Shown here: positions 1 to 64,000 of the stretch, in pieces
Position numbering within the stretch: the first letter of the stretch is position 1
Layout of the letters: every line of letters begins with the position of its first letter
Assembly (NCBI GenBank): GCA_020850355.1
Contig: JADZEX010000061.1
Location: 1 to 64,000, forward strand
From: Fimbriimonadaceae bacterium
GTDB taxonomy: Bacteria; Armatimonadota; UBA10988
Reading direction: 5' to 3'
DNA: 64,000 nt
The notes under the pieces: model-generated
Seen by the model: only the letters and a program-made list of their open reading frames with translations
What the model was told of the DNA's origin: nothing
The model's database searches: none
Made by a program: the position numbers and the translations under genes

Positions 1-1737
1 AGCGGCGACAGCGGCGCCGACACCGTGCGGTTCACCCTGTACGACGACGCTGGGCGGTTGCTGCGGCGGATCGATGGACGCGACATCGTGACTGAGTATG
101 ACTATGACGAGCCCGGCGGGGCGCTCACCGCGATTCGGTATCCGGCCTATCCGGCGCAGGATGTCGCCTTCACCTACGACGCCCTCGGCCGCCGGATCGG
201 GATGACCGACGCTACCGGCGAGCATGTCTACAGTTACGACGACGGCGGTCGGCTGCTGGCTCACGAGGTGACCTACACTGGGCTCGACCCGCAGACCATT
301 GCCTATGAGTACTACCCCAACGGCAGCCGCAGCAAGCTGACCACGCCGGCTGGTGAGCACGAATACACCTACGACGCCGGCGGGCGGTTGACGGCTTTGG
401 AGTATGGTCTGGGCACCGCGGAGTGGACCTATCTCGACAGTGGCGCGCTGGCCACCCAGACCTTGCCGAATGGTGCCGTCACCTCGTACGACTACAATGT
501 CGCCAATCAGTTGGTCGGCCTGCTCAACCAGGCGCCGGACAGCAGCACCATCAGCAGTTACGGCACGATGACCTACCGCGGCACTGGCGACCTGGCGACG
601 ATCACGTCGACCATTCCCGGTGCCAGCAGCCTGGCCGGGGTCGTCGACTACGCTTACGATACGAAGCGGCAGTTGACCCTCGAAGACTCGACCCGCGATG
701 GAGGCTACGACTTCGGCAATGTCTTTGACCAAGCCGGCAATGCCACCACCTTCCGCGACGCCACGCAGACCTTCAATGCCAACAACCAACTGACGGGCCC
801 TGGCACCTATGTCTACGACGGCAACGGCAACCCGACCACCTTCGGCGGCACGGCGCTGACCTGGGATGTCGAGAACCGCATGACCGCCCACGGCACCGCG
901 CTCGAAGCCGCCTACCGCGGTGATGGGTTGCGAGCTTGGAAGGAAGGCGCTACCCGCACCTACTTCCTCTACGACGGCATCAACGTGGTCTGTGAGCTCG
1001 ACGCGGTGGGTGACCTGCTAGCCTCCAGCACCTTCGGTGCGGCGGGATTGCTCAGTCGGGGCGACGTTCAATACCAGTTCGACCCCCTCGGCGACGCGGT
1101 CCACCTCCTCGACGCCACCGGCGACGTCACCGCCACCCGCCTCTTCGACTCCTGGGGCAACGAACTGACCAGCGGTGACTTCGACCCCCGCGGCTACCGG
1201 GCGAAGTATGGGTACTACACGGACGAAGAGACCGGCCTCGTCGCGCTGGCGTACCGGTACTATGGGCCGGGGGTGGGGAGGTTCTTGTCGAGGGATCCGA
1301 TTGGGTATCGTGGTGGGGTGAATGTGTATGGGTATGTAAGCAACGCTCCCACTGTCATGGCAGATGCTGCAGGACTTCAGGCCTACACGAGCGGCGCTCC
1401 CGATGAGCCTGCAATGCGTCGTTGGCCAGATGCTGACGAACCTGCTATGCGCCGTTGGCCGGATCCGCCTCGGACAACGGCGGAGGCGTGCGTCGCTAGA
1501 TGTTACCAGAACAGAGCGTTTGGGGATCTGGCTGCGCGAGGTGGGGAGGCCGCGTGTGTTTCCATCGCAGCGATGGGATGTCTGTTTGTTCCATTCCCAG
1601 CAAACATCCTGTGTATGCTTGCAGCAATTGCTGTCTGCGTTGCGGCCGCCGAGGCCTGGCTCTACGCAAACCAAGTTGAGTATCTTAACTGCGTGGCGTC
1701 GTGTTCAGACACTACTGCCTGTGCTACTGCGAGGTGA
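1..1737 (+). CDS. RHS/YD-repeat protein, C-terminal part (5' end outside window)
   Basis: The frame is open from the first base, so this is the 3' part of a larger gene. The visible protein carries many YD-type repeats (for example FTYDALGRR, YSYDDGGRL, YEYYPNGSR, YVYDGNGN). It ends its core at 1279-1320 with the RHS hallmark RFLSRDPIGYRGG followed by NVYGYVSNAPT. RHS proteins are large secreted or surface shells that often carry a variable C-terminal toxin released after this motif. Downstream of about 1335 the base composition drops and codon use changes. The tip of about 130 residues is cysteine-rich, has an 11-codon tandem repeat (1402-1467) and a hydrophobic segment. I do not recognise a toxin family in the tip. 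The polymorphic-toxin role is inferred from architecture. Confidence 0.85.
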   Translation, partial: SGDSGADTVRFTLYDDAGRLLRRIDGRDIVTEYDYDEPGGALTAIRYPAYPAQDVAFTYDALGRRIGMTDATGEHVYSYDDGGRLLAHEVTYTGLDPQTIAYEYYPNGSRSKLTTPAGEHEYTYDAGGRLTALEYGLGTAEWTYLDSGALATQTLPNGAVTSYDYNVANQLVGLLNQAPDSSTISSYGTMTYRGTGDLATITSTIPGASSLAGVVDYAYDTKRQLTLEDSTRDGGYDFGNVFDQAGNATTFRDATQTFNANNQLTGPGTYVYDGNGNPTTFGGTALTWDVENRMTAHGTALEAAYRGDGLRAWKEGATRTYFLYDGINVVCELDAVGDLLASSTFGAAGLLSRGDVQYQFDPLGDAVHLLDATGDVTATRLFDSWGNELTSGDFDPRGYRAKYGYYTDEETGLVALAYRYYGPGVGRFLSRDPIGYRGGVNVYGYVSNAPTVMADAAGLQAYTSGAPDEPAMRRWPDADEPAMRRWPDPPRTTAEACVARCYQNRAFGDLAARGGEAACVSIAAMGCLFVPFPANILCMLAAIAVCVAAAEAWLYANQVEYLNCVASCSDTTACATAR

Positions 1738-1740
1738 GTT

Positions 1741-2265
1741 GTGCATCATGCTGGGTGCGACTCCGATCAGGATCCACGCTGTGCGGAGGAAACACTATGC
1801 GTAGCCCTGGGCCTGGACCGAGCGTGTCGCCTAGCCTTACCAGTGTTGCCGCACACTGTCGGCTTATGTGCGCTGCTTCTATGGACCGGGGCTATAGCAG
1901 CAGTGTATGGGATACAGGCTAGTCAGCAAACCCCAATACGGTTTCTCTTGGCGCCGTCCGTCGTGGGAGTCGGGATAGGTGGTATTCTTGGGGCTGGCAT
2001 CGTCGGCGTTTTGTTTGGTGCCCTCGGAGTATTGCGCGGTGTGCCGCGCGTGATCGCCGTGTCATACGAAGGACTATGGACTGGCAGTGTGTTTCGTAGA
2101 AAGCTCATTGGCTGGCCCACAATCACGTCGGTATCGCGCGATTGGTACTGCTATCGCGTGAGGGCCGCCGACCAGATCGTGGAGATTGTCAGGTCTGGTG
2201 ATGGGTGTCGCGTTGGAGAGTGCATCTGGCGGTGGAGCAACTCGCGGGCCACGAGTAGGCCTTGA
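1741..2265 (+). CDS. Small membrane protein with two TM segments and a PH-like tail; possible RHS immunity partner
   Basis: This frame begins just after the RHS stop. It has two strongly hydrophobic stretches (around HTVGLCALLLWTGAIAAVYG and VVGVGIGGILGAGIVGVLFG), then a soluble tail with a pattern such as VSYEGLWTGSVFRRKLIGWP that resembles bacterial PH-like domains. The start is uncertain. GTG 1741 has no clear ribosome binding site. The best site, GGAGG at 1786-1790, serves ATG 1797, which lies in another frame that stops at 1922, so a frameshift near the start is possible. Composition matches the low-GC RHS tip rather than the rest of the window. An immunity role is only inferred from position. 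Confidence 0.5.
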   Translation: MHHAGCDSDQDPRCAEETLCVALGLDRACRLALPVLPHTVGLCALLLWTGAIAAVYGIQASQQTPIRFLLAPSVVGVGIGGILGAGIVGVLFGALGVLRGVPRVIAVSYEGLWTGSVFRRKLIGWPTITSVSRDWYCYRVRAADQIVEIVRSGDGCRVGECIWRWSNSRATSRP

Positions 2266-2456
2266 AATGACGATCTGCTCGTCACCCTATTACCGCCATG
2301 CTGCTCCCCTAAACCGATCCGTACGCCCTGCCCAGCTCCGGTAAATCGACCCCAGCATCGGGAGACTGGGAACACCACCCTCCTTGCGCCACTGGTGTCC
2401 CCTCAGCAGGTGACTTCACTCTCCCCACCCCCGGCAACAACGCCGACGCCAGCCTC

Positions 2457-2735
2457 GTGACCACCTACGAGTACGAAACCGACGGCGCCTGGTCGCAGGC
2501 CGCCGCCGTCGGGGAGGCGCTGTACGTTGAGGACAACCTCGGCCACCGCACGCACTTCCGGTACGATGGGCGGGGCAATCGGACTCTCGTCACCGACGCG
2601 CTCGGGAGCACCTGGGAGACGGTCTACAATCTCGCCGACCAGGTCGTCAGCACGCAGCAGCCGGCGACGGGGCAGCAGGGGTCGGGGCGGGCTTGTCCTG
2701 AGCTCCGTCGAAGGGTCACCGTGGTCTACGAGTAG
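2457..2735 (+). pseudogene. Stranded RHS/YD-repeat fragment
   Basis: Translation from GTG 2457 gives YD-repeat sequence (TTYEYETDGAW, THFRYDGRGNRTLV, STWETVYNLADQ). The frame stays open upstream to about 2380 without an obvious start and ends at a TAG after 92 codons. It has no N-terminal export region and no C-terminal core motif, so it is an internal piece of an RHS gene and not a complete gene. Displaced RHS pieces behind an RHS gene are typical of loci where tips are exchanged by recombination. The 3' end runs into a short repetitive motif at 2691-2715. The stretch 2266-2456 between the membrane gene and this fragment shows no other gene. Confidence 0.65.
2691..2715 (+). repeat. Single copy of a widespread CTTGTCCTGAGC..GTCGAAGGG repetitive motif
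   Basis: The sequence reads CTTGTCCTGAGC followed by a short variable part and GTCGAAGGG. From memory, this is a short dispersed repeat seen in many environmental bacterial genomes. Here it interrupts the end of the RHS fragment. I see no second copy in the window. Confidence 0.45.
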
Positions 2736-2985
2736 TTCTTCTCAGCCGGCCCGCGGCGGCGCGAGGCGGTCGTTCAGGCCCAGCGCCCCCCGTGGCGCGG
2801 CTGGTCCGCCAGCGAGGCAGCCAGCGCGCGGGCAATCCGGTGGACCCTTCCGCTTGGTTCTGGCGATGTGCGGAACCGGTTGATCGAGGCATCGCCCACC
2901 CTCCTGTCGCACAGATCGCACTACGGTTGCGGTGCTTCCGCGGCCAGGCCAACTCCTGCGACCTTCGGCAACACGATCTGTGCTG

Positions 2986-3984
2986 CTACTCCTCCTCCAC
3001 CACCAGCACCTCCACCGCCCCACCCTCGGCGGCGACGACTTCGCTGAGACGGTGGGGGTGGGTGGCGCGGAGGTCGATCACCTCGCGCTCCAGCAGCGCC
3101 GAGGCGACCACGCCGCTGATCACCAGGGCCGCGCCGAGGAGGCCTTGGGGGCTCAGCAGGTCGCCGTAGAGGGCGGTCACCAGAATCGTCACGGTCGGCT
3201 GCATCGAGCCGGTGACGCCGGCCTGGGCCAGCGAGATGCGGCGGATGGCGTAGGCCACCAGCAGGCTGCCGACGCCGGAGCCGAAGATGCCGAGCAGCAG
3301 CATGAGGGTGTAGCAACGCGCGTCGGGCGGGCGATGGAAGACGATCTGGCCGCCGGCCGAGACGTAGAACAGGACCGCTGCCGCGACGTGCATCGGCACC
3401 AGGGCCGCGATGCCGAGGTGCAGGTCGGAGAGGTTGCGGAGGCTGGCCTGCACGCAACTGGCACCGACGCCGCCCAGGATGCCGAGGGCCATGCCCCCCA
3501 GGCGCAGCCAGCCGGTGGCCCGGCCGGCGCCGGCGTCGCGGCTGAGGATCACCAGGGCGACGCCCAGCAGGACGGCCACGAAGCAGATCCAGCGACGGCG
3601 GGGGATGCTCTCGTGGTAGAGCCAGCGGCCGAGCAGCGCGGCAACCAGGATGTTGGCCTGGAAGAGCAGATTGACCTCGGCCGGGCGGATGAAGTTGAGG
3701 GCGGCGGCGTAGGCCAACATCGAGCTGGCCATCGCCAGCGAGCCGAGCCAGACCGCCGGCTGGCGGAGCATCGCGCGGAGCCGGGCGCGGTCGTACCAGC
3801 AGAGCGCCGGGGCGATGGTCAGCCCACCCAGCAGCACGCGGAAAAGGCAGATGTCGAGGGCCGGGAGATAGGTCAGCAGGCCGCGGATCCAGATCGGTCC
3901 GAGCCCCCAGATGGCGCAGGCGCTGGCCATCGCCAGAAGGCCCAGGAAGCGTTGCAGCGGCTGCTGGCGGAGACTACTCGGCAC
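2986..3984 (-). CDS. EamA/DMT-family membrane transporter
   Basis: The 332-residue protein has about ten hydrophobic helices arranged as two EamA halves, the usual drug/metabolite transporter layout. Recognisable parts are the N-terminal ACAIWGLGPIWIRGLL, the mid-protein EVNLLFQANILVAALLGRW and the second-half SLAQAGVTGSMQPTVTILV. The substrate cannot be told from sequence. I chose GTG 3984 because it precedes the first helix, and no ATG lies between it and the preceding gene. It lies 38 bases downstream of the hybrid histidine kinase on the same strand and is probably the last gene of that operon. The C-terminus is acidic (EVLVVEEE). The 250-base stretch beyond it, towards the RHS fragment, holds no gene I can support. 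Confidence 0.85.
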   Translation of the reverse strand: MPSSLRQQPLQRFLGLLAMASACAIWGLGPIWIRGLLTYLPALDICLFRVLLGGLTIAPALCWYDRARLRAMLRQPAVWLGSLAMASSMLAYAAALNFIRPAEVNLLFQANILVAALLGRWLYHESIPRRRWICFVAVLLGVALVILSRDAGAGRATGWLRLGGMALGILGGVGASCVQASLRNLSDLHLGIAALVPMHVAAAVLFYVSAGGQIVFHRPPDARCYTLMLLLGIFGSGVGSLLVAYAIRRISLAQAGVTGSMQPTVTILVTALYGDLLSPQGLLGAALVISGVVASALLEREVIDLRATHPHRLSEVVAAEGGAVEVLVVEEE

Positions 3985-4022
3985 GTCGGCTACCTTGCCG
4001 CGATGATACCACGACCGCCGGT

Positions 4023-6401
4023 TCAGCGTCCGACGGCGCTGATGACGCGGGCCAGGTCTCGCAAGTCGACCGGCTTCTGGAGCCGGGTGTCGACCTCCTC
4101 CGACTGCGCCACCTCCTGCGGCAGCGCGGCGTCCAGGCCGGTCACCAAGACGACCGGCGTGCGCGGGCTGCGGGTCTTCACGGCACGCGCCAGTTGCAGG
4201 CCGCTCATGCCGGGCATCCCCCAGTCGGTGATCACCACCTGGTGGCGCGTCGGGTCGAAGACCTGCAGCGCCTCGCGCCCGTCGGCGGCGATGGTGGTGC
4301 TGTGGCCGAGGGCGCGGAGCATGTCCGAAATGGTCGTCCGCACGCTCTGCTGGTCGTCGACCACCAGCACGTGCGTCGCGGCGGCGGCCGGCTCGGCGGC
4401 GGGGGTCTCGACCGCCGGCACGGCCGGCACGGCGGCGGCGCGGGGCAGGCGAATCGTGAACTCGGTCCCGACGCCGACGGTGCTGACGACGCGGATCTCG
4501 CCGTGGTGGCGTTGGATGATGCCGTAGGCCACCGACAGACCCAGCCCGGTTCCGCCCTTCTCGCTGGCCGTCGTGTAGAACGGCTCGAAGCAACGCTGGC
4601 GGGTCTCTTCGCTCATCCCAACGCCGTCGTCGCGCACCGCCACCACGCCATGGTCGCCGTCGTCCCAGGTCCGCAGCCGCACCTGTCCGCCCTGCGGCAT
4701 GGCGTTGACGCTGTTCAGGATCAGGTTGATCAGCACTTCCCGGATCGCCGCCGCGTCGGCCTCCACCGGCAGGCGCGCTCGCAGGTCCAGGTCGACGCTG
4801 ATCGGCGCGTCGAGGCGGTCGGCGTGGTGCTTCCAGCGCGGCTCGGTCATCGCCGTCGAGTCGGTCACCAGCTCGTTGAGGTCACACGGCGCGGTCAGCG
4901 GCTGCTCTTCTTTGGTGAAGGCCCGGATCCGCTGCACCAGCAGCGCGGCGTCCTGGGCGGCGCGTTCGATCAGCCGCAAGCGGTGCGTCACGGTCTGGGG
5001 CAGCTCCTCCAGCAACGCCAACTGCGCCGTGCCCAGAATCGCCGACAGTGCGTTGTTGAAGTTGTGCGCCACGCCGCTGGTCATCTCGGCGATGGCGCGC
5101 ATCTTCTCGAGGTTGACGACCTGCTCCTGGCTCCGCTCCAGCTCGCGGTAGGCCTCTTCCAGCGCGGCCGCCTGCTCCAGCAGGTCACGCTCCTGGCGCA
5201 CCCGCACCAGGGCCAGCGCCGCCTGCGTGGCAAAGGCCGTGACCCGTTCGACATCCCACTCGCCCAGTGGCTGCCGCGCCGCCAGGGCCAAGATGCCGAC
5301 CAGCGCGTCCTCGACCAGCAGCGGCATCGCCACGCCGTGCTCGCAGCCCAGGATGCGCAACGCCGCGGGCAGCGCCGGGCGGAGCTCGAAGGGCACGTGG
5401 CCGACCAGCGCCGCGGCCAGGTCGGAGGTCAGCAGCGCCTGCCGCTGGGCGGCCGCGCGCGCCACCAGGCTGCCCTCGGGCAACGCCAGCGGCTGCCCAT
5501 CGAGCCGACAGCTCAGCAGCGCCTCGATGGCCGCGACGCGGCGTTCGGCGGAGGTGGAGTAGCGCGCCAGTCGCAGGTCGCCCGAGGCCGGGTCGGCCAA
5601 CCAGATGGCCGCCTGGCTGCCGCCGACCAGGTCGGCGACGCCGTCGACGACCCGTTGCAGCACCGTGCCGAGATCGTCGCTGGTGTGGATGGCGGCGTCG
5701 ATCTCGCGCTGGCGCAGCAGTTCGCGGTGCCGCTGCTGCAACGCCTCGTTGGCCTGCCGCAAGTCGGTGGTGCGCTGGCGGACTTCGTCCTCCAGGCTGC
5801 CGGCCAGCTCGCGGTAGCGCGTCTCGCTGGCGACCAGGTCGCTCTCGATGCCGGCCAGCACCCGCACCAGGTAGTTGTTGACCGCCGCGGCAGCGGTCAG
5901 GGCGGCGCAGACCAGCCCGGTCGCCACCAGCGCGCTGAGCGCCGGGTCGCCCTGGTCGGCCCGCAGCGGCGGCCACCAGCCGGCCAGGGTCAGGGCCTCG
6001 GCGATGGTGTAACCGAGGCAGCACAGCGCGGCGGTGCAGAAGAGCCCCTCGCGTGGCGCCAGCAGAGTGGCCACGACCAGCGGAAAGAGGAACAGGAACT
6101 GCACACTGTGCGTCAGCGGCTGGCCATAGTGGACGGCGGCGACGGTGGCCAGACTGTCGAGCAGCAGTTGCAGCGCCACCGCCGCGGGGCGCGCGGCGCC
6201 CTGCAGCAGACGCAGCCGCCAGGCCAGCAGGCCGTTGTACGCCAGCACGCTGGCGGCCACCGCCAGCAGGCCGATACCGTGGCGCGGGCCAGCCAGGAAG
6301 TCGGCCAGGCCGACCAGCAGGAGGGTCACCCCAAACAGCCAGCGCGCGCCGACGACGCGTTGCTGGCGACGTGGAATCTGCAGCCGCGCGCGTGCCTTCA
6401 T
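4023..6401 (-). CDS. Membrane hybrid histidine kinase (GAF, kinase core, receiver)
   Basis: The 792-residue protein begins with several transmembrane helices (about residues 15-190). These are followed by a coiled linker, a GAF-type sensor domain (AIHTSDDLGTVLQ to the repeated RQPLGEWDVER region) and a kinase core. The H-box reads SGVAHNFNNALSAILG, an NtrB-like form with the phospho-accepting His. The N-box is LINLILNSVNAMPQGG, and the G-boxes are VRDDGVGM and GGTGLGLSVAYG. A C-terminal receiver domain carries acidic DDQ, the phospho-Asp in ITDWGMPGM and Lys in LQKPVD. It therefore senses an internal or membrane signal and phosphorylates its own receiver. No separate response regulator is adjacent. 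ATG 6401 overlaps the stop of the deacetylase gene by four bases (ATGA), implying translational coupling. Confidence 0.92.
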   Translation of the reverse strand: MKARARLQIPRRQQRVVGARWLFGVTLLLVGLADFLAGPRHGIGLLAVAASVLAYNGLLAWRLRLLQGAARPAAVALQLLLDSLATVAAVHYGQPLTHSVQFLFLFPLVVATLLAPREGLFCTAALCCLGYTIAEALTLAGWWPPLRADQGDPALSALVATGLVCAALTAAAAVNNYLVRVLAGIESDLVASETRYRELAGSLEDEVRQRTTDLRQANEALQQRHRELLRQREIDAAIHTSDDLGTVLQRVVDGVADLVGGSQAAIWLADPASGDLRLARYSTSAERRVAAIEALLSCRLDGQPLALPEGSLVARAAAQRQALLTSDLAAALVGHVPFELRPALPAALRILGCEHGVAMPLLVEDALVGILALAARQPLGEWDVERVTAFATQAALALVRVRQERDLLEQAAALEEAYRELERSQEQVVNLEKMRAIAEMTSGVAHNFNNALSAILGTAQLALLEELPQTVTHRLRLIERAAQDAALLVQRIRAFTKEEQPLTAPCDLNELVTDSTAMTEPRWKHHADRLDAPISVDLDLRARLPVEADAAAIREVLINLILNSVNAMPQGGQVRLRTWDDGDHGVVAVRDDGVGMSEETRQRCFEPFYTTASEKGGTGLGLSVAYGIIQRHHGEIRVVSTVGVGTEFTIRLPRAAAVPAVPAVETPAAEPAAAATHVLVVDDQQSVRTTISDMLRALGHSTTIAADGREALQVFDPTRHQVVITDWGMPGMSGLQLARAVKTRSPRTPVVLVTGLDAALPQEVAQSEEVDTRLQKPVDLRDLARVISAVGR

Positions 6402-7582
6402 TCGCCCAGCACCCCGCTCAGCGTGCCGGGCTCCAGCCCTGCGGCGCGCGCTTTGCCGAGCAGTTCGGGTAGCGCCCGCTGCGTCGCCGCCGAGCCGGCG
6501 TGGCAAAGCAGGATGCTGCCCGGCTCCAGGCCCTTCCGCGCGACGCGGGCCAGCACACTCTCGGGGGTGGCGCCCTGCTGCCAGTCCAGGGTGTCGATGG
6601 TCCAGTAGACCGGCAGGAAGCCGTGCTGAAGCAACATCCGACAGACCGCCGTGTCGCGGTCGCCGAAGGGCGGCCGGAGGTACGGTCGGTAGGCGTCCCG
6701 CGCCAGCGGCAGCAGCAGCTTCTCGGCCTCCTCCACCTCGGCCAGGGCGCGGTCGCGGCTGAGTTTGGTGAGGTACGGATGGGTCGCGCTATGGTTGGCG
6801 ATCTCGTGCCCCGCAGCGGCGATCCGACGGACGGCGCTCGGGAAGCGGCGGGCGAAGATGCCGGTCAGGAAGAACGTCGCCCGGACGCGGTGCTCCGCCA
6901 GGATCTGCAGCGTGGCGGGGATCAACTCGTCCTCGTAGCAGCCGTCGAGCGTCAGCGCGATCCGTTGGACCGGCCGGCCCTGTACGATTTCGTTGGCCGC
7001 CAGGCCCAGCTTGGCCGGCCCGCCACGCCACTCGGGGGTGAAGCCGCTGGGCAGCGTCCGGTCGACCAGCCGCTCGCGCCGCTCGTCGGGGGTCAGCAGG
7101 CCGCTCGGCCGCGGCTCGCGCGGCGCGGACGCCGGGCGCGGCGGCGGTGCCGGCTTGGCCGTCGGCCGCGGAGCGGGCGCCACCGGTCGCGGTTCCGGAG
7201 CCGGCGTCGGCGGCGCTTCGACCTCCACCGCCTGGCCGGCGGGAGGCTGCGGCTGCGGTTGGATCACCGGCAGGTCGCGCGGCAGCGCCGGCAAGGTTGG
7301 CGCCGCTGGTTTGGCGACCGGCTGTGGGCTGTTGGCGGGCTGCTGGCGCCGCGCCGCGGGGGGCGGTTCGACCGCCCGGATCCGGCCCCGCTCCGACGAA
7401 CAGGCCGGGCGGTGTTGGCCGACCAGCAGGTGGCGCGTCCAACGCTCCGGCAGCAGGCCGCTGTTGTTGGCGACAACCAGCCCGGCGGCCAGCAGAATCA
7501 CGACCAGCGCCAGATTGGGCAGTCTGCTGGCGGGCGGCGGCGGGGGTGCCGGGCGTTTGGCCGGGCGACGCGACTTGGACAC
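6398..7582 (-). CDS. Membrane-anchored polysaccharide deacetylase (NodB fold)
   Basis: An N-terminal transmembrane anchor (LPNLALVVILLAAGLVV) is followed by a long proline/alanine-rich spacer and a C-terminal NodB domain of about 190 residues. Family motifs are visible: HSATHP (metal-binding His pair), RPPFGDRD, and DTLDWQQG near the end. These enzymes remove acetyl groups from peptidoglycan or other N-acetylated polysaccharides, here outside the cytoplasmic membrane. Motif 1 is unusual: the canonical TFDD is TLDGCYE, so the second Asp, normally a metal ligand, is Gly. The GTG start at 7582 directly follows the stop of the lipoprotein gene with no gap. The stop overlaps the histidine kinase start, so all three are likely co-expressed. 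Confidence 0.85.
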   Translation of the reverse strand: MSKSRRPAKRPAPPPPPASRLPNLALVVILLAAGLVVANNSGLLPERWTRHLLVGQHRPACSSERGRIRAVEPPPAARRQQPANSPQPVAKPAAPTLPALPRDLPVIQPQPQPPAGQAVEVEAPPTPAPEPRPVAPAPRPTAKPAPPPRPASAPREPRPSGLLTPDERRERLVDRTLPSGFTPEWRGGPAKLGLAANEIVQGRPVQRIALTLDGCYEDELIPATLQILAEHRVRATFFLTGIFARRFPSAVRRIAAAGHEIANHSATHPYLTKLSRDRALAEVEEAEKLLLPLARDAYRPYLRPPFGDRDTAVCRMLLQHGFLPVYWTIDTLDWQQGATPESVLARVARKGLEPGSILLCHAGSAATQRALPELLGKARAAGLEPGTLSGVLGE

Positions 7583-8464
7583 CTAGGACGCTCCCTCGGC
7601 CGGCGTCACAACCGGCTCCCGGCCCAGCTTCAGCCACAGCGCTTCGAGCCGTTGGTCGACGCCCGGCGCCGCGGCTTCAAGGTCGGCCTGCGCGCCGGCC
7701 AGGTCGGACAGCAGCCCGGCCGCCGCAGCCTTGCGGTCGGTGGCGGCGCCGCACCACAGATCGACCTCGCCACGGGCCTGGGCCAGCGCGTCGCGGGCCT
7801 CGCCGAGCGCCAGCGCCGCCGCCCGGCGCCGCGCCTGCGCCACCGCGCCGCGCGCCGTCGCCAGGTGCAGGGCTTCCTCGAATCGGGCGCACGCGGGTCC
7901 CGGCCCCAGGTCGCTGCGGAGCGCCTCCCGGAGCTCCTCGGCGGCGGCCTGCAAGGGCGGCACCGTCGCGGCGGCAGCCGCCTGGTCGAGGTAGATCCCC
8001 GCCAGCCGCCATCGTCCGATGGCCACCGCGATCTGCGCCTCGTCCAGCGCGCGGACCGCGGCCAGGGCGTCGTAGCCGTAGCCGCCATCGGCCTGCAGCG
8101 GCTCGCGGGCGGCGGAGATGGCATCGTCGAGCTTGCCCCGCAGCTCGTCGGCCGGGGCGCTGGCGGTGCCGCCCAGCAGGTTGCGCGCGGTGCTCACCCG
8201 CGCCCGAGCGCGGCTGCCCGGCAGGCTGCGCAGGAGCCCCTCGAAGTCGACCAGCACCGCGCGCAGGGCCGGGCCGCGCTCGGCGCCAGGGCGCGACAGA
8301 GCGGTCTCCAAGCGCAGCTTGAGGGCTTCCAGGTCGGCCGGTTCGACGGCCGCCACAGGCGCTGCAGCGCGGCGCGCGGGGGCAGGCGGCGGCGGGCCGG
8401 ACGGCACCTGGCGACACCCCACCAGCAGGGCGCAGCAGAGCAGTGGCCAACAGCAGCGCGGCAT
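7583..8464 (-). CDS. Lipoprotein of unknown function, helical
   Basis: The protein has 293 residues. The N-terminus is a lipoprotein signal ending in the lipobox LLVGC, so the mature protein should be anchored to a membrane through Cys17. The rest is almost wholly alpha-helical and rich in Ala, Leu, Glu and Arg, with no recognised domain. It sits between the secreted GH5-like protein and the polysaccharide deacetylase on the same strand and stops one base before the deacetylase start, which suggests a role in the same envelope process. The function is unknown. Confidence 0.75.
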   Translation of the reverse strand: MPRCCWPLLCCALLVGCRQVPSGPPPPAPARRAAAPVAAVEPADLEALKLRLETALSRPGAERGPALRAVLVDFEGLLRSLPGSRARARVSTARNLLGGTASAPADELRGKLDDAISAAREPLQADGGYGYDALAAVRALDEAQIAVAIGRWRLAGIYLDQAAAAATVPPLQAAAEELREALRSDLGPGPACARFEEALHLATARGAVAQARRRAAALALGEARDALAQARGEVDLWCGAATDRKAAAAGLLSDLAGAQADLEAAAPGVDQRLEALWLKLGREPVVTPAEGAS

Positions 8465-8538
8465 CGCCGTCTACCTCGTGGCAACCGGCGGCCGGTCACC
8501 CGAGAGTTAGAGTCGCCGGCTGGCCCCTTGGTGTCGTC

Positions 8539-11500
8539 TCAGCGCTGCCGCCACCAGATCGCCCAGTCGTGGTCGCTCTGGCCCAAGTCGACGCGCCCGT
8601 CGCCAGCGATGGTCAGCGTGCGCTGCGCGCCGCTGACGAGGTTGGTCGCCTGCAGCTCCCAGGACCCGGCGCCCAGGCCCGCCTGCAGCCGCAGCGGCGC
8701 GGCTTGCACCGTGCGCAGGTACATCGTCCGCGGGCTGGCCTCGGGCGTGCTCCATTTGACCACCCCGCTGGCATTCCTGACGTAGGTCAGCCCGCGGCGG
8801 CCCGTCGCGTCGACCAGGCTGAGCGCCTCCCAGCCGGCCGACGGCGCCAGCGCCGCGGTCGACTCGGCCGGCGCGAACTGCTGCAGGCCGACCGTGGCGC
8901 GGTAGCCGGCAGCGTCCCAGGCGAAGTCGACCGCCTGGCCGCGCTGCAGGTACCAGCGGGCGTAGCGGTTCATCTGCCGCTGCGCGGTCTGGCCGGCGGC
9001 GCTGCGGTACCAGCGGTCGTCCTCCAGCGGATGCGTCACCAGCACCGCCACCGGTGCCCGGCGCGGGGTCCACGACGCTAGGTCGGCCGCGTCCGCAAGC
9101 TGCCGGGCGCGGGCGAACTCGTTGACCTCGTGGCCGCGGTTGTTCCAGAACATCACGCCCGGGTTGCCGTGCAGCAGGCCGAACCAGATGATGTCGCGGG
9201 CCACCCGCCGCCGGGCCGGCTCGTCGTCCAGCCAGAAGAACTCGTCGCCGACGCTTTCGCCGAAGAAGCACTTGCCAGCCATCCGGCCGTAGCGGCAGAG
9301 CACGTCGCAGACCAGCCCGTAGTCGGCATCGTCGTGGGTCGTGCCGGCCGGGTAGAGGTGGTAGGTGTAGGCGTCGATGCTGGACCGGGTTCGCCAGAAG
9401 TACGGGTCGCCGGTGTGCAACCCGCCGCCGCCGTGGCTCATCACAATCGGGGTCTGCGGGTCGACGGCCCGGATCACCGCGTTGGCGTGGTTGATCCAGG
9501 AGACCGGCACCGCCACCATCTCGTTCTCCAGCTCGTAGGCGAAGACCTGCGGGTTGTCCTTCAGCAGGCCAATCAGCTCGGTGGCATACTGGTCCTGGCA
9601 GGCGATGGCGTCGGGGTCGGTGTACTTCTGGTCGATCGACTCCAACAGCTTGCCGTCGCGCACAAAGCGCCGTTGGTGGGGCGGCAGCGCCTCCAGGTCG
9701 ACGCCGGCCCAACGCGGCAGGCAGTACTTCTCGCGGTAGTCGGCGTTGAAGTACATCGGCTTGGTGTAGTCCTCGTGCAACACCAGCAGGAAGCGCAGGC
9801 CGAACGGCCGGGCCAGATCCATCAGCCGCAACGCCTCGGCGTACAGCTCGGGGTTCACCCGACCACCGATGTCAAGCGGCTCCATGCCGCCCGGCCGGTG
9901 GGCCCGCAGCATGAACCGCAGCGCGGTGCAGCCCTGCTGGCTGAGGTACCGCAGCCAGGCGATCTTCTGCGCGTCGGTGGTGTCGACGAAGCTGGTCAAC
10001 CGGCGACCGGCCTCACCGGTCGTCGGCACATCGCCGACCCAGTTGGCGTAGAACCCGCCGAGCGGCAACCAGGGTCGGCCGCCCGCGGTGAACTGCCCGT
10101 TGCCGGCGAGCTGCACCCGGTCGTCCTGGCGGGCCGGCGTGTAGCAGACCGCCGGCGCGGTGCCTCGCAGCGCGCCGCTCTCGAAGGGTACCCAGGCCAC
10201 CCAGCGCTGCGCCGGGTCGAGCGTCACGGTGACCTGCGCGGCGCCCGTGGCATCGCTCCGCAGGGTGGTCGGGGTGACGCCGCAGCCGGCTGGCGGGACG
10301 GCCGTGATGCTCTGCCCGGCGGTCGCCACCGGGTTGCCGAAGGCGTCGGCGATCTGCACCGTGAGCGGCGTACTGGTGGCGCCGGGCGCCAGGATCACGG
10401 GCCGCGACGGGCGGCAGACCAGCTTGGCTGGCGGGCCTGGCTGAAGCTGGATCACGGCCTGCTGCGGCGGCAGCGGGCTGAGCTGCACGTACGCCGCCAG
10501 CTTGTCGCCGGCCGCGCCGCTGGTGGTCGAGGCGTGGTACTCGAAGCGCACCTCGCCGCTCGCGTCGGTCAGGGCAACGCGCTCCGTTGGACCGCTGCCG
10601 TAGCCCGGTCCGGCCAGCCGCCCGCCGCCCGCGCCTTGCAGCGCCAACCGCACCGGCTGCCCGCTGACCGGCTGCCCCGCCGCGTCGCGCACGGTCAACA
10701 CGACCGGCTGCGCGCTGCCGGCAACGGCGCGCGGCGGCGCCGTGAGGGCCAGCGTGGCCGCCGGCCGGCTCGGCTCCCCGCAGGTCTCGACCGCTGTGAC
10801 GGTCGCCTCGGTCAGCGCCAGCAGCCGGATCCAGTCGATCTCGACCTGGCCGGCGACGCTGTTCGAGGGATCGATTCGGAAGGCCTGCAGCCGACCGCGG
10901 AAGCGCGCCGCGCTGTACAGGTCAAGGCGCACCGTCTGCCAGCTCGTGCCGCTGACCGGGAAGTCGAACATCTGCAGGTCGTCGCGCCCGGCCGGCCGAC
11001 CGAAGACGGTCCACTCGGCATCGCTGAAGGACTGGCGCACCCGCATCTCGAGCAGCCGGTAGCGGTTGACATCCAGGTCGATCACCCGGCGTCCGGCGGG
11101 CCGGTCGCCCCACATGGTGCCCCACAGGAAGAACGGGTCCTGCCGCACCTGCATCGTCAGGACGCCGTCGACGACCCGTTGTTGCAGGTACTCGGGCTTG
11201 TCGCCCCACTGGTCGATGCCGCCGACGCTGCCGTCGTCGAAGTTCCAGGGGGCCCCAAGTTGCTCGGTGGCGTAATCGGGCAGCGCCGGCGGCACCGCGC
11301 TGGGGGCCCGCGGCACGGCCAGCCGGCGCGCTTGCAGCGGCACGCCGAGGTCGTAGCGGACCGCGTCGAAGTAAAGGCTAGCAGTCGCCGTCTGCCCTGC
11401 CGGCAGATCGGCCGGCAGGCGGAACAACACGCGCTGCTCGGCGGTGCTGTGCGGCACCGGCCGGCCGTCGAGGAGCACCTGGATGGAGGCCGGGTCCACG

Positions 11501-12375
11501 GCGCGCGCCTGGCCACTGAGTGCCGCCGCCGCTGCCGCGAAGGTCAGCGGCACCGCCACGGTCAGTCCGCGGCGCGGCTGGTCGGCCGCCGGCACGGTGA
11601 CCGTCGCCCGGAAGGCACAGTCGCTGACCGGCCAGGAGGCCGGGCGGGTCGGTCGGGTGACCGGGGCGGCACTCTCCTGCTGCGCCGGTCGCGCCGCCGC
11701 GGCGGCGATCAGTTCGGGCGCCAGCACGCGGTCGTAGAGGTAGACCTCGTCCAGCAGCCCGGTCAGGTAGTCGGGCGAGCCGTCCCCGTCGCGACCGATC
11801 CAGAGCGTCGTGCCGGGTGGGTCGAGCCGCAGCCCGGGCGCCGGCAAGGTGGCCGCGGGACGGCCGTCCAGGTAGAGGTCGATCCGCGCGGTGACCCCGA
11901 CCTGCCAGGTCGCCGCGACATGGTGCCAGGTGCCGGCGGCCCAGGAGTCGATCGGGGCGTTCAGCTCGTGGAGCCGGGCATCGGCGCCGTAGATCCCGAA
12001 GCGCAGCCGGCCGCCGGAGGCGTGCAGGTGCAACCGGTTGTGCAGCCACGGCTCGGGCTGCTCGTCGCTGCCGTAACAGCAGAACAGATAGCGCGGCGCC
12101 GCCGCACTGCCCGGCGCGTCCAGACAGACCCAGGCGGCGAAGGTCCCCGCCGCCAACGGCAGATTGCCGGCCCGCGGCAGGCCCAGGTCGCTGACCAGCC
12201 GCAACGCCTCGCCCTGCCGCCCGCGCTCGAAGGCGGTGGCGCCCAGCCGCGACGGGCCACCGCCCGCGGCCAAGGCCGGCGCGGCGTCGCCATCGAAGGG
12301 CAGGTAGACCAGCGGTCCGTCGGCGGCGCGAAGGGCGCTCAGGGTCAGCAGCAGGGCGATCCAGCAGCCTCGCAT
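8539..12375 (-). CDS. Secreted multidomain glycoside hydrolase-like protein (LamG, Ig-like and GH5-like domains)
   Basis: The 1278-residue protein starts with a signal peptide (MRGCWIALLLTLSALRAADG). A LamG/concanavalin-type domain follows (about 20-230, with LPLAAGTFAAWVCLD and DEVYLYDRVLAPELI). Next come a beta-rich region, two invasin-like Ig domains (VVLTVRDAAGQPVSGQPVRL and TPLTVQIADAFGNPVA), and then a TIM-barrel catalytic region. In this last part YELENEM fits the acid/base Glu and FFGESVGDEF the nucleophile Glu of clan GH-A (GH5-like) enzymes. The likely role is extracellular beta-glycan cleavage; the substrate is unknown. GGGAG precedes ATG 12375. It lies 52 bases downstream of rlpA on the same strand. 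Confidence 0.75.
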   Translation of the reverse strand: MRGCWIALLLTLSALRAADGPLVYLPFDGDAAPALAAGGGPSRLGATAFERGRQGEALRLVSDLGLPRAGNLPLAAGTFAAWVCLDAPGSAAAPRYLFCCYGSDEQPEPWLHNRLHLHASGGRLRFGIYGADARLHELNAPIDSWAAGTWHHVAATWQVGVTARIDLYLDGRPAATLPAPGLRLDPPGTTLWIGRDGDGSPDYLTGLLDEVYLYDRVLAPELIAAAAARPAQQESAAPVTRPTRPASWPVSDCAFRATVTVPAADQPRRGLTVAVPLTFAAAAAALSGQARAVDPASIQVLLDGRPVPHSTAEQRVLFRLPADLPAGQTATASLYFDAVRYDLGVPLQARRLAVPRAPSAVPPALPDYATEQLGAPWNFDDGSVGGIDQWGDKPEYLQQRVVDGVLTMQVRQDPFFLWGTMWGDRPAGRRVIDLDVNRYRLLEMRVRQSFSDAEWTVFGRPAGRDDLQMFDFPVSGTSWQTVRLDLYSAARFRGRLQAFRIDPSNSVAGQVEIDWIRLLALTEATVTAVETCGEPSRPAATLALTAPPRAVAGSAQPVVLTVRDAAGQPVSGQPVRLALQGAGGGRLAGPGYGSGPTERVALTDASGEVRFEYHASTTSGAAGDKLAAYVQLSPLPPQQAVIQLQPGPPAKLVCRPSRPVILAPGATSTPLTVQIADAFGNPVATAGQSITAVPPAGCGVTPTTLRSDATGAAQVTVTLDPAQRWVAWVPFESGALRGTAPAVCYTPARQDDRVQLAGNGQFTAGGRPWLPLGGFYANWVGDVPTTGEAGRRLTSFVDTTDAQKIAWLRYLSQQGCTALRFMLRAHRPGGMEPLDIGGRVNPELYAEALRLMDLARPFGLRFLLVLHEDYTKPMYFNADYREKYCLPRWAGVDLEALPPHQRRFVRDGKLLESIDQKYTDPDAIACQDQYATELIGLLKDNPQVFAYELENEMVAVPVSWINHANAVIRAVDPQTPIVMSHGGGGLHTGDPYFWRTRSSIDAYTYHLYPAGTTHDDADYGLVCDVLCRYGRMAGKCFFGESVGDEFFWLDDEPARRRVARDIIWFGLLHGNPGVMFWNNRGHEVNEFARARQLADAADLASWTPRRAPVAVLVTHPLEDDRWYRSAAGQTAQRQMNRYARWYLQRGQAVDFAWDAAGYRATVGLQQFAPAESTAALAPSAGWEALSLVDATGRRGLTYVRNASGVVKWSTPEASPRTMYLRTVQAAPLRLQAGLGAGSWELQATNLVSGAQRTLTIAGDGRVDLGQSDHDWAIWWRQR

Positions 12376-12427
12376 CGGGGTGCTCCCGGGGGAGCGTTCT
12401 CCGCGAGGCGCCGGGACCCTGCCGCGG

Positions 12428-13906
12428 TCAGCGGTTCGGGCTCAGCGCCTCGACCTGCACGCTGGTCAACCCGGCGCCGTAGAACCCCAGCGCCTGTGCG
12501 GCCGCGGCACTGACATCGACGATCCGCCCACCGATGTAGGGCCCGCGGTCGTTGACCCGGAGCACCACCTGCCGGCCGTTCTTGAGGTTGGTGACGCGCA
12601 CATAAGACCCCAGCGGCAGGCTGCGATGGGCACAGGTCCAACCCCACTGGTTGTACCGCTCACCGCTGGCGGTCGGACCACCGTGCAGCGAGCCGCCGTA
12701 CCAACTGGCGATGCCCTGCCAACTACGTCCGGCGGCGAAGTTGCCATCCCAGGGCAACTCCCCAGCGACGCTCGCGAGCTCGTTCTGGCGCTGCCGTTCT
12801 TCGCTCTGGTAGATCGTCGCCAGCAGGATCCGGCCGTCCTTGGTGCGCTCCAGGTCGACCTCGCCAGCGCCGGTCAAGCGGAACCCGACCCGTGTACCAC
12901 CGGTCTCCAGCGGCCGCACCTGAATGCTCAGCAGCCCGGCCCGCTCGACCTCGACGAGGCTCTCTTCTTCAACCCGGTAGCCGTCGATATCGGCCGAGAC
13001 CCAGGTGCCGTTGCGGCCCACCACCCGCAGCGGGACCGCCCGCGAGAACATCGACTCGACCCGCGCCTGGGACCCAACCGCGTAGACGGTGACGGTCATC
13101 CGGACCGGCGGCGCGGCGGGGTCGGTGGTGTGGGTGGGCACCAGCAGCAGCGCGAAGCTGCCTTCCAGGACCTGCGGCCGGGCAGCCGGCTGGCCCAGCC
13201 CGCCAGCGGTCAGCCAGTGGCCGGCGTAGGCCCGCAGGAAAGCGTCGGCATCGAGCTGCGCGGTGGCGCGGCTGGCGACGGCGCTGGCGGCGGGCGGGGC
13301 GGTGCCGCTGACCGGCATCGGGGCCGGCGCTGGCGGGGGACGGTAACCGGCAAAGGAGTCTCGTGCGGTGGTCGCGGCGGGCTGGTCGCGCACGGGGCTG
13401 ACCGGTGCCGCGGCCGCGGCTTCGGAGGGCAGCGTGGCGGCCGCCGGCGCCGGCTTGCGCCAGACCTCGCCACGGGTCGAACCGAGGGTCTCACCGACAA
13501 ACTCGCGGACCGCCGCCGGCCAGTCGCCCCCGGCTGCGCCGGCGGGCCAGTGTCGGTAGCCGAGCAATCGGGGCAGCGCCAGATCGACCAGCGCGGCCTC
13601 GGCCGCCGAGCCGAGCTGCCGGACCAGCAGCACCCGCCGGCCGCCGAACTCGGTGCGCCGCTCGGTGGCGACCGCCTGCAGCCGGGTCGGCAAGGCGCGC
13701 AGGTCGTCGAGCAGATCGCTCGGGAGCGAGTCGGGGGGCAGCACCACCAGCGGCCCACCCGCGACATCCCGCAACATCGCCGCGGCGGGCGCCTCTAAAG
13801 GCCAGGAAAGCGTCAGTCCAGGCGCTTCGGCGGATCCCGGTCGCCCCCCCAAGAGGAGCGCCAGCAGACCCCACACCAAGGCCCGGCAGGCGGGCGAGGA
13901 CACCAT
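12428..13906 (-). CDS. rlpA: RlpA-family septal ring lytic transglycosylase-like protein
   Basis: The protein has 492 residues. A signal peptide (ACRALVWGLLALLLGG) leads into a long N-terminal region of unknown fold with a Pro/Ala-rich linker. The C-terminal double-psi beta-barrel domain is typical of RlpA: GIASWYGGSLHGGPTASGERY, the catalytic-type Asp in VNDRGPYIGGRIVDVS, and AHRSLPLGSYVRV. RlpA proteins act on naked peptidoglycan glycan strands at the septum. The extra N-terminal half of about 380 residues is much longer than the usual SPOR-type RlpA, and no SPOR domain is visible. ATG 13906 is preceded by an AAAGGAACCCGCGAGG leader. It is probably the first gene of the minus-strand envelope operon. 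Confidence 0.85.
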   Translation of the reverse strand: MVSSPACRALVWGLLALLLGGRPGSAEAPGLTLSWPLEAPAAAMLRDVAGGPLVVLPPDSLPSDLLDDLRALPTRLQAVATERRTEFGGRRVLLVRQLGSAAEAALVDLALPRLLGYRHWPAGAAGGDWPAAVREFVGETLGSTRGEVWRKPAPAAATLPSEAAAAAPVSPVRDQPAATTARDSFAGYRPPPAPAPMPVSGTAPPAASAVASRATAQLDADAFLRAYAGHWLTAGGLGQPAARPQVLEGSFALLLVPTHTTDPAAPPVRMTVTVYAVGSQARVESMFSRAVPLRVVGRNGTWVSADIDGYRVEEESLVEVERAGLLSIQVRPLETGGTRVGFRLTGAGEVDLERTKDGRILLATIYQSEERQRQNELASVAGELPWDGNFAAGRSWQGIASWYGGSLHGGPTASGERYNQWGWTCAHRSLPLGSYVRVTNLKNGRQVVLRVNDRGPYIGGRIVDVSAAAAQALGFYGAGLTSVQVEALSPNR

Positions 13907-13972
13907 CCTCGCGGGTTCCTTTCTCGGCCCGCACGGGCCGCGTCGGCAGGTTACGCCGCGCCAGGGCCACCA

Positions 13973-14002
13973 AGTGTAGCCGGCCGCGTCACGTCTTGTC
14001 AA
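13973..14002 (-). promoter_or_regulatory. Sigma70-type promoter for rlpA operon
   Basis: Read on the minus strand, TTGACA (14002-13997) and TACACT (13978-13973) are separated by 18 bases. Transcription would start near 13966, about 60 bases before the rlpA ATG. A perfect inverted repeat lies just upstream of the -35 box. Confidence 0.7.
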
Positions 14003-14009
14003 CCCAATC

Positions 14010-14025
14010 GCAAACATCAGTTTGC
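14010..14025. promoter_or_regulatory. Palindromic operator-like site upstream of rlpA promoter
   Basis: GCAAAC-ATCA-GTTTGC is a perfect 6-base inverted repeat around a 4-base centre, flanked by CAAT and ATTG. It is AT-rich in a GC-rich spacer and sits 8 bases upstream of the rlpA -35 box, the usual place for an activator or repressor site. The 298-base spacer 13907-14204 holds no gene besides these signals. Confidence 0.4.
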
Positions 14026-14204
14026 ATTGCCCCGGCAGCGCGCTGTCGGAGCGGCTGCGCCGGGCGTGCCGGACGCGGCGGCCGGGCGGCGGTCGGATCG
14101 GACTCGCCGGGCGGGGCCCGCCGGCGGCGATGTCATAGGAATGCAAAAGAAGGTCGGCATGATCTGCTTCGACCGGGCCGAACAGGGCGGGTCAGACGGC
14201 AACG

Positions 14205-15713
14205 GTGAGGCGAGCGTTGATCGAACCCTGGCCGATGGTGGCCGAGCCGGCGCAGACGGCGCCAGCGGCGGTGCTGTTGATCGATCCGAGCGGCGGCGTG
14301 CAACCCGTCGATGCCGCGGCGGCCGACCTGTTGCGGGCCGACGACGGGGCCTTGGCGTTGTTGCTGGGCCAGCGGCAACCCTTCGGTGAAGCCTGGCCGG
14401 GCGCCCCGACCCAAGGCCGCGTCGAGAGCGGCGGGCGCTCCTACGATGTCAGCATCCTGCCGCGTGGCGATGGCTCCTCGGTCGCGCTGCTGACCGCGGC
14501 ACCGGCCGGCGCACCGGTGACGCAGTTGCCAGCCGGTCCCTGGCGGGCCTGGCTGGAGGACGCTCCCGCCCTGGTGGTACTGCTTGACCCCGAGCACCGC
14601 GCCGTGGCGGCCAACCGCCGGCTCCGCGAACTGCTCGGGGTCGACGCCGGGGAGTTGCTGCAGCAGCCCTTCTTGCGTTGGGTGGCGCCCTCCGCGCAGC
14701 CCGCCGCGCTGGCGGCGTTGGAGGCGGCCGGCACCCTGCCCGAGTGCCGCCTGGTGGCCGACAGCGGGGTGGAGCTGGTCTGTGAGTGGGAGGTGGCCGC
14801 CGTACGGCAGGGCGAGCGGCGGTGGGGCAGTTGGGTTTTCCTGCGCGACATCACCCGCCACCAGGCCTCGGCCCTCGAAATGGAGCGCTACACCCACGAG
14901 CTGGAGCGGCTCTACGTCGAGGTTGAGCAGCGTCGGCAGGAGCTGGAGGACGCCAACCAGGCGCTGCGCCAGGCGCGGCTCGAAGCCCTCGCCGCCGAGG
15001 AGCTGGCGCGGCTGGAGCAGATGAAGACCGCGTTTCTGGATGTTGCCGCCCACGAGCTGCGGACGCCGGTGACGCTCCTGGCGGGGGCGCTGGAGTACCT
15101 CGACCAGCCGGTGCCAGCGGCGTCGCGGGAGGCCCTGCTAGGCGCCGCCCAGCGCAGCACACGGCGCCTGACCGAGATTGTCGACACCGCGCTGAAGCTG
15201 CTCGGCAACGGTGAAGCGCCGCGCCCCGACAACTTCCTGGCAGCCGACCTGGACGCCGTGCTGCAGGCCGCGGCGACCGATGTCGAGCCGTTCGTGAGTC
15301 GCCGCGGGCAGGAGCTGCGGGTGCGCCTGGCGGGGGGCCTGCCGGCGCTGCAGCTCGACCGCTCGATGATCCGCGATGTCGCCACGAACCTGTTGATGAA
15401 CGCGATCAAGTTCACGCCCGATGGCGGTCTGCTGGAGCTGACCTCACGCCGCCGCCCGGGGGGGGTCGAGTTTGAGGTCCGCGACAGCGGGCTGGGCATC
15501 CGCAGCGCCGACCTGCCGCTGGTCTTCGAGCAGTTCTTCTGCAGCCTCGACACCCGCAACCACAGTTCCGGCGACTACGAGTTCAACAAGCGCGGGCCCG
15601 GCTTCGGCCTGGCCATCGTGCGCAAGTTCGTCGAGCTCCACGGCGGGCAGGTCACCGTCCGCAACAACCCCCAGGGCGGCTGCACCTTCACCGTCGCGTT
15701 GCCTCTGCGCTGA
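14205..15713 (+). CDS. Soluble PAS histidine kinase
   Basis: The 502-residue protein has no clear transmembrane segments. An N-terminal region and a PAS-like domain (WLEDAPALVVLLDPEHRAVA, then GSWVFLRDITRHQ) lead into a long coiled coil (about 225-275). The HisKA H-box reads FLDVAAHELRTPVTLLAG, with the phospho-accepting His. The ATPase boxes are VATNLLMNAIKFTPDGG, VRDSGLGI and GPGFGLAIVRKFVELHGG. No response regulator is adjacent, so the partner must lie elsewhere. GTG 14205 gives the longest in-frame start. ATG 14235 is an alternative, and neither has a strong ribosome binding site. It is transcribed away from rlpA and followed by dacB after 51 bases. Confidence 0.87.
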   Translation: MRRALIEPWPMVAEPAQTAPAAVLLIDPSGGVQPVDAAAADLLRADDGALALLLGQRQPFGEAWPGAPTQGRVESGGRSYDVSILPRGDGSSVALLTAAPAGAPVTQLPAGPWRAWLEDAPALVVLLDPEHRAVAANRRLRELLGVDAGELLQQPFLRWVAPSAQPAALAALEAAGTLPECRLVADSGVELVCEWEVAAVRQGERRWGSWVFLRDITRHQASALEMERYTHELERLYVEVEQRRQELEDANQALRQARLEALAAEELARLEQMKTAFLDVAAHELRTPVTLLAGALEYLDQPVPAASREALLGAAQRSTRRLTEIVDTALKLLGNGEAPRPDNFLAADLDAVLQAAATDVEPFVSRRGQELRVRLAGGLPALQLDRSMIRDVATNLLMNAIKFTPDGGLLELTSRRRPGGVEFEVRDSGLGIRSADLPLVFEQFFCSLDTRNHSSGDYEFNKRGPGFGLAIVRKFVELHGGQVTVRNNPQGGCTFTVALPLR

Positions 15714-15764
15714 GCCGACGGCAACCGGCGGTGGCGTCAACCTTACGGGTGCGGAGATCGCCCG

Positions 15765-17249
15765 ATGTGTCGCCCCTTGCTCGTCGTCCTGCTCTGCTGG
15801 CTGCCTGCCAGCCTGGCGGCGACCGCGCCTGATCCGGCCAGCCTCGGCTCGCTGACCGCGGAGCTGCGGGCGGCGGTTGGCAGCGCCACGGTCGCCGAGG
15901 GCTTCGTCGGGGCCTACGTCGTGGCGCTCGGGCAGCGTGACGAGGCGGCCCGGCAGGCCGGCACGTTCGGCCTGCAGCCGTACGCGGCGCAGCGTCGGCC
16001 GGAGCTCTTCGCGGTGCAGGCCGACAAGCTCCTCGCGCCGGCCAGCACCCTGAAGTGCTACACCGTCGCCGCCGCGCTCGACGCGTTGGGGGCCGAGCAC
16101 ACTTTCGTCACGCGGGTCCTGGCGTCCGCCGCGCCGGCCGCCGGCGCAGTCGAGGAACTCTATCTGGTGGGCGGCGGCGACCCGTCGCTGGGGCGGCCCC
16201 AGTTGGGCGCCCTGGCGGCGGCCGTGGCGGCCGCTGGCGTGCAGCGGATCGGGCGCGTGATCGTCGTCGACAGTCGCTACCGCGACCGCTTCGGCTACGG
16301 TTGGACGGTCGACGACCTGCCCTGGTACTACGCCGCGGAGTGCTCCGCACTGACCCTTGACCGCAACCATGTCGACGTCACGGTCACGCCGGGCGCCCAG
16401 GCCGGCGAGCCGGCCAAGGTGACCTGCAATCCGCCCAGCAGCTACCTGCAGGTCGACTCGACGGTCACCACGGTGGCCGCCGGCCAGGCCACGGCGGTCG
16501 ACTTCGATCGCCCACCGGGCGGCCGGCAGTTCGTGCTGCGGGGGCAGATCGCCAGCGATCAGAAGGCCGGCCGCAGCGAAGGGATGGCGGTCCCGGAGGT
16601 CGAGCTGTACGCCGCGACGGTCTTCGCCGAGGTCCTGCAGCAGCGCGGCGTGCTGGTGGCCGCGCCGGCCGCGCGCGGCACCGCGCCCGCGACCGCGGTC
16701 GAGCTGGCCCGGCAGGTCAGTCCGCCGTTGAGCCAGTTGATCGTGCGCCTGCTGAAGAGCAGCGACAACCTCTACGCCGAGCTGCTGTTGCGGGAGCTGG
16801 GCGTCGCCACAGCCGGCGCTGGAACTGCCAGCGGCGGCCTGCATGGCGTGCGGGCCTTCCTGCAGGCGCACGAGGTCGACGCCACGCGGTGCCGCCTCGC
16901 CGATGGCTCGGGCCTCTCGCGCTACAACCTGGTCTCAGCGCGGGTCACCGCCGGCGTGCTGCGGGCGATGGCCCTGCATCGGGACCGCGAGGCCTTCTTC
17001 GCCGCGCTGCCGATCGCGGGCGTCGACGGCACATTGGGCTACCGTTTCAAGGGCACCCCCGCCGAGCGCAACGTCCGGGCTAAAACCGGGTCGTACTCCA
17101 ACCACAGCGCGCTGGCGGGTTACGTCACGACGGCCGGCGGCGACCTGTTGGTGGCCAGCACCGTGGTGAATCACGCCACCGCTGCCCCCGCCGAACTGCG
17201 CGCGGTACAGGACAAACTGTTCGTGGCCCTGGCCGGCTGGCGGCGCTGA
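15765..17249 (+). CDS. dacB: D-alanyl-D-alanine carboxypeptidase/endopeptidase, PBP4 type (peptidase S13)
   Basis: The protein has 494 residues. An N-terminal signal peptide (MCRPLLVVLLCWLPASLAA) exports it. All three penicillin-binding motifs are present in order: SxxK in APASTLKCYT, SxN in KSSDNLYAELLL and KTG in VRAKTGSYSNHSALAG. The large insertion between SxxK and SxN is typical of S13 enzymes. These periplasmic enzymes trim or cleave peptidoglycan cross-links. GGAG precedes ATG 15765. A strong hairpin follows the stop. Its place after a sensor kinase and near rlpA fits a cell-wall neighbourhood. Confidence 0.92.
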   Translation: MCRPLLVVLLCWLPASLAATAPDPASLGSLTAELRAAVGSATVAEGFVGAYVVALGQRDEAARQAGTFGLQPYAAQRRPELFAVQADKLLAPASTLKCYTVAAALDALGAEHTFVTRVLASAAPAAGAVEELYLVGGGDPSLGRPQLGALAAAVAAAGVQRIGRVIVVDSRYRDRFGYGWTVDDLPWYYAAECSALTLDRNHVDVTVTPGAQAGEPAKVTCNPPSSYLQVDSTVTTVAAGQATAVDFDRPPGGRQFVLRGQIASDQKAGRSEGMAVPEVELYAATVFAEVLQQRGVLVAAPAARGTAPATAVELARQVSPPLSQLIVRLLKSSDNLYAELLLRELGVATAGAGTASGGLHGVRAFLQAHEVDATRCRLADGSGLSRYNLVSARVTAGVLRAMALHRDREAFFAALPIAGVDGTLGYRFKGTPAERNVRAKTGSYSNHSALAGYVTTAGGDLLVASTVVNHATAAPAELRAVQDKLFVALAGWRR

Positions 17250-17254
17250 ACGAC

Positions 17255-17283
17255 GTCGCCCGGGCCGTGGCAGCCCGGGCGAC
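17255..17283. terminator. Hairpin between convergent dacB and carbonic anhydrase genes
   Basis: A perfect 11-base inverted repeat (GTCGCCCGGGC / GCCCGGGCGAC) with a 7-base loop lies 5 bases after the dacB stop. The T-run is weak (ACTTCG). It can serve both converging genes. Confidence 0.65.
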
Positions 17284-17318
17284 TTCGCACATGGTGGTAG
17301 CGGCGTTGTCCGCGCGGC

Positions 17319-18041
17319 TCAATCGAGCTGCTTGACCTTGCCGCTGCCAAGGTCGTAGATCGCCCCGACGAGTTGGATCTTCTTCTCGTGGGCCAGTTCC
17401 TCGATGATCTTGGAGCGCTCGGGCAGGCTCTCGACGATCAGCTCGACGTTAGCCTCGATGGCGGCGTCGACCCGGCCCGGCTTGACCTTGGCGGTCTTCG
17501 TGGCGGCCGGGGTGATCGACTCGATCAGATGCCCGATGGCGCCCTCGACATGCTGCTCCTTGTCGACCGCGTCGCAGGTCGCCTGCACGGCGCCGCACTT
17601 GCTGTGGCCGAGGATCATCAGGAGCGGGGCGTGCAGGTGCTCCAGGCCGTACTCGATGCTGCCGAGCGCCGCTTCGTCGATCACCTGCCCGGCGGTACGG
17701 ACCACGAAAATGTCGCCGACGCCGCGGTCGAACAGCACCTCGGGGGGCACCCGCGAGTCGGAGCAGGTCACCACCACCACAAACGGGTGCTGCCCGCCGG
17801 CCACTTCGCTGCGCCGGGCCGAGCTCTCGTTGGGATGCTGCGGCTTGCCGTCGACCCACCGCTGGTTCCCCGCGGCCAGCAGACTGAGCGCGCCCTTGGC
17901 GTCGATCTGCGCGGTCTCCTCTTTGGCGCCGGTGTGTGCGGCGGGCGGCGCCGAGCTGGCCCGCGAGACCATCGCCACCGTCGCCATGGTGCTAAGGCCT
18001 CCAACGATCAGGATGCCTGGTAGACTGAACACAAATCGCAT
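17319..18041 (-). CDS. Exported beta-class carbonic anhydrase
   Basis: The protein has 240 residues. Zinc ligands of the beta class are in place: Cys and Asp-Arg in TCSDSRVPPEV, and His and Cys in GHSKCGAV. The enzyme interconverts CO2 and bicarbonate. The start at ATG 18041 is supported by GGAGGGCAGCACG upstream. It yields an N-terminal hydrophobic segment (FVFSLPGILIVGGLSTMATVAMV) that looks like a signal peptide or anchor, which is less usual for this class. The extracytoplasmic location is an inference from that segment. It converges with dacB and diverges from the HD-domain gene. Confidence 0.9.
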   Translation of the reverse strand: MRFVFSLPGILIVGGLSTMATVAMVSRASSAPPAAHTGAKEETAQIDAKGALSLLAAGNQRWVDGKPQHPNESSARRSEVAGGQHPFVVVVTCSDSRVPPEVLFDRGVGDIFVVRTAGQVIDEAALGSIEYGLEHLHAPLLMILGHSKCGAVQATCDAVDKEQHVEGAIGHLIESITPAATKTAKVKPGRVDAAIEANVELIVESLPERSKIIEELAHEKKIQLVGAIYDLGSGKVKQLD

Positions 18042-18151
18042 CGTGCTGCCCTCCGTCTCCTTCCTCATCGTCCGGCAGCAGGACCGCTTAACCGCCAAGT
18101 TGACCAGAACGTCACGCCGCGCGGTCGGCCGGGCCAGTTCGTTGCGAAGCG

Positions 18152-18160
18152 TGCTATGAT
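18152..18160 (+). promoter_or_regulatory. Extended -10 promoter, HD-domain gene
   Basis: TGC-TATGAT forms an extended -10 element with no good -35. The predicted transcription start, near 18167, leaves a leader of about 12 bases that holds GGGAGGG before ATG 18179. Confidence 0.5.
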
Positions 18161-18178
18161 CAGGTCCGGGAGGGTGGC

Positions 18179-19258
18179 ATGCCCCGTTTCGGTCCCCTTA
18201 TCGCCGAGTTCAGCCGTGGTTCCCGCGTCGAGCACGTCCCGGTGCTGGTGGTTGAGGCGACCGCCTCGATGACCAAGGACCAGAAGCCCTACGGGCGCTA
18301 TGTCTTCCGCGACCGCAGCGGCACCGTGCCGGGGATCCGGTGGGAGCACCAGGTCGGCTCCGACGAAGCTGGCGCCATCGCCTACCTGTCGGGCGCGGTC
18401 GAGGAGTTCCGGGGCAGCGTGCAGGTCAAAGTCGCCGAGCTGACCTTGCTCCCGGCCCCCTCCGAGCTGGTTTACGAGCGGCTCCGCGCGGCCGTCGACG
18501 CTTCCCGGCTGGCCGGCCTGGTGGAGCTGCTGCAAGAGGCCAAGGCGACCCTGCCGGCGGTCTTCTGGCGCTGCTTCGAGCTGACCGTCGGCCACGACCC
18601 GTTCGATCTGGAAGGCCCGTTCTGGACCTTCGCCGCGGCGCAGTCGAAGCACCACGCCGAGCACGGCGGGCTGGCCTGGCACGTCTTGACAATGTACCAA
18701 CTGGCCGGCGCCGTCGCCGCGCCGTACCCGAAGCTGGACGTGGCATTGCTGAAGCTGGCCGTGTTAACCCACGACCTGGGCAAACTGGACTGCTACGAAA
18801 TGGGCGCCGCCGGGGCCCGGCAGTTGTCGCTCGATCGCAGCGTCGGGCACACCAGCTACGGCATGGCGCGAGTCCTGGCGGCCATCGCCGCGATCCGAGC
18901 GAGCGGCGCCGAGTTCAGTGTCGCCGACGAGGAGAACCTGCTGCACTGCATTGCGTCGCATCACGGCCGCCTCGACTGGGGCGCGGTCCGCGAGCCGGCG
19001 ACGCCGGAAGCGGCTGCGCTGCACGCTATCGACCTGCTCGATTCGCAGCTCCGCGGTGGCACCGACCCGCGACCGGAAGGCCCGCCCGACCGCGGTCCCG
19101 CCGCGACGGCGGCAGCCGCTCCGGCCCCGGCCGCGCCGCCCGGCGCGGAGCCCGACCCGTTCGACGACGCGCCGCCGGCCGACGACGACCCCTTCTCCTG
19201 CGACGACGACGACCCCTTCGCCGAAGGGTCCGCGCCGCAGCAGCCGTCGCTGTTCTAA
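18179..19258 (+). CDS. YhaM-like OB-fold/HD-domain protein, probable 3'-5' exoribonuclease family
   Basis: The protein has 359 residues. Residues 1-110 look like an OB-fold nucleic-acid-binding domain (VPVLVVEATASMTKDQKPYG). An HD domain follows, with metal-binding residues in KHHAEHGGLAWHVL, LTHDLGKLDCYEM, HTSYG and CIASHHGRLDWG, then EAAALHAIDLLDSQL. This order matches YhaM/CBF1-type 3'-5' exoribonucleases. The last 60 or so residues are an acidic, Pro/Asp-rich disordered tail (DDDPFSCDDDDPFAEG). The start has GGGAGGG in good position. The DUF72 gene starts four bases after the stop, so the two form a pair. Confidence 0.8.
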   Translation: MPRFGPLIAEFSRGSRVEHVPVLVVEATASMTKDQKPYGRYVFRDRSGTVPGIRWEHQVGSDEAGAIAYLSGAVEEFRGSVQVKVAELTLLPAPSELVYERLRAAVDASRLAGLVELLQEAKATLPAVFWRCFELTVGHDPFDLEGPFWTFAAAQSKHHAEHGGLAWHVLTMYQLAGAVAAPYPKLDVALLKLAVLTHDLGKLDCYEMGAAGARQLSLDRSVGHTSYGMARVLAAIAAIRASGAEFSVADEENLLHCIASHHGRLDWGAVREPATPEAAALHAIDLLDSQLRGGTDPRPEGPPDRGPAATAAAAPAPAAPPGAEPDPFDDAPPADDDPFSCDDDDPFAEGSAPQQPSLF

Positions 19259-19262
19259 GCCG

Positions 19263-20141
19263 ATGCAGCAGCGCTGGCTGCCGGAGCTGCCGGCCAATCT
19301 GGTGCTGGGCTGTTCGAGCTTCTCGTGGCCCGACTGGGAAGGCGCCTTCTATCCGCCGGGTCTGCGGCCGGCCGATCGGATCGGCTGGTACAGCCGGTCC
19401 TTCGACGCGGTCGAGGTGGATGCCACCTTCTACCGCCTGCCGACCGCGCGAATGGTCAGCAACTGGGCGCTGAAGACGCCGGAGACCTTCACCCTGGCGC
19501 TGAAGGTGCCGCAGACGGTGACCCACGAGCTGGCCCTGGTCGGCACCGAGGGCATCCTGGCCGAGTTCTTGGAGACCACCGCCCTGCTCGGCCCACGGCG
19601 CGGGCCGCTGCTGTTGCAGTTTCCATATGTCGCGAAGGCCGCCGATCCGGAGGAGTACGAGACCGGGCGCCGGTTCTTGACCAACCTGCAGGCGTGGCTG
19701 GAGACCTGGGCCGGGGTGGCCCCGTGGGTGGTCGAAGTGCGTAACGCCGCCTGGTTGCGGCCGGCCCTGCTGGAGCTGCTGCGCGCGCACCAGGTGCCGC
19801 TGGCGCTGACGGCCTACTACACGATGCCCAGCCTGGCCGCGCTGCAGCGCCGGGGCGACGATGTCCTGACCGGTCCCTTCGCCTACGTCCGCTTCCTGGG
19901 CGACCGCCACCGGATCGACCGCGACATCGCCGCGGCCATCGCCGCCGGCGAGCGCCAGAAGCCGTTCGAGAGCCTGCTCTGGGACCGCGAGCGGGAGCTG
20001 CGGGAGTGGGCCGAGGCGTTGTTGCCGGTGGTCTCGCGGATGCGCACCTGGTCCTTCTACAACAACCACTACGCCGGCTTCGGCCCGGGCTCGGCGCGGC
20101 AGTTCGCCCGGCTGTGGCGCGAGATCCACGACCTGGACTGA
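19263..20141 (+). CDS. DUF72 domain protein
   Basis: The 292-residue protein matches DUF72, a TIM-barrel family: LVLGCSSFSWPDWEGAFYPPG at the N-terminus, FDAVEVDATFYRLP, FTLALKVPQTVTHE, LLLQFPY, VVEVRNAAW and a C-terminal FYNNHYAGFGPGSA. The biochemical role of the family is not settled. Its place four bases after the YhaM-like gene suggests co-transcription, perhaps in nucleic-acid metabolism, but this is inference. Confidence 0.88.
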   Translation: MQQRWLPELPANLVLGCSSFSWPDWEGAFYPPGLRPADRIGWYSRSFDAVEVDATFYRLPTARMVSNWALKTPETFTLALKVPQTVTHELALVGTEGILAEFLETTALLGPRRGPLLLQFPYVAKAADPEEYETGRRFLTNLQAWLETWAGVAPWVVEVRNAAWLRPALLELLRAHQVPLALTAYYTMPSLAALQRRGDDVLTGPFAYVRFLGDRHRIDRDIAAAIAAGERQKPFESLLWDRERELREWAEALLPVVSRMRTWSFYNNHYAGFGPGSARQFARLWREIHDLD

Positions 20142-20160
20142 CCACCGCGGCGCGTCACAC

Positions 20161-20169
20161 TGTTATGAT
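20161..20169 (+). promoter_or_regulatory. Extended -10 promoter with near-leaderless start, methyltransferase-recG operon
   Basis: TGT-TATGAT lies only 10 bases before ATG 20179, so transcription would begin at about 20176 and give an almost leaderless mRNA. No Shine-Dalgarno sequence lies between it and the ATG, which agrees with that reading. No convincing -35 is visible. Confidence 0.5.
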
Positions 20170-20178
20170 GGATCGCGC

Positions 20179-20793
20179 ATGACACCGGATCATTACTTCA
20201 CCGACGACCCCAACAGCCCCAGCGAGCGCCGCACGCTGACCTTCAAGCTGCGCGGCGAGCTGTGGCAGTTCATCACCGACCGCGGGGTCTTCAGCGCCGA
20301 TCGCCTGGATCCCGGGTCGCGCCTGTTGATCGAAGCGCTGGCGCTGCCGGTCGGGGCCGCGGTGCTCGAGGTCGGCGGCGGTTACGGCCCCATCGGCCTG
20401 GTGGCGGCGCGGTTGGTCGGCCCGACCGGCCACGTGACGCTGGTTGAGGTGAACCGCCGGGCGGCCGCCCTGGCGGTCGAGAACGCCGCGCTCAATGGCC
20501 TCGACAATGTCACCGTGGTCTGCGCCGACGCCACCACGGCGGAGCTGCCGGCGGTCGACTGGGTCCTCACGAACCCGCCGATGCGGGCCGGTTGGCAGGT
20601 CGTGGTGCCGCTGCTGGAGCGCTCCGCGGCGGTGCTCCGGCCGGGCGGTGAGTACTGGCTGGTCGGCTTCAAGTACCTCGGGGTCGAGACGCTCCAGAAG
20701 CACCTCGCCCGGCTGGTCGGCCCGAGCCGGGTGATCGACCGCGGCAGCGGCTACCGGGTCCTGGCGGCCACCCGAGAGGCGGCCGATGGATGA
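20179..20793 (+). CDS. RsmC-like class I SAM-dependent methyltransferase
   Basis: The 204-residue protein has a Rossmann methyltransferase core. The SAM-binding motif is VLEVGGGYGPIGLVAA, the acidic ribose-binding end is VTLVEVNRRA, and the N6/N2-type catalytic motif is WVLTNPPMRAG. The N-terminal DHYFTDDPNSPSERRTLTF is typical of small RsmC/YbxB-like proteins, which methylate guanine N2 in rRNA. The exact target is unproven. The stop overlaps the start of recG by eight bases, making it the first gene of the recG-rsmD-coaD operon. Confidence 0.85.
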   Translation: MTPDHYFTDDPNSPSERRTLTFKLRGELWQFITDRGVFSADRLDPGSRLLIEALALPVGAAVLEVGGGYGPIGLVAARLVGPTGHVTLVEVNRRAAALAVENAALNGLDNVTVVCADATTAELPAVDWVLTNPPMRAGWQVVVPLLERSAAVLRPGGEYWLVGFKYLGVETLQKHLARLVGPSRVIDRGSGYRVLAATREAADG

Positions 20794-23353
20794 GCTGTTC
20801 ACCCGCCTCCGCGAGCTGCTCGGGCCGCTGACCGCCGAGTACCGCACCGGCTGTCAGAACTATGCCGCCATCGGCGGCTTCGACCACCACTTCAGCGGCC
20901 TGGTCGACGACGCCCTGCGGGCGGCGCCGGCGGAGCACCCGGCGGCCGGGCATCTGGCGCGGATCGCCGCCCTGGTGGCCGATTACCGGCGGCTGACGCC
21001 GGAAGAGCGGGCGCCCCGCCTGCGCGAGGTGAAGCGCCGCCTGGACGCCCTGTTGGAGTGCGCCCCGGCCCCGCGCGCGGTGCAGCCGACGGTCCCCGAA
21101 CCGCCGCCCGCCCCACCCCGCCGCGGCGCCCAGCCGGCGCGTCTGGAGCCGCTGCCACCGCCCCCGCCGCCCGCCCGCCCGCCGGAGCCGCCGCCCGTCG
21201 AGCGCGCCGCGGCGCGGCCGACCAGCGAGCTGCCGCGGCGCGGGGAGCTCACCAGCGAGGTGCAGTATCTCCGCGGCGTCGGCCCGCAGCGGGCCCGGCA
21301 GTTGGCGCGGCTGGGGATCGAGCAGATCGGCGATGTGCTGTTCCACTTCCCGCGGCGGCATGAGGACCGTTCGCAGATCCTGACGCTGGCCGAGGCCCAG
21401 CCGGAGGTCCTGGCGACCTTCCGCGGCCGGGTCACCAGCCTCGAGGATTACAGCCCGCGGCGCGGCGGGCTGCGCATTCTGAAGGTCCACGTCTTCGACG
21501 GCCGCGGCGGGCTCGACCTGGTCTGGTTCAACCAGCCCTGGCTGCGCGACCTGATCGGCCAGGGCGACGAGCTGATCTTCACGGGCCGCGTGCAGCTCGA
21601 CAAGTACGGCCACCGGCAGATCACCCAGCCCGCCTGGGAGCCCTTCGAGGAAGGCGGCGAAGCGATCCACACCGGCCGGTTGGTGCCGATCTACCCGCTC
21701 ACCGAGGGGGTGCCGCAGACCACCATGCGGCGGATGGTGAAGTCGGCCTTGGACCAGTATGTCGAGCTGGTGCCCGAGGTGCTGCCGGCCGGCGTCCGCG
21801 AGCGGCGCGGCCTCTGCGGTCGCCAGGCGGCGCTGCGTTCGTTCCACTTCCCCGAATCAGACGACGCCCGGCTGCGGGCGCGCGAGCGGCTGGTCTACGA
21901 GGAGTTCTACGGCCTGCAGGTGGCCCTGGCCCAACGCCGGCACGAGTACGACACGCGCGGCCGCGGTATCGCCCACCAGACCGACTCGGCCCTGGCGGCG
22001 GCGCTGCGCGCCAGCCTGCCGTTCCGGTTCACCGCGGCGCAGGACCGGGTGCTGGCCGAGATTCTGCGCGACCTCGCCGCGCCGCGGCCGATGAACCGCC
22101 TGGTGCAGGGCGATGTCGGGTCGGGCAAGACTCTGGTGGCCCTGGCGGCGATGCTGACGGTGGTCGACAACGGCTGTCAGGCCGCGCTGATGGTGCCGAC
22201 CGAGATCCTGGCCGAGCAGCACTACCGCGTGATCCGCAACTACTGCGAACCGCTGGGCGTGCGCGTCGACCTGTTCACCGGCCGGGCCGGCAGCCGCGAG
22301 CGGCGCGAACGCCAGGACCGCCTGGGCGACGGCACGACCCAGATCGCGGTCGGCACGCACGCCTTGATTCAGGAAGGCATCGACTTCGACCGGCTCGGGC
22401 TGGTGGTGGTCGACGAACAGCACCGCTTCGGCGTGATGCAGCGCAAGCTGTTGCAGGCCAAGGGCGAGATCCCCGATGTGCTGGTGATGACGGCCACACC
22501 GATCCCGCGGACCCTGGCGCTGACGGCCTACGGCGATCTGGACCACTCGGTGATCGACGAGCTCCCCGCGGGGCGACCCCCGATCCTGACGACCTGGTAC
22601 CCGCTGGGCAAGCGGCGCGAGGTCTACTCGCAGATCAAGCAGCGGCTACGCGAGGGGCGGCAGGCCTATGTGGTCTGCCCCCGGATCGACGAAGTCGACG
22701 AGAGCGAGGACATCGTTGCGGTCACGGCGACCTACGACCACCTGGTGGAGCAGTTCAAGCAGTTCCGCGTCGGGCTGGTCCACGGCCGGCTGAAGTCGGC
22801 TGAGAAGGACGCCGTGATGACGCAGTTCCGCGACGGGGAGGTGCAGATCCTGGCCGCGACCACGGTGATCGAAGTCGGCATCGACGTCCCCAACGCCACA
22901 GTGATGCTGATCCTGAACGCCGACCGCTTCGGCCTGGCGCAGCTCCACCAGCTCCGCGGCCGGATCGGGCGCGGCGCCCACGAGAGCGAGTGCTACCTGC
23001 TGACCGACGCCCGCTACGACCCGGCGCTGGCCGAGGACGAGAGCACTTTGCAGTACCGCGACGCGCGGGCCCGGCTGCGCTTCATGGTGGAGTACGGCGA
23101 CGGCTTCAAACTCGCCAACGCCGACCTCGAGCTGCGCGGCGCCGGCGAGCTGGGTGGGGTCCGGCAGAGTGGCAGCATGGACCTGCGGGTGGCCAACCTG
23201 GCGCGCGATGGCCGGCTGCTGGAACAGGCCCGCGACGATGCCCGCGAGCTGATCGAGCGGGACCCGCTGCTGGCCAGTCCCAGCCTGGCGCCGCTGGCCC
23301 GGTACGTCGCTGCCCGGTTCCGCGAGCGCGGCCAGTTGGCGGAGGTCGGCTGA
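20786..23353 (+). CDS. recG: ATP-dependent DNA helicase RecG
   Basis: The 855-residue protein has all RecG parts. There is an N-terminal helical extension of about 95 residues, a proline-rich linker (about 95-150), a wedge/OB domain with YLRGVGPQRARQLARLGI, and then the helicase motor. Walker A is QGDVGSGKT, the DEAH-like box is VVDEQHRFGV, motif III is MTATPIPRTLAL, and motif VI is LHQLRGRIGRG. The enzyme remodels stalled replication forks and branched DNA. The N-terminal extension is longer than in enterobacterial RecG and recalls the four-helix bundle of Thermotoga-type proteins. Its stop overlaps the rsmD start in TGATG. Confidence 0.97.
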   Translation: MDELFTRLRELLGPLTAEYRTGCQNYAAIGGFDHHFSGLVDDALRAAPAEHPAAGHLARIAALVADYRRLTPEERAPRLREVKRRLDALLECAPAPRAVQPTVPEPPPAPPRRGAQPARLEPLPPPPPPARPPEPPPVERAAARPTSELPRRGELTSEVQYLRGVGPQRARQLARLGIEQIGDVLFHFPRRHEDRSQILTLAEAQPEVLATFRGRVTSLEDYSPRRGGLRILKVHVFDGRGGLDLVWFNQPWLRDLIGQGDELIFTGRVQLDKYGHRQITQPAWEPFEEGGEAIHTGRLVPIYPLTEGVPQTTMRRMVKSALDQYVELVPEVLPAGVRERRGLCGRQAALRSFHFPESDDARLRARERLVYEEFYGLQVALAQRRHEYDTRGRGIAHQTDSALAAALRASLPFRFTAAQDRVLAEILRDLAAPRPMNRLVQGDVGSGKTLVALAAMLTVVDNGCQAALMVPTEILAEQHYRVIRNYCEPLGVRVDLFTGRAGSRERRERQDRLGDGTTQIAVGTHALIQEGIDFDRLGLVVVDEQHRFGVMQRKLLQAKGEIPDVLVMTATPIPRTLALTAYGDLDHSVIDELPAGRPPILTTWYPLGKRREVYSQIKQRLREGRQAYVVCPRIDEVDESEDIVAVTATYDHLVEQFKQFRVGLVHGRLKSAEKDAVMTQFRDGEVQILAATTVIEVGIDVPNATVMLILNADRFGLAQLHQLRGRIGRGAHESECYLLTDARYDPALAEDESTLQYRDARARLRFMVEYGDGFKLANADLELRGAGELGGVRQSGSMDLRVANLARDGRLLEQARDDARELIERDPLLASPSLAPLARYVAARFRERGQLAEVG

Positions 23354-23928
23354 TGCGCGGCGGTCACCTGCGACTGGCCACCGGCGACGCGCGCGGGCGG
23401 CTGCTCTACTCGGGCCGCGGCCTGTCGACTCGGCCCACGCCGGCCGGGCTGCGCGAGGCCCTGGTCAGCATGATCCGCCCGCGGCTGGCCGGTGCGGCGA
23501 TCCTCGACCTGTATGCCGGCTTCGGCACGGTCGCCCTCGAGCTGCTGAGCTGCGGCGCCGCGCAGGCGACCCTGGTCGAGCGCGACCGCACGGCGCTCAG
23601 CGTGATCCGCCGCAATGTCGAGCTGCTGGGCTGGCAGCCACGCTGCGAGCTGCTGTCGATCCCGGTCAGTGTGGCGCTGCCACGGCTGGCCGCGGCCGGC
23701 CGGCAGTTTGGGCTGGTCTTTGTGGACCCGCCGTACGAGACCGGCCAGGCCGAGTCGACGTTGACGCAGTTGAGCGTCCTGGAAATCGTGCCGCCGGGCG
23801 GCCTGCTGCTGGTCCAACACGCCCTGCGGGAGGATCTGCCGGCGGAGCTGGGGAAGCTGCGCCGGAGCCGGGCGCGGGACAGTGGCGAGACGCGGTTGAG
23901 TTTCTACGAGTGGGAGACGGGCGCATGA
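23353..23928 (+). CDS. rsmD: 16S rRNA (guanine966-N2)-methyltransferase RsmD
   Basis: The 191-residue protein shows the RsmD pattern. The N-terminal GRGLSTRPTPAGLREALVSM corresponds to the family RPT..R.re..FN region. The SAM motif is ILDLYAGFGTVALELLSCGA, the acidic loop is ATLVERDR, and the catalytic motif is VFVDPPYE. It would methylate N2 of G966 in 16S rRNA. ATG 23353 shares its A with the recG stop. The stop in turn overlaps the coaD start by four bases, the classic rsmD-coaD pair. Confidence 0.93.
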   Translation: MRGGHLRLATGDARGRLLYSGRGLSTRPTPAGLREALVSMIRPRLAGAAILDLYAGFGTVALELLSCGAAQATLVERDRTALSVIRRNVELLGWQPRCELLSIPVSVALPRLAAAGRQFGLVFVDPPYETGQAESTLTQLSVLEIVPPGGLLLVQHALREDLPAELGKLRRSRARDSGETRLSFYEWETGA

Positions 23929-24428
23929 CGGCGCTGGTACCAGGGACCTTCGATCCGCTCACACTGGGCCACTTCGACGTGATCCGGCGGGCCGCCGCCT
24001 TGTTCGACGAAGTGCTGGTGGCAGTGGCGCCATCGAGTTCCAAGGGGCCGTGGTTCAGCCAGCCCGAACGGGCCGAGTTGGCTGCCGAAGCCTGCCGCGA
24101 CCTGCCCAACGTGCGGGTTGACACCTTTCAAGGCTTGCTGGTACAGTACGCCGAGCAGCAAGGCTGTCGGGTCATCGTGAAAGGCCTGCGGGCCGTGTCT
24201 GACTTTGAGTTCGAGCTGCAAATGGCGCATGCCAACCGCTTGCAGGCGCCGCGCATCGAAACGCTCTTCGTGATGGCCGATGGACAGCATTCGTTCTTGA
24301 GCTCGAGCATCGTCCGGGAGCTGGCCCGGTTCGGGGGCGATCTGAGCCTGCTGGTGCCCCCGAACATCATCGAGCCGGTGCGGCGTAGGGCAGCAGAGCG
24401 GAATCGCGAGGCGCGCCATATCTACTAG
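23925..24428 (+). CDS. coaD: Phosphopantetheine adenylyltransferase
   Basis: The 167-residue protein matches CoaD. It has the nucleotidyltransferase motif VPGTFDPLTLGHFDVIRRAA, substrate-binding KGLRAVSDFEFELQMAHANR, and the C-terminal SSSIVRELARFGGDL equivalent to ISSTKIR. It catalyses ATP plus 4'-phosphopantetheine to dephospho-CoA in coenzyme A synthesis. The length is normal for the family. It starts inside the rsmD stop (ATGA). A coiled-coil gene follows after 28 bases. Confidence 0.97.
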   Translation: MTALVPGTFDPLTLGHFDVIRRAAALFDEVLVAVAPSSSKGPWFSQPERAELAAEACRDLPNVRVDTFQGLLVQYAEQQGCRVIVKGLRAVSDFEFELQMAHANRLQAPRIETLFVMADGQHSFLSSSIVRELARFGGDLSLLVPPNIIEPVRRRAAERNREARHIY

Positions 24429-24456
24429 CCGAACGCATCGGGACATCGTCGAAGAC

Positions 24457-24966
24457 ATGCACCTGCTGGTCGATTCGTCGACTCGCATGATGGGCCGCGT
24501 GTTGATCGACTGGCGCGAGATGACCGCGCTGCTGGTCCAACTCGAAGAGAGCCTGCCGCGCGAAGTTGGCGACGCCCAGCGGATGCATGCCGAGGCCAAG
24601 CAGGCGGTCGAGAAGGCGCGCGAGAACGTCAAGCAGATTGAGGACGACGCCCGCCGGCAGGCCGAGCGGATGGTCGCCGACGCCGACAACCGGGCCAAGG
24701 TGCTGGTCAGCGAACACGATGTCTCGCGCCGCGCCGAAGAGTACAACGCCGAGCGGCGCCGCGAGGCTGACGACTACGCCCGCTTCGTGACCGACAAGGC
24801 CGATGCCGAGGCCATCGATCTGCGGCGGGCCGCCGACGAGTACAGCGAAGCCACGCGGCGCAGCGCCGACGAGTATGCGCTGACGCTGTTGAGCCACCTC
24901 AAAGCCGTCGTGACCCGCGCCCAGACCAGCGTGGACGATGGCCTGGCGCAGATGAAGCAACGGTGA
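24457..24966 (+). CDS. Coiled-coil protein (DivIVA/ATP synthase b-like), unknown role
   Basis: The 169-residue protein is one long charged helix from about residue 25 to 145 (EKARENVKQIEDDARRQAER and similar), with no signal or membrane segment. An N-terminal stretch (MMGRVLIDWREMTALLVQLE) could be an oligomerisation or membrane-touching part. It superficially resembles DivIVA-like and F-type ATPase b-type coiled coils, but no family motif is clear. It lies between coaD and the acetate kinase homologue and overlaps the latter by four bases, so it belongs to this operon. Confidence 0.75.
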   Translation: MHLLVDSSTRMMGRVLIDWREMTALLVQLEESLPREVGDAQRMHAEAKQAVEKARENVKQIEDDARRQAERMVADADNRAKVLVSEHDVSRRAEEYNAERRREADDYARFVTDKADAEAIDLRRAADEYSEATRRSADEYALTLLSHLKAVVTRAQTSVDDGLAQMKQR

Positions 24967-25958
24967 GCCAGCCGATCTTGGTGGTTGACGCGGCCCCGCA
25001 GCAGGGCACCGTCGTGCTCTGCGACAACGGGCGACAGCTCGCCCGCGTCGCGCTGCGCACCACCATCCCCGCCGACCTGCTGGCCCGCGCCAGCCTGGTG
25101 GTGCATCGCTTCCCGCACGGTCCGGCCACCGAACCGGAAGTCACCAGCGCACCCGACCGCGCCGCGGCGGTGGCGGCCGGGGCCTGGGAACCGGCCGACA
25201 CGGCGGCCCGCTGGGCGCTGTGGGAGCAACTCGCCGCGGCGACCCCTGCGCGCCGCCAGGTTGCGGTCTACGACGACCATTGGTTCCGCGGCTTGCCGAC
25301 AGTCGAACGCAGCTACGGTTTGCCGGCGGAGTTTTGCGCGCAGACTGGCCTCACCCGCAGCGGCCGCCATGGGGCGTTGCACCGGCAGGCCACCGCGCTG
25401 GCCGACGGCGGGCGGGTTCTGTCGGTGCTGATCGATTTCGAGTGCTCGGTGGCCGCCGCGGTCGATGGCCAGCCGCGCTACTGCAGCGGCGGCGCCACGG
25501 CCTGTGAGGGGGTCCCCGGTCTCTGCAGCAGCGGCGACGTCGACCCGGCGGCGGTGCTGTTTCTGGTCGACCGCCTGGGCTGGTCGTTGGACGCAATCGA
25601 GGCGGCGCTGCAGCAGCGCGGCGGGCTGCAGGGCGTGAGCCGCGGGATCGCCTCGCTCGACGAGCTGCTGCAGTCGGACGCGCCCGACGCCCGCCTGGCG
25701 GTCGATCTGCTGCTGCACCGCTTGCGCCGCGCCATTGGCAGCGCTGCGGCGGTGCTGGACGGGTTCGACGCCGTGCTCTGGAGCGGCTCGGCCGCGGCGC
25801 TCGCGCCGGCCCTGCTCGACCGGCTGGTCGCGCCGTTGGGCTACCTCGGCCTGCCGGACCAGGTGCGCTGGGGCCACTCGCAGCTCGATCTGATCACCGC
25901 GACCGCGCAGGCCGCGCTGCCGGTGGTGGCGTCGGTCAGCCCAGCCAACCGCTGGTGA
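24963..25958 (+). CDS. Degenerate acetate kinase homologue (probable pseudoenzyme)
   Basis: The 331-residue protein aligns end to end with acetate/butyrate kinases but lacks most active-site residues. The N-terminal NAGSSSLK box is DAAPQQGT (residues 9-16). The arginine box HRxxHG is kept (R49), as are the Asp of the FDT box (D104 in VYDD) and the substrate His (H136 in SGRHGALH). The GNG loop is DFE (158-160). The MGTRSGDIDP box is LCSSGDVDP, which loses the catalytic Arg (now S189). The GIGEN nucleotide box near the end is lost (SGSAAAL). It overlaps the coiled-coil gene by ATGA. Family membership comes from this motif comparison; loss of kinase activity is inferred. Confidence 0.72.
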   Translation: MSQPILVVDAAPQQGTVVLCDNGRQLARVALRTTIPADLLARASLVVHRFPHGPATEPEVTSAPDRAAAVAAGAWEPADTAARWALWEQLAAATPARRQVAVYDDHWFRGLPTVERSYGLPAEFCAQTGLTRSGRHGALHRQATALADGGRVLSVLIDFECSVAAAVDGQPRYCSGGATACEGVPGLCSSGDVDPAAVLFLVDRLGWSLDAIEAALQQRGGLQGVSRGIASLDELLQSDAPDARLAVDLLLHRLRRAIGSAAAVLDGFDAVLWSGSAAALAPALLDRLVAPLGYLGLPDQVRWGHSQLDLITATAQAALPVVASVSPANRW

Positions 25959-27975
25959 CGTCACCGGGCCGCGCTGCCCCGAGCGCGCGGCCGGGCAACT
26001 CGACCGCCCCGCCGGCCGCCAGCCACTGCGTCCCGGCCGCGCTCCGCCGCAGGAGCGCCAGGTCGGCACTGCTGGTCAGCCCGGCGGCATGCACCGCGCC
26101 CTCACGATGGCGCAGCAGCACGGTGACCTCGTCGCCGGGAGCCTGCAGCCGTGCCCCCACGACCCCATCGCCGGTCACCGGCTCCGCGCGCCAGGTCGGC
26201 TCGCCCGCGGCCGCGGTAACCTGCAGCAGCGCCACGAAGGGGTACGCCGCGCCGTACAGCGACGGCTGCCCAGCGGGCTCCCAATGCGGGTGCGGCGGGC
26301 GCCGCGGACTGGCGTTCCAGATGTGATGCCAGGCCGGCCGGAAGGCCGAGGCGTGGACGACCTCCCCCTCAGCGTGGCCTGTCGTGCGGCGGTCGGCCAG
26401 CCGCTTCCAGCCGTGCGGCTGCGGCGCCAGCAGGCTCAGGTGCAGCGCCGCCTGCTGCCCGCGCACCAGCAGGCCGTCGGCCGTCCGCTCCTGCGGCAGC
26501 AGCGTGTGCAGCAGCCACTGCAGGTGCCGCTGCGTGCGCGCCTCGCGGACCCGCACATCATCGAAGATCAGGAAGGTCGCTGGGGCCAGGTGGACGACCC
26601 AGCGGTGGAAGCGATCCAACGTGTCGGCGTAGGCGCTGGAGGCATCGCCCCGCACGACGGTCAGCCCGCCCGCCTGGTGCCAGTGGTCCAGCGCGCACCA
26701 GGCCTCGCCGCCGGCGGCCAGGTCGGTGCTCAGCCGGTAGCGCGGCGGCTGCCGCTGGTCGCCGCCGTCGACCGTCAGCGTGTTGTGCCAGGCAGTCGAC
26801 TGCGGCGGCTCGACGCTGGTCCAGTAGTCGTCGGTGTACGGCCACGGTCCGGGGTCGACCGCCAGCCGCTCGCCGCCAGCGGTGAGGATGAAGCTGTTGA
26901 GGTCGAGGTGGCAGTGCGACCAGGCGTTGGAGCCGCCCTTCAGCACCAACTGCACGGCCTCGGGCTCCCAGCCGCTGCGCAACGAGGCGAGGTGGACGCT
27001 GCTGAACAGCCGGCTGCCGGGCTGCTCGCTCGGCGCGCTGGCCACCACCGTCGGGTCGTAGAACAAGAAGTCCGCCCAGCCGCCGGCGCCACCGCTGACC
27101 TGGTCGCCGAGCCACTGCGCGCGCCCGTCGCCGGTCAGCGCTGCGATGGCGTAGAACAGGTGGCTGCCGCCGACGCCGGGGTACCCACAGTCGCCGAAGT
27201 TGGCCCAGCCGCGCACGCCGGGGGTGGTCAGATGCAAGGCGAACTCGATGGCCCGCGACCAGAACGGGTGGTCCAGCAGGTGACGGTCGCCCGTACCCGC
27301 CAGCGCCACAGCGAAGTCGTGGCAACTGCGCGCGCAGTAGACCCAGTAGCTGCACCCCTCGAGGCCCGCCCCTTCGGGTGCCAACAGGTCCAGCACGCCC
27401 GTGATCGCCACCGTCGCCCGCTGCCGCCAGGCCGGCTCGTTCAGGTAGAGGGCGGCGAAGCCCAGCCCAGACTGCAGCACAGCGCACCAGTTGCTGTTGT
27501 GACCGTCGGCCCACCAGGCCCCGTGCGCGGCGTCGTCGGCGATCACCTGCCCGCCCCGCTGCCGTACCGCCGCGGCCAGCCGCGTGGCGAGGTCGGCCGA
27601 CAGCCACGGCGCCGCCCAGCCGCCCGCCGTCACCAGGCGCTTGGTCAGCTCGGCCAGCAGCAGGTCGGCGTGCAGTTCGGAGTAGTGCCGCTGGTGGCCC
27701 GGATCCATCCAGGGTGAGTCGTCGTCGAGCACCACCGTCAATCGCGCGGCGACCGCCGCCCCCAGCGCCGGGTCAGCCGTCAGCGCCGCGGCCAGCGCCA
27801 GCGGCTCGGCTTGTCCGGCCAGCGCCAGCCGGGGCAGTGCCAGGTCCAGCGGCGCGGCGGCCAGCGCCTGTTGTGCCGCCAGGAAGTCGTTCCACCAGCC
27901 CGCCCAGCGCGGCCGCTGGGCCTGCGCCAGGTACTGCTCGCGCTGCTGGCTGACCTGCGCGTAGTCGAACGCCAT
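25936..27975 (-). CDS. Heparinase II/III-family protein (polysaccharide lyase-like)
   Basis: The protein has 679 residues. An N-terminal (alpha/alpha) toroid region, with repeated aromatic helices such as CSYWVYCARSCHDFAVAL, leads to a beta-sheet domain. That domain holds the family signature WSHCHLDLNSFILTAGGERL and VDPGPW, the heparinase II/III Tyr/His-type active-site region. Such enzymes cleave uronic-acid polysaccharides by elimination. No signal peptide is seen at ATG 27975, so it may act on imported oligosaccharides inside the cell. The start is preceded by a G-rich stretch. Its 3' end overlaps the convergent acetate kinase homologue by 23 bases. Confidence 0.82.
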   Translation of the reverse strand: MAFDYAQVSQQREQYLAQAQRPRWAGWWNDFLAAQQALAAAPLDLALPRLALAGQAEPLALAAALTADPALGAAVAARLTVVLDDDSPWMDPGHQRHYSELHADLLLAELTKRLVTAGGWAAPWLSADLATRLAAAVRQRGGQVIADDAAHGAWWADGHNSNWCAVLQSGLGFAALYLNEPAWRQRATVAITGVLDLLAPEGAGLEGCSYWVYCARSCHDFAVALAGTGDRHLLDHPFWSRAIEFALHLTTPGVRGWANFGDCGYPGVGGSHLFYAIAALTGDGRAQWLGDQVSGGAGGWADFLFYDPTVVASAPSEQPGSRLFSSVHLASLRSGWEPEAVQLVLKGGSNAWSHCHLDLNSFILTAGGERLAVDPGPWPYTDDYWTSVEPPQSTAWHNTLTVDGGDQRQPPRYRLSTDLAAGGEAWCALDHWHQAGGLTVVRGDASSAYADTLDRFHRWVVHLAPATFLIFDDVRVREARTQRHLQWLLHTLLPQERTADGLLVRGQQAALHLSLLAPQPHGWKRLADRRTTGHAEGEVVHASAFRPAWHHIWNASPRRPPHPHWEPAGQPSLYGAAYPFVALLQVTAAAGEPTWRAEPVTGDGVVGARLQAPGDEVTVLLRHREGAVHAAGLTSSADLALLRRSAAGTQWLAAGGAVELPGRALGAARPGDVTSGWLG

Positions 27976-28037
27976 GCGCTGCTCCCGGCGTCGGCGCTTC
28001 GCGCCGCGGGCGGCGGATCCTGCGGGCCAGGCAGCCG

Positions 28038-28046
28038 TGCTATGCT
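28038..28046 (+). promoter_or_regulatory. Extended -10 promoter, DNA methylase gene
   Basis: TGC-TATGCT is an extended -10 without a good -35. It would start transcription near 28053, just before GGAGG at 28054-28058 and GTG 28066. Confidence 0.45.
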
Positions 28047-28065
28047 GCGTGCCGGAGGTCGCCCG

Positions 28066-29619
28066 GTGAGCGAACGGGAAGCGCCAAGACCGTTGCCGCT
28101 GCAGGCGCTGCTGGGCATCTGCCGCAGCCTCGGCGCGGCGACGTGCGGCGGGCCGCTCAGTGCGGCGGAACAGGAGCTGCTCGCGGCGGCGCCGGCCGCA
28201 GCCGTGCCGACCGGATGGCCAGCCGCGCTGCGGGCTGGCGCGGATCCCCTGGGAACGGCCTACCTGGCGTCGCGGGAGCAGTCGGAACGGCGCCGCTGGG
28301 GGGCCTTCTACACGCCGCCCGAGCTGGTCGGCGCGATGCTGCGTTGGACGTTGGCCGCGCAGCCGGAGTTGCTGGTCGATGCCGGCTGCGGCTCGGGGCG
28401 GTTCGCGGCGGCGGCCGTGCGGGCGAATCTCGCTCAGGCTGTGCTGGCGGTTGATCTCGACCCGGTTGCCTGCCTGCTGACGCGGGCCACGCTGGCGACC
28501 CTCGGCGCGACAAGGGCAACCGTGCGCTGCCACGACTTTCTGGCCCTGCCACGGGACTGGCCCGCGGCCCGCACCGCCTTTGTCGGCAATCCGCCCTACG
28601 TGCGGCACCACGAGCTGAGCGCGGCGACGAAGGCCCGGGGGCGCGAGCTGGCGACCGCGCTGGGCCTGCCCTGGTCCGGCCTGGACGGGCTGCACCTGCA
28701 CTTCTGGCTGCAGGCCGCGGCGCTGGCCCGGACCGGCGAGCGGATCTGCTTCGTGACCAGCGCCGAGTGGCTGGCGACCCGCTACGGCGCCACGCTGCGG
28801 GAGGGTTTGGCCGGCCCGCTGGGCGGCCGGGCGGTCTGGCAACTGGCCGTCACCGACGCCGCCTTCGACGACGCGATGACCACCGCGGTGGTCGCCTGCG
28901 CCGAGCGCGGGCAGCCCGCAGCGGAGCTGGTCTGGCAGACGGCGGTGCGGCTGACGGCCGACACCGACCTGGCCTCGGGCCCGCGCCGCGCGGTCGCCAG
29001 CCTGCCGGCCCACTCCTGGCAGGCCGTGCCGGCCGCGCCGCTCGGCACCGTGCCCGTGGTCGCCGTCGGCGACTACTTCCGGGTCAGCCGCGGCATCGCC
29101 ACCGGTCACAACGCGTTCTTTGTGCTATCGCCCGCCGCCGTCGCCGCCAACGGCTTGCAGCCCTGGGTCCGCCCCGTGCTGACCGCAGCCCGCCAGCTCT
29201 TCAGCGGCGCCCTCGGCGATTGGCGGTTGCTCGACCCGGACCCCGACCTCGACCTGGCCGATCCGGCCCACGCCGCGTTGGCGGCCTACCTGGCCGCCGG
29301 CGCCCAGCGCGGGGTCGCCGAGGCCTACCTCTGCCGCCACCGCCGCCCCTGGTGGCGCACTCGCGCCGCCACCCCGGCCATCGTGGCAACCTACATGGCC
29401 CGCCGCCCGCCCGCCTTTCGAGCCAACGCCGAGGGCTACGCCATCCTCAACGTCTTCCACGGCCTGCACCCCACCCCGCCCCTCACCGCCGCGGCGGTCC
29501 AACAGCTCACCGCCTGGCTGAACGCCCACGCCGCGCACTTCGTCGGCCGCACCTACCAGGGCGGCCTCCGCAAGATCGAGCCGCGGGAGCTGCAGGCGAC
29601 CCGCCTGCCCGCGCCGTAG
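28066..29619 (+). CDS. N6-adenine DNA methyltransferase (class I, NPPY)
   Basis: The protein has 517 residues. SAM motif I is LLVDAGCGSGRFAAAAVRA and the catalytic motif IV is FVGNPPYVRHHE, as in N6-adenine DNA methylases of the TaqI/Eco57I type. A region resembling the start of an N6_Mtase domain (RWGAFYTPPELV) precedes it. The C-terminal 200 residues would hold target recognition. The GTG 28066 start is supported by GGAGG seven bases upstream. No restriction endonuclease gene lies next to it, so it is an orphan methylase or a remnant of a type IIG-like system. Its last 60 coding bases and stop are duplicated exactly at 31944-32009. Confidence 0.87.
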   Translation: MSEREAPRPLPLQALLGICRSLGAATCGGPLSAAEQELLAAAPAAAVPTGWPAALRAGADPLGTAYLASREQSERRRWGAFYTPPELVGAMLRWTLAAQPELLVDAGCGSGRFAAAAVRANLAQAVLAVDLDPVACLLTRATLATLGATRATVRCHDFLALPRDWPAARTAFVGNPPYVRHHELSAATKARGRELATALGLPWSGLDGLHLHFWLQAAALARTGERICFVTSAEWLATRYGATLREGLAGPLGGRAVWQLAVTDAAFDDAMTTAVVACAERGQPAAELVWQTAVRLTADTDLASGPRRAVASLPAHSWQAVPAAPLGTVPVVAVGDYFRVSRGIATGHNAFFVLSPAAVAANGLQPWVRPVLTAARQLFSGALGDWRLLDPDPDLDLADPAHAALAAYLAAGAQRGVAEAYLCRHRRPWWRTRAATPAIVATYMARRPPAFRANAEGYAILNVFHGLHPTPPLTAAAVQQLTAWLNAHAAHFVGRTYQGGLRKIEPRELQATRLPAP

Positions 29620-29625
29620 GTGGGA
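29560..29625 (+). repeat. 66-bp direct repeat, copy 1 (3' end of methylase gene)
   Basis: This stretch covers the last 20 codons, encoding GGLRKIEPRELQATRLPAP and the stop, plus six bases. It is identical over 66 bases to 31944-32009. The two copies are in direct orientation, 2384 bases apart. Confidence 0.97.
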
Positions 29626-29644
29626 ACCGAACCGATTCGGTGGC

Positions 29645-30691
29645 TCACCGCTTGTCGCGGTGGCGCGAGGCCTTGATCGACTGGTAGCAGATGATCGCCA
29701 GGCCCACCACGGCCACCTCGACGCAGGACTTGTCGGTGGCCGCCGCGATGGCCTGCGGACTGGCCGCCACCTGGTCCGCCGTGTTGAGATTGTCACTGAC
29801 GACGATCAGACTGCTGTCCTGCGTGGCCATCTGCCGCTTCACCAGGCTGTCGCCCGGGTCACGGCTATCGAGGTAGGCGCCGGACGATACCGCGGCCGGG
29901 AGGTCCATCGCGCTCTCCACAGACCGAAACGCCACTTGCGTCGGCGCCAGACCCTTGCCGGCGGGATCGAGCGCCTTGGTCGTCAGAATGCCGATGGCCT
30001 CTTGCGTCTGGTTGGCCAGGACCTTCAAGTCAGCCGCATAGCAGCCCAGCACCACCTCACTGGAACCCGTCAACCGGATCGGCTCCTTTGGCTTGTACAC
30101 GGGCACCAGGACCACCTCGACCTCGATCTGGCCACGCCGTAGCGGACCGTAGTCGAGCAACTGGCCGGACGGCAGGGCCGTCGTAGGAAGCGACAGGCGC
30201 AGGCTCTTGGCATCGACGCTGCGGAAGATGGTCTCCGGCAGTGCCCCTCCACCGACCAGCTTGCGCAGCACCGGGGTGGCGGCCCGCACCGCACGATCGG
30301 CGCGGTCAAGGTTGCCGACAGGTAGCTGCTCGATCTGCCAGGGCACCCCAGGATTGGTGCTGAGCTCGCCGCGCAGGACCGACAACTGCCCCTCAACCTG
30401 CGAGTCGATCAGCTGCTTCAGGCACTCGGCGTCCTTCTCCAGCAGTTGCCGTTGGGTCAGCCGATCCAACGCCGACGCCAGATGGTACCGATTCACCGGC
30501 CAGTCGCCGTGGAACAGGCCATCGGGTAGCACACCCATGGTGTCCGTGCGGATGTTGTTCATCACCGCGGAGTAGTAGCCGCTGGTCTCCGGGACGTCGG
30601 TCGGCCCACCGGTCTTACCGACGACAAGGCTGCCGGCAACAAAGCCGAGCACGGCGACGAGTCCAAGCTTCCGATTCGTGACACGGTACAT
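29645..30691 (-). CDS. Membrane-anchored protein of unknown function (inserted segment)
   Basis: The protein has 348 residues. One hydrophobic segment lies near the N-terminus (LGLVAVLGFVAGSLVV) and one near the C-terminus (SCVEVAVVGLAIICYQ), with a soluble domain of about 280 residues between. I recognise no family. It begins four bases after the stop of the upstream membrane-protein gene and was probably translated with it. Both genes lie between the 66-bp direct repeats, and their composition is lower in GC than the neighbours, which suggests they arrived together. Confidence 0.7.
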   Translation of the reverse strand: MYRVTNRKLGLVAVLGFVAGSLVVGKTGGPTDVPETSGYYSAVMNNIRTDTMGVLPDGLFHGDWPVNRYHLASALDRLTQRQLLEKDAECLKQLIDSQVEGQLSVLRGELSTNPGVPWQIEQLPVGNLDRADRAVRAATPVLRKLVGGGALPETIFRSVDAKSLRLSLPTTALPSGQLLDYGPLRRGQIEVEVVLVPVYKPKEPIRLTGSSEVVLGCYAADLKVLANQTQEAIGILTTKALDPAGKGLAPTQVAFRSVESAMDLPAAVSSGAYLDSRDPGDSLVKRQMATQDSSLIVVSDNLNTADQVAASPQAIAAATDKSCVEVAVVGLAIICYQSIKASRHRDKR

Positions 30692-30694
30692 TGG

Positions 30695-31624
30695 TTACTC
30701 CTGCTTCAGGTCGTACGAGGTCAGAAGGATCTGTTGACGTGACAAGACCAGCACCGCCGGACTGCCGGCCTGGCCAGCCGGCGGCCAGGAATCCACCCTC
30801 AGGGCGAGTTGTCCGGCGGTCTCCCAGACCACGGTGCCCACGATGTGCGCGGTGCGATCCGCGGTCGGGAGCGCCGTCGACCGGGCCACCACCGATGCCG
30901 GGACGGTGAGTGCCGCCCGCTGCTCGGGCAACCAGGGCAAGGGCCTCGAGCCGAGTCCACTCTGGCCCATCAGGCCGGCCACCACAAACAGACAGATCAG
31001 CCAGAACAGCGCCAGCTCGCAGGTCTCCCGACAGCAGTCCTGGCCAAACTCTTCCGGCCAGCCAGCGTCTCTGGCCCGCAGCAGCAGCCGCAGCGGCACG
31101 CTCGCCCAGTAGTCGGCCATCACACACATGAACAACATGGCCGCGAGCACCAGCAGCAGCCGGTCCTCTGGGGCCCGAGTGCCGTCGAGCCACAACGAGC
31201 AGATCAGCAGCACCATCCCAAGCGCCGAGGCGGGCCAGGACCGGCGCCGATGCAAGCGCACCAGCGCGGCTCGATCGTCATGCCCTGGACGGGGCTGCGC
31301 CGGCTCCTTAGGCTCGACCGCGCTGGCCTGCGCAGGCTGCGAGCTCGCGCCTTGCCTCCCGCCCGCAGCGTCGAGCAGCGGCGCCAGCAGCCGCGGCAGC
31401 GCCGCCACTACCGCATAGCAGCAGGCAAAGCACAGCCAAAAGACGCAGCCGGACGCCACGTAGCGCGGCGAGCTGTAGCCGGGATCGACATGGGTCAGGC
31501 CGTTGGCCGCAAACTCGCAGCGGACCGTGAAGACGCCGACCACGTAGGCAGCGCCACCGAACGCCCCAACCAGCGCCAGGATCGCCTTGGCGGCTTCGGC
31601 AAGACTTGATAGACGTGTGGTCAT
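30695..31624 (-). CDS. Multi-helix membrane protein of unknown function (inserted segment)
   Basis: The 309-residue protein has about five hydrophobic helices (for example ILALVGAFGGAAYVVGVF, GCVFWLCFACCYAVVAALP, ALGMVLLICSLWL, LFWLICLFVVAGLMG). It ends with a soluble tail that looks like a small beta domain (RTAHIVGTVVWETAGQLALRV). I recognise no family. ATG 31624 has a GGGGGG-type leader. It forms a two-gene unit with the next gene downstream and lies inside the segment bounded by the 66-bp direct repeats. Confidence 0.7.
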   Translation of the reverse strand: MTTRLSSLAEAAKAILALVGAFGGAAYVVGVFTVRCEFAANGLTHVDPGYSSPRYVASGCVFWLCFACCYAVVAALPRLLAPLLDAAGGRQGASSQPAQASAVEPKEPAQPRPGHDDRAALVRLHRRRSWPASALGMVLLICSLWLDGTRAPEDRLLLVLAAMLFMCVMADYWASVPLRLLLRARDAGWPEEFGQDCCRETCELALFWLICLFVVAGLMGQSGLGSRPLPWLPEQRAALTVPASVVARSTALPTADRTAHIVGTVVWETAGQLALRVDSWPPAGQAGSPAVLVLSRQQILLTSYDLKQE

Positions 31625-31943
31625 CACACCCCCCGTTGGAGGCTGCCAGACCTGACAGCCGCACGACCCATTCTCCCGGCCATCGGGCGCCCGGTTCAGG
31701 GCGGACCGTCGCCGCCTGACCACTGTGCTGCCATGCTTGGTAAACTACAAAGGACATTACCCATGCGTGGCCACCAAGTCAAGCGGCAGAATCAGATTCA
31801 TGTTGTTCAGACGACGTTGCAGGTCGCGCAGGCTAGTCAGGCAGGCTGCCGAAGCGGTGGTCGCGTGCGGGGGTGAACAGCCAGGCGGTCTGCTCAGCGC
31901 GGCGTCGCGTCAGGAACCGTAGCCCTTGGGCACCAAGGAAGAC
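31625..31943. other. Low-GC spacer with a possible coding remnant
   Basis: This stretch, upstream of the inserted membrane genes, has no complete gene. On the minus strand, 31943-31833 reads as a plausible C-terminal peptide (FLTRRRAEQTAWLFTPARDH, ending shortly after) with a stop at 31835-31833. It runs out of the 66-bp repeat with no start of its own, so it may be the tail of a gene destroyed by the rearrangement. Composition is clearly lower in GC than the flanks. Confidence 0.35.
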
Positions 31944-32009
31944 GGCGGCCTCCGCAAGATCGAGCCGCGGGAGCTGCAGGCGACCCGCCTGCCCGCGCCG
32001 TAGGTGGGA
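31944..32009 (+). repeat. 66-bp direct repeat, copy 2 (duplicated methylase 3' end)
   Basis: This is an exact copy of 29560-29625, again including the methylase stop codon, but with no methylase coding sequence upstream. It borders the insert on the side of the GH106-like gene. Confidence 0.97.
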
Positions 32010-32045
32010 TCGGTTAAGATGGCGGCGCGGCGTGGAGCTTGGCCG

Positions 32046-35000
32046 ATGATACGCGGCGCCATTCTGGTTGGTTTGTTGACCGCCCTGCTCGATCCGGTCG
32101 GGGCGGCGACTTTGGCGGAGAAGCAGAGTCTGCCCTTCGAGCAGGTCCGGGCCCAGTTGGCGCAGCCGCCACAACACTATGCGCCGTTCGTGTTTTGGTT
32201 CTGGGACGAGCCGCTGGACCAGCCGAAGCTGACCGCGATGGCGACCCGGCTGGCGGCGCAGGGGTTCAATCCGGGCTATGCGCACCCGCGGACCACCGCG
32301 CCGGGGGTGGGGCGGCAGCGGCCGTTGCCGCCGGAGCAGTGGCTCTCACCGGACTGGTTCGACTGCTTCCGCAGCGCTCTGGGAGCGGCCGAGGCGGCTG
32401 GCGCGCAGCTCGGCTTCTGCGACGAGTACATGTGGCCGAGCTTCCAGGCCGCCGGGCGGGTCGTCGCGCAGCATCCGGAACTGCGCGCAACGTCGCTGGA
32501 CTGGACCACACACGACCTGGCCGAGGGGCAGGCGGTCGAGGTGCCAGCCTGCGCGTTCGCGGTGGCCGCGCGGCTGCTCGACCCGCCGGCCGCGGTGGAG
32601 CCTGGGCCGGTGCCGCTCGGCGCCTGGATCTGGACCCCGACCGGGCAGGCGCAGCGTCACGAGGCCTGGTTCCGGGGCACCTGGGACCTGCCCGCGACGG
32701 GCGACGCGCCGGCCGAGCTGCGGATCACCTGTGACAACCGCTGGGCGGTCTGGGTCAACGGCCGCGAGTTGGGGCAGGGCGACGACTGGTCCGCGCCGCA
32801 GACCTTCGACGTGGCGGCCGCGCTGCGGCCGGGGCGCAACGTCGTGGCGGTGCGCGGTGGTGGTGACGGGGGACTCGATGCGCTGACCGTCGGCCTGCGG
32901 GTCCGGCGCCGCGGGCAGGCCGACCTGTTGCTGGGCACGTCGGGCCGGTGGCGCGTCAGCGACCACGAGGCACCTGGCTGGCAGACGCCGGAGTTCGACG
33001 ACACGGCCTGGGCGTTGGCGCGGGTAGTCAGCACCGATCCGGGCGCCAGCCCCTGGCAGCTGACCACCCGTGGGCCGCACCAGCCGGCGCGGATTGAGGG
33101 CCGCAGCAGCCGCCTGGTGAGCGGCGGCGAGCCCACCACCTGGACATCGCCAGCGGGCGCCTGGCGGGTCTACGTGTTTCACGTGAAACAGCTCGGCGGT
33201 CCGAACTACCTCGACCAGCGGCTGCCGGCGGTGTTCCAGCAGATTGCCCTGGAGCCCTATGCCGCGGCGCTTGGCGAGAAGCTCGGCCGCAGCGTGCCGG
33301 GCGTATTTGTTGACAACGAGGGACAATGGGGCACCCGGCTGGCCTGGTCGCCGACGCTGGCCCAGCGGTTCGAGCAGGACGCCGGCCAGGATCTGCGCCT
33401 GGCCTTGCCGTTGCTGCTCGATGTCGATGGCGCGGGGCGCGAGGCGGCCGTGCGCTGGCGCTGGTTCGAGGCCGTCAGCAGCGTCTACGCCGAGACCATG
33501 GGCAGCACCAGCCGCTGGTTGGAGCAGCGCGGGGCCTACTGCATCGAGAACCTCTGGGAGGAGAGCCTGCCGTGGCAGGCGCAGTACGTCGGCGACTTCT
33601 TCAAGCTCAGCCGCGCCTACACCATGCCGGGCAACGACTGCCTCGGCCGCAAGGCCCTGGAGCCGCACGACTTCGCCGAGGCGGCGTCGGTGGCGGAGTT
33701 TGAGGACCGCCGGATGATGAGCGAGATCCTCGGCGCCGGAGGCTGGGGGCCGTTCACGCCGAGCTTCATGAAGCAGGCCGTCAACGCCGTGGTCGCCTTC
33801 GGGGTCAGCCACATCGTGCCCCACGGGGTGTTCACCAACCGCGACCTGGAGGGCAACGTCTGGACGCCGGACTGGTACGACGGCAACCCGGCCTTTCCGT
33901 GGTACCGCTGCTGGACCGACTTCGCGCGGCGCGCCTGCTGGGTCGCCAGCCAGGGCCGGCTGGTGCCGCAGGTGCTGTTGGTGAACCCGATGGACAGCGT
34001 CTGGGCGCGGGCCCCGGTGGCGGTGTTCGACCCGGCCACGCCCGGCGACCTGTTCCAGACCGACGGCTGGTGGGGCCAGCGGGTGGCGCAGATCAACGCC
34101 GTTTACAGCCGCGCCATCGACGACCTCACGGCCGCCGGGGTGCCGTTCCTGGTGGCCGACCGCCACTACCTCAGCCAGATGCGCTGCCAGGACGGCGCGC
34201 TGCGGCGCGGCGACCTGCGCTTCGAGACGGTGGTGCTGCCGCCGCTGGACCTGCTGCCGACGGCCACGGCGGCGAAGCTGGTCGAGTTTGCCGAGGCCGG
34301 TGGTGAGGTGCTGACGCTCGGCGAGCTGCCGCGCGGGTCGGCCGAGGTCGGTTGGGACGACCCGGCGCTGCTGGCACTCAGCGCCCGCCTGCGCCGCGCG
34401 CCGCGCTGCCGGGCGGTAGACCAGGTTCGCGACCTGCGCGGCCCGCTGCAGTTCCTGGCCGGTGAGTTCCCGCTGCTCCGCCGGCGCCTGCGGATCGGCG
34501 GGCGAGAGGTCTGGTGGCTGGCGAATCAAACCGGCCTGGCGCAGGCCGCCGAGGTCCGCATCGCCGGCGCCCACGGTCGGGCGGAGATCTGGGACTGCGA
34601 GACCGGCGCGATCCGCGGCCTGCCGTCGGTCGACAGCGCGGCCGGCAGTCGGCTGCACCTGACCTTTGAGCCCGACGAGGCCTACTGGCTGGCGTTCGAC
34701 CCGCCGGCCGCGCCGCTGCCAGCCGCCGCCCCGGCGCCCGCTGCCGCGGTGCTGCGGGAGCTGCCCGGGCCCTGGCAGATCAGCTTGCCGGACGACGCCC
34801 AGCCGGTGCTGCAGTTCCCGGTCAGCCTGCCGCCGGCGCTGCGCGCGGGCGTGACGCGGCCGCTCGGCCCGTGGGAGGAGTGGCTCCCGCCACAGTTCAG
34901 CGGCGTGCTCGACTACGTCCTGTCGTTCGACCTGCCGACCGCGCCGCCGGGGGACGCCTGGCTCGACCTGGGCGTGGTGCTCTACGCGGCTGCGGCCGAG

Positions 35001-35807
35001 CTCAACGGCACCTCGTTGGGGCAGCGCCTCTGGGGTCCGCACCGGTTTGCCACCGGTCCGGCCCTCCGCCGCGGCCGCAACGCGCTGCGGATTAGGGTCG
35101 CCAACCTGATCAACAACAGCTACGGCGACCCGCGGAGCGGCGGCCTGCTGGGGCCGGTCTGCCTCACCGTCGGGCGGCCCGGCCCCGACGTGGCGCCGGC
35201 CGGCGGCACCCCGGTGGCGCTGGCCAACGCCACCGCCGACCACTCCCAGCCAGACTACGAGGTCGCCGGCCTGCTGGACGACGACCCGCGCAGCGGCTGG
35301 GGCGCCTGGGACCCCGCACTGCGGGAGCCGGTGGCGCAGACCGCGGTGGTCGAGACGGTCGAGTCCGTCGGGCTGCCCGGCCGGCCGACCACCCTGGTCT
35401 TCGTGATCGAGCAGGCCTACCGGCCGCCGGACGGGCTGTCGCTGGGCCGCTTCCGGCTGGCTGCGACGACCGCCCCGCGGGAGACCTTCGCCGACGGGCG
35501 GCCGAACGGCGGCGCCCTGGGCGACCAGTGGCAGGTCCTCCGGCCGACGGTCTGCCACTCCCAACGCGGCACGCCGCTGCTGGTGCAGGCCGACGGCAGT
35601 GTGCTGGCGGCCTTCGGGCCGGCGGGGCCGGACGTCTACAGCATCGTCTGCGAGACCGCTTTGGGAGGGATCACGGGGTTCCGGCTGGAAGCTCTCGAAG
35701 ACGACCGGCTGCCCACCGGCCCGCAACGACGCACGGCCGGCGGACCGGGCCGCAGCGCTGGCGAGGGCAACTTCACGGTCACCGCGCTGCGCGTCAGTCA
35801 GCGCTGA
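32046..35807 (+). CDS. Secreted GH106-like alpha-L-rhamnosidase family protein
   Basis: The protein has 1253 residues. A signal peptide (GAILVGLLTALLDPVGAAT) is followed by a TIM-barrel start typical of the GH106-like family: FVFWFWDEPLDQPKLTAMAT, GYAHPRTTAPG, LSPDWFDCF and LGFCDEYMWPSFQAAGRV. A jelly-roll sugar-binding insert (about 180-290, with FRGTWDLP and VRGGGD) interrupts the barrel. A second such domain lies near 940-1030 (WLDLGVVLYAAAAELNGTSL). The probable role is extracellular removal of rhamnose or a similar sugar from plant or microbial polysaccharide. I chose ATG 32046, which has GGAG upstream. An exact parS consensus lies within codons at 33175-33190. Confidence 0.75.
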   Translation: MIRGAILVGLLTALLDPVGAATLAEKQSLPFEQVRAQLAQPPQHYAPFVFWFWDEPLDQPKLTAMATRLAAQGFNPGYAHPRTTAPGVGRQRPLPPEQWLSPDWFDCFRSALGAAEAAGAQLGFCDEYMWPSFQAAGRVVAQHPELRATSLDWTTHDLAEGQAVEVPACAFAVAARLLDPPAAVEPGPVPLGAWIWTPTGQAQRHEAWFRGTWDLPATGDAPAELRITCDNRWAVWVNGRELGQGDDWSAPQTFDVAAALRPGRNVVAVRGGGDGGLDALTVGLRVRRRGQADLLLGTSGRWRVSDHEAPGWQTPEFDDTAWALARVVSTDPGASPWQLTTRGPHQPARIEGRSSRLVSGGEPTTWTSPAGAWRVYVFHVKQLGGPNYLDQRLPAVFQQIALEPYAAALGEKLGRSVPGVFVDNEGQWGTRLAWSPTLAQRFEQDAGQDLRLALPLLLDVDGAGREAAVRWRWFEAVSSVYAETMGSTSRWLEQRGAYCIENLWEESLPWQAQYVGDFFKLSRAYTMPGNDCLGRKALEPHDFAEAASVAEFEDRRMMSEILGAGGWGPFTPSFMKQAVNAVVAFGVSHIVPHGVFTNRDLEGNVWTPDWYDGNPAFPWYRCWTDFARRACWVASQGRLVPQVLLVNPMDSVWARAPVAVFDPATPGDLFQTDGWWGQRVAQINAVYSRAIDDLTAAGVPFLVADRHYLSQMRCQDGALRRGDLRFETVVLPPLDLLPTATAAKLVEFAEAGGEVLTLGELPRGSAEVGWDDPALLALSARLRRAPRCRAVDQVRDLRGPLQFLAGEFPLLRRRLRIGGREVWWLANQTGLAQAAEVRIAGAHGRAEIWDCETGAIRGLPSVDSAAGSRLHLTFEPDEAYWLAFDPPAAPLPAAAPAPAAAVLRELPGPWQISLPDDAQPVLQFPVSLPPALRAGVTRPLGPWEEWLPPQFSGVLDYVLSFDLPTAPPGDAWLDLGVVLYAAAAELNGTSLGQRLWGPHRFATGPALRRGRNALRIRVANLINNSYGDPRSGGLLGPVCLTVGRPGPDVAPAGGTPVALANATADHSQPDYEVAGLLDDDPRSGWGAWDPALREPVAQTAVVETVESVGLPGRPTTLVFVIEQAYRPPDGLSLGRFRLAATTAPRETFADGRPNGGALGDQWQVLRPTVCHSQRGTPLLVQADGSVLAAFGPAGPDVYSIVCETALGGITGFRLEALEDDRLPTGPQRRTAGGPGRSAGEGNFTVTALRVSQR
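33175..33190. promoter_or_regulatory. parS site (ParB-binding centromere), inside coding sequence
   Basis: TGTTTCACGTGAAACA is a perfect 16-base palindrome identical to the Bacillus-type parS consensus conserved across bacteria. It falls inside the GH106-like gene and encodes V-F-H-V-K-Q using TTT and AAA, codons rarely used here, where TTC and AAG dominate. This points to selection on the DNA rather than the protein. parS sites seed ParB-CTP loading for chromosome segregation and usually lie near the replication origin. Confidence 0.85.
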
Positions 35808-35873
35808 CCCGACCCACGCTTGGTGCCGGCGCGGCGCGGGCAAGACACGATGAGGCACGTTGGGAGGCGACCG

Positions 35874-36419
35874 ATGGACATGATGGCGGTCGGGCAGTCG
35901 ATCTTCCTGGTGAGCGCCGTCGCCGCGCTGAGCCTGCCGTTCGGCTTCGTGGTCTTGCGGGTAGCGCAGGCCTGGTTGGTGGACCAGACTTTGAACCTCG
36001 GCCAGGCGCTGCTGGTCGCCGGCGGCGTGATTGCCGTGCTGTTCGGCACGTTGACCCTCTGGGGCAGCGCTTGGATGCTGCTCCCCCCGGCCGCCACCAG
36101 CGCCCTCACGCTCGGCTGGTGGCTGTTCGTGCGCGGCCACGAGCGGGCCGCCGCGCGGCAGTACGACAGCGCGGAAGAACGGCGCTGTCTCGAGCTGCTC
36201 GAGCGCGACCCGCGGCTGGGCGCCGCCTACGAACGGCTGGCGGCGCTCTACGAGCGGCAGGGCCGGCTGGACGAGGCGCTGGCGGTGCTCCGGAACCTGC
36301 GCGAGCTGACCGGCGACCGGCTGCTGGACCGCCGCATCCGCGCGCTGCAGGTCAGCGTGCAGCAGCGGTTGGCGCCGCGAGCCGCCGCACCGATCCAGCC
36401 GCCAGCGTCAGTCGAGTGA
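35874..36419 (+). CDS. Membrane protein with C-terminal TPR-like repeats
   Basis: The 181-residue protein has three hydrophobic helices in its first 90 residues (SIFLVSAVAALSLPFGFVVL, ALLVAGGVIAVLFGTLTLW, ALTLGWWLFV). A cytoplasmic helical part follows, with a TPR pattern (LELLERDPRLGAAYERLAAL, YERQGRLDEALAVLRNL). TPR units bind partner proteins; no partner is evident. ATG 35874 has GGGAGG in good position. It lies 66 bases after the GH106-like gene, and its end overlaps the convergent ankyrin gene by 12 bases. Confidence 0.72.
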   Translation: MDMMAVGQSIFLVSAVAALSLPFGFVVLRVAQAWLVDQTLNLGQALLVAGGVIAVLFGTLTLWGSAWMLLPPAATSALTLGWWLFVRGHERAAARQYDSAEERRCLELLERDPRLGAAYERLAALYERQGRLDEALAVLRNLRELTGDRLLDRRIRALQVSVQQRLAPRAAAPIQPPASVE

Positions 36420-36803
36420 CCGCAGGAAGTCCAAGACCGGCGCCGCTGCCTCGCCGCCCATCTCGGCGTGGACAAACAGCGGGATGCCGTGCGGGCCGGG
36501 CGAATCACGAAGCGAGGGATCGATGCTCAGCAGGGCCTGCACGACGGGCAGCCAGCCGAGCATCGCCGCCACGAACAGGTCGGGGCGCGCGCCGTGGGCC
36601 AGGAGGTGCTCGGCGAGCGCCCGCTGGCCGGTGTGCGCGGCCGCGCCCAGGGCGGTTTCAAAGTCGCCGCCGCCCCAGTCCCAGGCCGCGTTGACCAACA
36701 TCGGCTGCTCCGCCAGAAGGGCCTGCACGCGCTCCAGGTCGCCATGCGCCGCCGCCACGAACTCCCGCACCAGCGCCGCTGGCAAAGCTGCCACTGCCTC
36801 CAT
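36408..36803 (-). CDS. Ankyrin-repeat protein
   Basis: The 131-residue soluble protein has about three ankyrin-like units (AAHGDLERVQALLAEQP, ALGAAAHTGQRALAEHLLAHGARPD, AMLGWLPVVQALL). Such repeats mediate protein contacts and have no enzymatic role. ATG 36803 is preceded by GGAGG at 7 bases; an in-frame GTG three bases upstream is an alternative. It is convergent with the TPR membrane protein and divergent from gap. Confidence 0.78.
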   Translation of the reverse strand: MEAVAALPAALVREFVAAAHGDLERVQALLAEQPMLVNAAWDWGGGDFETALGAAAHTGQRALAEHLLAHGARPDLFVAAMLGWLPVVQALLSIDPSLRDSPGPHGIPLFVHAEMGGEAAAPVLDFLRSLD

Positions 36804-36932
36804 CACACCACCTCCAACCCCATTGTGCGCCCCGTGCGCCGGCCTGTCCGCGGGCGCCGCGGAGACTCACACGCCGCTCAAAGCGTTATGCTAGAACAGG
36901 CTGGCGGTGGATAAGCCACCACCCCGATTCGG

Positions 36933-36961
36933 TTGCCCGCAGCGACCGGCTGTGGTAGCAT
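36933..36961 (+). promoter_or_regulatory. Promoter for gap
   Basis: TTGCCC (36933-36938) and TAGCAT (36956-36961) are 17 bases apart, and TGG before the -10 gives an extended element. The leader to ATG 37008 is about 40 bases and contains GAGGAAGG. A TATGCT at 36887-36892 is a weaker alternative. Confidence 0.5.
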
Positions 36962-37007
36962 CGAGGGTCGTGGGCGGGAGCTCAGGAACCAGCGAGGAAG
37001 GTTACTC

Positions 37008-38027
37008 ATGGGTAAGGTTCAGGTCGGCATCAACGGCTTCGGCCGCATTGGCCGTGTCACGTTTCGGGCGATCATGGAGAACTACCGGGACATCCTGGAG
37101 GTCAAGGCCATCAACGACCTCGGGCCGGTGGCGTCCAACGCCCATCTGCTGCGCTTCGACTCCAACTACGGCCGGTTCCCGCTGAGTGTTGAGACCGGCG
37201 ACGGCAAGCTGGTGGTCGGCGGCGACGAAATCGCCGTGCTGGCCGAGCGCGATCCCGGCAAGCTGCCGTGGGCCGATCACGGCGTCGACATCGTGCTGGA
37301 GTGCACCGGCTTCTTCACCGACGCCACCAAGGCCCGGGCGCACATCGACGGCGGCGGGGCTCAGAAGGTGATCATCTCGGCGCCGGCCAAGGGCGAGGAC
37401 CAGACCATCGTGCTGGGCGTTAACGACGCCGACCTCGACCCCAAGACGCAGAGCATCATCTCCAACGCCTCCTGCACCACCAACTGCCTGGCGCCGTTGG
37501 CGAAGGCGATCCTGGGCATCTGGGGCATCGAGTGGGGGTTCATGAACACCATCCACTCCTACACCAACGACCAGCGCATGAACGACCAGCTCCACGAAGA
37601 CCTGCGCCGCGCGCGGGCCGGGGCGGTCAACATGATCCCGACGTCGACCGGCGCGGCGAAGGCTATCAGCCTGGTGCTGCCGGAGCTGAAGGGCAAGATG
37701 CACGGCTTCTCGATGCGCGTGCCGACCCCGACGGTCTCCTGCGTCGACCTGACGGTGCAGACCATCAAGCCGCTGGGCACCGCCGACGATGTCAACGCCG
37801 CGCTGCGCGCCGCTGCCAACGAGCCGTACCTCGGCTACACCGACGCGCCGGCCGTGTCGACCGACTTCCGGCAGGACAGCCGCAGCTCCATCATGGACCT
37901 CGGCATGACCACCGTGCTCGGCGACCGCGCCCTCAAGGTGCTGAGCTGGTACGACAACGAGTGGGGCTATAGCTGCCGCCTGGCCGAGCTCTGCAGCAAG
38001 GTCGCCAAGGGCCTCCCGGCCAAGTGA
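37008..38027 (+). CDS. gap: Glyceraldehyde-3-phosphate dehydrogenase, type I
   Basis: The protein has 339 residues, normal for the family. The NAD-binding N-terminus VGINGFGRIGRVTFRA and the catalytic Cys in SNASCTTNCLAPLAK are intact. So are the substrate-binding IPTSTGAAKA and the C-terminal SWYDNEWGYSCRLAEL. The enzyme oxidises glyceraldehyde 3-phosphate to 1,3-bisphosphoglycerate in glycolysis. ATG 37008 has AGGAAGG upstream. It stands as a single transcription unit: its own promoter precedes it and a strong terminator follows, with no pgk or tpi adjacent. Confidence 0.97.
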   Translation: MGKVQVGINGFGRIGRVTFRAIMENYRDILEVKAINDLGPVASNAHLLRFDSNYGRFPLSVETGDGKLVVGGDEIAVLAERDPGKLPWADHGVDIVLECTGFFTDATKARAHIDGGGAQKVIISAPAKGEDQTIVLGVNDADLDPKTQSIISNASCTTNCLAPLAKAILGIWGIEWGFMNTIHSYTNDQRMNDQLHEDLRRARAGAVNMIPTSTGAAKAISLVLPELKGKMHGFSMRVPTPTVSCVDLTVQTIKPLGTADDVNAALRAAANEPYLGYTDAPAVSTDFRQDSRSSIMDLGMTTVLGDRALKVLSWYDNEWGYSCRLAELCSKVAKGLPAK

Positions 38028-38062
38028 CGTTCTCCGCGGCAGTCGTTCGCGACTACCGTCGG

Positions 38063-38097
38063 GTCGGGGCCCGGTGCGCCGGGCCCCGACTTCGTTT
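38063..38097 (+). terminator. Rho-independent-type terminator after gap
   Basis: A perfect 12-base stem (GTCGGGGCCCGG / CCGGGCCCCGAC) with loop TGCG is followed by TTCGTTT. It starts 36 bases after the gap stop codon. Confidence 0.75.
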
Positions 38098-38163
38098 GGG
38101 GGCCCCGTCGGCGCCTGGGAAGGGCTCCCCGCGCGACTGCCGAAAGCCGTTGCGGAGTTCGTG

Positions 38164-41079
38164 ATGCGCCTTCTGGTGGGTACCCTCCTGGCCCTGCTGG
38201 CGCCGGCCGCCACACCCCCGACCGCCGACGACCTGGCCGCTCTGCGGGCCGAAGTCCGCGCCGCGGCCTACCTGCCAGAGGGCGCCTGGGAGTTCGTGCT
38301 GGGCTGGGAAGCCGAGGACGCCAAGGACCACGCCGCCGGGCAACGGGCCGCCGCGCCGGGGGCCTCGGGCGACGTCTGGGAGGCGCAGGTCGGGCGCGAC
38401 GAGGCCGGCAAGGCCATCCTCTACGGCCCCTATGTCGAACTGCCGGCCGGCCACTATCTGGCGCTGTTCCGGCTCCGCAACCTCGACGCCGACGCCGACG
38501 GCAGCATTGTCACCATCGACGCCGCCAGCGACTTCGGCAAGACCGTGCTGGCGCGCCGCGACCTGCGGCGGACCGAGTTGCCGCCGGCGACCTGGGTCGT
38601 CGCGCCGCTGCCCTTCGCGCACAGTGGGCCGAAGTTGGAGTGCCGCGTCAGTTGGCACGGTGAGAGCACCGTGCAGCTCGATTGGGTCCGCCTGTTCCGG
38701 CTGCCCGCCGGGACGAACCTGCCGCAGGCTAAGGGTCCGCAGCCGGCGTCGACCGGCCAGCCGCGAGATCTGCTGCCGGTGGTCGAGCCGCGCCCCTACC
38801 CCAGCCTGCTGCCGAAGGCCCCAGCCCCGGCGCGCGATGTGCTGACGGTCGATCTGCGCCGGCTGCCCGGCGACCAGCGCCTGTTGCTGCTGACGTTGCA
38901 GGGGCTGGTCAACCGGCGCCAGCCGCGGATCTACACCCTGGGCGGGCCGCAGGACGAGCAGTGGCTGGCCTGGATGCAGCAACGTGGCTGGATCGACAGC
39001 AGCACGCCGGTGGCCGATCCGCTGAGCCTGCTGACGCGGTTCCAAGAGGTCTACCAGGGCGTCGTGGTGCCCGACCCGGACCTCTTCTCCACCAAGCATC
39101 TGGCGACCATGCTGGCCGCCACCGACGATCTGCTGGTGGCCAGCCCGCGGCTGGCGCAGCGGCTGCGACTGCCGCTGAAGCACGACCTGCGCGGCCGCTT
39201 CAAGCGCCACCACGAGGTCTGGCAGTACGCCTTCGACACCCTCTGGCCGCGGCTCAACCACCACTGCCTCGCGGTCCTCTGGCCCGACGCGCCGGATGTG
39301 CTGCGCGACTATCTGGTGCAGCACCGCATCTTCACCTTCTGGCTGGGCGGGCGGATCGACGGGATCGAGCCCGGCGGCGACGCGCAGGCCGACCTGGCGA
39401 CGATCGAGGGCCTGCTGGCCCAGATGCCGACCAACATCCCCTGCCTGGGCTACCCCTGGAACGGCGTCGATGTTGGCATCGGCGAGCACGGCGGGGTGCA
39501 GGCGCTGGCACGTTACGGCAAGTTCCTGGTCGGCTCGTCGGGCAGCACCAATCTCAGCTTCCACAGCGGGTTCCCAACCGCCCGCCTGACGCAGCAGCAG
39601 GTCGCCCCGCCAGCGCTGGATCCCGGCAAGGTCTACCTGACCTGGCTGATCAGCGACGGCGACAACCTGCCGGTGCTGACCCACGGCAACTTTCCGCAGC
39701 TCTGGGCCAGCCCGGCGCGCGGGCAACTGCCGCTGACCTGGACCATCTCACCCGCGGCGGCCGAGGTGCTGCCAGCGGTCTGTGACTGGTACTACCGGCA
39801 CGCCGGCCCCGGCGACAGCTTCGTGACGGCGGTCTCCGGCGTCGGGTACACCTATCCCGAGGACTACGCTGAGCGCTACCAGCCCGCCCAGCGGCAACGT
39901 CTCTTCGATGGCTTCCTGGAGCTGACCGGCCAGACGATGCAGGCGCTCGATCTGCGGTCGGTCTGGATGATGGGCATCCAAGACCCGGCGATGATCCGGC
40001 GTTACAGCGAGCTGATCCCGAACTGTGAGGCGCTCTTCCCCGACTACGGTCGTCGCGTGACGCAGGCTGAGGACGCGTTCTACCCGGCCGCCAACGGCGT
40101 CCCGACCTTCCACGCGGTGACCGGCTGGCGCGAGGGCGACTCGCGTGAGGAAGCGATCCAGCGTTTCGTGGACGAGCTGCGGCGCTTCACGCCGGCCCGG
40201 CGACCGGCGTTCCTGCACGCCTTCGTCTGGAACTGGGGCGCTGACCTCAGCCTCTATCCCGAGGTGATGCGCCGCCTGGGGCCCGACTACGTCGCCCTGC
40301 GGCACGACCAGCTCGCGGCCCTGGCGCGCCAGCAGCTCACGGCCGGCGGCTGCTTCGTGCAGGCGCCGCCCCGGCTGGTCACCGTCGAGGGCACCGCGAC
40401 GGCGGTCACGGTGGTCCTGCATGGCACGGCGCCAACCAGCCGGCAGGTGACCGTCGCGGCGACCGCTGGGCTCGGCGAGGTGGCGCCGCAGTCCGTCGAG
40501 CTGGCCGCGGGCGGCCGCCGGGAGGTGACCCTGGCCGGCCGCAGCGATGGTCAGCCGGTCCACTTGACCGTCACCGCCGCCGCCGAGCAGCGGCTCACCG
40601 TGCCGGTGCAGCGAATCGCTGGCAGCGAGCTGACGCAGCCTCTGACAGGCGTCTCGCGACTGCGCTGTGTCGACGTGCTGCACGCGGCGAGCCTGCCGCA
40701 CCGCGACGGCGCCGAGGCGACCGTCGCCGGCTCCTGGGCGCCGCGCGTCTGGACTGCCAGCAGCGGGCAGCACCAGGGCGGGTTCATCGTCTTCGGGCCC
40801 TACCGCCCCACCGCGGCCGGCCGCTACCTGGCGCTGTTCCGCGTCCGGCGCGATGCCGCGGCCGGGGAGCGCGCGCTGCTGCTCGATGCCCACGCCGCCG
40901 GATCGCCGGGCCGACTGCTCGCCGAGCACGCCGTCCTGGCGGCCGAGCTGCCGGCGGAGCAGTGGCGTTGGGTGGCGCTGCCCTTCGAGCATCCCGGTGG
41001 CAACCTGGAGACCCGCGTGCAGTGGTCGGGGCGTGGCACCGTGCAGATCGATGCGATCGCCATCTTCGCACCCGACTGA
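38164..41079 (+). CDS. Secreted GxGYxYP-family putative glycoside hydrolase
   Basis: The protein has 971 residues. A short signal peptide (MRLLVGTLLALLAPAA) is followed by a jelly-roll domain (about 30-190, with YGPYVELPAGHYLALFRLRN). Next is the GxGYxYP module, which begins near DVLTVDLRRLPGDQRLLLLT LQGLVNRR and carries the naming motif as SGVGYTYPEDY. The C-terminal part repeats a jelly-roll domain (VFGPYRP and AGRYLALFRVRR) very like the first. The family is assigned to carbohydrate processing on genomic context; no activity is firmly established for this protein. ATG 38164 has GGAG at a good distance. Only 49 bases separate it from the next glycosidase-like gene. Confidence 0.78.
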   Translation: MRLLVGTLLALLAPAATPPTADDLAALRAEVRAAAYLPEGAWEFVLGWEAEDAKDHAAGQRAAAPGASGDVWEAQVGRDEAGKAILYGPYVELPAGHYLALFRLRNLDADADGSIVTIDAASDFGKTVLARRDLRRTELPPATWVVAPLPFAHSGPKLECRVSWHGESTVQLDWVRLFRLPAGTNLPQAKGPQPASTGQPRDLLPVVEPRPYPSLLPKAPAPARDVLTVDLRRLPGDQRLLLLTLQGLVNRRQPRIYTLGGPQDEQWLAWMQQRGWIDSSTPVADPLSLLTRFQEVYQGVVVPDPDLFSTKHLATMLAATDDLLVASPRLAQRLRLPLKHDLRGRFKRHHEVWQYAFDTLWPRLNHHCLAVLWPDAPDVLRDYLVQHRIFTFWLGGRIDGIEPGGDAQADLATIEGLLAQMPTNIPCLGYPWNGVDVGIGEHGGVQALARYGKFLVGSSGSTNLSFHSGFPTARLTQQQVAPPALDPGKVYLTWLISDGDNLPVLTHGNFPQLWASPARGQLPLTWTISPAAAEVLPAVCDWYYRHAGPGDSFVTAVSGVGYTYPEDYAERYQPAQRQRLFDGFLELTGQTMQALDLRSVWMMGIQDPAMIRRYSELIPNCEALFPDYGRRVTQAEDAFYPAANGVPTFHAVTGWREGDSREEAIQRFVDELRRFTPARRPAFLHAFVWNWGADLSLYPEVMRRLGPDYVALRHDQLAALARQQLTAGGCFVQAPPRLVTVEGTATAVTVVLHGTAPTSRQVTVAATAGLGEVAPQSVELAAGGRREVTLAGRSDGQPVHLTVTAAAEQRLTVPVQRIAGSELTQPLTGVSRLRCVDVLHAASLPHRDGAEATVAGSWAPRVWTASSGQHQGGFIVFGPYRPTAAGRYLALFRVRRDAAAGERALLLDAHAAGSPGRLLAEHAVLAAELPAEQWRWVALPFEHPGGNLETRVQWSGRGTVQIDAIAIFAPD

Positions 41080-41128
41080 CGGGAGGATTGCCGGCTCGGC
41101 GGCGTAGCCCCTGGCGATGGAGACGCCG

Positions 41129-43093
41129 ATGGCTGACGCCGGCAACTGGCACGACCGCGCTTTCTTCGGACTGCACTACGACCAGCACGCCAACGCCAAC
41201 GACACCGTGCTGGGGGCCGAGAACTCGGTGGAGCACCTCGTCGAGAGCCTGGCCCGAGTCCGCCCCGACTGGGTGCAGTGTGACTGCAAGGGTCACCCCG
41301 GCTACACCAGTTGGCCGACCAAGGTCGGCAGCACCTCGCCGGGCATGGTCGCCGACCAGCTCGCGATGTACCGCGAGGCCACCCGCCGATTGGGGATTCC
41401 GCTGGGGATGCACTACTCCGGGGTCTGGGACAGCCGGGCGATTGAGCTGCACCCCGAGTGGGCACGGATCGACGCCGCCGGGCAGCCCGATCCGAACAGC
41501 ACCTGCCGGCTGAGCGCCTACACCGCCGAACTGCTGATCCCGCAGATGCTGGAACTGCTCGAGACCTACGACATCGACGGCTTCTGGGTCGACGGTGAGA
41601 ACTGGGCCAGTCGGCCCTGCTACTGCGAGCGCTGCCAGGCCGAGTTCACCCGCCGCAGCGGGCTGGCACCGGCGCCGAAGTCGGCCGACGAACCGCACTG
41701 GCCGGAGTGGTTGGCCTTCCACCGCGACCTCTTCACGGCCCATGTCACCGCCTACGCCGACGCGGTGCATTCCCGCAAGCCGAGTTGCCTGGTGTGCAGC
41801 AACTGGATGTACACGGTGCGCCAGCCCGAGCCCGTGGCGGCGCCGGTCGACTATCTGAGCGGCGACTTCGACTGGGTCTGGGGCGCCGACCGCGCCGCGG
41901 TCGAGGGACGCGTGCTGGACAGCCGGGCACCGCTGAGCTGGGACCTGATGGCCTGGGGCTTCACCAAGACCGGCGAGATGCGCGGCGGGATGCCCTGGAC
42001 CATGAAGACGGCGACGCACCTCTGCCAGGAGGTCTCTGGCGTGGTCGCCCTTGGTGGCGCGGTGATGGTCTACAACACGCCCCAGCGGACCGGACACCTG
42101 CCCAGTTGGCACCAGGACCTGCTGGCCGAAGTGGCGGCTTTCTGTCGGGCCCGGCAGGAGCTCTGCCACCGCAGCGAGACCGTGCCCCAGGCCGCCGTGC
42201 TGCACCTGGCTGAGCCCTACTATGCCCACAACGACCCGCTTTACAACTACGGCAGCGCGGTCCAGCCGATCGAGGGGGCGCTGCACCTGCTGCTCGAAAC
42301 GCACCGCAGCGCTGACATTCTGCTGACTGAGCAACTCGAGCAGTTGCACCGCTACAAGCTGGTCGTGGTCCCCGAACAGACGCCGCTTTCGGCGGCGACC
42401 TGCGCGGCCTTGCACGACTACGCCGCCGGCGGTGGGCAGGTCATTCTGACCGGCGCGCAACTGGCGGCCGAGGCTGGCGAGCTGCTTGCCGTGACCGCGG
42501 GCGGAGTGGTCGACGAGGCCTGCTGGCTGGCCGTGGCCGACCAGGCCGCGCCGCTCTACGGCCCCTGGCGCGACGTCCAGGTCGCCGGCGACACGGCGGT
42601 TTGGGGCTGGCGGCTGACGCAGCAGGATCCGCAGAAAGACCGCAGCGACCAGCCCGCGGTGACCTGCCGCGAGGTCGGCGACGGGCGCCTGATTGCGGTC
42701 CACGGCCCGCTCTGCCGGGGCTACTTCGCCAGCCACTTCCCCAGCCTGCGGCGTTGGTTCGCCAACCTGGTGCACCGCCTCGGGATCGAGTGGCAGGTGG
42801 AGGTCACCGCCCCGGCCCGCCTGGAGCTGGTCCTGCGCCGCAAGGACGGCCGGCTGCTGCTCAACCTGCTGAACCGCGGCAGCGGCGAGATGACCAACCC
42901 GCGGCGGGTGATCGTCGAGGAACTGCCGCCGATCGAGCGCGTCGGCCTGCGGATCCGCTGCGCCGAACGCCCCACGCGAGTCTGGTTGCACCCGGCCGAG
43001 ACGCCCCTGGCCTGGACCTGGGCCCACGGCACCCTGGCAGTCGAGGTGCCGCGGGTGGCGATCCACAGTGTGGTGGTGGTGGAGGGCGCCTGA
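41129..43093 (+). CDS. Cytoplasmic glycosidase-like protein (GH29/GH42-like barrel plus trimerisation-type domain)
   Basis: The protein has 654 residues. It lacks a signal peptide. A TIM barrel opens with FFGLHYDQHANANDT and contains LGIPLGMHYSGVWDSRA, YDIDGFWVDGENWASRPCYC (the start of a CxCxxC-type metal or structural motif) and DYLSGDFDWVW. The middle holds a Rossmann-like domain like the trimerisation domain of beta-galactosidases (KLVVVPEQTPLSAATCAAL, GGGQVILTG). The overall order resembles alpha-L-fucosidase or GH42-type enzymes, but the family is not certain. I chose ATG 41129, with GGAG six bases upstream; ATG 41117 is an alternative. It probably follows the GxGYxYP gene in one transcript. 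Confidence 0.72.
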   Translation: MADAGNWHDRAFFGLHYDQHANANDTVLGAENSVEHLVESLARVRPDWVQCDCKGHPGYTSWPTKVGSTSPGMVADQLAMYREATRRLGIPLGMHYSGVWDSRAIELHPEWARIDAAGQPDPNSTCRLSAYTAELLIPQMLELLETYDIDGFWVDGENWASRPCYCERCQAEFTRRSGLAPAPKSADEPHWPEWLAFHRDLFTAHVTAYADAVHSRKPSCLVCSNWMYTVRQPEPVAAPVDYLSGDFDWVWGADRAAVEGRVLDSRAPLSWDLMAWGFTKTGEMRGGMPWTMKTATHLCQEVSGVVALGGAVMVYNTPQRTGHLPSWHQDLLAEVAAFCRARQELCHRSETVPQAAVLHLAEPYYAHNDPLYNYGSAVQPIEGALHLLLETHRSADILLTEQLEQLHRYKLVVVPEQTPLSAATCAALHDYAAGGGQVILTGAQLAAEAGELLAVTAGGVVDEACWLAVADQAAPLYGPWRDVQVAGDTAVWGWRLTQQDPQKDRSDQPAVTCREVGDGRLIAVHGPLCRGYFASHFPSLRRWFANLVHRLGIEWQVEVTAPARLELVLRRKDGRLLLNLLNRGSGEMTNPRRVIVEELPPIERVGLRIRCAERPTRVWLHPAETPLAWTWAHGTLAVEVPRVAIHSVVVVEGA

Positions 43094-43100
43094 CTGGTCG

Positions 43101-44246
43101 TCAGTCCAGGACCTCGAAGTTGCTGACGCTCTCGATTCGGCCGAGCCGGTCGGCGTGGTGCAGGATCCCGCGCAGGCTCACCAGCTTCGACTGGGCGTGC
43201 GCCTCACAAGCCAGCCGGTACTGCTCCGCCGGCAGGCTGAGGCGCGCGCGGCGGGCCTGTTCATCGTCGAGGAACGCCAGCGTCACCTCGCCATCGCTGT
43301 CGGCACCGGCCTGGGCACTGCGCTGTAACTCAACCAGCTTGCCAACCAACCGCTGCGGGCCCGGCGCCGCCACCCGCCGCCGGAGGGCCGTGGCCAGTTC
43401 ACGAATCGAGCGACCGTACTGGGCGGGCAGCCGGGCCTGGCGTGGGCCTGCCGGGACCGTCGCGCCAGCGGCCCAGGTCACGCTCACGACCAGGTCGCCG
43501 CAACTGGACTCGGGCAGCAGCTCGAGCAACGCATCGAGCAGGTTCGCGCTGCCAGAGCGGCCGGGTTCCGGCGACTGAAGCAACTCCGTCGTCTGGTCCC
43601 GCTGCAGCGCGCTGATCAGGGCGGCCGTCGCTCCGACGAGGTGACGGGTGACCTGCCGACCCAGCGGCTCCGGTGGAACTCCCGTGACCTCGTCCGAGAG
43701 CCGCAGTTGCTCCTCCTGGCCGGCGGGCGCCAGGGGACACCAGACCCGCGCCACGAAGCTGCCTGGTTCGGTTGCGAAGCGGCACTGCGCGACCAGTTCA
43801 TCGGCGGCGGCCAGGCTCAGGCGTGGGTGGAACGGCTGTGGCCGCAGGACGTCGCACGCCGCCGCCGTCACCGCGCGCCTGGTGCCTTGCACCACCTGCG
43901 CCGCACGGTCCAGCGAGAGCATCCCATCGTCCAGGTCGTCAGCCTCGATGGTGAAGCGAAGGACGTCGGCCCGGCCGCGGCTGAGGTCGACGAGCACCTG
44001 CTCCGGCGCGCGTTGGTCCGCCGTCGCGAGCAACTCGACCACCTCCCAGAGCCGGCGCGGGTAGTCGGCATACTGCGGCTCCAGCGGCACCAGCAGGTCC
44101 AACTGCTCGTGCGCAGGATGGGTGAAGGCCGCCCACGGCGGCTGCACCTCGGTCGTCCGCTGCCAGCCCAGGTCCTTCGCATAGTGCAGCACATCCACCG
44201 GGTTGATGCGCGCCAGGGATGCGATCCGGTCGTCCTCAATCGCCAT
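43101..44246 (-). CDS. Unknown protein paired with DUF4365 gene
   Basis: The 381-residue soluble protein has no signal or membrane segment. It looks like a mixed alpha/beta protein with an N-terminal part (VDVLHYAKDLGWQR, LDLLVPLEPQYADYPRRLWE) and a C-terminal helical part. I do not recognise a family. ATG 44246 lies inside the upstream DUF4365 gene (11-base overlap), so the two are translationally coupled and likely work together. The pair sits on the minus strand between plus-strand catabolic genes, consistent with an accessory cassette. Confidence 0.72.
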   Translation of the reverse strand: MAIEDDRIASLARINPVDVLHYAKDLGWQRTTEVQPPWAAFTHPAHEQLDLLVPLEPQYADYPRRLWEVVELLATADQRAPEQVLVDLSRGRADVLRFTIEADDLDDGMLSLDRAAQVVQGTRRAVTAAACDVLRPQPFHPRLSLAAADELVAQCRFATEPGSFVARVWCPLAPAGQEEQLRLSDEVTGVPPEPLGRQVTRHLVGATAALISALQRDQTTELLQSPEPGRSGSANLLDALLELLPESSCGDLVVSVTWAAGATVPAGPRQARLPAQYGRSIRELATALRRRVAAPGPQRLVGKLVELQRSAQAGADSDGEVTLAFLDDEQARRARLSLPAEQYRLACEAHAQSKLVSLRGILHHADRLGRIESVSNFEVLD

Positions 44247-44769
44247 CGAGGTCTCGCTGCTGCGACACGCGCAGCATCAACTGCCAGAGTGTCTCCGGCG
44301 AGAGCATGTGGCAGCGCGGCACCCTCACCGTGACGGTTGGTTCCGAGATCTGCTTCGACCGCTCCACCGCCGGCCGACCAGCCAGCGCCAGCCAGTAACA
44401 GCACCGCCGCAGCACCAACTCCTGCGGCGACCACACACAGGCCGCGGCGCCCGCCGCGGGCAACACCAGGACAACGAGCACCCGAGGAACATGGCTCGCT
44501 GGGTCCCGTAGCTCGTTGTAGTTCTTCAGACTCAGTACCAGCGGGAACTCGGACCACGCCTCGGTGACCTCGGTGCGGGCCTTGAGTTGCACATCCAGCT
44601 TCGGCGAGCGGAGCAGTGAGTTGTCCGCCAGCTTGCCGCGGGCCTGCACCGTCGCGTCGATGCTATCGCGATCCCGCCTGACTCCTTCCACCGCAAAGCC
44701 GCACTTGGCTGCCACAGCGCCCAGATAGCAGAAGCTGAACTCCTCCTTCACGTCCGCTGGCGTCAGCAA
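44236..44769 (-). CDS. DUF4365 domain protein (PD-(D/E)xK nuclease-like)
   Basis: The 177-residue protein shows the DUF4365 pattern from its start: LTPADVKEEFSFCYLGAVAA, then DRDSIDATVQARG and LDVQLKAR. E9/E10, D38 and the Q61-x-K63 pair fit a PD-(D/E)xK-type nuclease active site, where D and QxK bind metal. The family is often found in defence or conflict contexts, but a function is not proven. The likely start is TTG 44769, with GGAGGG eight bases upstream; no ATG or GTG would keep the conserved N-terminus. Its end overlaps the next gene by 11 bases. Confidence 0.72.
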   Translation of the reverse strand: MLTPADVKEEFSFCYLGAVAAKCGFAVEGVRRDRDSIDATVQARGKLADNSLLRSPKLDVQLKARTEVTEAWSEFPLVLSLKNYNELRDPASHVPRVLVVLVLPAAGAAACVWSPQELVLRRCCYWLALAGRPAVERSKQISEPTVTVRVPRCHMLSPETLWQLMLRVSQQRDLDGD

Positions 44770-44901
44770 CTGGTCAGCCCTCCCTCCTTCCTGCGCGTGG
44801 CACTTCCCGACGGCGGCGCGAAGTCCTCCGTCGCAGCGGGCCACGGCTCGGGGAGGTCCGTCCCAGTGGACTCCGAAGCCAACTTGGCCGGGAGCCCCGC
44901 G

Positions 44902-46341
44902 ATGCCCAACCGCCGCCAGTTCGTCACCCAAACCGCGCTGGCCACCGCCGCGCTCGGTCTGGCCGGCCGCCGCGGCCGCGCCCAGGGGCGGCTGCCGAAC
45001 ATCGTGCTGGTGTTCACCGACGACCAGGGCTACGCCGATCTGGGCTGCTACGGCGCCAGCGGCTTTCAGACACCCCAGATCGACAGCCTCGCCCGCGACG
45101 GCCTGCGCTTCTCCAGTTTCTACGTGGCGCAGGCCGTCTGCAGCGCCTCGCGCACGGGGCTGTTGACGGGCTGCTTTCCCAACCGCATCGGCATCTTGGG
45201 AGCGCTCAACCACACCGCTCGGCACGGCATTGGTGACCGCGAAGTGACGCTTGGGCAACTGCTGCAGTCGGTCGGCTACGCCACCGGCATCTTCGGCAAA
45301 TGGCACCTCGGCCACCACCGGCAGTTCCTGCCGCTGCAGCACGGCTTCGACGAGTACCTCGGCCTGCCCTACAGCAACGACATGTGGCCGGTCCGCGACG
45401 ACGGCACGGCCGCCCCGCCCAGCGACAAGGGCAAGGGCTCCTACCCGCCGCTGCCGCTGTATGACGGCAACGAGGTGGTCGCCACGATCACCGACCCCGC
45501 GGGCCAGGACAGCCTCACCACGCGCTACACCGAGCGCGCCGTGGCCTTCATCGAGCGGCACCGGCAGCGGCCTTTCTTCTGTTACGTCCCGCACTCGATG
45601 CCGCACGTGCCGCTGGGGGTCTCGGCGAAGTTCCGCGGGAGCAGCCAGCAGGGCCGATACGGCGACGTGATCCAGGAAATCGACTGGTCGGTGGGCCAGA
45701 TCCTGAGCACCCTGGACCGCCTCGACCTGCGCGACAACACGCTGGTAATCTTCACCAGCGACAACGGCCCGTGGCGGAACTACGGCAATCACGCCGGGTC
45801 GCCGGGCCCCCTGCGCGAGGGCAAGGGCTGCATGTGGGAGGGTGGCTGCCGCGTGCCGTGCGTGGTGCGCTGGCCCGGCGTGATCGCCGCCGGCCGCGAG
45901 ACCGACCAGATCGCCGCGACGGTGGACCTGCTGCCGACCTTCGCTGCGATCACCGGCGCGGCGCTGCCGGAGCATCCCATCGACGGGCTCAATCTGCTGC
46001 CCTTGCTGCGCAACGAACCCGGCGCGGTGCCCCGCAGCGAGTACTTCTACTACTACGGCGAGACCCTCTGCGCGGTGCGCCGCGGTTCCTGGAAGCTCAC
46101 CTTTCCGCACGCCTACCGCTCGTACGCCGGTGTCAACCCCGGCCGCGATGGGCTCGCGGGACCTTACGCGCAAGGCCAGGTGGGGTATGAGCTGTACCAC
46201 CTCGAGACCGACCTCGGCGAGCAGCGCGACGTCGCCGCGCAGCACCCGGCGCTGGTCACCGAACTGCGCGCCCTCGGCGAGCAGCAGCGGGCGCTGCTGA
46301 CCGCGGGCAAGCGCCCGCCGGGACGGCTGCCGGCGGCTTGA
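44902..46341 (+). CDS. Tat-exported sulfatase (formylglycine-dependent)
   Basis: The 479-residue protein begins with a twin-arginine signal (NRRQFVTQTALATAALGLAG). Metal-binding Asp residues are in VFTDDQGYADLGCYG, the formylglycine motif is VCSASRTGLLTG (CxAxR in place of CxPxR, an accepted variant), GKWHLGHH carries catalytic Lys and His, and FTSDNGPWRNYG completes the metal site. The enzyme should cleave sulfate esters, probably from polysaccharides, outside the cytoplasm. It needs a formylglycine-generating enzyme, which is not in this window. GGAG lies 8 bases upstream of ATG 44902. It ends in a 15-base palindrome shared with the stop of the convergent small gene. Confidence 0.92.
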   Translation: MPNRRQFVTQTALATAALGLAGRRGRAQGRLPNIVLVFTDDQGYADLGCYGASGFQTPQIDSLARDGLRFSSFYVAQAVCSASRTGLLTGCFPNRIGILGALNHTARHGIGDREVTLGQLLQSVGYATGIFGKWHLGHHRQFLPLQHGFDEYLGLPYSNDMWPVRDDGTAAPPSDKGKGSYPPLPLYDGNEVVATITDPAGQDSLTTRYTERAVAFIERHRQRPFFCYVPHSMPHVPLGVSAKFRGSSQQGRYGDVIQEIDWSVGQILSTLDRLDLRDNTLVIFTSDNGPWRNYGNHAGSPGPLREGKGCMWEGGCRVPCVVRWPGVIAAGRETDQIAATVDLLPTFAAITGAALPEHPIDGLNLLPLLRNEPGAVPRSEYFYYYGETLCAVRRGSWKLTFPHAYRSYAGVNPGRDGLAGPYAQGQVGYELYHLETDLGEQRDVAAQHPALVTELRALGEQQRALLTAGKRPPGRLPAA

Positions 46342-46350
46342 GCGCGGCGC

Positions 46351-46590
46351 TCAGGCTTCGGTCGAGAGGCAGTCGTCGAGCAGGTGATGCCGCTTGAGCA
46401 GCTCAATCAGGCTCGGCACCGGGGTGATGCGGCCGGTGCTCAGCGAGTGCAGCAGGTACTGCCCCGAGGTGTTCCAGTTGGCCTCGGGCAAGATCAGCCG
46501 CTGCTCGCCCTCGCCCCGGTCGGAGGGCACGCGCAGCTTCATCAGCTTGCCCCGGTCCAGCTTGTAGCCTTCGACCTCCAACACTGCCAT
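46351..46590 (-). CDS. Small protein of unknown function, 79 residues
   Basis: The protein runs from ATG 46590, preceded by GGAGCAGACG, and has an upstream extended -10 box. It is soluble, with two basic stretches (YKLDRGKLMKLRV and ELLKRHHLL). I recognise no family. A proper ribosome binding site, a promoter-like element and an ordered convergent end with the sulfatase gene support it as real. Confidence 0.6.
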   Translation of the reverse strand: MAVLEVEGYKLDRGKLMKLRVPSDRGEGEQRLILPEANWNTSGQYLLHSLSTGRITPVPSLIELLKRHHLLDDCLSTEA

Positions 46591-46623
46591 CGTCTGCTCC
46601 TGGAGCGGGCCGCGCCCGGCTGC

Positions 46624-46632
46624 ATCGTACCA
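46624..46632 (-). promoter_or_regulatory. Extended -10 promoter, 79-residue gene
   Basis: On the minus strand, TGG-TACGAT stands 33 bases before ATG 46590. No clear -35 box is seen. Confidence 0.35.
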
Positions 46633-46669
46633 CACCGCCAGCCGTCCGAAGTGACAGCCCCGTTGCCGG

Positions 46670-48163
46670 TCAGCGTAGTTGGTAGTTCGGCGCCTCACGG
46701 GTGATCACCACGTCGTGCGGGTGACTCTCGCGGAGCCCCGCCGCCGTCAGGCGGCTGAACGTGGTGGCGGTACGCAGCTCCTCGATGTCCTTCACGCCGC
46801 AGTAACCCATGCCGGCGCGGATCCCACCGACGAGGTGGAACACCAGCGTCGCCAGCGGCCCCTTGTAGGGCACCCGGCCTTCGATCCCTTCCGGCACCAG
46901 GCCATCCTTGCTGGCCTTCGGGTAGCGGTCGCTGCCGGCCTTCATTGCCGCCAGCGAACCCATCCCGCGGTACTCCTTGTAGGTCCGGCCCTCAAACAGA
47001 ACGGTCTCGCCTGGGCTCTCTTCGCAGCCGGCGAAGAGGCTGCCAATCATCACGGCGTGCGCGCCGGCCGCCAGCGCCTTGGTGCAGTCGCCGGTGTACT
47101 TGATGCCGCCATCGCCGATCACCGGCACGCCGCTGCCGGCGGCCGCCGTGGCGCAGTCGGCGATGGCCGTGACCTGGGCCATCCCGGCGCCCGAGACGAC
47201 GCGGGTCGTGCAGATGCTGCCCGGCCCCATGCCGACCTTGATGCCGTCGGCGCCAGCGTCGATCAGCGCTTTGGTGCCGTCGGCGGTGGCGACATTGCCG
47301 GCGACCACCTGCACCTCGCTGCCGAACTGCTTCTTGATGGCCTTGAGGGTGTCGATCACCGGCTTGCTGTAGCCGTGGGCGGTGTCGATGAAAATCACGT
47401 CGACCGCCGCCTGAAGCAGCCGCTCGGCGCGTTCGAGGCCCTTCGAGCCGGTCCCCACCGCGGCCCCGACACGCAGTCGGCCGAGGTCGTCCTTGCAGGC
47501 CGAGGGGAACTCGATCACCTTCTGGATGTCCTTGACGGTGATCAACCCGCGCAGGTGGAACTGCTCGTCGACCACCAGCAGCTTCTCGATGCGGTGCTTG
47601 TGAAGGTGCTCCTGGGCGTCTTCGAGGGTCGTGCCCTCGGGCACCGTGACCAGGTCCTCACCGGTCATGTAGGCGGCCACCGGCTGCGAGACATCGCGCA
47701 CGAAGCGCAGGTCGCGGTTGGTCAGGATGCCGACCAGCCGGCCGTCCTCCTGGGTGATCGGCACGCCGGAAATCCGGAAGCGGGCCATCAGATCCAGCGC
47801 CTCGCTGACCTCCGCCGTCGGCGGCAGGGTGATCGGGTCGACGATCATCCCGCTCTCCGAGCGCTTCACCTTGTCGACCTCACCGACTTGCTGGTCGATC
47901 GTCATGTTGCGGTGGATCACCCCCAGCCCGCCCTCTTGCGCCAGGGCAATCGCCAGCCGGGCCTCGGTGACCGTGTCCATCGCGGCCGAGAGGATGGGCA
48001 CACTGAGCGTGACCTGGCGCGTCACCTGAGTGCGCACATCGACGGCGTCGGGCAACACCTCGGCGTAACCGGGCACCAGCAGCACGTCGTCGAAGCTGAG
48101 CCCGGCGACCTGGAAGCGCTGCATCCAGACCGGGGCTCCCACCAGTTCCGGAAGTTGGCTCAT
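46670..48163 (-). CDS. guaB: IMP dehydrogenase
   Basis: The protein has 497 residues. The family N-terminus [15 protein letters not shown], two CBS domains (about 100-215, with [20 protein letters not shown]), and the catalytic loop [15 protein letters not shown] with the active Cys are intact. So are the IMP-binding [14 protein letters not shown] and [10 protein letters not shown]. It oxidises IMP to XMP, the committed step to GMP. ATG 48163 overlaps the rpe stop (ATGA). guaA is not adjacent. It is the last gene of the CBS-DUF1385, argS, rpe, guaB operon. Confidence 0.97.
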
Positions 48164-48831
48164 TCTGCATGCCTCCGCAATCCGGCGATGGCCGCCGCGT
48201 AGTCCTTGCCATTGACAAACACGCTGGACCCGCCACCCACCACGACGCTAGCGCCGGCGCTGACGATGTCGCCGATGTTCTCGGGGCTCAGCCCGCCATC
48301 GACCTCGATCTGGGTGTCCAGATCGTGCGCGTCGATCAGCATCCGCAACTGCTCGACCTTGCGCAGCATCGCCCGGATGAACGGCTGGCCGGCAAAGCCC
48401 GGGTTGACGGTCATCACGGTGACCTGGTCGATGAACTCCAAGACCGGTTCCAACGCGGCTACCGGCGTCGCCGGGTTCAGCGCCACGCCGGTCTCGGTGT
48501 CCTCGAAGCTGCGAATGTACTGCAAGGTGCGCAGGAGGTGCGTGCAGGCCTCGACATGCACGATGATCCGGGCGCTGCCGGCGATGATGTAGGACTCGAT
48601 CAGGTGGTCCGGCTCGCGCACCATGAGGTGCGTCTCGAAGGGCAGCTCGGTCAGCTCGCGCAGCGCTTCAAGGTGCAGCACGCCGATGGTGATGTTCGGG
48701 ACGAAGTGCCCGTCCATCACGTCGAAGTGCAGCAGATCGGCGCCGGCGGCCTCCAGCGCGGCGACCTCCTCGCCGAGCCGGGCGAAGTCTGCGCAGATGA
48801 TCGAAGGGGCGATCTGGACCATCGTCGTCAC
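48160..48831 (-). CDS. rpe: Ribulose-phosphate 3-epimerase
   Basis: The 223-residue protein carries the epimerase motifs [33 protein letters not shown] (metal-binding His/Asp), [24 protein letters not shown] and [11 protein letters not shown]. It interconverts ribulose and xylulose 5-phosphate in the pentose phosphate pathway. GTG 48831 overlaps the argS stop in GTGA. ATG 48822 is an alternative start with no ribosome binding site of its own. Confidence 0.95.
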
Positions 48832-50477
48832 ATGCTTTCTGGGGCGGCGACCCCGATCATGCGCAGGATGTTGCGCAACACGATTCCCGCCGCGCGGGTC
48901 AGTTCGAGGCGCGCCCGGCCGATCCGCCGGTCCGGGGCGGCGAGCACCGGGCAGCGGTCGTAGAAGGCGTGGAAGGCCGTCGCGACCTCCGCGGCGTAGG
49001 TCGTCAGGCGGTGCGGCTCATGTTCGGCCAGCGCTCGCTGCAACGTCTCCGGCAGCAGCGCCAAGGTCGTTACCAGGTGTCGTTCGGCCTCGTGCTCCAG
49101 CGCCGCCAGATCCAACGGCGTCGGCTGCAACTCGGCGGCCTCGGGCTTCGCCAGCAGGCTGCTGATGCGGGCGTGGGCGTACTGCACGTAGTACATCGGA
49201 TTGTCGTTGGCGCGCTTCTTGGCCAGGTCCAGGTCAAACTCCAAGTGGCTGCGCGGCGAGCGCATCGCGAAGAAGTAGCGCACCGCGTCGGCGCCGACCT
49301 CTTCGACCAGGTCGTCGAGCGTCTCGAAGTTGGCCTTGCGGGTCGACATCTTGACGACCTGCCCGCCGCGCTGCAACGTCACGAACTGGTAGATCACCAC
49401 ATGGACCCGGTCGGTGCTGTCGCCCAGCGCCCGGACCGCCGCCAGGACCTCCTGACAGGTGTCGATGTGGTCGGCCCCGAAAACGTCGACGAGATGGTTG
49501 AACCCGCGCCGCAGCTTTTGGCGGTGGTAGGCCATGTCGGGCAACCGGTAGGTCGGCTCGCCCGACGACTTGATGATCACCACGTCGCGGTCGAGGCCGC
49601 AGGCGGTCGAGCGGAACCAGACTGCCCCGTCCTGATCGTAAGCCAGGTCCTGCGCCCGCAGCGCGGCGACCACCGCGTCGATGCTGCCGTCGTCGTACAG
49701 GCTTTGCTCGTTGAAGAAGCTGTCGAAGCGGATTCCCAGCCGCTCGCAGGTCACTCGGATGTCCTGGAAGATGGCCCGCTCGGCGGCCGACCGGAAGAGG
49801 TCGAGCGAGGCGTCCGCGACGCCTTCGCCATGCTCGGCGCGCAGCGCGGCGGCGATGTCGACAATGTACTCGCCCTGGTAGCCGTCCTCCGGAAACTCCG
49901 CCGGCCGCCCGAGCTGCGCCAGGTAGCGCGCCCGCACGCTCTCGCCGAGCACCCGCATCTGGCGGCCGGCGTTGTTGAAGTAGTACTCGCGGGTGACGGT
50001 GTAGCCGGCCCATTCGTAGAGCCGTGCCAGCACGTCGCCCAGGATCGCGTTGCGGCCGTGACCGACCGTCAACGGACCGGTCGGGTTGGCGCTGACGAAC
50101 TCCGCCAGCACGCTTTGGCCGTCGCCGGCGGTCAGCCGCCCGTAACTCTGGTCGGCCGCGACGATCCGACCGACCAGATGCTGGTACCAGCGATCGTCGA
50201 CGAAGAAGTTGAGGAAGCCCGGCCCGGCCACCTCGACCCGCTCGACGGTCCCTTCGGGGAACCGCAGCGCGGCGGCCAGCATCTCGGCCAGGCCGCGGCG
50301 GTCCCGCACTTCGAGCAAGCCGCTGGCGATCATCGCGGCGTTGGTCGCCCAGTCGCCGTGGTCGCGCCGGGTCGGGGGGGTCACTTGAAAGTCGACGGCG
50401 TCGGCGTCGAAGCCCGGATGCCCCGCTTCGAGGGTATGCAAGGCTTCCCGGATGGCCTGACTGATCAGTTTCTTCAT
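48828..50477 (-). CDS. argS: Arginyl-tRNA synthetase
   Basis: The protein has 549 residues. The N-terminal Add-1 domain leads to the class I HIGH-like motif in SANPTGPLTVGHGRNAILGD. KMS in VVKMSTRKANF is followed by the anticodon-binding DALR domain at the C-terminus (ELTRAAGIVLRNILRMIG). The enzyme charges tRNA-Arg. ATG 50477 overlaps the stop of the CBS-DUF1385 gene (ATGA). The length is normal for the family. Confidence 0.97.
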   Translation of the reverse strand: MKKLISQAIREALHTLEAGHPGFDADAVDFQVTPPTRRDHGDWATNAAMIASGLLEVRDRRGLAEMLAAALRFPEGTVERVEVAGPGFLNFFVDDRWYQHLVGRIVAADQSYGRLTAGDGQSVLAEFVSANPTGPLTVGHGRNAILGDVLARLYEWAGYTVTREYYFNNAGRQMRVLGESVRARYLAQLGRPAEFPEDGYQGEYIVDIAAALRAEHGEGVADASLDLFRSAAERAIFQDIRVTCERLGIRFDSFFNEQSLYDDGSIDAVVAALRAQDLAYDQDGAVWFRSTACGLDRDVVIIKSSGEPTYRLPDMAYHRQKLRRGFNHLVDVFGADHIDTCQEVLAAVRALGDSTDRVHVVIYQFVTLQRGGQVVKMSTRKANFETLDDLVEEVGADAVRYFFAMRSPRSHLEFDLDLAKKRANDNPMYYVQYAHARISSLLAKPEAAELQPTPLDLAALEHEAERHLVTTLALLPETLQRALAEHEPHRLTTYAAEVATAFHAFYDRCPVLAAPDRRIGRARLELTRAAGIVLRNILRMIGVAAPESM

Positions 50478-51646
50478 GGCACCATTCGCAGCAACACACT
50501 GCCTGCCAGCCGGCCGGCCAGCAGGACTCCACCGTAGCCCAGCAGCGCACCCGCGAAGACCTGCAGCATCCCGCGGTTCCAAAACCGTCGCCAGCGCCCG
50601 GCGCGGTGCTGCGGCGCGCGCTGGTGGCGCCCCAGCAACTGCCGCGCGGCCCGGATGCCGGCCTCCACCTGCCGCACCGTGGCCGGCCGGGTGGTGAAAT
50701 GCTGCTGCATCCAGCGGCCCAGCGGGCGCCAGCCCAGCAGCAGCCCGACCGGTGCGATCCAGGCCCATTCGCCCGCCGCGTCGGCGCCGCTGCGGTAGAG
50801 CCAGGTGGCCGCCAGCAGCAGCACCGTCAGGTTGGTGCCGCAGCGCTGATGCGGGCGCGGCATCGCGGCGACCTGCTCATAGACCAGCGGCAGCCCGCGC
50901 TCCAGCGCGTGGACCGTCTGGTGCTCGCCGCTGTGGTAGCCCGACAACGGACTCAGCCGCAGCAGCAGCAGGAAAGCCAGCACGGTTAGCGCGCCGACGA
51001 TCGGCGGCGGTGCCGGGACGGCCTGCGCCGAGACCAGACTGGGCGCCAGATGGCTGAGCATCTCACGCTGCGGGTCGGGCGCCGCCACGGCCACCGCCAG
51101 GGCCACCAGCAGCACCGCCAGGCCGTGCAGCGCTGCCATCGTCAGCCCGGTCAGCACCAACGCCAGGTCGCTCGCCCCGCCGCGCTGGTCGAGCGTCGTC
51201 AGGTAGACCCCGACCGGCGTCGCCAGACCCCCGACGACGCGCGGGCGGCGGGTCTCTTCGAGTGCTTCGACCACCCGACTCGGTGAGATCACGCCGAGGT
51301 ACTGGCCGGCCGCATCGACCACCACCAGCAACTCGACCTCGGGCCGCGCCAGCAGCAGCAGCGCGTCGTAAGCCGGGGTGGTGACGGGGAGACAGGTCGC
51401 CGGACGGGCCAGCTCGCGGCAGGTGATCCCCTCGCCACGGTGCGGCGCGCCGAGGGCCGCCAGCAGGTCGCGGTGGGAGACCACACCGAGGAAGCGGTCG
51501 TCGCGGATCAGCGGCAGCGCCGGGAGCCCGCTCCGCTGCAAGATGGCCGCGGCGACGGTCGCGGCGGCCTCCGGTGGCAGCGGCTCCACCTGCTCCAGGA
51601 GCTGCCCGAGCGCCCCGTCCGTGCCTCCCGCGTGGTGGCTCTTCAT
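50474..51646 (-). CDS. CBS domain pair fused to DUF1385 membrane domain
   Basis: The protein has 390 residues. A CBS pair (about 15-135: [40 protein letters not shown]) precedes a DUF1385 membrane domain. That domain shows [19 protein letters not shown] and the histidine-rich [17 protein letters not shown] plus HQRCGTN, with four or so hydrophobic helices. DUF1385 includes YqhQ; its function is poorly known. The conserved His/Glu suggest a metal site. Fusion to a nucleotide-sensing CBS pair is unusual. ATG 51646 has GGGAAG upstream. It is the first gene of the argS-rpe-guaB operon. Confidence 0.8.
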
Positions 51647-51676
51647 CGACTTCCCAGAGCCCAACTTGAGCCGCCG

Positions 51677-51705
51677 AGTATACAACGCCGCCGCCTTGGT
51701 GGCAA
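51677..51705 (-). promoter_or_regulatory. Sigma70-type promoter for CBS-DUF1385/argS/rpe/guaB operon
   Basis: On the minus strand, TTGCCA (51705-51700) and TATACT (51682-51677) are exactly 17 bases apart. The transcription start should be near 51670, about 25 bases before ATG 51646. Confidence 0.8.
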
Positions 51706-51747
51706 CGACCTGCCCGCCCGCCGCGCCCTGCGACGCCGCGGAGTGGG

Positions 51748-51776
51748 TTGACAGGACGCCGCCGGACGCCTATAGT
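51748..51776 (+). promoter_or_regulatory. Sigma70-type promoter for rpsR
   Basis: TTGACA (51748-51753) and TATAGT (51771-51776), 17 bases apart, form the strongest consensus promoter in the window. Transcription should start at about 51783, giving a 27-base leader with AGGAG before ATG 51810. Confidence 0.87.
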
Positions 51777-51809
51777 GTCGGTTCGCTGGGAACGAGGAGC
51801 AGCCTGGTT

Positions 51810-52034
51810 ATGGGCCGGTACATGGGTCGCCGTCGCAAGGGTCCGCAGATTCAGGATCCCGACAACGAGCTCGAATACAAGAATCACAACCTTCTCTGGA
51901 AGTTCCTCTCCGAGCGGGGCAAGATCATGCCGCGGCGCCAAACCGGTCTCTCGGCGAAGCACCAGCGCCTCTTGACGGTGGCCGTCAAGCGCGCCCGCGA
52001 CATCTCGCTGCTGCCCTACGCTCGCGAGGATTAG
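51810..52034 (+). CDS. rpsR: 30S ribosomal protein S18
   Basis: The 74-residue protein has the S18 core: [40 protein letters not shown] and LLPYARED. It is part of the small-subunit platform. ATG 51810 has AGGAG 10 bases upstream; ATG 51822 is possible. The usual neighbours rpsF, ssb and rplI are absent, so this copy stands outside the normal cluster. The vWA-like gene begins 15 bases downstream and may share its strong promoter. A zinc-free form is suggested by the lack of CxxC. Confidence 0.93.
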
Positions 52035-52049
52035 GCCACTGCGGTCGCC

Positions 52050-53543
52050 GTGGCAAGCCAGCACCCGCCACCGGCCGGTCGCCAGCAGCTCCGCGGCGAC
52101 CTGGCGCGGTGGTTTGTGCTTGGGAGCCTCGCCTACAGCGGCTGCGAAACCGCCGAGCTGCCCGACCTCGCACCGCGCGCCTGGCGCTGGTACCGGCGGC
52201 TCCTCGAACACGGCCTGGCCGTCCCCTTTGGCGTGGTCTGCGATCTGGGGCACCTGCTGCTACAGGGCGAGGCCTTCCGCTTCCGCAGCTTCTTTGATGA
52301 CGAGCGGCTGACCACCGCCGAGCGCGCGGTGCGCGAGCGGTACGAGTCGCGGGTCCTGCTGCGCCGGCTCCAAGAGGCCGCGCTGGCCCGTCTGCGGCGG
52401 GTCGTGCTCGACAACCAGGATGTCGATCTGGCCGTCTCGCGCGGCCTCGAGATCCTGCTGCGGCCGGCCCAGGCGCGGCTCACGCCACGCTTCGGCATCG
52501 ACGAACCGCACGGCCTGCAGCTCGACTTCGGCACCTCCTACCGCCGCGCCCGCGACGACTTCGAAGCGGCTGCCGCGGCGCCGGGGGTGCTGCTGGGCCT
52601 GCTCGACCAGCTCGCCGACCAGGCCACCTTGTTGGACCTCGACCGGCTGCTGCAGGCCGAGGACTATTACGAGATCGAGCACGTCCGGGTCTTCCCGCGC
52701 GAGAGTCTCCGGGAGGTGGCGCGGCGGATCAAGACCGTCGAACGCCTGCTCGGGCCGACGCCACGCCTGACCGCCCGCTCCTGGCGCCAACGGGCGCTGG
52801 CCGAGACCAGCCTCGAGAGCGTCGGCACCTACCCCACCGGCGGGATCGCCGAGCTGAGCACCAGCGGGCCGCTGGAGAACCTCGTGCCGAGCGAGCTGGT
52901 CTACCTGGAGCCGGCCGCGACGGTCGATCCGTTCCTGGTGCGCTACGCCGAGAACGGTCTGCTGCGCTACCTGCGCGACAGCGCGATCCACCAGATGCTG
53001 CGCCGCAGCGTGACCTTCGTGGTGGACGACTGCCCCGAGTTCAACCGCCCGGTGACCGCCGGCGGCGAGCTGCATGGCACCAAGGTGATCCGCTGCCTGC
53101 TGGGCCTGGTGCTGAGCCTGACGGCCGACCTCTGGCGGATCTTCCGGCGCGACGACCTGGCCTTTCACCTGATGCTGCTGGCCGGCGAGGGGGGCAGCGA
53201 GCAGGTCGCCGAACGACGCGAGATTGGCGAGGTGCTGCATCTGCTGTTCCACGAAAAGGAGGAGGCCGGGACGGTCCGCGTCGAACTGGCCGGGGGATCG
53301 TTGGGGGCCTGGCTGGCCGGCCTGGATCCCGACCCGGGGCGGGCCCAGACCGTGGTGCTGCTCGGCCGTCCGGCGTTGCTGCGGGCCGCCAGCGGCTGGC
53401 GCAGCGGGCCGCAGACTCGGGTGGTCGGGTTCCCGGTGAGCCTCGATGACGCCACCGCGGCGGCCGGTGTGAGCCTGGCCGACCGCCCGCTGGCGGCGCT
53501 GCGGCGAGCGCGGGAGCAGTTGCTGTCGCAGGTGATCGCCTGA
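52050..53543 (+). CDS. vWA-like protein related to MoxR/FtsH ternary-system vWA components
   Basis: The protein has 497 residues. A helical N-terminal half (about 1-250) is followed by the signature GGIAELSTSGPLENLVPSEL (264-283) and VDPFLVRYAENGLLRYLRD. This recalls the vWA components of MoxR/FtsH ternary conflict systems, and a vWA-like fold comes next (about 318-465). The MIDAS motif is degenerate: D326-x-C328-x-E330 instead of DxSxS. vWA proteins in those systems act with an AAA ATPase, which is absent here. The GTG 52050 start has no strong ribosome binding site, so it may depend on coupling to rpsR. The stop overlaps the next gene in TGATG. Family assignment is from memory of motifs. 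Confidence 0.6.
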   Translation: MASQHPPPAGRQQLRGDLARWFVLGSLAYSGCETAELPDLAPRAWRWYRRLLEHGLAVPFGVVCDLGHLLLQGEAFRFRSFFDDERLTTAERAVRERYESRVLLRRLQEAALARLRRVVLDNQDVDLAVSRGLEILLRPAQARLTPRFGIDEPHGLQLDFGTSYRRARDDFEAAAAAPGVLLGLLDQLADQATLLDLDRLLQAEDYYEIEHVRVFPRESLREVARRIKTVERLLGPTPRLTARSWRQRALAETSLESVGTYPTGGIAELSTSGPLENLVPSELVYLEPAATVDPFLVRYAENGLLRYLRDSAIHQMLRRSVTFVVDDCPEFNRPVTAGGELHGTKVIRCLLGLVLSLTADLWRIFRRDDLAFHLMLLAGEGGSEQVAERREIGEVLHLLFHEKEEAGTVRVELAGGSLGAWLAGLDPDPGRAQTVVLLGRPALLRAASGWRSGPQTRVVGFPVSLDDATAAAGVSLADRPLAALRRAREQLLSQVIA

Positions 53544-54778
53544 TGCCGGTCTACCGCTGCCCGAACCTGGAGACCCTGCTGGCGGCGCTGCACCTCTGCG
53601 GCGACGCGGCGGCCTGGCGGCAGCCGGTCGACCGACAGCGCGGCGACGACGGCTCCTGGGCCTTGCGGGCGGCGCGCTTGCCCGGCCTCGACGACTACCT
53701 CGTGACCGCTGAGGATGGCGCCTGGGAGGCCTGCCCCTCGCTGCTGCAGGCGCTCCCCTTGCAGCCCGCGCCGGGCCTGCAGCGGGGCCTCACCTATCTG
53801 CTGCTGCCAACCGTGGCCGACTTCCGGGCGGTCGTCCGCGAGGCCCTGCTGCTGGGCGATGATCGCCTGAGCTGGCAGGCCCTGGCCGATGGCCGGATCC
53901 TGCTGCGCGCCACCGATCCGTCGCCCTTCCTGCTGGATCGCTGGCGTCTGCCGCCGACCTGGGGGCTCTTCCAGCCGACCGCCGCTGAGGGCCGGGTGCT
54001 GCTGCCGCTGGGGCAGGCCTACCCCCTGCCGGCGCACCTGGCCTTTGCGCCCGGCGACGAAGGCGACCTCTGGCTGGTGCTGCCCGAGGGCCCCTGGGTG
54101 CACGTCCGCGCGGGCTTCAGTGAGCTTTACGAGCACCTGCTGGTCGACCCGGCGCAGTTCGCCGAGCAGTCCTGGCCGACCGCTGCCACGACGCCGCAGG
54201 TGACCGTCCAACTGCGCCTGGAGCCGGCCGAGCCGCGGCAGCCCACGGCGCTCTGGTGGCTCGATGCCGACGAGCTGGTGGTGCTGGAGCGGTTGCTCCA
54301 GGAAGGCGCCGAGTCGGAGCTCAACCGCCTGCAGGTGGCCGTGCTGGAAGGCCCCGACCAACGGCCGCAGGTGGTGCTGCTGGAGCGCGCCGCCGGGCTG
54401 TTGCCGCCCCCGATCCGGGGCGGCCGCGAGTTTGCGGCGCGGCTGCCAGTCGAGGGGCTCTACCTCCCGGTGGACCGCCGCCTGGCCCCGCTGCTGGGGC
54501 GGCGCAGCCTGGTCGAGGCGCTCGGCCTGGCCGAGGAACACCTCACGGTGCTCTGGCCGACCGACGGCGGGCTGGAGGTGCGCCGCTGCGCCCGCACGGC
54601 GTTGCGACCGCTCAGCGACCTGGTGCACTGGCAGGTCACCGCTGCCGCGCCGGGGTGGCGCGATCTGGTCGCCGGGGTCAGCCTCGAGACGGCGCTCGAG
54701 ACGCCCACGCAGGCGACCGTCCCGGCGGCCGCCGCGGGCGGCTGGTGGCACCGCCTGCGGCGCCGCCTGCGCGGCTAA
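53543..54778 (+). CDS. Unknown protein coupled to the vWA-like gene
   Basis: The 411-residue soluble protein is rich in Leu, Ala and acidic residues, with no signal or transmembrane part. It looks like a repeat of beta-rich domains (RGLTYLLLPTVADFRAVVRE, RLSWQALADGRILLRATD). A basic, aromatic C-terminal tail follows (GGWWHRLRRRLRG) that could touch membranes or nucleic acid. I recognise no Pfam family. ATG 53543 shares its A with the vWA gene stop, so the two are translationally coupled and presumably function together. Its stop overlaps the convergent TPR gene by three bases. Confidence 0.65.
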   Translation: MPVYRCPNLETLLAALHLCGDAAAWRQPVDRQRGDDGSWALRAARLPGLDDYLVTAEDGAWEACPSLLQALPLQPAPGLQRGLTYLLLPTVADFRAVVREALLLGDDRLSWQALADGRILLRATDPSPFLLDRWRLPPTWGLFQPTAAEGRVLLPLGQAYPLPAHLAFAPGDEGDLWLVLPEGPWVHVRAGFSELYEHLLVDPAQFAEQSWPTAATTPQVTVQLRLEPAEPRQPTALWWLDADELVVLERLLQEGAESELNRLQVAVLEGPDQRPQVVLLERAAGLLPPPIRGGREFAARLPVEGLYLPVDRRLAPLLGRRSLVEALGLAEEHLTVLWPTDGGLEVRRCARTALRPLSDLVHWQVTAAAPGWRDLVAGVSLETALETPTQATVPAAAAGGWWHRLRRRLRG

Positions 54779-55848
54779 CGCGCGGCCGGCCCGGACGCCA
54801 GCCACGCCCGCACCGCGGCCTGCCAACGCGCCGTCCAGTCGGCCTGCCAGTGCAGCGCCCCGCCGGCGGCCAACGCTGGGACCAGATCCGCGGCCAGCAG
54901 CGGCGCGACATCGAGCGCTTGGGGGTCGCGACGGACCCGCCGGCCGGCCGCGCTGAAGCTCTCGCCGACCGCCCCCAACCAGACCGCGGGCGACCCCGGC
55001 AGGGTGCCCGCCACGGCCGACCAGGTGGTCGAGAGGCCCTCGCGACGCAGCGCCGCGAGGGCCGCCAGGGCGGTCGGCAGCTCGGTCCGTGACGCTTGTT
55101 GGTCGGCCCTGCAGGCCTGGACCAGCGGGTGGTCCGGCATCATCGGCCGCGGCGGGAGGTCGGTCTCGGGGCGCCAGGCGGCCTCCAGCCAGGCGGCCGG
55201 CCAGGGGTCCAAGGTGTCGGGCGGCCCCCACGACTCGGCCTGTCGCAGCTCCTCCTCGGGATCGCTGACCTGCTGGAAGAGCCGCTGCCAGAGCACCGCG
55301 GGCAGCACCACGCCAAGGTTCAGACCGCGCAGCCGGCGGTACAGGCTGCCGCACTGCGCCGCCGACGCGCTGGCCACGTCCTGCACCAGCCGGGCGAGCT
55401 GCAGGTCAGCGCCGCCGGCGGCCGCCAGGGCGCTCTCCGCCAGCGCCGGCAGCAGCTCCCAGGAAGCGTGCCCGGCGCGCACCGCCTCGGCCGCGGCGGC
55501 CAGCGCGGCCTGCGGCCGCCCGCCCAGGATGGCGGCCCTGGCGAGGCCGGTCCAGGCGTCGGACTGCGGCCCCTCCAGGGCCAGCACGCGCTGCCAGCCG
55601 GCGTAGGCCGCGGCCGGGTCGGCGGTGGCTGGCAAGCGCCGCCGCAGCGCGGCAGCCTCCTCGGCGAGGGCGCCTGGCCGGTAAGCCGCCCGGACGTCCT
55701 CCAGCAACGCCTCCCAGGGCTCCCAGCGCGCCACCGCGCGGCCGTGCTGTTGCCGCGCCGCCAGCCGGGCCGCCCGGCGCTGTCGCAGCCCCGGCCAGGC
55801 GCGCCACGTCCCGAGGCTTGCCAAGACCACGCCAAGGACCCACCACAC
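54775..55848 (-). CDS. Membrane-anchored TPR-like protein
   Basis: The 357-residue protein has one N-terminal transmembrane segment (WVLGVVLASLGTWRAWPGL). A helical, Ala-rich domain with TPR-like repeats follows (AAYAGWQRVLALEGPQSDAW, TGLARAAILGGRPQAALAAA). The C-terminal half has a WPAAWLEAAWR-type region with no known domain. GTG 55848 has only a weak AAGG leader. It converges on the vWA/unknown pair and may belong to the same functional set, as TPR proteins accompany vWA proteins in Bat-type operons, but that is speculation. Confidence 0.65.
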   Translation of the reverse strand: MWWVLGVVLASLGTWRAWPGLRQRRAARLAARQQHGRAVARWEPWEALLEDVRAAYRPGALAEEAAALRRRLPATADPAAAYAGWQRVLALEGPQSDAWTGLARAAILGGRPQAALAAAAEAVRAGHASWELLPALAESALAAAGGADLQLARLVQDVASASAAQCGSLYRRLRGLNLGVVLPAVLWQRLFQQVSDPEEELRQAESWGPPDTLDPWPAAWLEAAWRPETDLPPRPMMPDHPLVQACRADQQASRTELPTALAALAALRREGLSTTWSAVAGTLPGSPAVWLGAVGESFSAAGRRVRRDPQALDVAPLLAADLVPALAAGGALHWQADWTARWQAAVRAWLASGPAAR

Positions 55849-55968
55849 CGCTTGCCGCCTTGTCTCGCAGGGGTGCCTCTACCTTGACAGCAGGAGCCTC
55901 GCGGGTCACCTTGCAGCGTGGGGTGGCGGCGCCTGCCGGGGCTGCCGGACGACCGCCCCGAGGGTGAC

Positions 55969-57165
55969 ATGAAGGTACTGCTCGACGGCACTCTGCTCGG
56001 GGCGCGCTTCTCAGGAGTCGAACGCGCCGTCGGACAACTGGCCTGGCACCTCGCCGCGCAGACCGCCCCAGCCGAACCGGTCGGGCTCTACGTCGGCAGC
56101 GGCTTCGCGGAGTATGTTGCGCAGTACCACCCGCACGGCCTGCCGCCCGGGCTTGAGCCGCTGCGCACCGGCGTCGACAGTCGGCAACGGCTGGCGCGCT
56201 GCGTCTGGCAGCAGATGGTCTTGCCGCGCCTGGTCCACAGCGCCAGCGCCACGGTCTTTCACGCTCCGGCCTACGTCTCGCCGGCGCTGCTGCGCTCGCC
56301 GCACGTGGTGACGCTGTACGACCTGATTGCCTTCGACCGCCCCGAGTTCTGCCCTGCCGCCAACCGCTGGCACTACCGCTGGGCCATCCCGGCCGGCGTG
56401 CGGCTGGCGCAACGGGTGATCGTGCCGTCGGCCTTCACCCGGCGGGCCGTCGCCCGGCATCTGCCGCAGGTCCACGACCGCTGCGTGGTGGTGCCGCTGG
56501 GTGTCGAGAGCCGTTTCGCCGCGCCGGCCGCGGCCGCTGATGCAGCGGTTCGCGAGGACTACCGCCTGCCCGACGAGTACCTGCTATGGGTCGGGCAGGT
56601 CGAGCCGAAGAAGAACCTGCCGCTCCTGCTGCGCGCGGTCGCCGCGCTGCGGGCCGGCGGCGGCAGCGTCCCGAAGCTGGTGGTGGCCGGCCCGTTGTCG
56701 TGGGGCACGGCCGAGGTGATGCGGACGTTCCTCGCCGCCAACCTCCAGAGCGCGGTGATGTTCACCGGCACCGTCCGCGACGAACACCTGCCGGCGCTCT
56801 ACCGCGGGGCCACGGCCTTTTGCTTCCCAAGCCTCTACGAGGGCTTCGGCCTGCCGGTGTTGGAGGCGATGGCGGCTGGCGTGCCGGTGCTGGCGGCCAA
56901 CGCGGGGGCGCTGCCGGAAGTGGTCGGCGAGGCTGGGCTGCTGTTGCCGCCGGACTCGCCGGGCGACTGGGCCGACGCGCTCGGCGGGCTGCTCGCCAAC
57001 GCCTCGCAGCGGGCCGAGCTGATCGCCCGCGGACGCAGCCAGGCGGCGCGCTACACCTGGGACAGCACCGCGCGGCAGACCGCCGCGGTCTACCGCGCCG
57101 CCGTGGCGACCGGCGAGGACGAGTACGACGTCGCCACCGGGCGCTGGCTGTACGCTGGGTCCTGA
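55969..57165 (+). CDS. GT4-family glycosyltransferase
   Basis: The protein has 398 residues. It has a two-Rossmann GT-B fold. The N-terminal domain includes SGVERAVGQLAWHLA and HVVTLYDLIAFDRPEFCPAA. The C-terminal donor site shows LWVGQVEPKKNLPLLLRAVA, MFTGTVRDEHLPALYRGATA and the conserved EGFGLPVLEAMAAGVPVLA. These retaining enzymes add nucleotide-sugar residues, often to cell-surface glycans. ATG 55969 has GAGGGTGAC upstream. No other glycan-synthesis gene adjoins it. The 120-base spacer before it has a TTGACA at 55884 without a good -10. Confidence 0.9.
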   Translation: MKVLLDGTLLGARFSGVERAVGQLAWHLAAQTAPAEPVGLYVGSGFAEYVAQYHPHGLPPGLEPLRTGVDSRQRLARCVWQQMVLPRLVHSASATVFHAPAYVSPALLRSPHVVTLYDLIAFDRPEFCPAANRWHYRWAIPAGVRLAQRVIVPSAFTRRAVARHLPQVHDRCVVVPLGVESRFAAPAAAADAAVREDYRLPDEYLLWVGQVEPKKNLPLLLRAVAALRAGGGSVPKLVVAGPLSWGTAEVMRTFLAANLQSAVMFTGTVRDEHLPALYRGATAFCFPSLYEGFGLPVLEAMAAGVPVLAANAGALPEVVGEAGLLLPPDSPGDWADALGGLLANASQRAELIARGRSQAARYTWDSTARQTAAVYRAAVATGEDEYDVATGRWLYAGS

Positions 57166-57247
57166 GGCCGGGAACCCCCTGACACCGCGGCGCGTTGCTC
57201 TCTGGCAGGCAGCGTCAAGCGGCGCTGGAGAGGTGGAGGCACGGCGC

Positions 57248-57448
57248 ATGGGCAGCATCAGCAGCAAGCTGCGGAGCAAGATTGAGCAGTGGCTCCGCGA
57301 CGAAGACCGCAACGAGTACGGCGACCCGCGGGATACGATGTACGCGGGCGGCACGCCACTCTTCGACGAGCGGACCGGGCGGACCGTCGACCGCTACACC
57401 TACATTCTACAGAAGCACCCGCACCTCGGCGCGGGCAGCGAGGACTGA
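57248..57448 (+). CDS. Small protein of unknown function, 66 residues
   Basis: The charged soluble protein (SISSKLRSKIEQWLRDEDRN, YGDPRDTMYAGGTPLFDERT) ends one base before the start of the subtilase gene. GGAG lies nine bases before ATG 57248. It matches no family I know. The tight placement suggests it is made with, and may act on, the membrane protease, perhaps as an adaptor or inhibitor. Confidence 0.65.
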   Translation: MGSISSKLRSKIEQWLRDEDRNEYGDPRDTMYAGGTPLFDERTGRTVDRYTYILQKHPHLGAGSED

Positions 57449-57449
57449 C

Positions 57450-59120
57450 ATGCTGATCCGTCTCCTGAGCCTGCTCTGGCGCCTCCTCAACCTGATTGGC
57501 TTCGCGCTCTCGCTGCGGCGCTGGTGGCGCACCTTGCGGGACGACCAGGCCAGCCGCCAGGAGCGCTACGCCGCGGCGGGCATCCTGCTCTTCATGACGG
57601 CCCTGCTGGTCTGGTCGGTGGCGCAACTGGGCAACGCCCGCGCCAGCCTCGACCGCGCGCCGCAGGTCGCCGTCGCGCCTGCCGCGGCCGCCAGTCCCGA
57701 TCAGATTGTGGTCGACTTCCGCGACGAGCTGTCGTTGGCGGCCATCGACCGGCTCGACGACCAGCTCGGTGTGCGCTTCGAGCCGAACAGTCCCGAGAGC
57801 CTTGACGAGCGGCTGATGGTCGCCGAGGTGCGGCACCTCAGCGCCGCCGCGCGGTCCGAGCTGCTCGCCACGTTGCGGCGCGACGCCCGCGTGGAAGCGG
57901 CGGACGAGAACTTCACGATGTCGGTGCTGGGCAGCGCCGCACCGCTCTGGGAGCCGAACGACCCGCGCTACAAGGAGCAGTGGAGCTTCCCGGCCATTGG
58001 CATGCCGGCGGCCTGGACCAAAACCACCGGCAAGGGCGTGGTGGTGGCGGTGATCGACACCGGCGTCGCCTTCGAGGCCGACGGCAAGACCCCCGCCGCG
58101 AGCGACCTGAAGCAGACCCGCTGGACGAAGCCCTACGACTTCATCCGCAACAAGGCCAAGGCCTACGACGATCACGGCCACGGGACGCACGTCGCCGGGA
58201 CCATCGCCCAGAGCACCAACAACGGCCACGGCTGCGCCGGGATCGCCTACGAGGCGACCATCATGCCGTTGAAGGTGCTCAGCGGCGGCGGCTCCGGAAC
58301 GCTCAGCGACATTGCCGACGCGATCCACTTCGCCGCCGACAACGGCGCGCAGGTGATCAACATGAGCCTCGGCGGCCCGCGCGGCGCCGCGGTGCTGGCC
58401 CAGGCGGTGCGCTACGCTCACGCGCGGCGGGTGGTGGTGGTCTGCGCCGCGGGCAACACCGCCTCCGAGGGCGTCTGCTACCCGGCGGCCTATCCCGAGT
58501 GCATCGCGGTCTCGGCGGTCGGGCCGTCGGGTGAGCTGACCTTCTACAGCACCTACGGCAACGAGATCTGCCTGGCGGCGCCGGGCGGCGAGTACCGCTC
58601 GCCCGACGAGCGCGGCAACGGCATCTTGCAGAACACCGTGTTCCAGCAGAAGGACGTCTTCGAGGCCTGGCAAGGCACCTCGATGGCGTCGCCGCATGTC
58701 GCGGGCGTGGCGGCGCTGTTGGTGCAGCAGGGCTTCCAGGGCCCCGAAGCGGTGCGGCTGCAACTGCGCTCCACGGCGACCAAGAAGGACGACCCCAAGA
58801 AGTACGGCGCGGGCGTGCTGAATGCCGCCAAGGCGGTCGGCGCGAGCGGCGCCGAGAGCACCTTCGTGGCCCGGCCGCCGCGGGTTCGGGGCACCACCTG
58901 GTGGCCCTTGCTGCTGGGCTTCGCGGGCTGGCCTTACGGGGCGGTGTTGCTGCTGTTCGGCATCCGCCGCCTGCGGCCGCTGCTCGCACTGGGGACCACG
59001 GCCTTCGCCGTCGGGTGTCTGACGGCCGCCTTCAGCGGCGTCGCCGGCGCGCTCTGGCTGGTCCTGAACGGTCTCCTGGCCGGCGCGCTGGGTTGGTTGG
59101 TGTGGCGCCCGCGGCGCTGA
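57450..59120 (+). CDS. Membrane-embedded subtilisin-like serine protease (S8)
   Basis: The protein has 556 residues. Hydrophobic helices at the N-terminus (LLSLLWRLLNLIGFALSL, AAAGILLFMTALLVWSVAQL) anchor it. A propeptide-like region (about 70-155) follows. The S8 triad is Asp in VVVAVIDTGVAF, His in DHGHGTHVAGTIAQS and Ser in GTSMASPHVAGVAALL. Three further helices (PLLLGFAGWPYGAVLLLFG, LLALGTTAFAVGCLTAAF, LVLNGLLAGALGWLV) close the C-terminus, which is unusual for secreted subtilases. It should face the periplasm. TGACATG joins it to the preceding 66-residue gene. A strong hairpin follows. Confidence 0.9.
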   Translation: MLIRLLSLLWRLLNLIGFALSLRRWWRTLRDDQASRQERYAAAGILLFMTALLVWSVAQLGNARASLDRAPQVAVAPAAAASPDQIVVDFRDELSLAAIDRLDDQLGVRFEPNSPESLDERLMVAEVRHLSAAARSELLATLRRDARVEAADENFTMSVLGSAAPLWEPNDPRYKEQWSFPAIGMPAAWTKTTGKGVVVAVIDTGVAFEADGKTPAASDLKQTRWTKPYDFIRNKAKAYDDHGHGTHVAGTIAQSTNNGHGCAGIAYEATIMPLKVLSGGGSGTLSDIADAIHFAADNGAQVINMSLGGPRGAAVLAQAVRYAHARRVVVVCAAGNTASEGVCYPAAYPECIAVSAVGPSGELTFYSTYGNEICLAAPGGEYRSPDERGNGILQNTVFQQKDVFEAWQGTSMASPHVAGVAALLVQQGFQGPEAVRLQLRSTATKKDDPKKYGAGVLNAAKAVGASGAESTFVARPPRVRGTTWWPLLLGFAGWPYGAVLLLFGIRRLRPLLALGTTAFAVGCLTAAFSGVAGALWLVLNGLLAGALGWLVWRPRR

Positions 59121-59145
59121 CCGGAGAGTCGGCCAATCGGTTGTA

Positions 59146-59183
59146 AGAGCGGGTCGGTGGCCCACCGGCCCGCTCTCGCTTTG
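59146..59183 (+). terminator. Terminator after subtilase gene
   Basis: A near-perfect stem, AGAGCGGGTCGGTGG against CCACCGGCCCGCTCT with one G-U pair, is followed by CGCTTT. It begins 26 bases after the stop. Confidence 0.7.
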
Positions 59184-59200
59184 GGGGCGACGAGGTAGCG

Positions 59201-59947
59201 ATGGACTCCGATGTGTTGCTCAAGGTCGCCCTGGCCGGCTTCGTGATCGGCCTGGCGAAGGTCGGTTTCGCGGGGCTCGGACTGCTGATCACGCCGCTGC
59301 TGACCTCCGTCACCAGCCCGCAGTTCGCCGTAGGGGTCAGCTTGCCGATGCTGATTGTCGGCGACTTCTCCGGCGGCTGGCGGTTCTTCGGCAAGTGGGA
59401 CAAGCGGCAGATCGCCTGGCTGCTGCCGGGCTGCGTCCTCGGCGTGGCCATCGGCACCCCGCTGCTGCAGGCTCTGGCGGAGTCGAAGGAGCACTTCAGC
59501 CGGGCGATCGGCGCCGTCGCGCTGTGCTTTGCGGTGTTGCAGATGATCACCAACCGGCGCCGCCCGGAAGGCGACGCGGTGCCACCGGCACCCGGCTGGG
59601 TCGGCCTCGGAGCAGGCTGCGCGACGGCCATCGTGTCGACCATCGCCCACCAGGGCGGGCTGGTTTCCAACCTCTACCTGCTCAGCCAGGGTCTCACCAA
59701 GGAGCTGTTCGCGGCCACCACCATGATCTTGTACATGGCAATCAACCTGCTGAAGGTGCCGCCCTACCTCTATCAGGGCCGGATCACCGGCGAGACGCTG
59801 CACTTCAGCTTGCTGGGGATGCCGTTCGTGGTGCTCGGCGTGCTGGTCGGCGCGCGGCTGATCGAGCGGATGAACCCGAAGACCTTCTCGGCCGTGATCC
59901 TGTGGCTGGTGGTGGCCACCGCGGTCAAGCTGCTGATCTGGCCATAG
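59201..59947 (+). CDS. TauE/SafE-family membrane exporter
   Basis: The 248-residue protein has about eight hydrophobic helices in the two-half layout of this family. The first half includes VIGLAKVGFAGLGLLITPLL and LPMLIVGDFSGGWRFFGKWD. The second includes VSTIAHQGGLVSNLYLLSQG and MLILYM-type helices. These proteins export sulfite, sulfoacetate or similar organosulfur anions; the substrate here is unknown. GAGGTAGCG precedes ATG 59201. It is 50 bases from the dienelactone hydrolase-like gene. Confidence 0.85.
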   Translation: MDSDVLLKVALAGFVIGLAKVGFAGLGLLITPLLTSVTSPQFAVGVSLPMLIVGDFSGGWRFFGKWDKRQIAWLLPGCVLGVAIGTPLLQALAESKEHFSRAIGAVALCFAVLQMITNRRRPEGDAVPPAPGWVGLGAGCATAIVSTIAHQGGLVSNLYLLSQGLTKELFAATTMILYMAINLLKVPPYLYQGRITGETLHFSLLGMPFVVLGVLVGARLIERMNPKTFSAVILWLVVATAVKLLIWP

Positions 59948-59997
59948 CCCGGACAGGTCGCCTCCGGGGCCGCATCATGGGGGCACGGAGAGGGTCT

Positions 59998-60771
59998 GTG
60001 AAGCGGCTGCTGCTGTGTTGCGCGGCGTTCGGGCTGGTCACGACTGGGGAGGCCAAGGTGGTGGAACAGACGGTCGAGTACCGCGACGGCGAGGTCACCT
60101 GCCGGGGCTTCCTGGTCTACGACGACAACCTGCCCGGCCCGCGGCCGGCGACGATGGTGATCCACGACTGGACCGGTCTGGGTGACTTCGTGCGGGACTA
60201 CTGCCGTCGCCTGGCCGCGCTCGGCTACGTGGCGCTGGCCGCCGACTACTACGGTCAGGGCACCACCGCGGCCTCGCCACAGGAGGCTGGCAAGCTAGCC
60301 GGCGCGGTGCGCGGTACGCCCGCGATGCGCACGCGGGGCAGCGCGGCGCTGGCGGTCCTGCAGCAGCACCCGCGGGTCGACCGCACGAAGGTGGTGGCGT
60401 TGGGCTTCTGCTTCGGCGGCACTGCCGCGCTGCAGCTCTCGTACACCGGCGCCGAGCTGGCCGGGGTGGTCAGCCTGCACGGCGGCCTGACCCCGCCCGA
60501 GGCGGGCGACGTCGGGAAGCTGCGGGCGCGCTACCTGATCTTGCACGGGGCCGACGACCCGCACGTGCCGCCGGCGCAGGTGCAGACCTTCGAGGAGGCG
60601 CTGCGGGCGGCGCAGGTCGACTGGCAGTTGATCGCCTACGGCGGCGCGGTGCATGCCTTCACCAATCCCGCCGCCGGCCACGATCCGAGCCGCGGCGCGG
60701 CCTACCACGAAGGCGCGGCGAAGCGCTCCTGGGAGCATCTGAAGCTGTTCCTGGCCGAGGTCTGTGGCTAG
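59998..60771 (+). CDS. Exported dienelactone hydrolase-like alpha/beta hydrolase
   Basis: The 257-residue protein has a signal peptide (KRLLLCCAAFGLVTTGEAK). The catalytic Cys is in GFCFGGTAALQL, the Asp in HGADDPHVP and the His in VHAFTNPAAG, the DLH triad. These enzymes open lactones such as dienelactone, but many exported members have unknown esterase substrates. I chose GTG 59998, with GGAGAGG just upstream; ATG 59977 in the same frame is possible. Confidence 0.85.
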   Translation: MKRLLLCCAAFGLVTTGEAKVVEQTVEYRDGEVTCRGFLVYDDNLPGPRPATMVIHDWTGLGDFVRDYCRRLAALGYVALAADYYGQGTTAASPQEAGKLAGAVRGTPAMRTRGSAALAVLQQHPRVDRTKVVALGFCFGGTAALQLSYTGAELAGVVSLHGGLTPPEAGDVGKLRARYLILHGADDPHVPPAQVQTFEEALRAAQVDWQLIAYGGAVHAFTNPAAGHDPSRGAAYHEGAAKRSWEHLKLFLAEVCG

Positions 60772-60796
60772 CCCGGCGCCCCGGCAGCGAGACGGC

Positions 60797-60825
60797 TTGA
60801 CCTGCACCGGCGGCGGTGCTAGGGT
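60797..60825 (+). promoter_or_regulatory. Promoter for the 37-residue gene
   Basis: TTGACC (60797-60802) and TAGGGT (60820-60825) are 17 bases apart, with TGC before the -10 box. Transcription should start at about 60832, just before GAGGAG. Confidence 0.6.
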
Positions 60826-60843
60826 GCGCCGGTGAGGAGCGCC

Positions 60844-60957
60844 GTGAGCGAGAAGCACCGGAACGCCCTGCTGCTGGCCGTCGTCCTCTGCTTTCTGGCA
60901 GCCCTGGCGGCGACCTACGTCTATCTGTCGCTGGCCGTCGGCTTCGGCAACCGTTGA
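60844..60957 (+). CDS. 37-residue single-pass membrane microprotein
   Basis: GTG 60844 opens a frame of 37 codons: a short basic head (MSEKHRNALLLAVVL), a hydrophobic helix of about 20 residues rich in Leu, Ala and Val, and a short tail ending FGNR. It has its own promoter and GAGGAG four to eight bases upstream. GTG 60832, at the predicted transcription start, is in frame and would give a leaderless 41-residue form. The next gene, an oxidoreductase, begins 29 bases on. I know no family for it. Confidence 0.62.
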   Translation: MSEKHRNALLLAVVLCFLAALAATYVYLSLAVGFGNR

Positions 60958-60986
60958 CGCGGCGGCCCGTCTGGAGCGCTGAGCAC

Positions 60987-62141
60987 ATGAGCACCGTTCG
61001 GATCGGCATCATCGGATTGGGCGGCATGGGGAGCAGCCATGCCGGGTACCTGACCAAGGGCGAAGTGCCCAACTGCCGGCTGGCCGCAGTCGCCGATGTC
61101 GCCCCGGCCCGGCTGGAGTACGCCGCCAGCCGCTGGGGCGACGACGTCCGCCGCTTTGGGACCGCCGAGGCGCTGTTGGATTCGGGCGAGGTCGATGGCG
61201 TGCTGATCGCGACGCCACACTACTTCCACCCGCCGATTGCCATCGCGGCGATGCAGCGTGGGATCCATGTGCTCAGCGAGAAGCCGGCCGGGGTCTACAC
61301 CAAGCAGGTCCGCGAGATGAACGAGGTGGCCCTGCAGACCGGCCTGGTCTTCGGCCTGATGTTCAACCAGCGCACCCGCAACGCGCATATCAAGATGCAG
61401 GAGCTGGTCGCCAGCGGCGAGGTCGGCGAGATTCGGCGCACCAGCTGGATCATCACCGACTGGTTCCGCACCCAGTTCTACTACGACTCCGGCGGTTGGC
61501 GCGCCACCTGGGCCGGCGAGGGCGGTGGCGTGCTGATCAACCAGTGCCCCCACAACCTCGACCTGTGGCAGTGGATCTGCGGCGTGCCGAGCCGAGTGCG
61601 GGCCTTCTGCGGCTTCGGCAAGCATCACGCCATCGAGGTTGAGGACGACGTCACGGCCTTCGTCGAGTACCCCAACGGCGCGACCGGGGTGTTCGTCACG
61701 ACGACCGGGGACTCGCCGGGCACCAACCGCTTCGAGGTCAGCGGCGACCGCGGCAAGCTGGTCCTGGAGGGCGGCAAGCTCACCTTCTGGCGGACCCGCG
61801 GGTCGATCCAGCAGTTCATTGTGGAGTCGCAGCAAGGCTTCGCCCGGCCCGAGGAGTGGCGCTGCGAGATCCCGGTCGGTGACCGCGGCGGCGAGCACAA
61901 GAGCGTCACCGCCGCCTGGGTCAACGCCATCGCCAAGGGCACGCCGCTGGTGGCGCCCGGCACCGAGGGCATCAAGAGCTTGGAGATCTCCAACGCGATG
62001 CACCTCTCGGCCTGGACCGACGACTGGGCGACGATTCCGGTCGACGAGGAGCTCTATCTGAAGCTGCTCAACGAGCGGATTGCCGCCAGCCAGGTCGCCA
62101 AGGCCGGCGGGCGGGTGATGGATGTCGAGGGTACGTTCTAG
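60987..62141 (+). CDS. Gfo/Idh/MocA-family oxidoreductase
   Basis: The protein has 384 residues. The dinucleotide-binding motif is IGIIGLGGMGSSHAGYL, the acidic loop is AAVADVAPARLEY, and the family signature is HVLSEKPAGVYTKQVREM (Lys of EKP). The GGGVLINQCPHNLDLWQWIC segment carries the substrate-site His. It would oxidise or reduce a sugar or cyclitol with NAD(P). GGAG lies 10 bases before ATG 60987. Its neighbours give no clear pathway. Confidence 0.92.
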   Translation: MSTVRIGIIGLGGMGSSHAGYLTKGEVPNCRLAAVADVAPARLEYAASRWGDDVRRFGTAEALLDSGEVDGVLIATPHYFHPPIAIAAMQRGIHVLSEKPAGVYTKQVREMNEVALQTGLVFGLMFNQRTRNAHIKMQELVASGEVGEIRRTSWIITDWFRTQFYYDSGGWRATWAGEGGGVLINQCPHNLDLWQWICGVPSRVRAFCGFGKHHAIEVEDDVTAFVEYPNGATGVFVTTTGDSPGTNRFEVSGDRGKLVLEGGKLTFWRTRGSIQQFIVESQQGFARPEEWRCEIPVGDRGGEHKSVTAAWVNAIAKGTPLVAPGTEGIKSLEISNAMHLSAWTDDWATIPVDEELYLKLLNERIAASQVAKAGGRVMDVEGTF

Positions 62142-62180
62142 GACGGCCGCACAGCGGGGACGCTGACCGCGCCCCCGCTG

Positions 62181-62189
62181 TGCTATGCT
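62181..62189 (+). promoter_or_regulatory. Extended -10 promoter, lipoprotein gene
   Basis: TGC-TATGCT is an extended -10 box, 48 bases before ATG 62238. A CTGACC at 62163 is a poor -35 at 15 bases. Confidence 0.4.
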
Positions 62190-62237
62190 TGTTGAAGCAA
62201 CGCGGCCCGGGCGGCGTTGCAGCGTGGTGAGAGCACG

Positions 62238-62738
62238 ATGCCGAAGCGACGCACACTGCTGACGGGTCTGGCGCTGAGCCTGCTGCTGGCCGGCTGCTCC
62301 GCCGGCTCGCTGTACACGGTGATCGACGACCTCACCGGCGGCGGCAACGACAGCGACTTCGCGCGGGCGGTGGTCGATCTGTCGCACGCCTGGCAGATCA
62401 ACCGCTACAGCGGCGACCTCGTCGGCGCGGTCGACGTGCCCAGCGGCAGCAACCTGGTCTGGACCTTTGAGTCCGACTTCACCTTCACGGTGACCTCGGC
62501 CCAGCCGGTCACGATCGGCGGCAGCGACACGCTGCGCTACGCCGAGAGCGGCCGCTGGCGGATCACCGACGCCCGCAACCGCGGCCTGGGGCTGACGTTG
62601 ACGCGCCACGCGGGGGTCGAGATCCCCGTCGCGCAGCAGGCCGAGGTCAGCGGGGTGTGGTTCTTGGAGTCCGGGCAGTTGGTCGTCACCACCTCCGCCA
62701 TCGGGCCAGGCACCGTCCGCTACGTCGGTTCGCGGTAA
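62238..62738 (+). CDS. Lipoprotein with lipocalin-like beta structure
   Basis: The 166-residue protein has a lipoprotein signal (MPKRRTLLTGLALSLLLAGC) with lipobox LAGC. The mature part begins SAGSLYTVIDDLTGGG and is mostly beta strands (NLVWTFESDFTFTVTS, ADTLRYAESGRWRITD-type strands), the outline of a lipocalin-like or copper-resistance NlpE-like barrel. Its ligand is unknown. A hairpin follows the stop. Confidence 0.72.
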   Translation: MPKRRTLLTGLALSLLLAGCSAGSLYTVIDDLTGGGNDSDFARAVVDLSHAWQINRYSGDLVGAVDVPSGSNLVWTFESDFTFTVTSAQPVTIGGSDTLRYAESGRWRITDARNRGLGLTLTRHAGVEIPVAQQAEVSGVWFLESGQLVVTTSAIGPGTVRYVGSR

Positions 62739-62769
62739 GCCCGGCGCCGGCAGGAGAGCGCGCCGGGCT
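62738..62769 (+). terminator. Hairpin after lipoprotein gene
   Basis: A perfect 10-base stem AGCCCGGCGC / GCGCCGGGCT with a 12-base loop starts at the stop codon. There is no T-run, so termination is possible but not certain. Confidence 0.35.
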
Positions 62770-62813
62770 GCCGAACCGGGACTCACGATCCGGCGGCGGG
62801 TCGGGAGATCACC

Positions 62814-63626
62814 ATGGACTGGCTGCTCCCGGTGGGTGTCTTTGTGTTCTGCCTCTTCCTGTCGGGCTTCCGGGTCGCGCAGGAGTGGGAACGCGCTCTG
62901 GTCTTTCGGCTCGGCCGTTGCATGGGCTTCCGCGGGCCGGGCCTGTTCTGGATGATCCCCTTCTTTGAGTACTGCCGCAAGATCGACACGCGGGTCGTGA
63001 CGGTCAACGTCGAGCCGCAGGAGACCATCACCAAGGACAGCGTGACCATCAAGGTCAACGCGGTGCTGTGGTACAAGGTGGTCGACCCGGAACGCGCCAT
63101 CGTGAAGGTGGCCGACTTCCGGAGCGCCGTCTACCAGATTGCCCTGACCACCCTGCGCAACGTGATCGGCCAGCATCTCCTCGACGAGGTCCTGCGCGAC
63201 CGTGACGCGATCAACGAAGTCGTCTGGCGGATGGTCGACGAATCGACCGAAGCCTGGGGCATCAAGATTGAAATGGTCGAGATGAAGGACGTGGACCTGC
63301 CTCAGGGGATGCAGCGCGCGATGGCCAAGGAGGCCGAGGCGCTGCGCGAGAAGCGGGCGCGCCTGATCAAGGCCGAGGCCGAGCAGGAGGCCAGCGAGAA
63401 GCTGACCGACGCCGCCCGGCTGATCGCCTCGCACCCCGCCGCGCTGGAACTGCGCCGGATGCAGATGCTGACCGAAATCGGCGCCGAGCAGAACTCGACC
63501 ACCATCGTGATGATGCCGTCGGACTTCGTTACGCTGGCGCATGAAGTCACCAGCACCTTGCAGCAGGCCCGGTTGACCACGCCGGAGAGCACCACCTCTG
63601 GCGAGAGCGTCAGCACCACGGGCTAA
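62814..63626 (+). CDS. SPFH/band-7 (stomatin/slipin-like) membrane protein
   Basis: The 270-residue protein has an N-terminal anchor (WLLPVGVFVFCLFLSGF). The SPFH domain includes VAQEWERALVFRLGRCMGF, PGLFWMIPFFEYCRKIDTRV and the conserved PQETITKDSVTIKVNAVLWY. A coiled-coil tail (MQRAMAKEAEALREKRARL, EAEQEASEKL) oligomerises. Slipins scaffold membrane microdomains and regulate proteases. The usual NfeD partner is not adjacent. Confidence 0.93.
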   Translation: MDWLLPVGVFVFCLFLSGFRVAQEWERALVFRLGRCMGFRGPGLFWMIPFFEYCRKIDTRVVTVNVEPQETITKDSVTIKVNAVLWYKVVDPERAIVKVADFRSAVYQIALTTLRNVIGQHLLDEVLRDRDAINEVVWRMVDESTEAWGIKIEMVEMKDVDLPQGMQRAMAKEAEALREKRARLIKAEAEQEASEKLTDAARLIASHPAALELRRMQMLTEIGAEQNSTTIVMMPSDFVTLAHEVTSTLQQARLTTPESTTSGESVSTTG

Positions 63627-63639
63627 GGCGGGGGAACCC

Positions 63640-64000
63640 ATGGAGCGCGACACCCTGTTCTTGCACCTCTGGCGGCAGGTCTGCCAGCTTGAGGAGGCCC
63701 GCCGCGTCGCCTGGCAGCAGCTCACCACCCCGGCCGCGATTGCCGCTCGGCAGCGCTGGGTGCGCGAGCGGGTGCAGGCGATGATCGGCCCCTTCCCAGA
63801 GCGCTGCGACCTCCGGGCGCGAGTCACCCGGACGCTTGACCGGCCCACCTACACGGTCGAGGCGGTGATCTTCGAGAGCCGGCCGCGGTTCCCGGTGACC
63901 GCCAGCCTGTATCTGCCGAAGGAGCGCCCCGGGCTGTTGCCGGCGGTCGTCTCGCCCTGTGGCCATTCGGCCAACGGGCGGCTCTACGAGAACTACCAGC
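63640..64000 (+). CDS. Alpha/beta-hydrolase or acetylxylan-esterase-like protein, N-terminal part
   Basis: The first 120 residues are visible; the gene runs off the window. The segment FESRPRFPVTASLYLPKERP and LPAVVSPCGHSANGRLYENY is typical of the dienelactone/acetylxylan-esterase superfamily N-terminus, where PxxxxCGH-type residues precede the nucleophile Ser further on. No signal peptide is seen at ATG 63640. Function cannot be fixed from this part. Confidence 0.7.
   Translation, partial: MERDTLFLHLWRQVCQLEEARRVAWQQLTTPAAIAARQRWVRERVQAMIGPFPERCDLRARVTRTLDRPTYTVEAVIFESRPRFPVTASLYLPKERPGLLPAVVSPCGHSANGRLYENYQ

Follow-up and report, generated by a model that had tools for sequence, protein, structure and literature searches.

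A coding-sequence parS palindrome in a Fimbriimonadaceae bacterium as a probable outlying member of an expanded centromere

The window, that is, the whole stretch of 64,000 nucleotides analysed here (bases 1-64000 of the 85.7-kb contig C64), carries an exact match to the parS consensus inside a glycoside hydrolase gene. The locus raises two questions, namely whether a lone centromere-type palindrome in coding sequence is a genuine ParB-binding site, and whether it says anything about the position of its contig relative to the replication origin.

The window site and its host gene

The 16-mer TGTTTCACGTGAAACA is present base for base, as the preliminary description had reported, and is the sole match in the window at three or fewer mismatches (Table 1). 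Its location inside glycoside hydrolase coding sequence also stood, the product (1,253-1,267 amino acids, depending on the start) being called GH106-like only, because its match to Pfam Glyco_hydro_106 (E 1e-5, 24.6 bits) falls under the gathering cut-off of 29; partial matches were found to the solved relatives 6q2f (E 1e-15) and 5mqm (E 2e-5). The surrounding genes are ordinary chromosomal and carbohydrate genes, among them those for a RecG helicase, GAPDH, a GxGYxYP glycoside hydrolase and heparinase-like and fucosidase-like proteins, and no mobile-element gene was recognised among the ten proteins scanned from this neighbourhood.

Table 1 Features, coordinates and site counts referred to in the text
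Feature	Location	Strand	Remarks
Exact parS palindrome TGTTTCACGTGAAACA	window 33175..33190	.	G flank on either side; single isolated site on C64; one of 112 genome copies
Site-containing codons GTG TTT CAC GTG AAA CAG (V F H V K Q)	window 33174..33191	+	in frame
Host gene, GH106/alpha-L-rhamnosidase-like glycoside hydrolase	window 32046..35807	+	called start 32046; longest ORF 32004-35807
Host neighbourhood	window 20786-44246		
parA	C96:4022-4828		adjoins parB
parB	C96:4828-5727		adjoins parA
CobS-like membrane protein gene	L102:14377-15114 (C96)		in-frame parS at 14711 and 14744
Shared array ends	C46:91839-91965; C59:38256-38382		identical, 127 bp
Exact sites on dense contigs	C96, C46, C22, C59		34, 31, 20 and 7; together 92 on 515 kb
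Remaining located exact sites	ten further contigs (1.09 Mb)		18
Actinobacterial genomes	G662; G458; G587 (loci L264-L292)		130 (3,632,260 bp); 108 (3,377,915 bp); 109 exact sites
parS at hairpin apex	L277:14601 (G458:2334601)		perfect inverted repeat, 15-bp arms

The preliminary description had called a chance occurrence very unlikely, and a second-order Markov model agrees, giving 1.5e-7 expected exact 16-mers per 64 kb and 1.5e-5 per genome. The TTT and AAA codons that it had singled out are indeed unusual in this genome (9.8% of Phe and 9.4% of Lys codons, respectively). In nine homologues of the host protein (40-56% identity across the aligned part) the residues before the motif are conserved, mostly as RVYVF, and those that follow differ (KLRH, RQRQ, TTYE, TQYH, HKTR and others); FHVKQ occurs in none, the conserved Phe codon is TTC in all nine, and the palindrome is in none. 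This codon comparison, which the preliminary description had proposed, speaks against homologous proteins using FHVKQ with the same codons. Since the homologues have other residues and use TTC for Phe, nothing in the protein requires the motif, and since they are without the site it was gained in this lineage; on the alignment, it arose here by a TTC-to-TTT change together with substitutions within a variable segment.

One reading of the window site alone is that it is a coincidence within a gene, outside any parS system, and it is indeed coding, single and accompanied by no other match in the 86 kb of its contig. We consider this very unlikely, since only 4.8e-5 exact matches are expected in all coding sequence genome-wide on the basis of codon usage, the homologues reveal no protein-level reason for the motif, and four more exact copies lie in called genes (five genome-wide, the window site included).

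Genome-wide parS arrays and the ParABS proteins

The genome is a 6.67-Mb draft in 117 contigs (95% complete, 71.5% GC). The search for further copies that the preliminary description had suggested returned 112 exact copies of the 16-mer and 168 with up to two mismatches, while the reversed-motif control returned 0; this is about five times the highest published parS number that we found (24). By flank-specific scans and contig reading, 110 of the 112 exact sites were located, and the four dense contigs, one of them carrying parAB, hold about 180 exact sites per Mb, compared with one in 86 kb on C64. Foreign-contig contamination was ruled out, as the dense contigs share the composition of the genome (tetranucleotide r 0.96-0.98). 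C46 and C59 share their terminal 127 bp, which contain a parS array of 25-bp spacing. Either the array is duplicated or the assembly broke at a repeat here, and up to three exact sites may be double-counted as a result. No other contig ends overlapped, and as both of these ends face outward no join could be made.

The architecture of the sites was described for 159 sites with up to two mismatches on 1.455 Mb of contigs, which fall into 74 clusters (28 single sites and 46 with two to six sites). Clusters recur every 4-10 kb or so on C96 and C46, whereas sites thin out along C22 (eight in the first 25 kb, two in the last 80 kb), and density also falls along C96. Neighbouring sites are most often 55-56 bp apart and some stand in 25-bp tandems; the spacing shows modest helical periodicity (R 0.30, p about 0.001). 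The core GTTTCACGTGAAAC (positions 2-15) is nearly invariant in the 159 sites, mismatches being almost confined to positions 1 and 16, and beyond the 16-mer there is a clear preference only for C before and G after the site. This core occurs 148 times, compared with 10 for the next most over-represented palindromic 14-mer. Extra symmetry of at least 5 bp was found around 7 of 108 sites of this genome (1.6 expected), which equals the best of 300 shuffles. The idea that parS generally forms the tip of hairpins serving as bidirectional terminators was rejected, the arrangement applying to few sites of this genome and being striking at one site of the actinobacterial genome G458, where parS sits at the apex of an inverted repeat that resembles such a terminator (Table 1).

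A mobile or REP-like repeat that carries parS could also have distributed the sites, as local tandems (59-bp units at C46:8848-9145, 25-bp units at C46:91847) and the 91 bp common to C46:76729 and C46:89387 at 92% might suggest. A comparison of 600 bp on each side of all 74 clusters found only 10 weak or local similarities, several of them due simply to overlap between the compared windows or to the end that two contigs share, and since array flanks are thus mostly unrelated we regard a mobile repeat as very improbable.

The distribution of sites over genes was evaluated with gene calls made in this analysis, by which 86-94% of every contig except one small contig is coding. Of the 110 located exact sites, 105 fall between genes, although intergenic DNA makes up 8.3% (p 3e-106). 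On C96 and C46 together, parS occurs in 14 of 17 convergent gaps, compared with 7 of 27 divergent and 13 of 70 tandem gaps (Fisher p 1.6e-6); the three convergent gaps without it are all shorter than 100 bp (median 24), and every convergent gap of at least 100 bp has one, a preference in which cause and effect are not separable because the arrays partly set the length of the gap. A CobS-like membrane protein gene on C96 contains two in-frame parS copies, each with one mismatch and separated by 33 bp, giving LLFHVKLAALGALFHVKL.

The absence of parB, which would have spoken against a parS site, was not observed. The genome has one match to the ParB family, with intact ParB_N, HTH and C-terminal dimerisation domains, the motifs GERRWRA and ENLQR, and similarity to solved Spo0J/ParB structures at E 1e-55. 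ParB-family proteins are CTP-dependent (CTP-gated) sliding DNA clamps. The left end of C96 has the order yidD-yidC-jag-x-parA-parB, which is the usual oriC neighbourhood (the first three genes were assigned by visual inspection); a motif search of the contigs examined gave no dnaA, and an SMC-like gene of 1,200 amino acids was found by motif on C19. At the specificity positions equivalent to R173/T179/K184/G201 the protein has R/T/K/G in the alignment compared with PMC7383237, where R/T/K/G defines the parS (RxxG) class and Q/K/K/R the Noc/NBS class (Jalal et al., PMC7383237). The claim that the site is of parS type is therefore borne out by the parA-parB pair, by a sole ParB with parS-type specificity residues and by the gain of the site in this lineage, and we conclude from the sequences that the window site is very probably a real ParB site.

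Noc/NBS proteins form a related ParB-fold family with many dispersed palindromic sites, and the many dispersed intergenic copies seen here would suit the operator of another DNA-binding protein, such as a global regulator or a Noc-like nucleoid-occlusion factor. This is very improbable in our view: the motif is the parS consensus and not NBS, the sole ParB/Noc-family protein found has R/T/K/G instead of Q/K/K/R and scores 235.6 bits, below the Noc cut-off of 315, and the sites favour convergent gaps, which have no promoters.

Position relative to the origin and comparison with other genomes

The preliminary description had further taken the one site to mark its stretch as centromeric and origin-proximal, and this part did not hold up. 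The genome has about 110 copies, the densest contigs include the one with parAB and yidC-jag, and the window site is the only one on its contig in a draft assembly. GC skew, recommended as a guide to position, is flat and uninformative, as is gene strand bias. The scattered exact sites fall on the same contig more often than chance predicts (12 same-contig pairs compared with 3.7 expected, p 0.003, lengths of 83 contigs resampled), which is weakly suggestive of a wide origin-centred zone.

A closed genome with a similar number of sites offers a scale for the comparison. Among 396 genomes of Actinomycetota, three have more than 100 exact sites (Table 1) and the rest at most 25; G662 is apparently the type strain of Eggerthella lenta. 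In G458 (closed, 3.38 Mb), the 100 sites listed have a density of 65 per 100 kb at distances of up to 10 kb from parB and of about 1.3-2.2 per 100 kb elsewhere, and 31 of these 100 lie more than 1 Mb from parB, the terminus half also having sites. By this comparison, the lone site on C64 looks more like the G458 background than like its core. Because C64 has one site and the sites of G458 extend over the terminus half, the window site is no proof of origin proximity.

These Eggerthella-type actinobacteria resemble the present genome in having more than 100 exact sites, mostly intergenic, and G458 also in its density peak at parB with chromosome-wide scatter. They belong to an unrelated phylum and are without the convergent-gap preference, many site pairs in G458 are 34-35 bp apart, and the flanks in G662 and G458 favour A/T (ATGTTTCACGTGAAACAT), in contrast to C/G here, a difference in flank preference because of which the expansions look independent. 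A partial literature search found no publication describing the expansion in these actinobacteria or in the present genome.

Within the phylum, 290 other genomes have 0-13 exact copies each, mostly 0-2. Three members of the family have no exact 16-mer and one 14-bp core each with at most one mismatch; because the close relatives have 0-1 sites, the expansion is recent in this lineage and not required for segregation in the group. Four genomes from other families of the phylum (G290, G273, G275 and G269) have 8-13 exact sites, some of these sites in close groups, and are possible intermediate stages of expansion.

In published accounts, chromosomes have 1-20 parS (PMC10197239), with 20-23 in Streptomyces coelicolor and Listeria innocua (PMC7333895) and 24 in Myxococcus xanthus (PMC3778016), the highest count that we found. 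The present system is like these multi-parS chromosomal ParABS systems in its 16-bp palindrome, its parAB in an oriC-type neighbourhood and the clustering of sites around it. It differs in having about 110 exact sites, compared with at most 24, in arrays that extend over at least 0.5 Mb with outliers, and in arrays that occupy the convergent gaps on its two densest contigs. In Pseudomonas aeruginosa, ParB is bound at hundreds of 7-bp half-parS and only four full origin-proximal parS form a complex (PMC10419367); ParB at hundreds of chromosomal places is a likeness to the sites predicted here, whereas in the present genome it is the full palindromes that are multiplied.

A proposed expanded centromere and its meaning

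Taken together, the window site is probably a true parS that lies in coding sequence as an outlier of a massively expanded centromere. We are less sure of a function for this site than for the arrays, as it is single, within a gene and on a contig of low density. A single ParB would load at some 110-170 parS palindromes rather than the usual 1-24, mostly at intergenic arrays with a spacing of about 55 bp along at least 0.5 Mb of contigs, including parAB and the oriC-type neighbourhood. The result would be a ParB-coated, ParA-pulled and presumably SMC-loading zone spread over hundreds of kilobases, in which scattered single sites such as that at 33175 may act as weak secondary loading points, and which could benefit the cell by making segregation robust or by compacting a broad region around the origin.

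The main rival is a near-neutral expansion, in which, once additional loading sites are tolerated by ParB, genuine ParB sites arise and persist where they are harmless (promoter-free convergent gaps, variable protein loops), most densely near the native cluster, where tolerance is greatest, and the window site would be a product of drift with no job. It is compatible with the site being a parS, and for this reason the probability that we allow it overlaps with that of the preferred reading, most of whose predictions it shares, except for fitness effects. The convergent-gap preference and the near absence of sites from genes agree with it, as does the tolerance of Caulobacter for extra parS mainly near the native cluster, with an insertion frequency that falls gradually with distance (PMC5815017). 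Positions 2-15 are nevertheless nearly invariant in 159 sites, many with unrelated flanks, which suggests selection for binding, isolated mutation should have left more decayed copies, and the 55-bp spacing recurs; we consider a near-neutral origin unlikely, though clearly worth weighing.

Returning to the expanded centromere, we tentatively extend it to a distributed centromere, with somewhat less conviction than would be needed to call it probable. More than 100 full parS would create a ParB/SMC domain at least half a megabase long, in whose core practically all convergent gaps with enough room hold arrays. Comparable architectures would have evolved independently in unrelated phyla (here and in the Eggerthella-type actinobacteria), which would make this a separate way of segregating or folding chromosomes rather than an oddity.

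Why parS number varies and what drives centromere expansion are stated open questions (PMC7333895, PMC5815017), and in Caulobacter extra parS outside a permissive zone can lower fitness (PMC5815017). A genome of about 110 sites whose closest sampled relatives are site-poor, together with a closed and cultured counterpart (apparently E. lenta, 130 sites), makes the question of expansion testable, in terms of ParB loading at all sites, SMC following, chromosome folding and the consequences of removing arrays. The near-complete use of convergent core gaps also hints that where parS is placed is connected with transcription. In genome mining, finding a lone exact parS is by itself no evidence of origin proximity.
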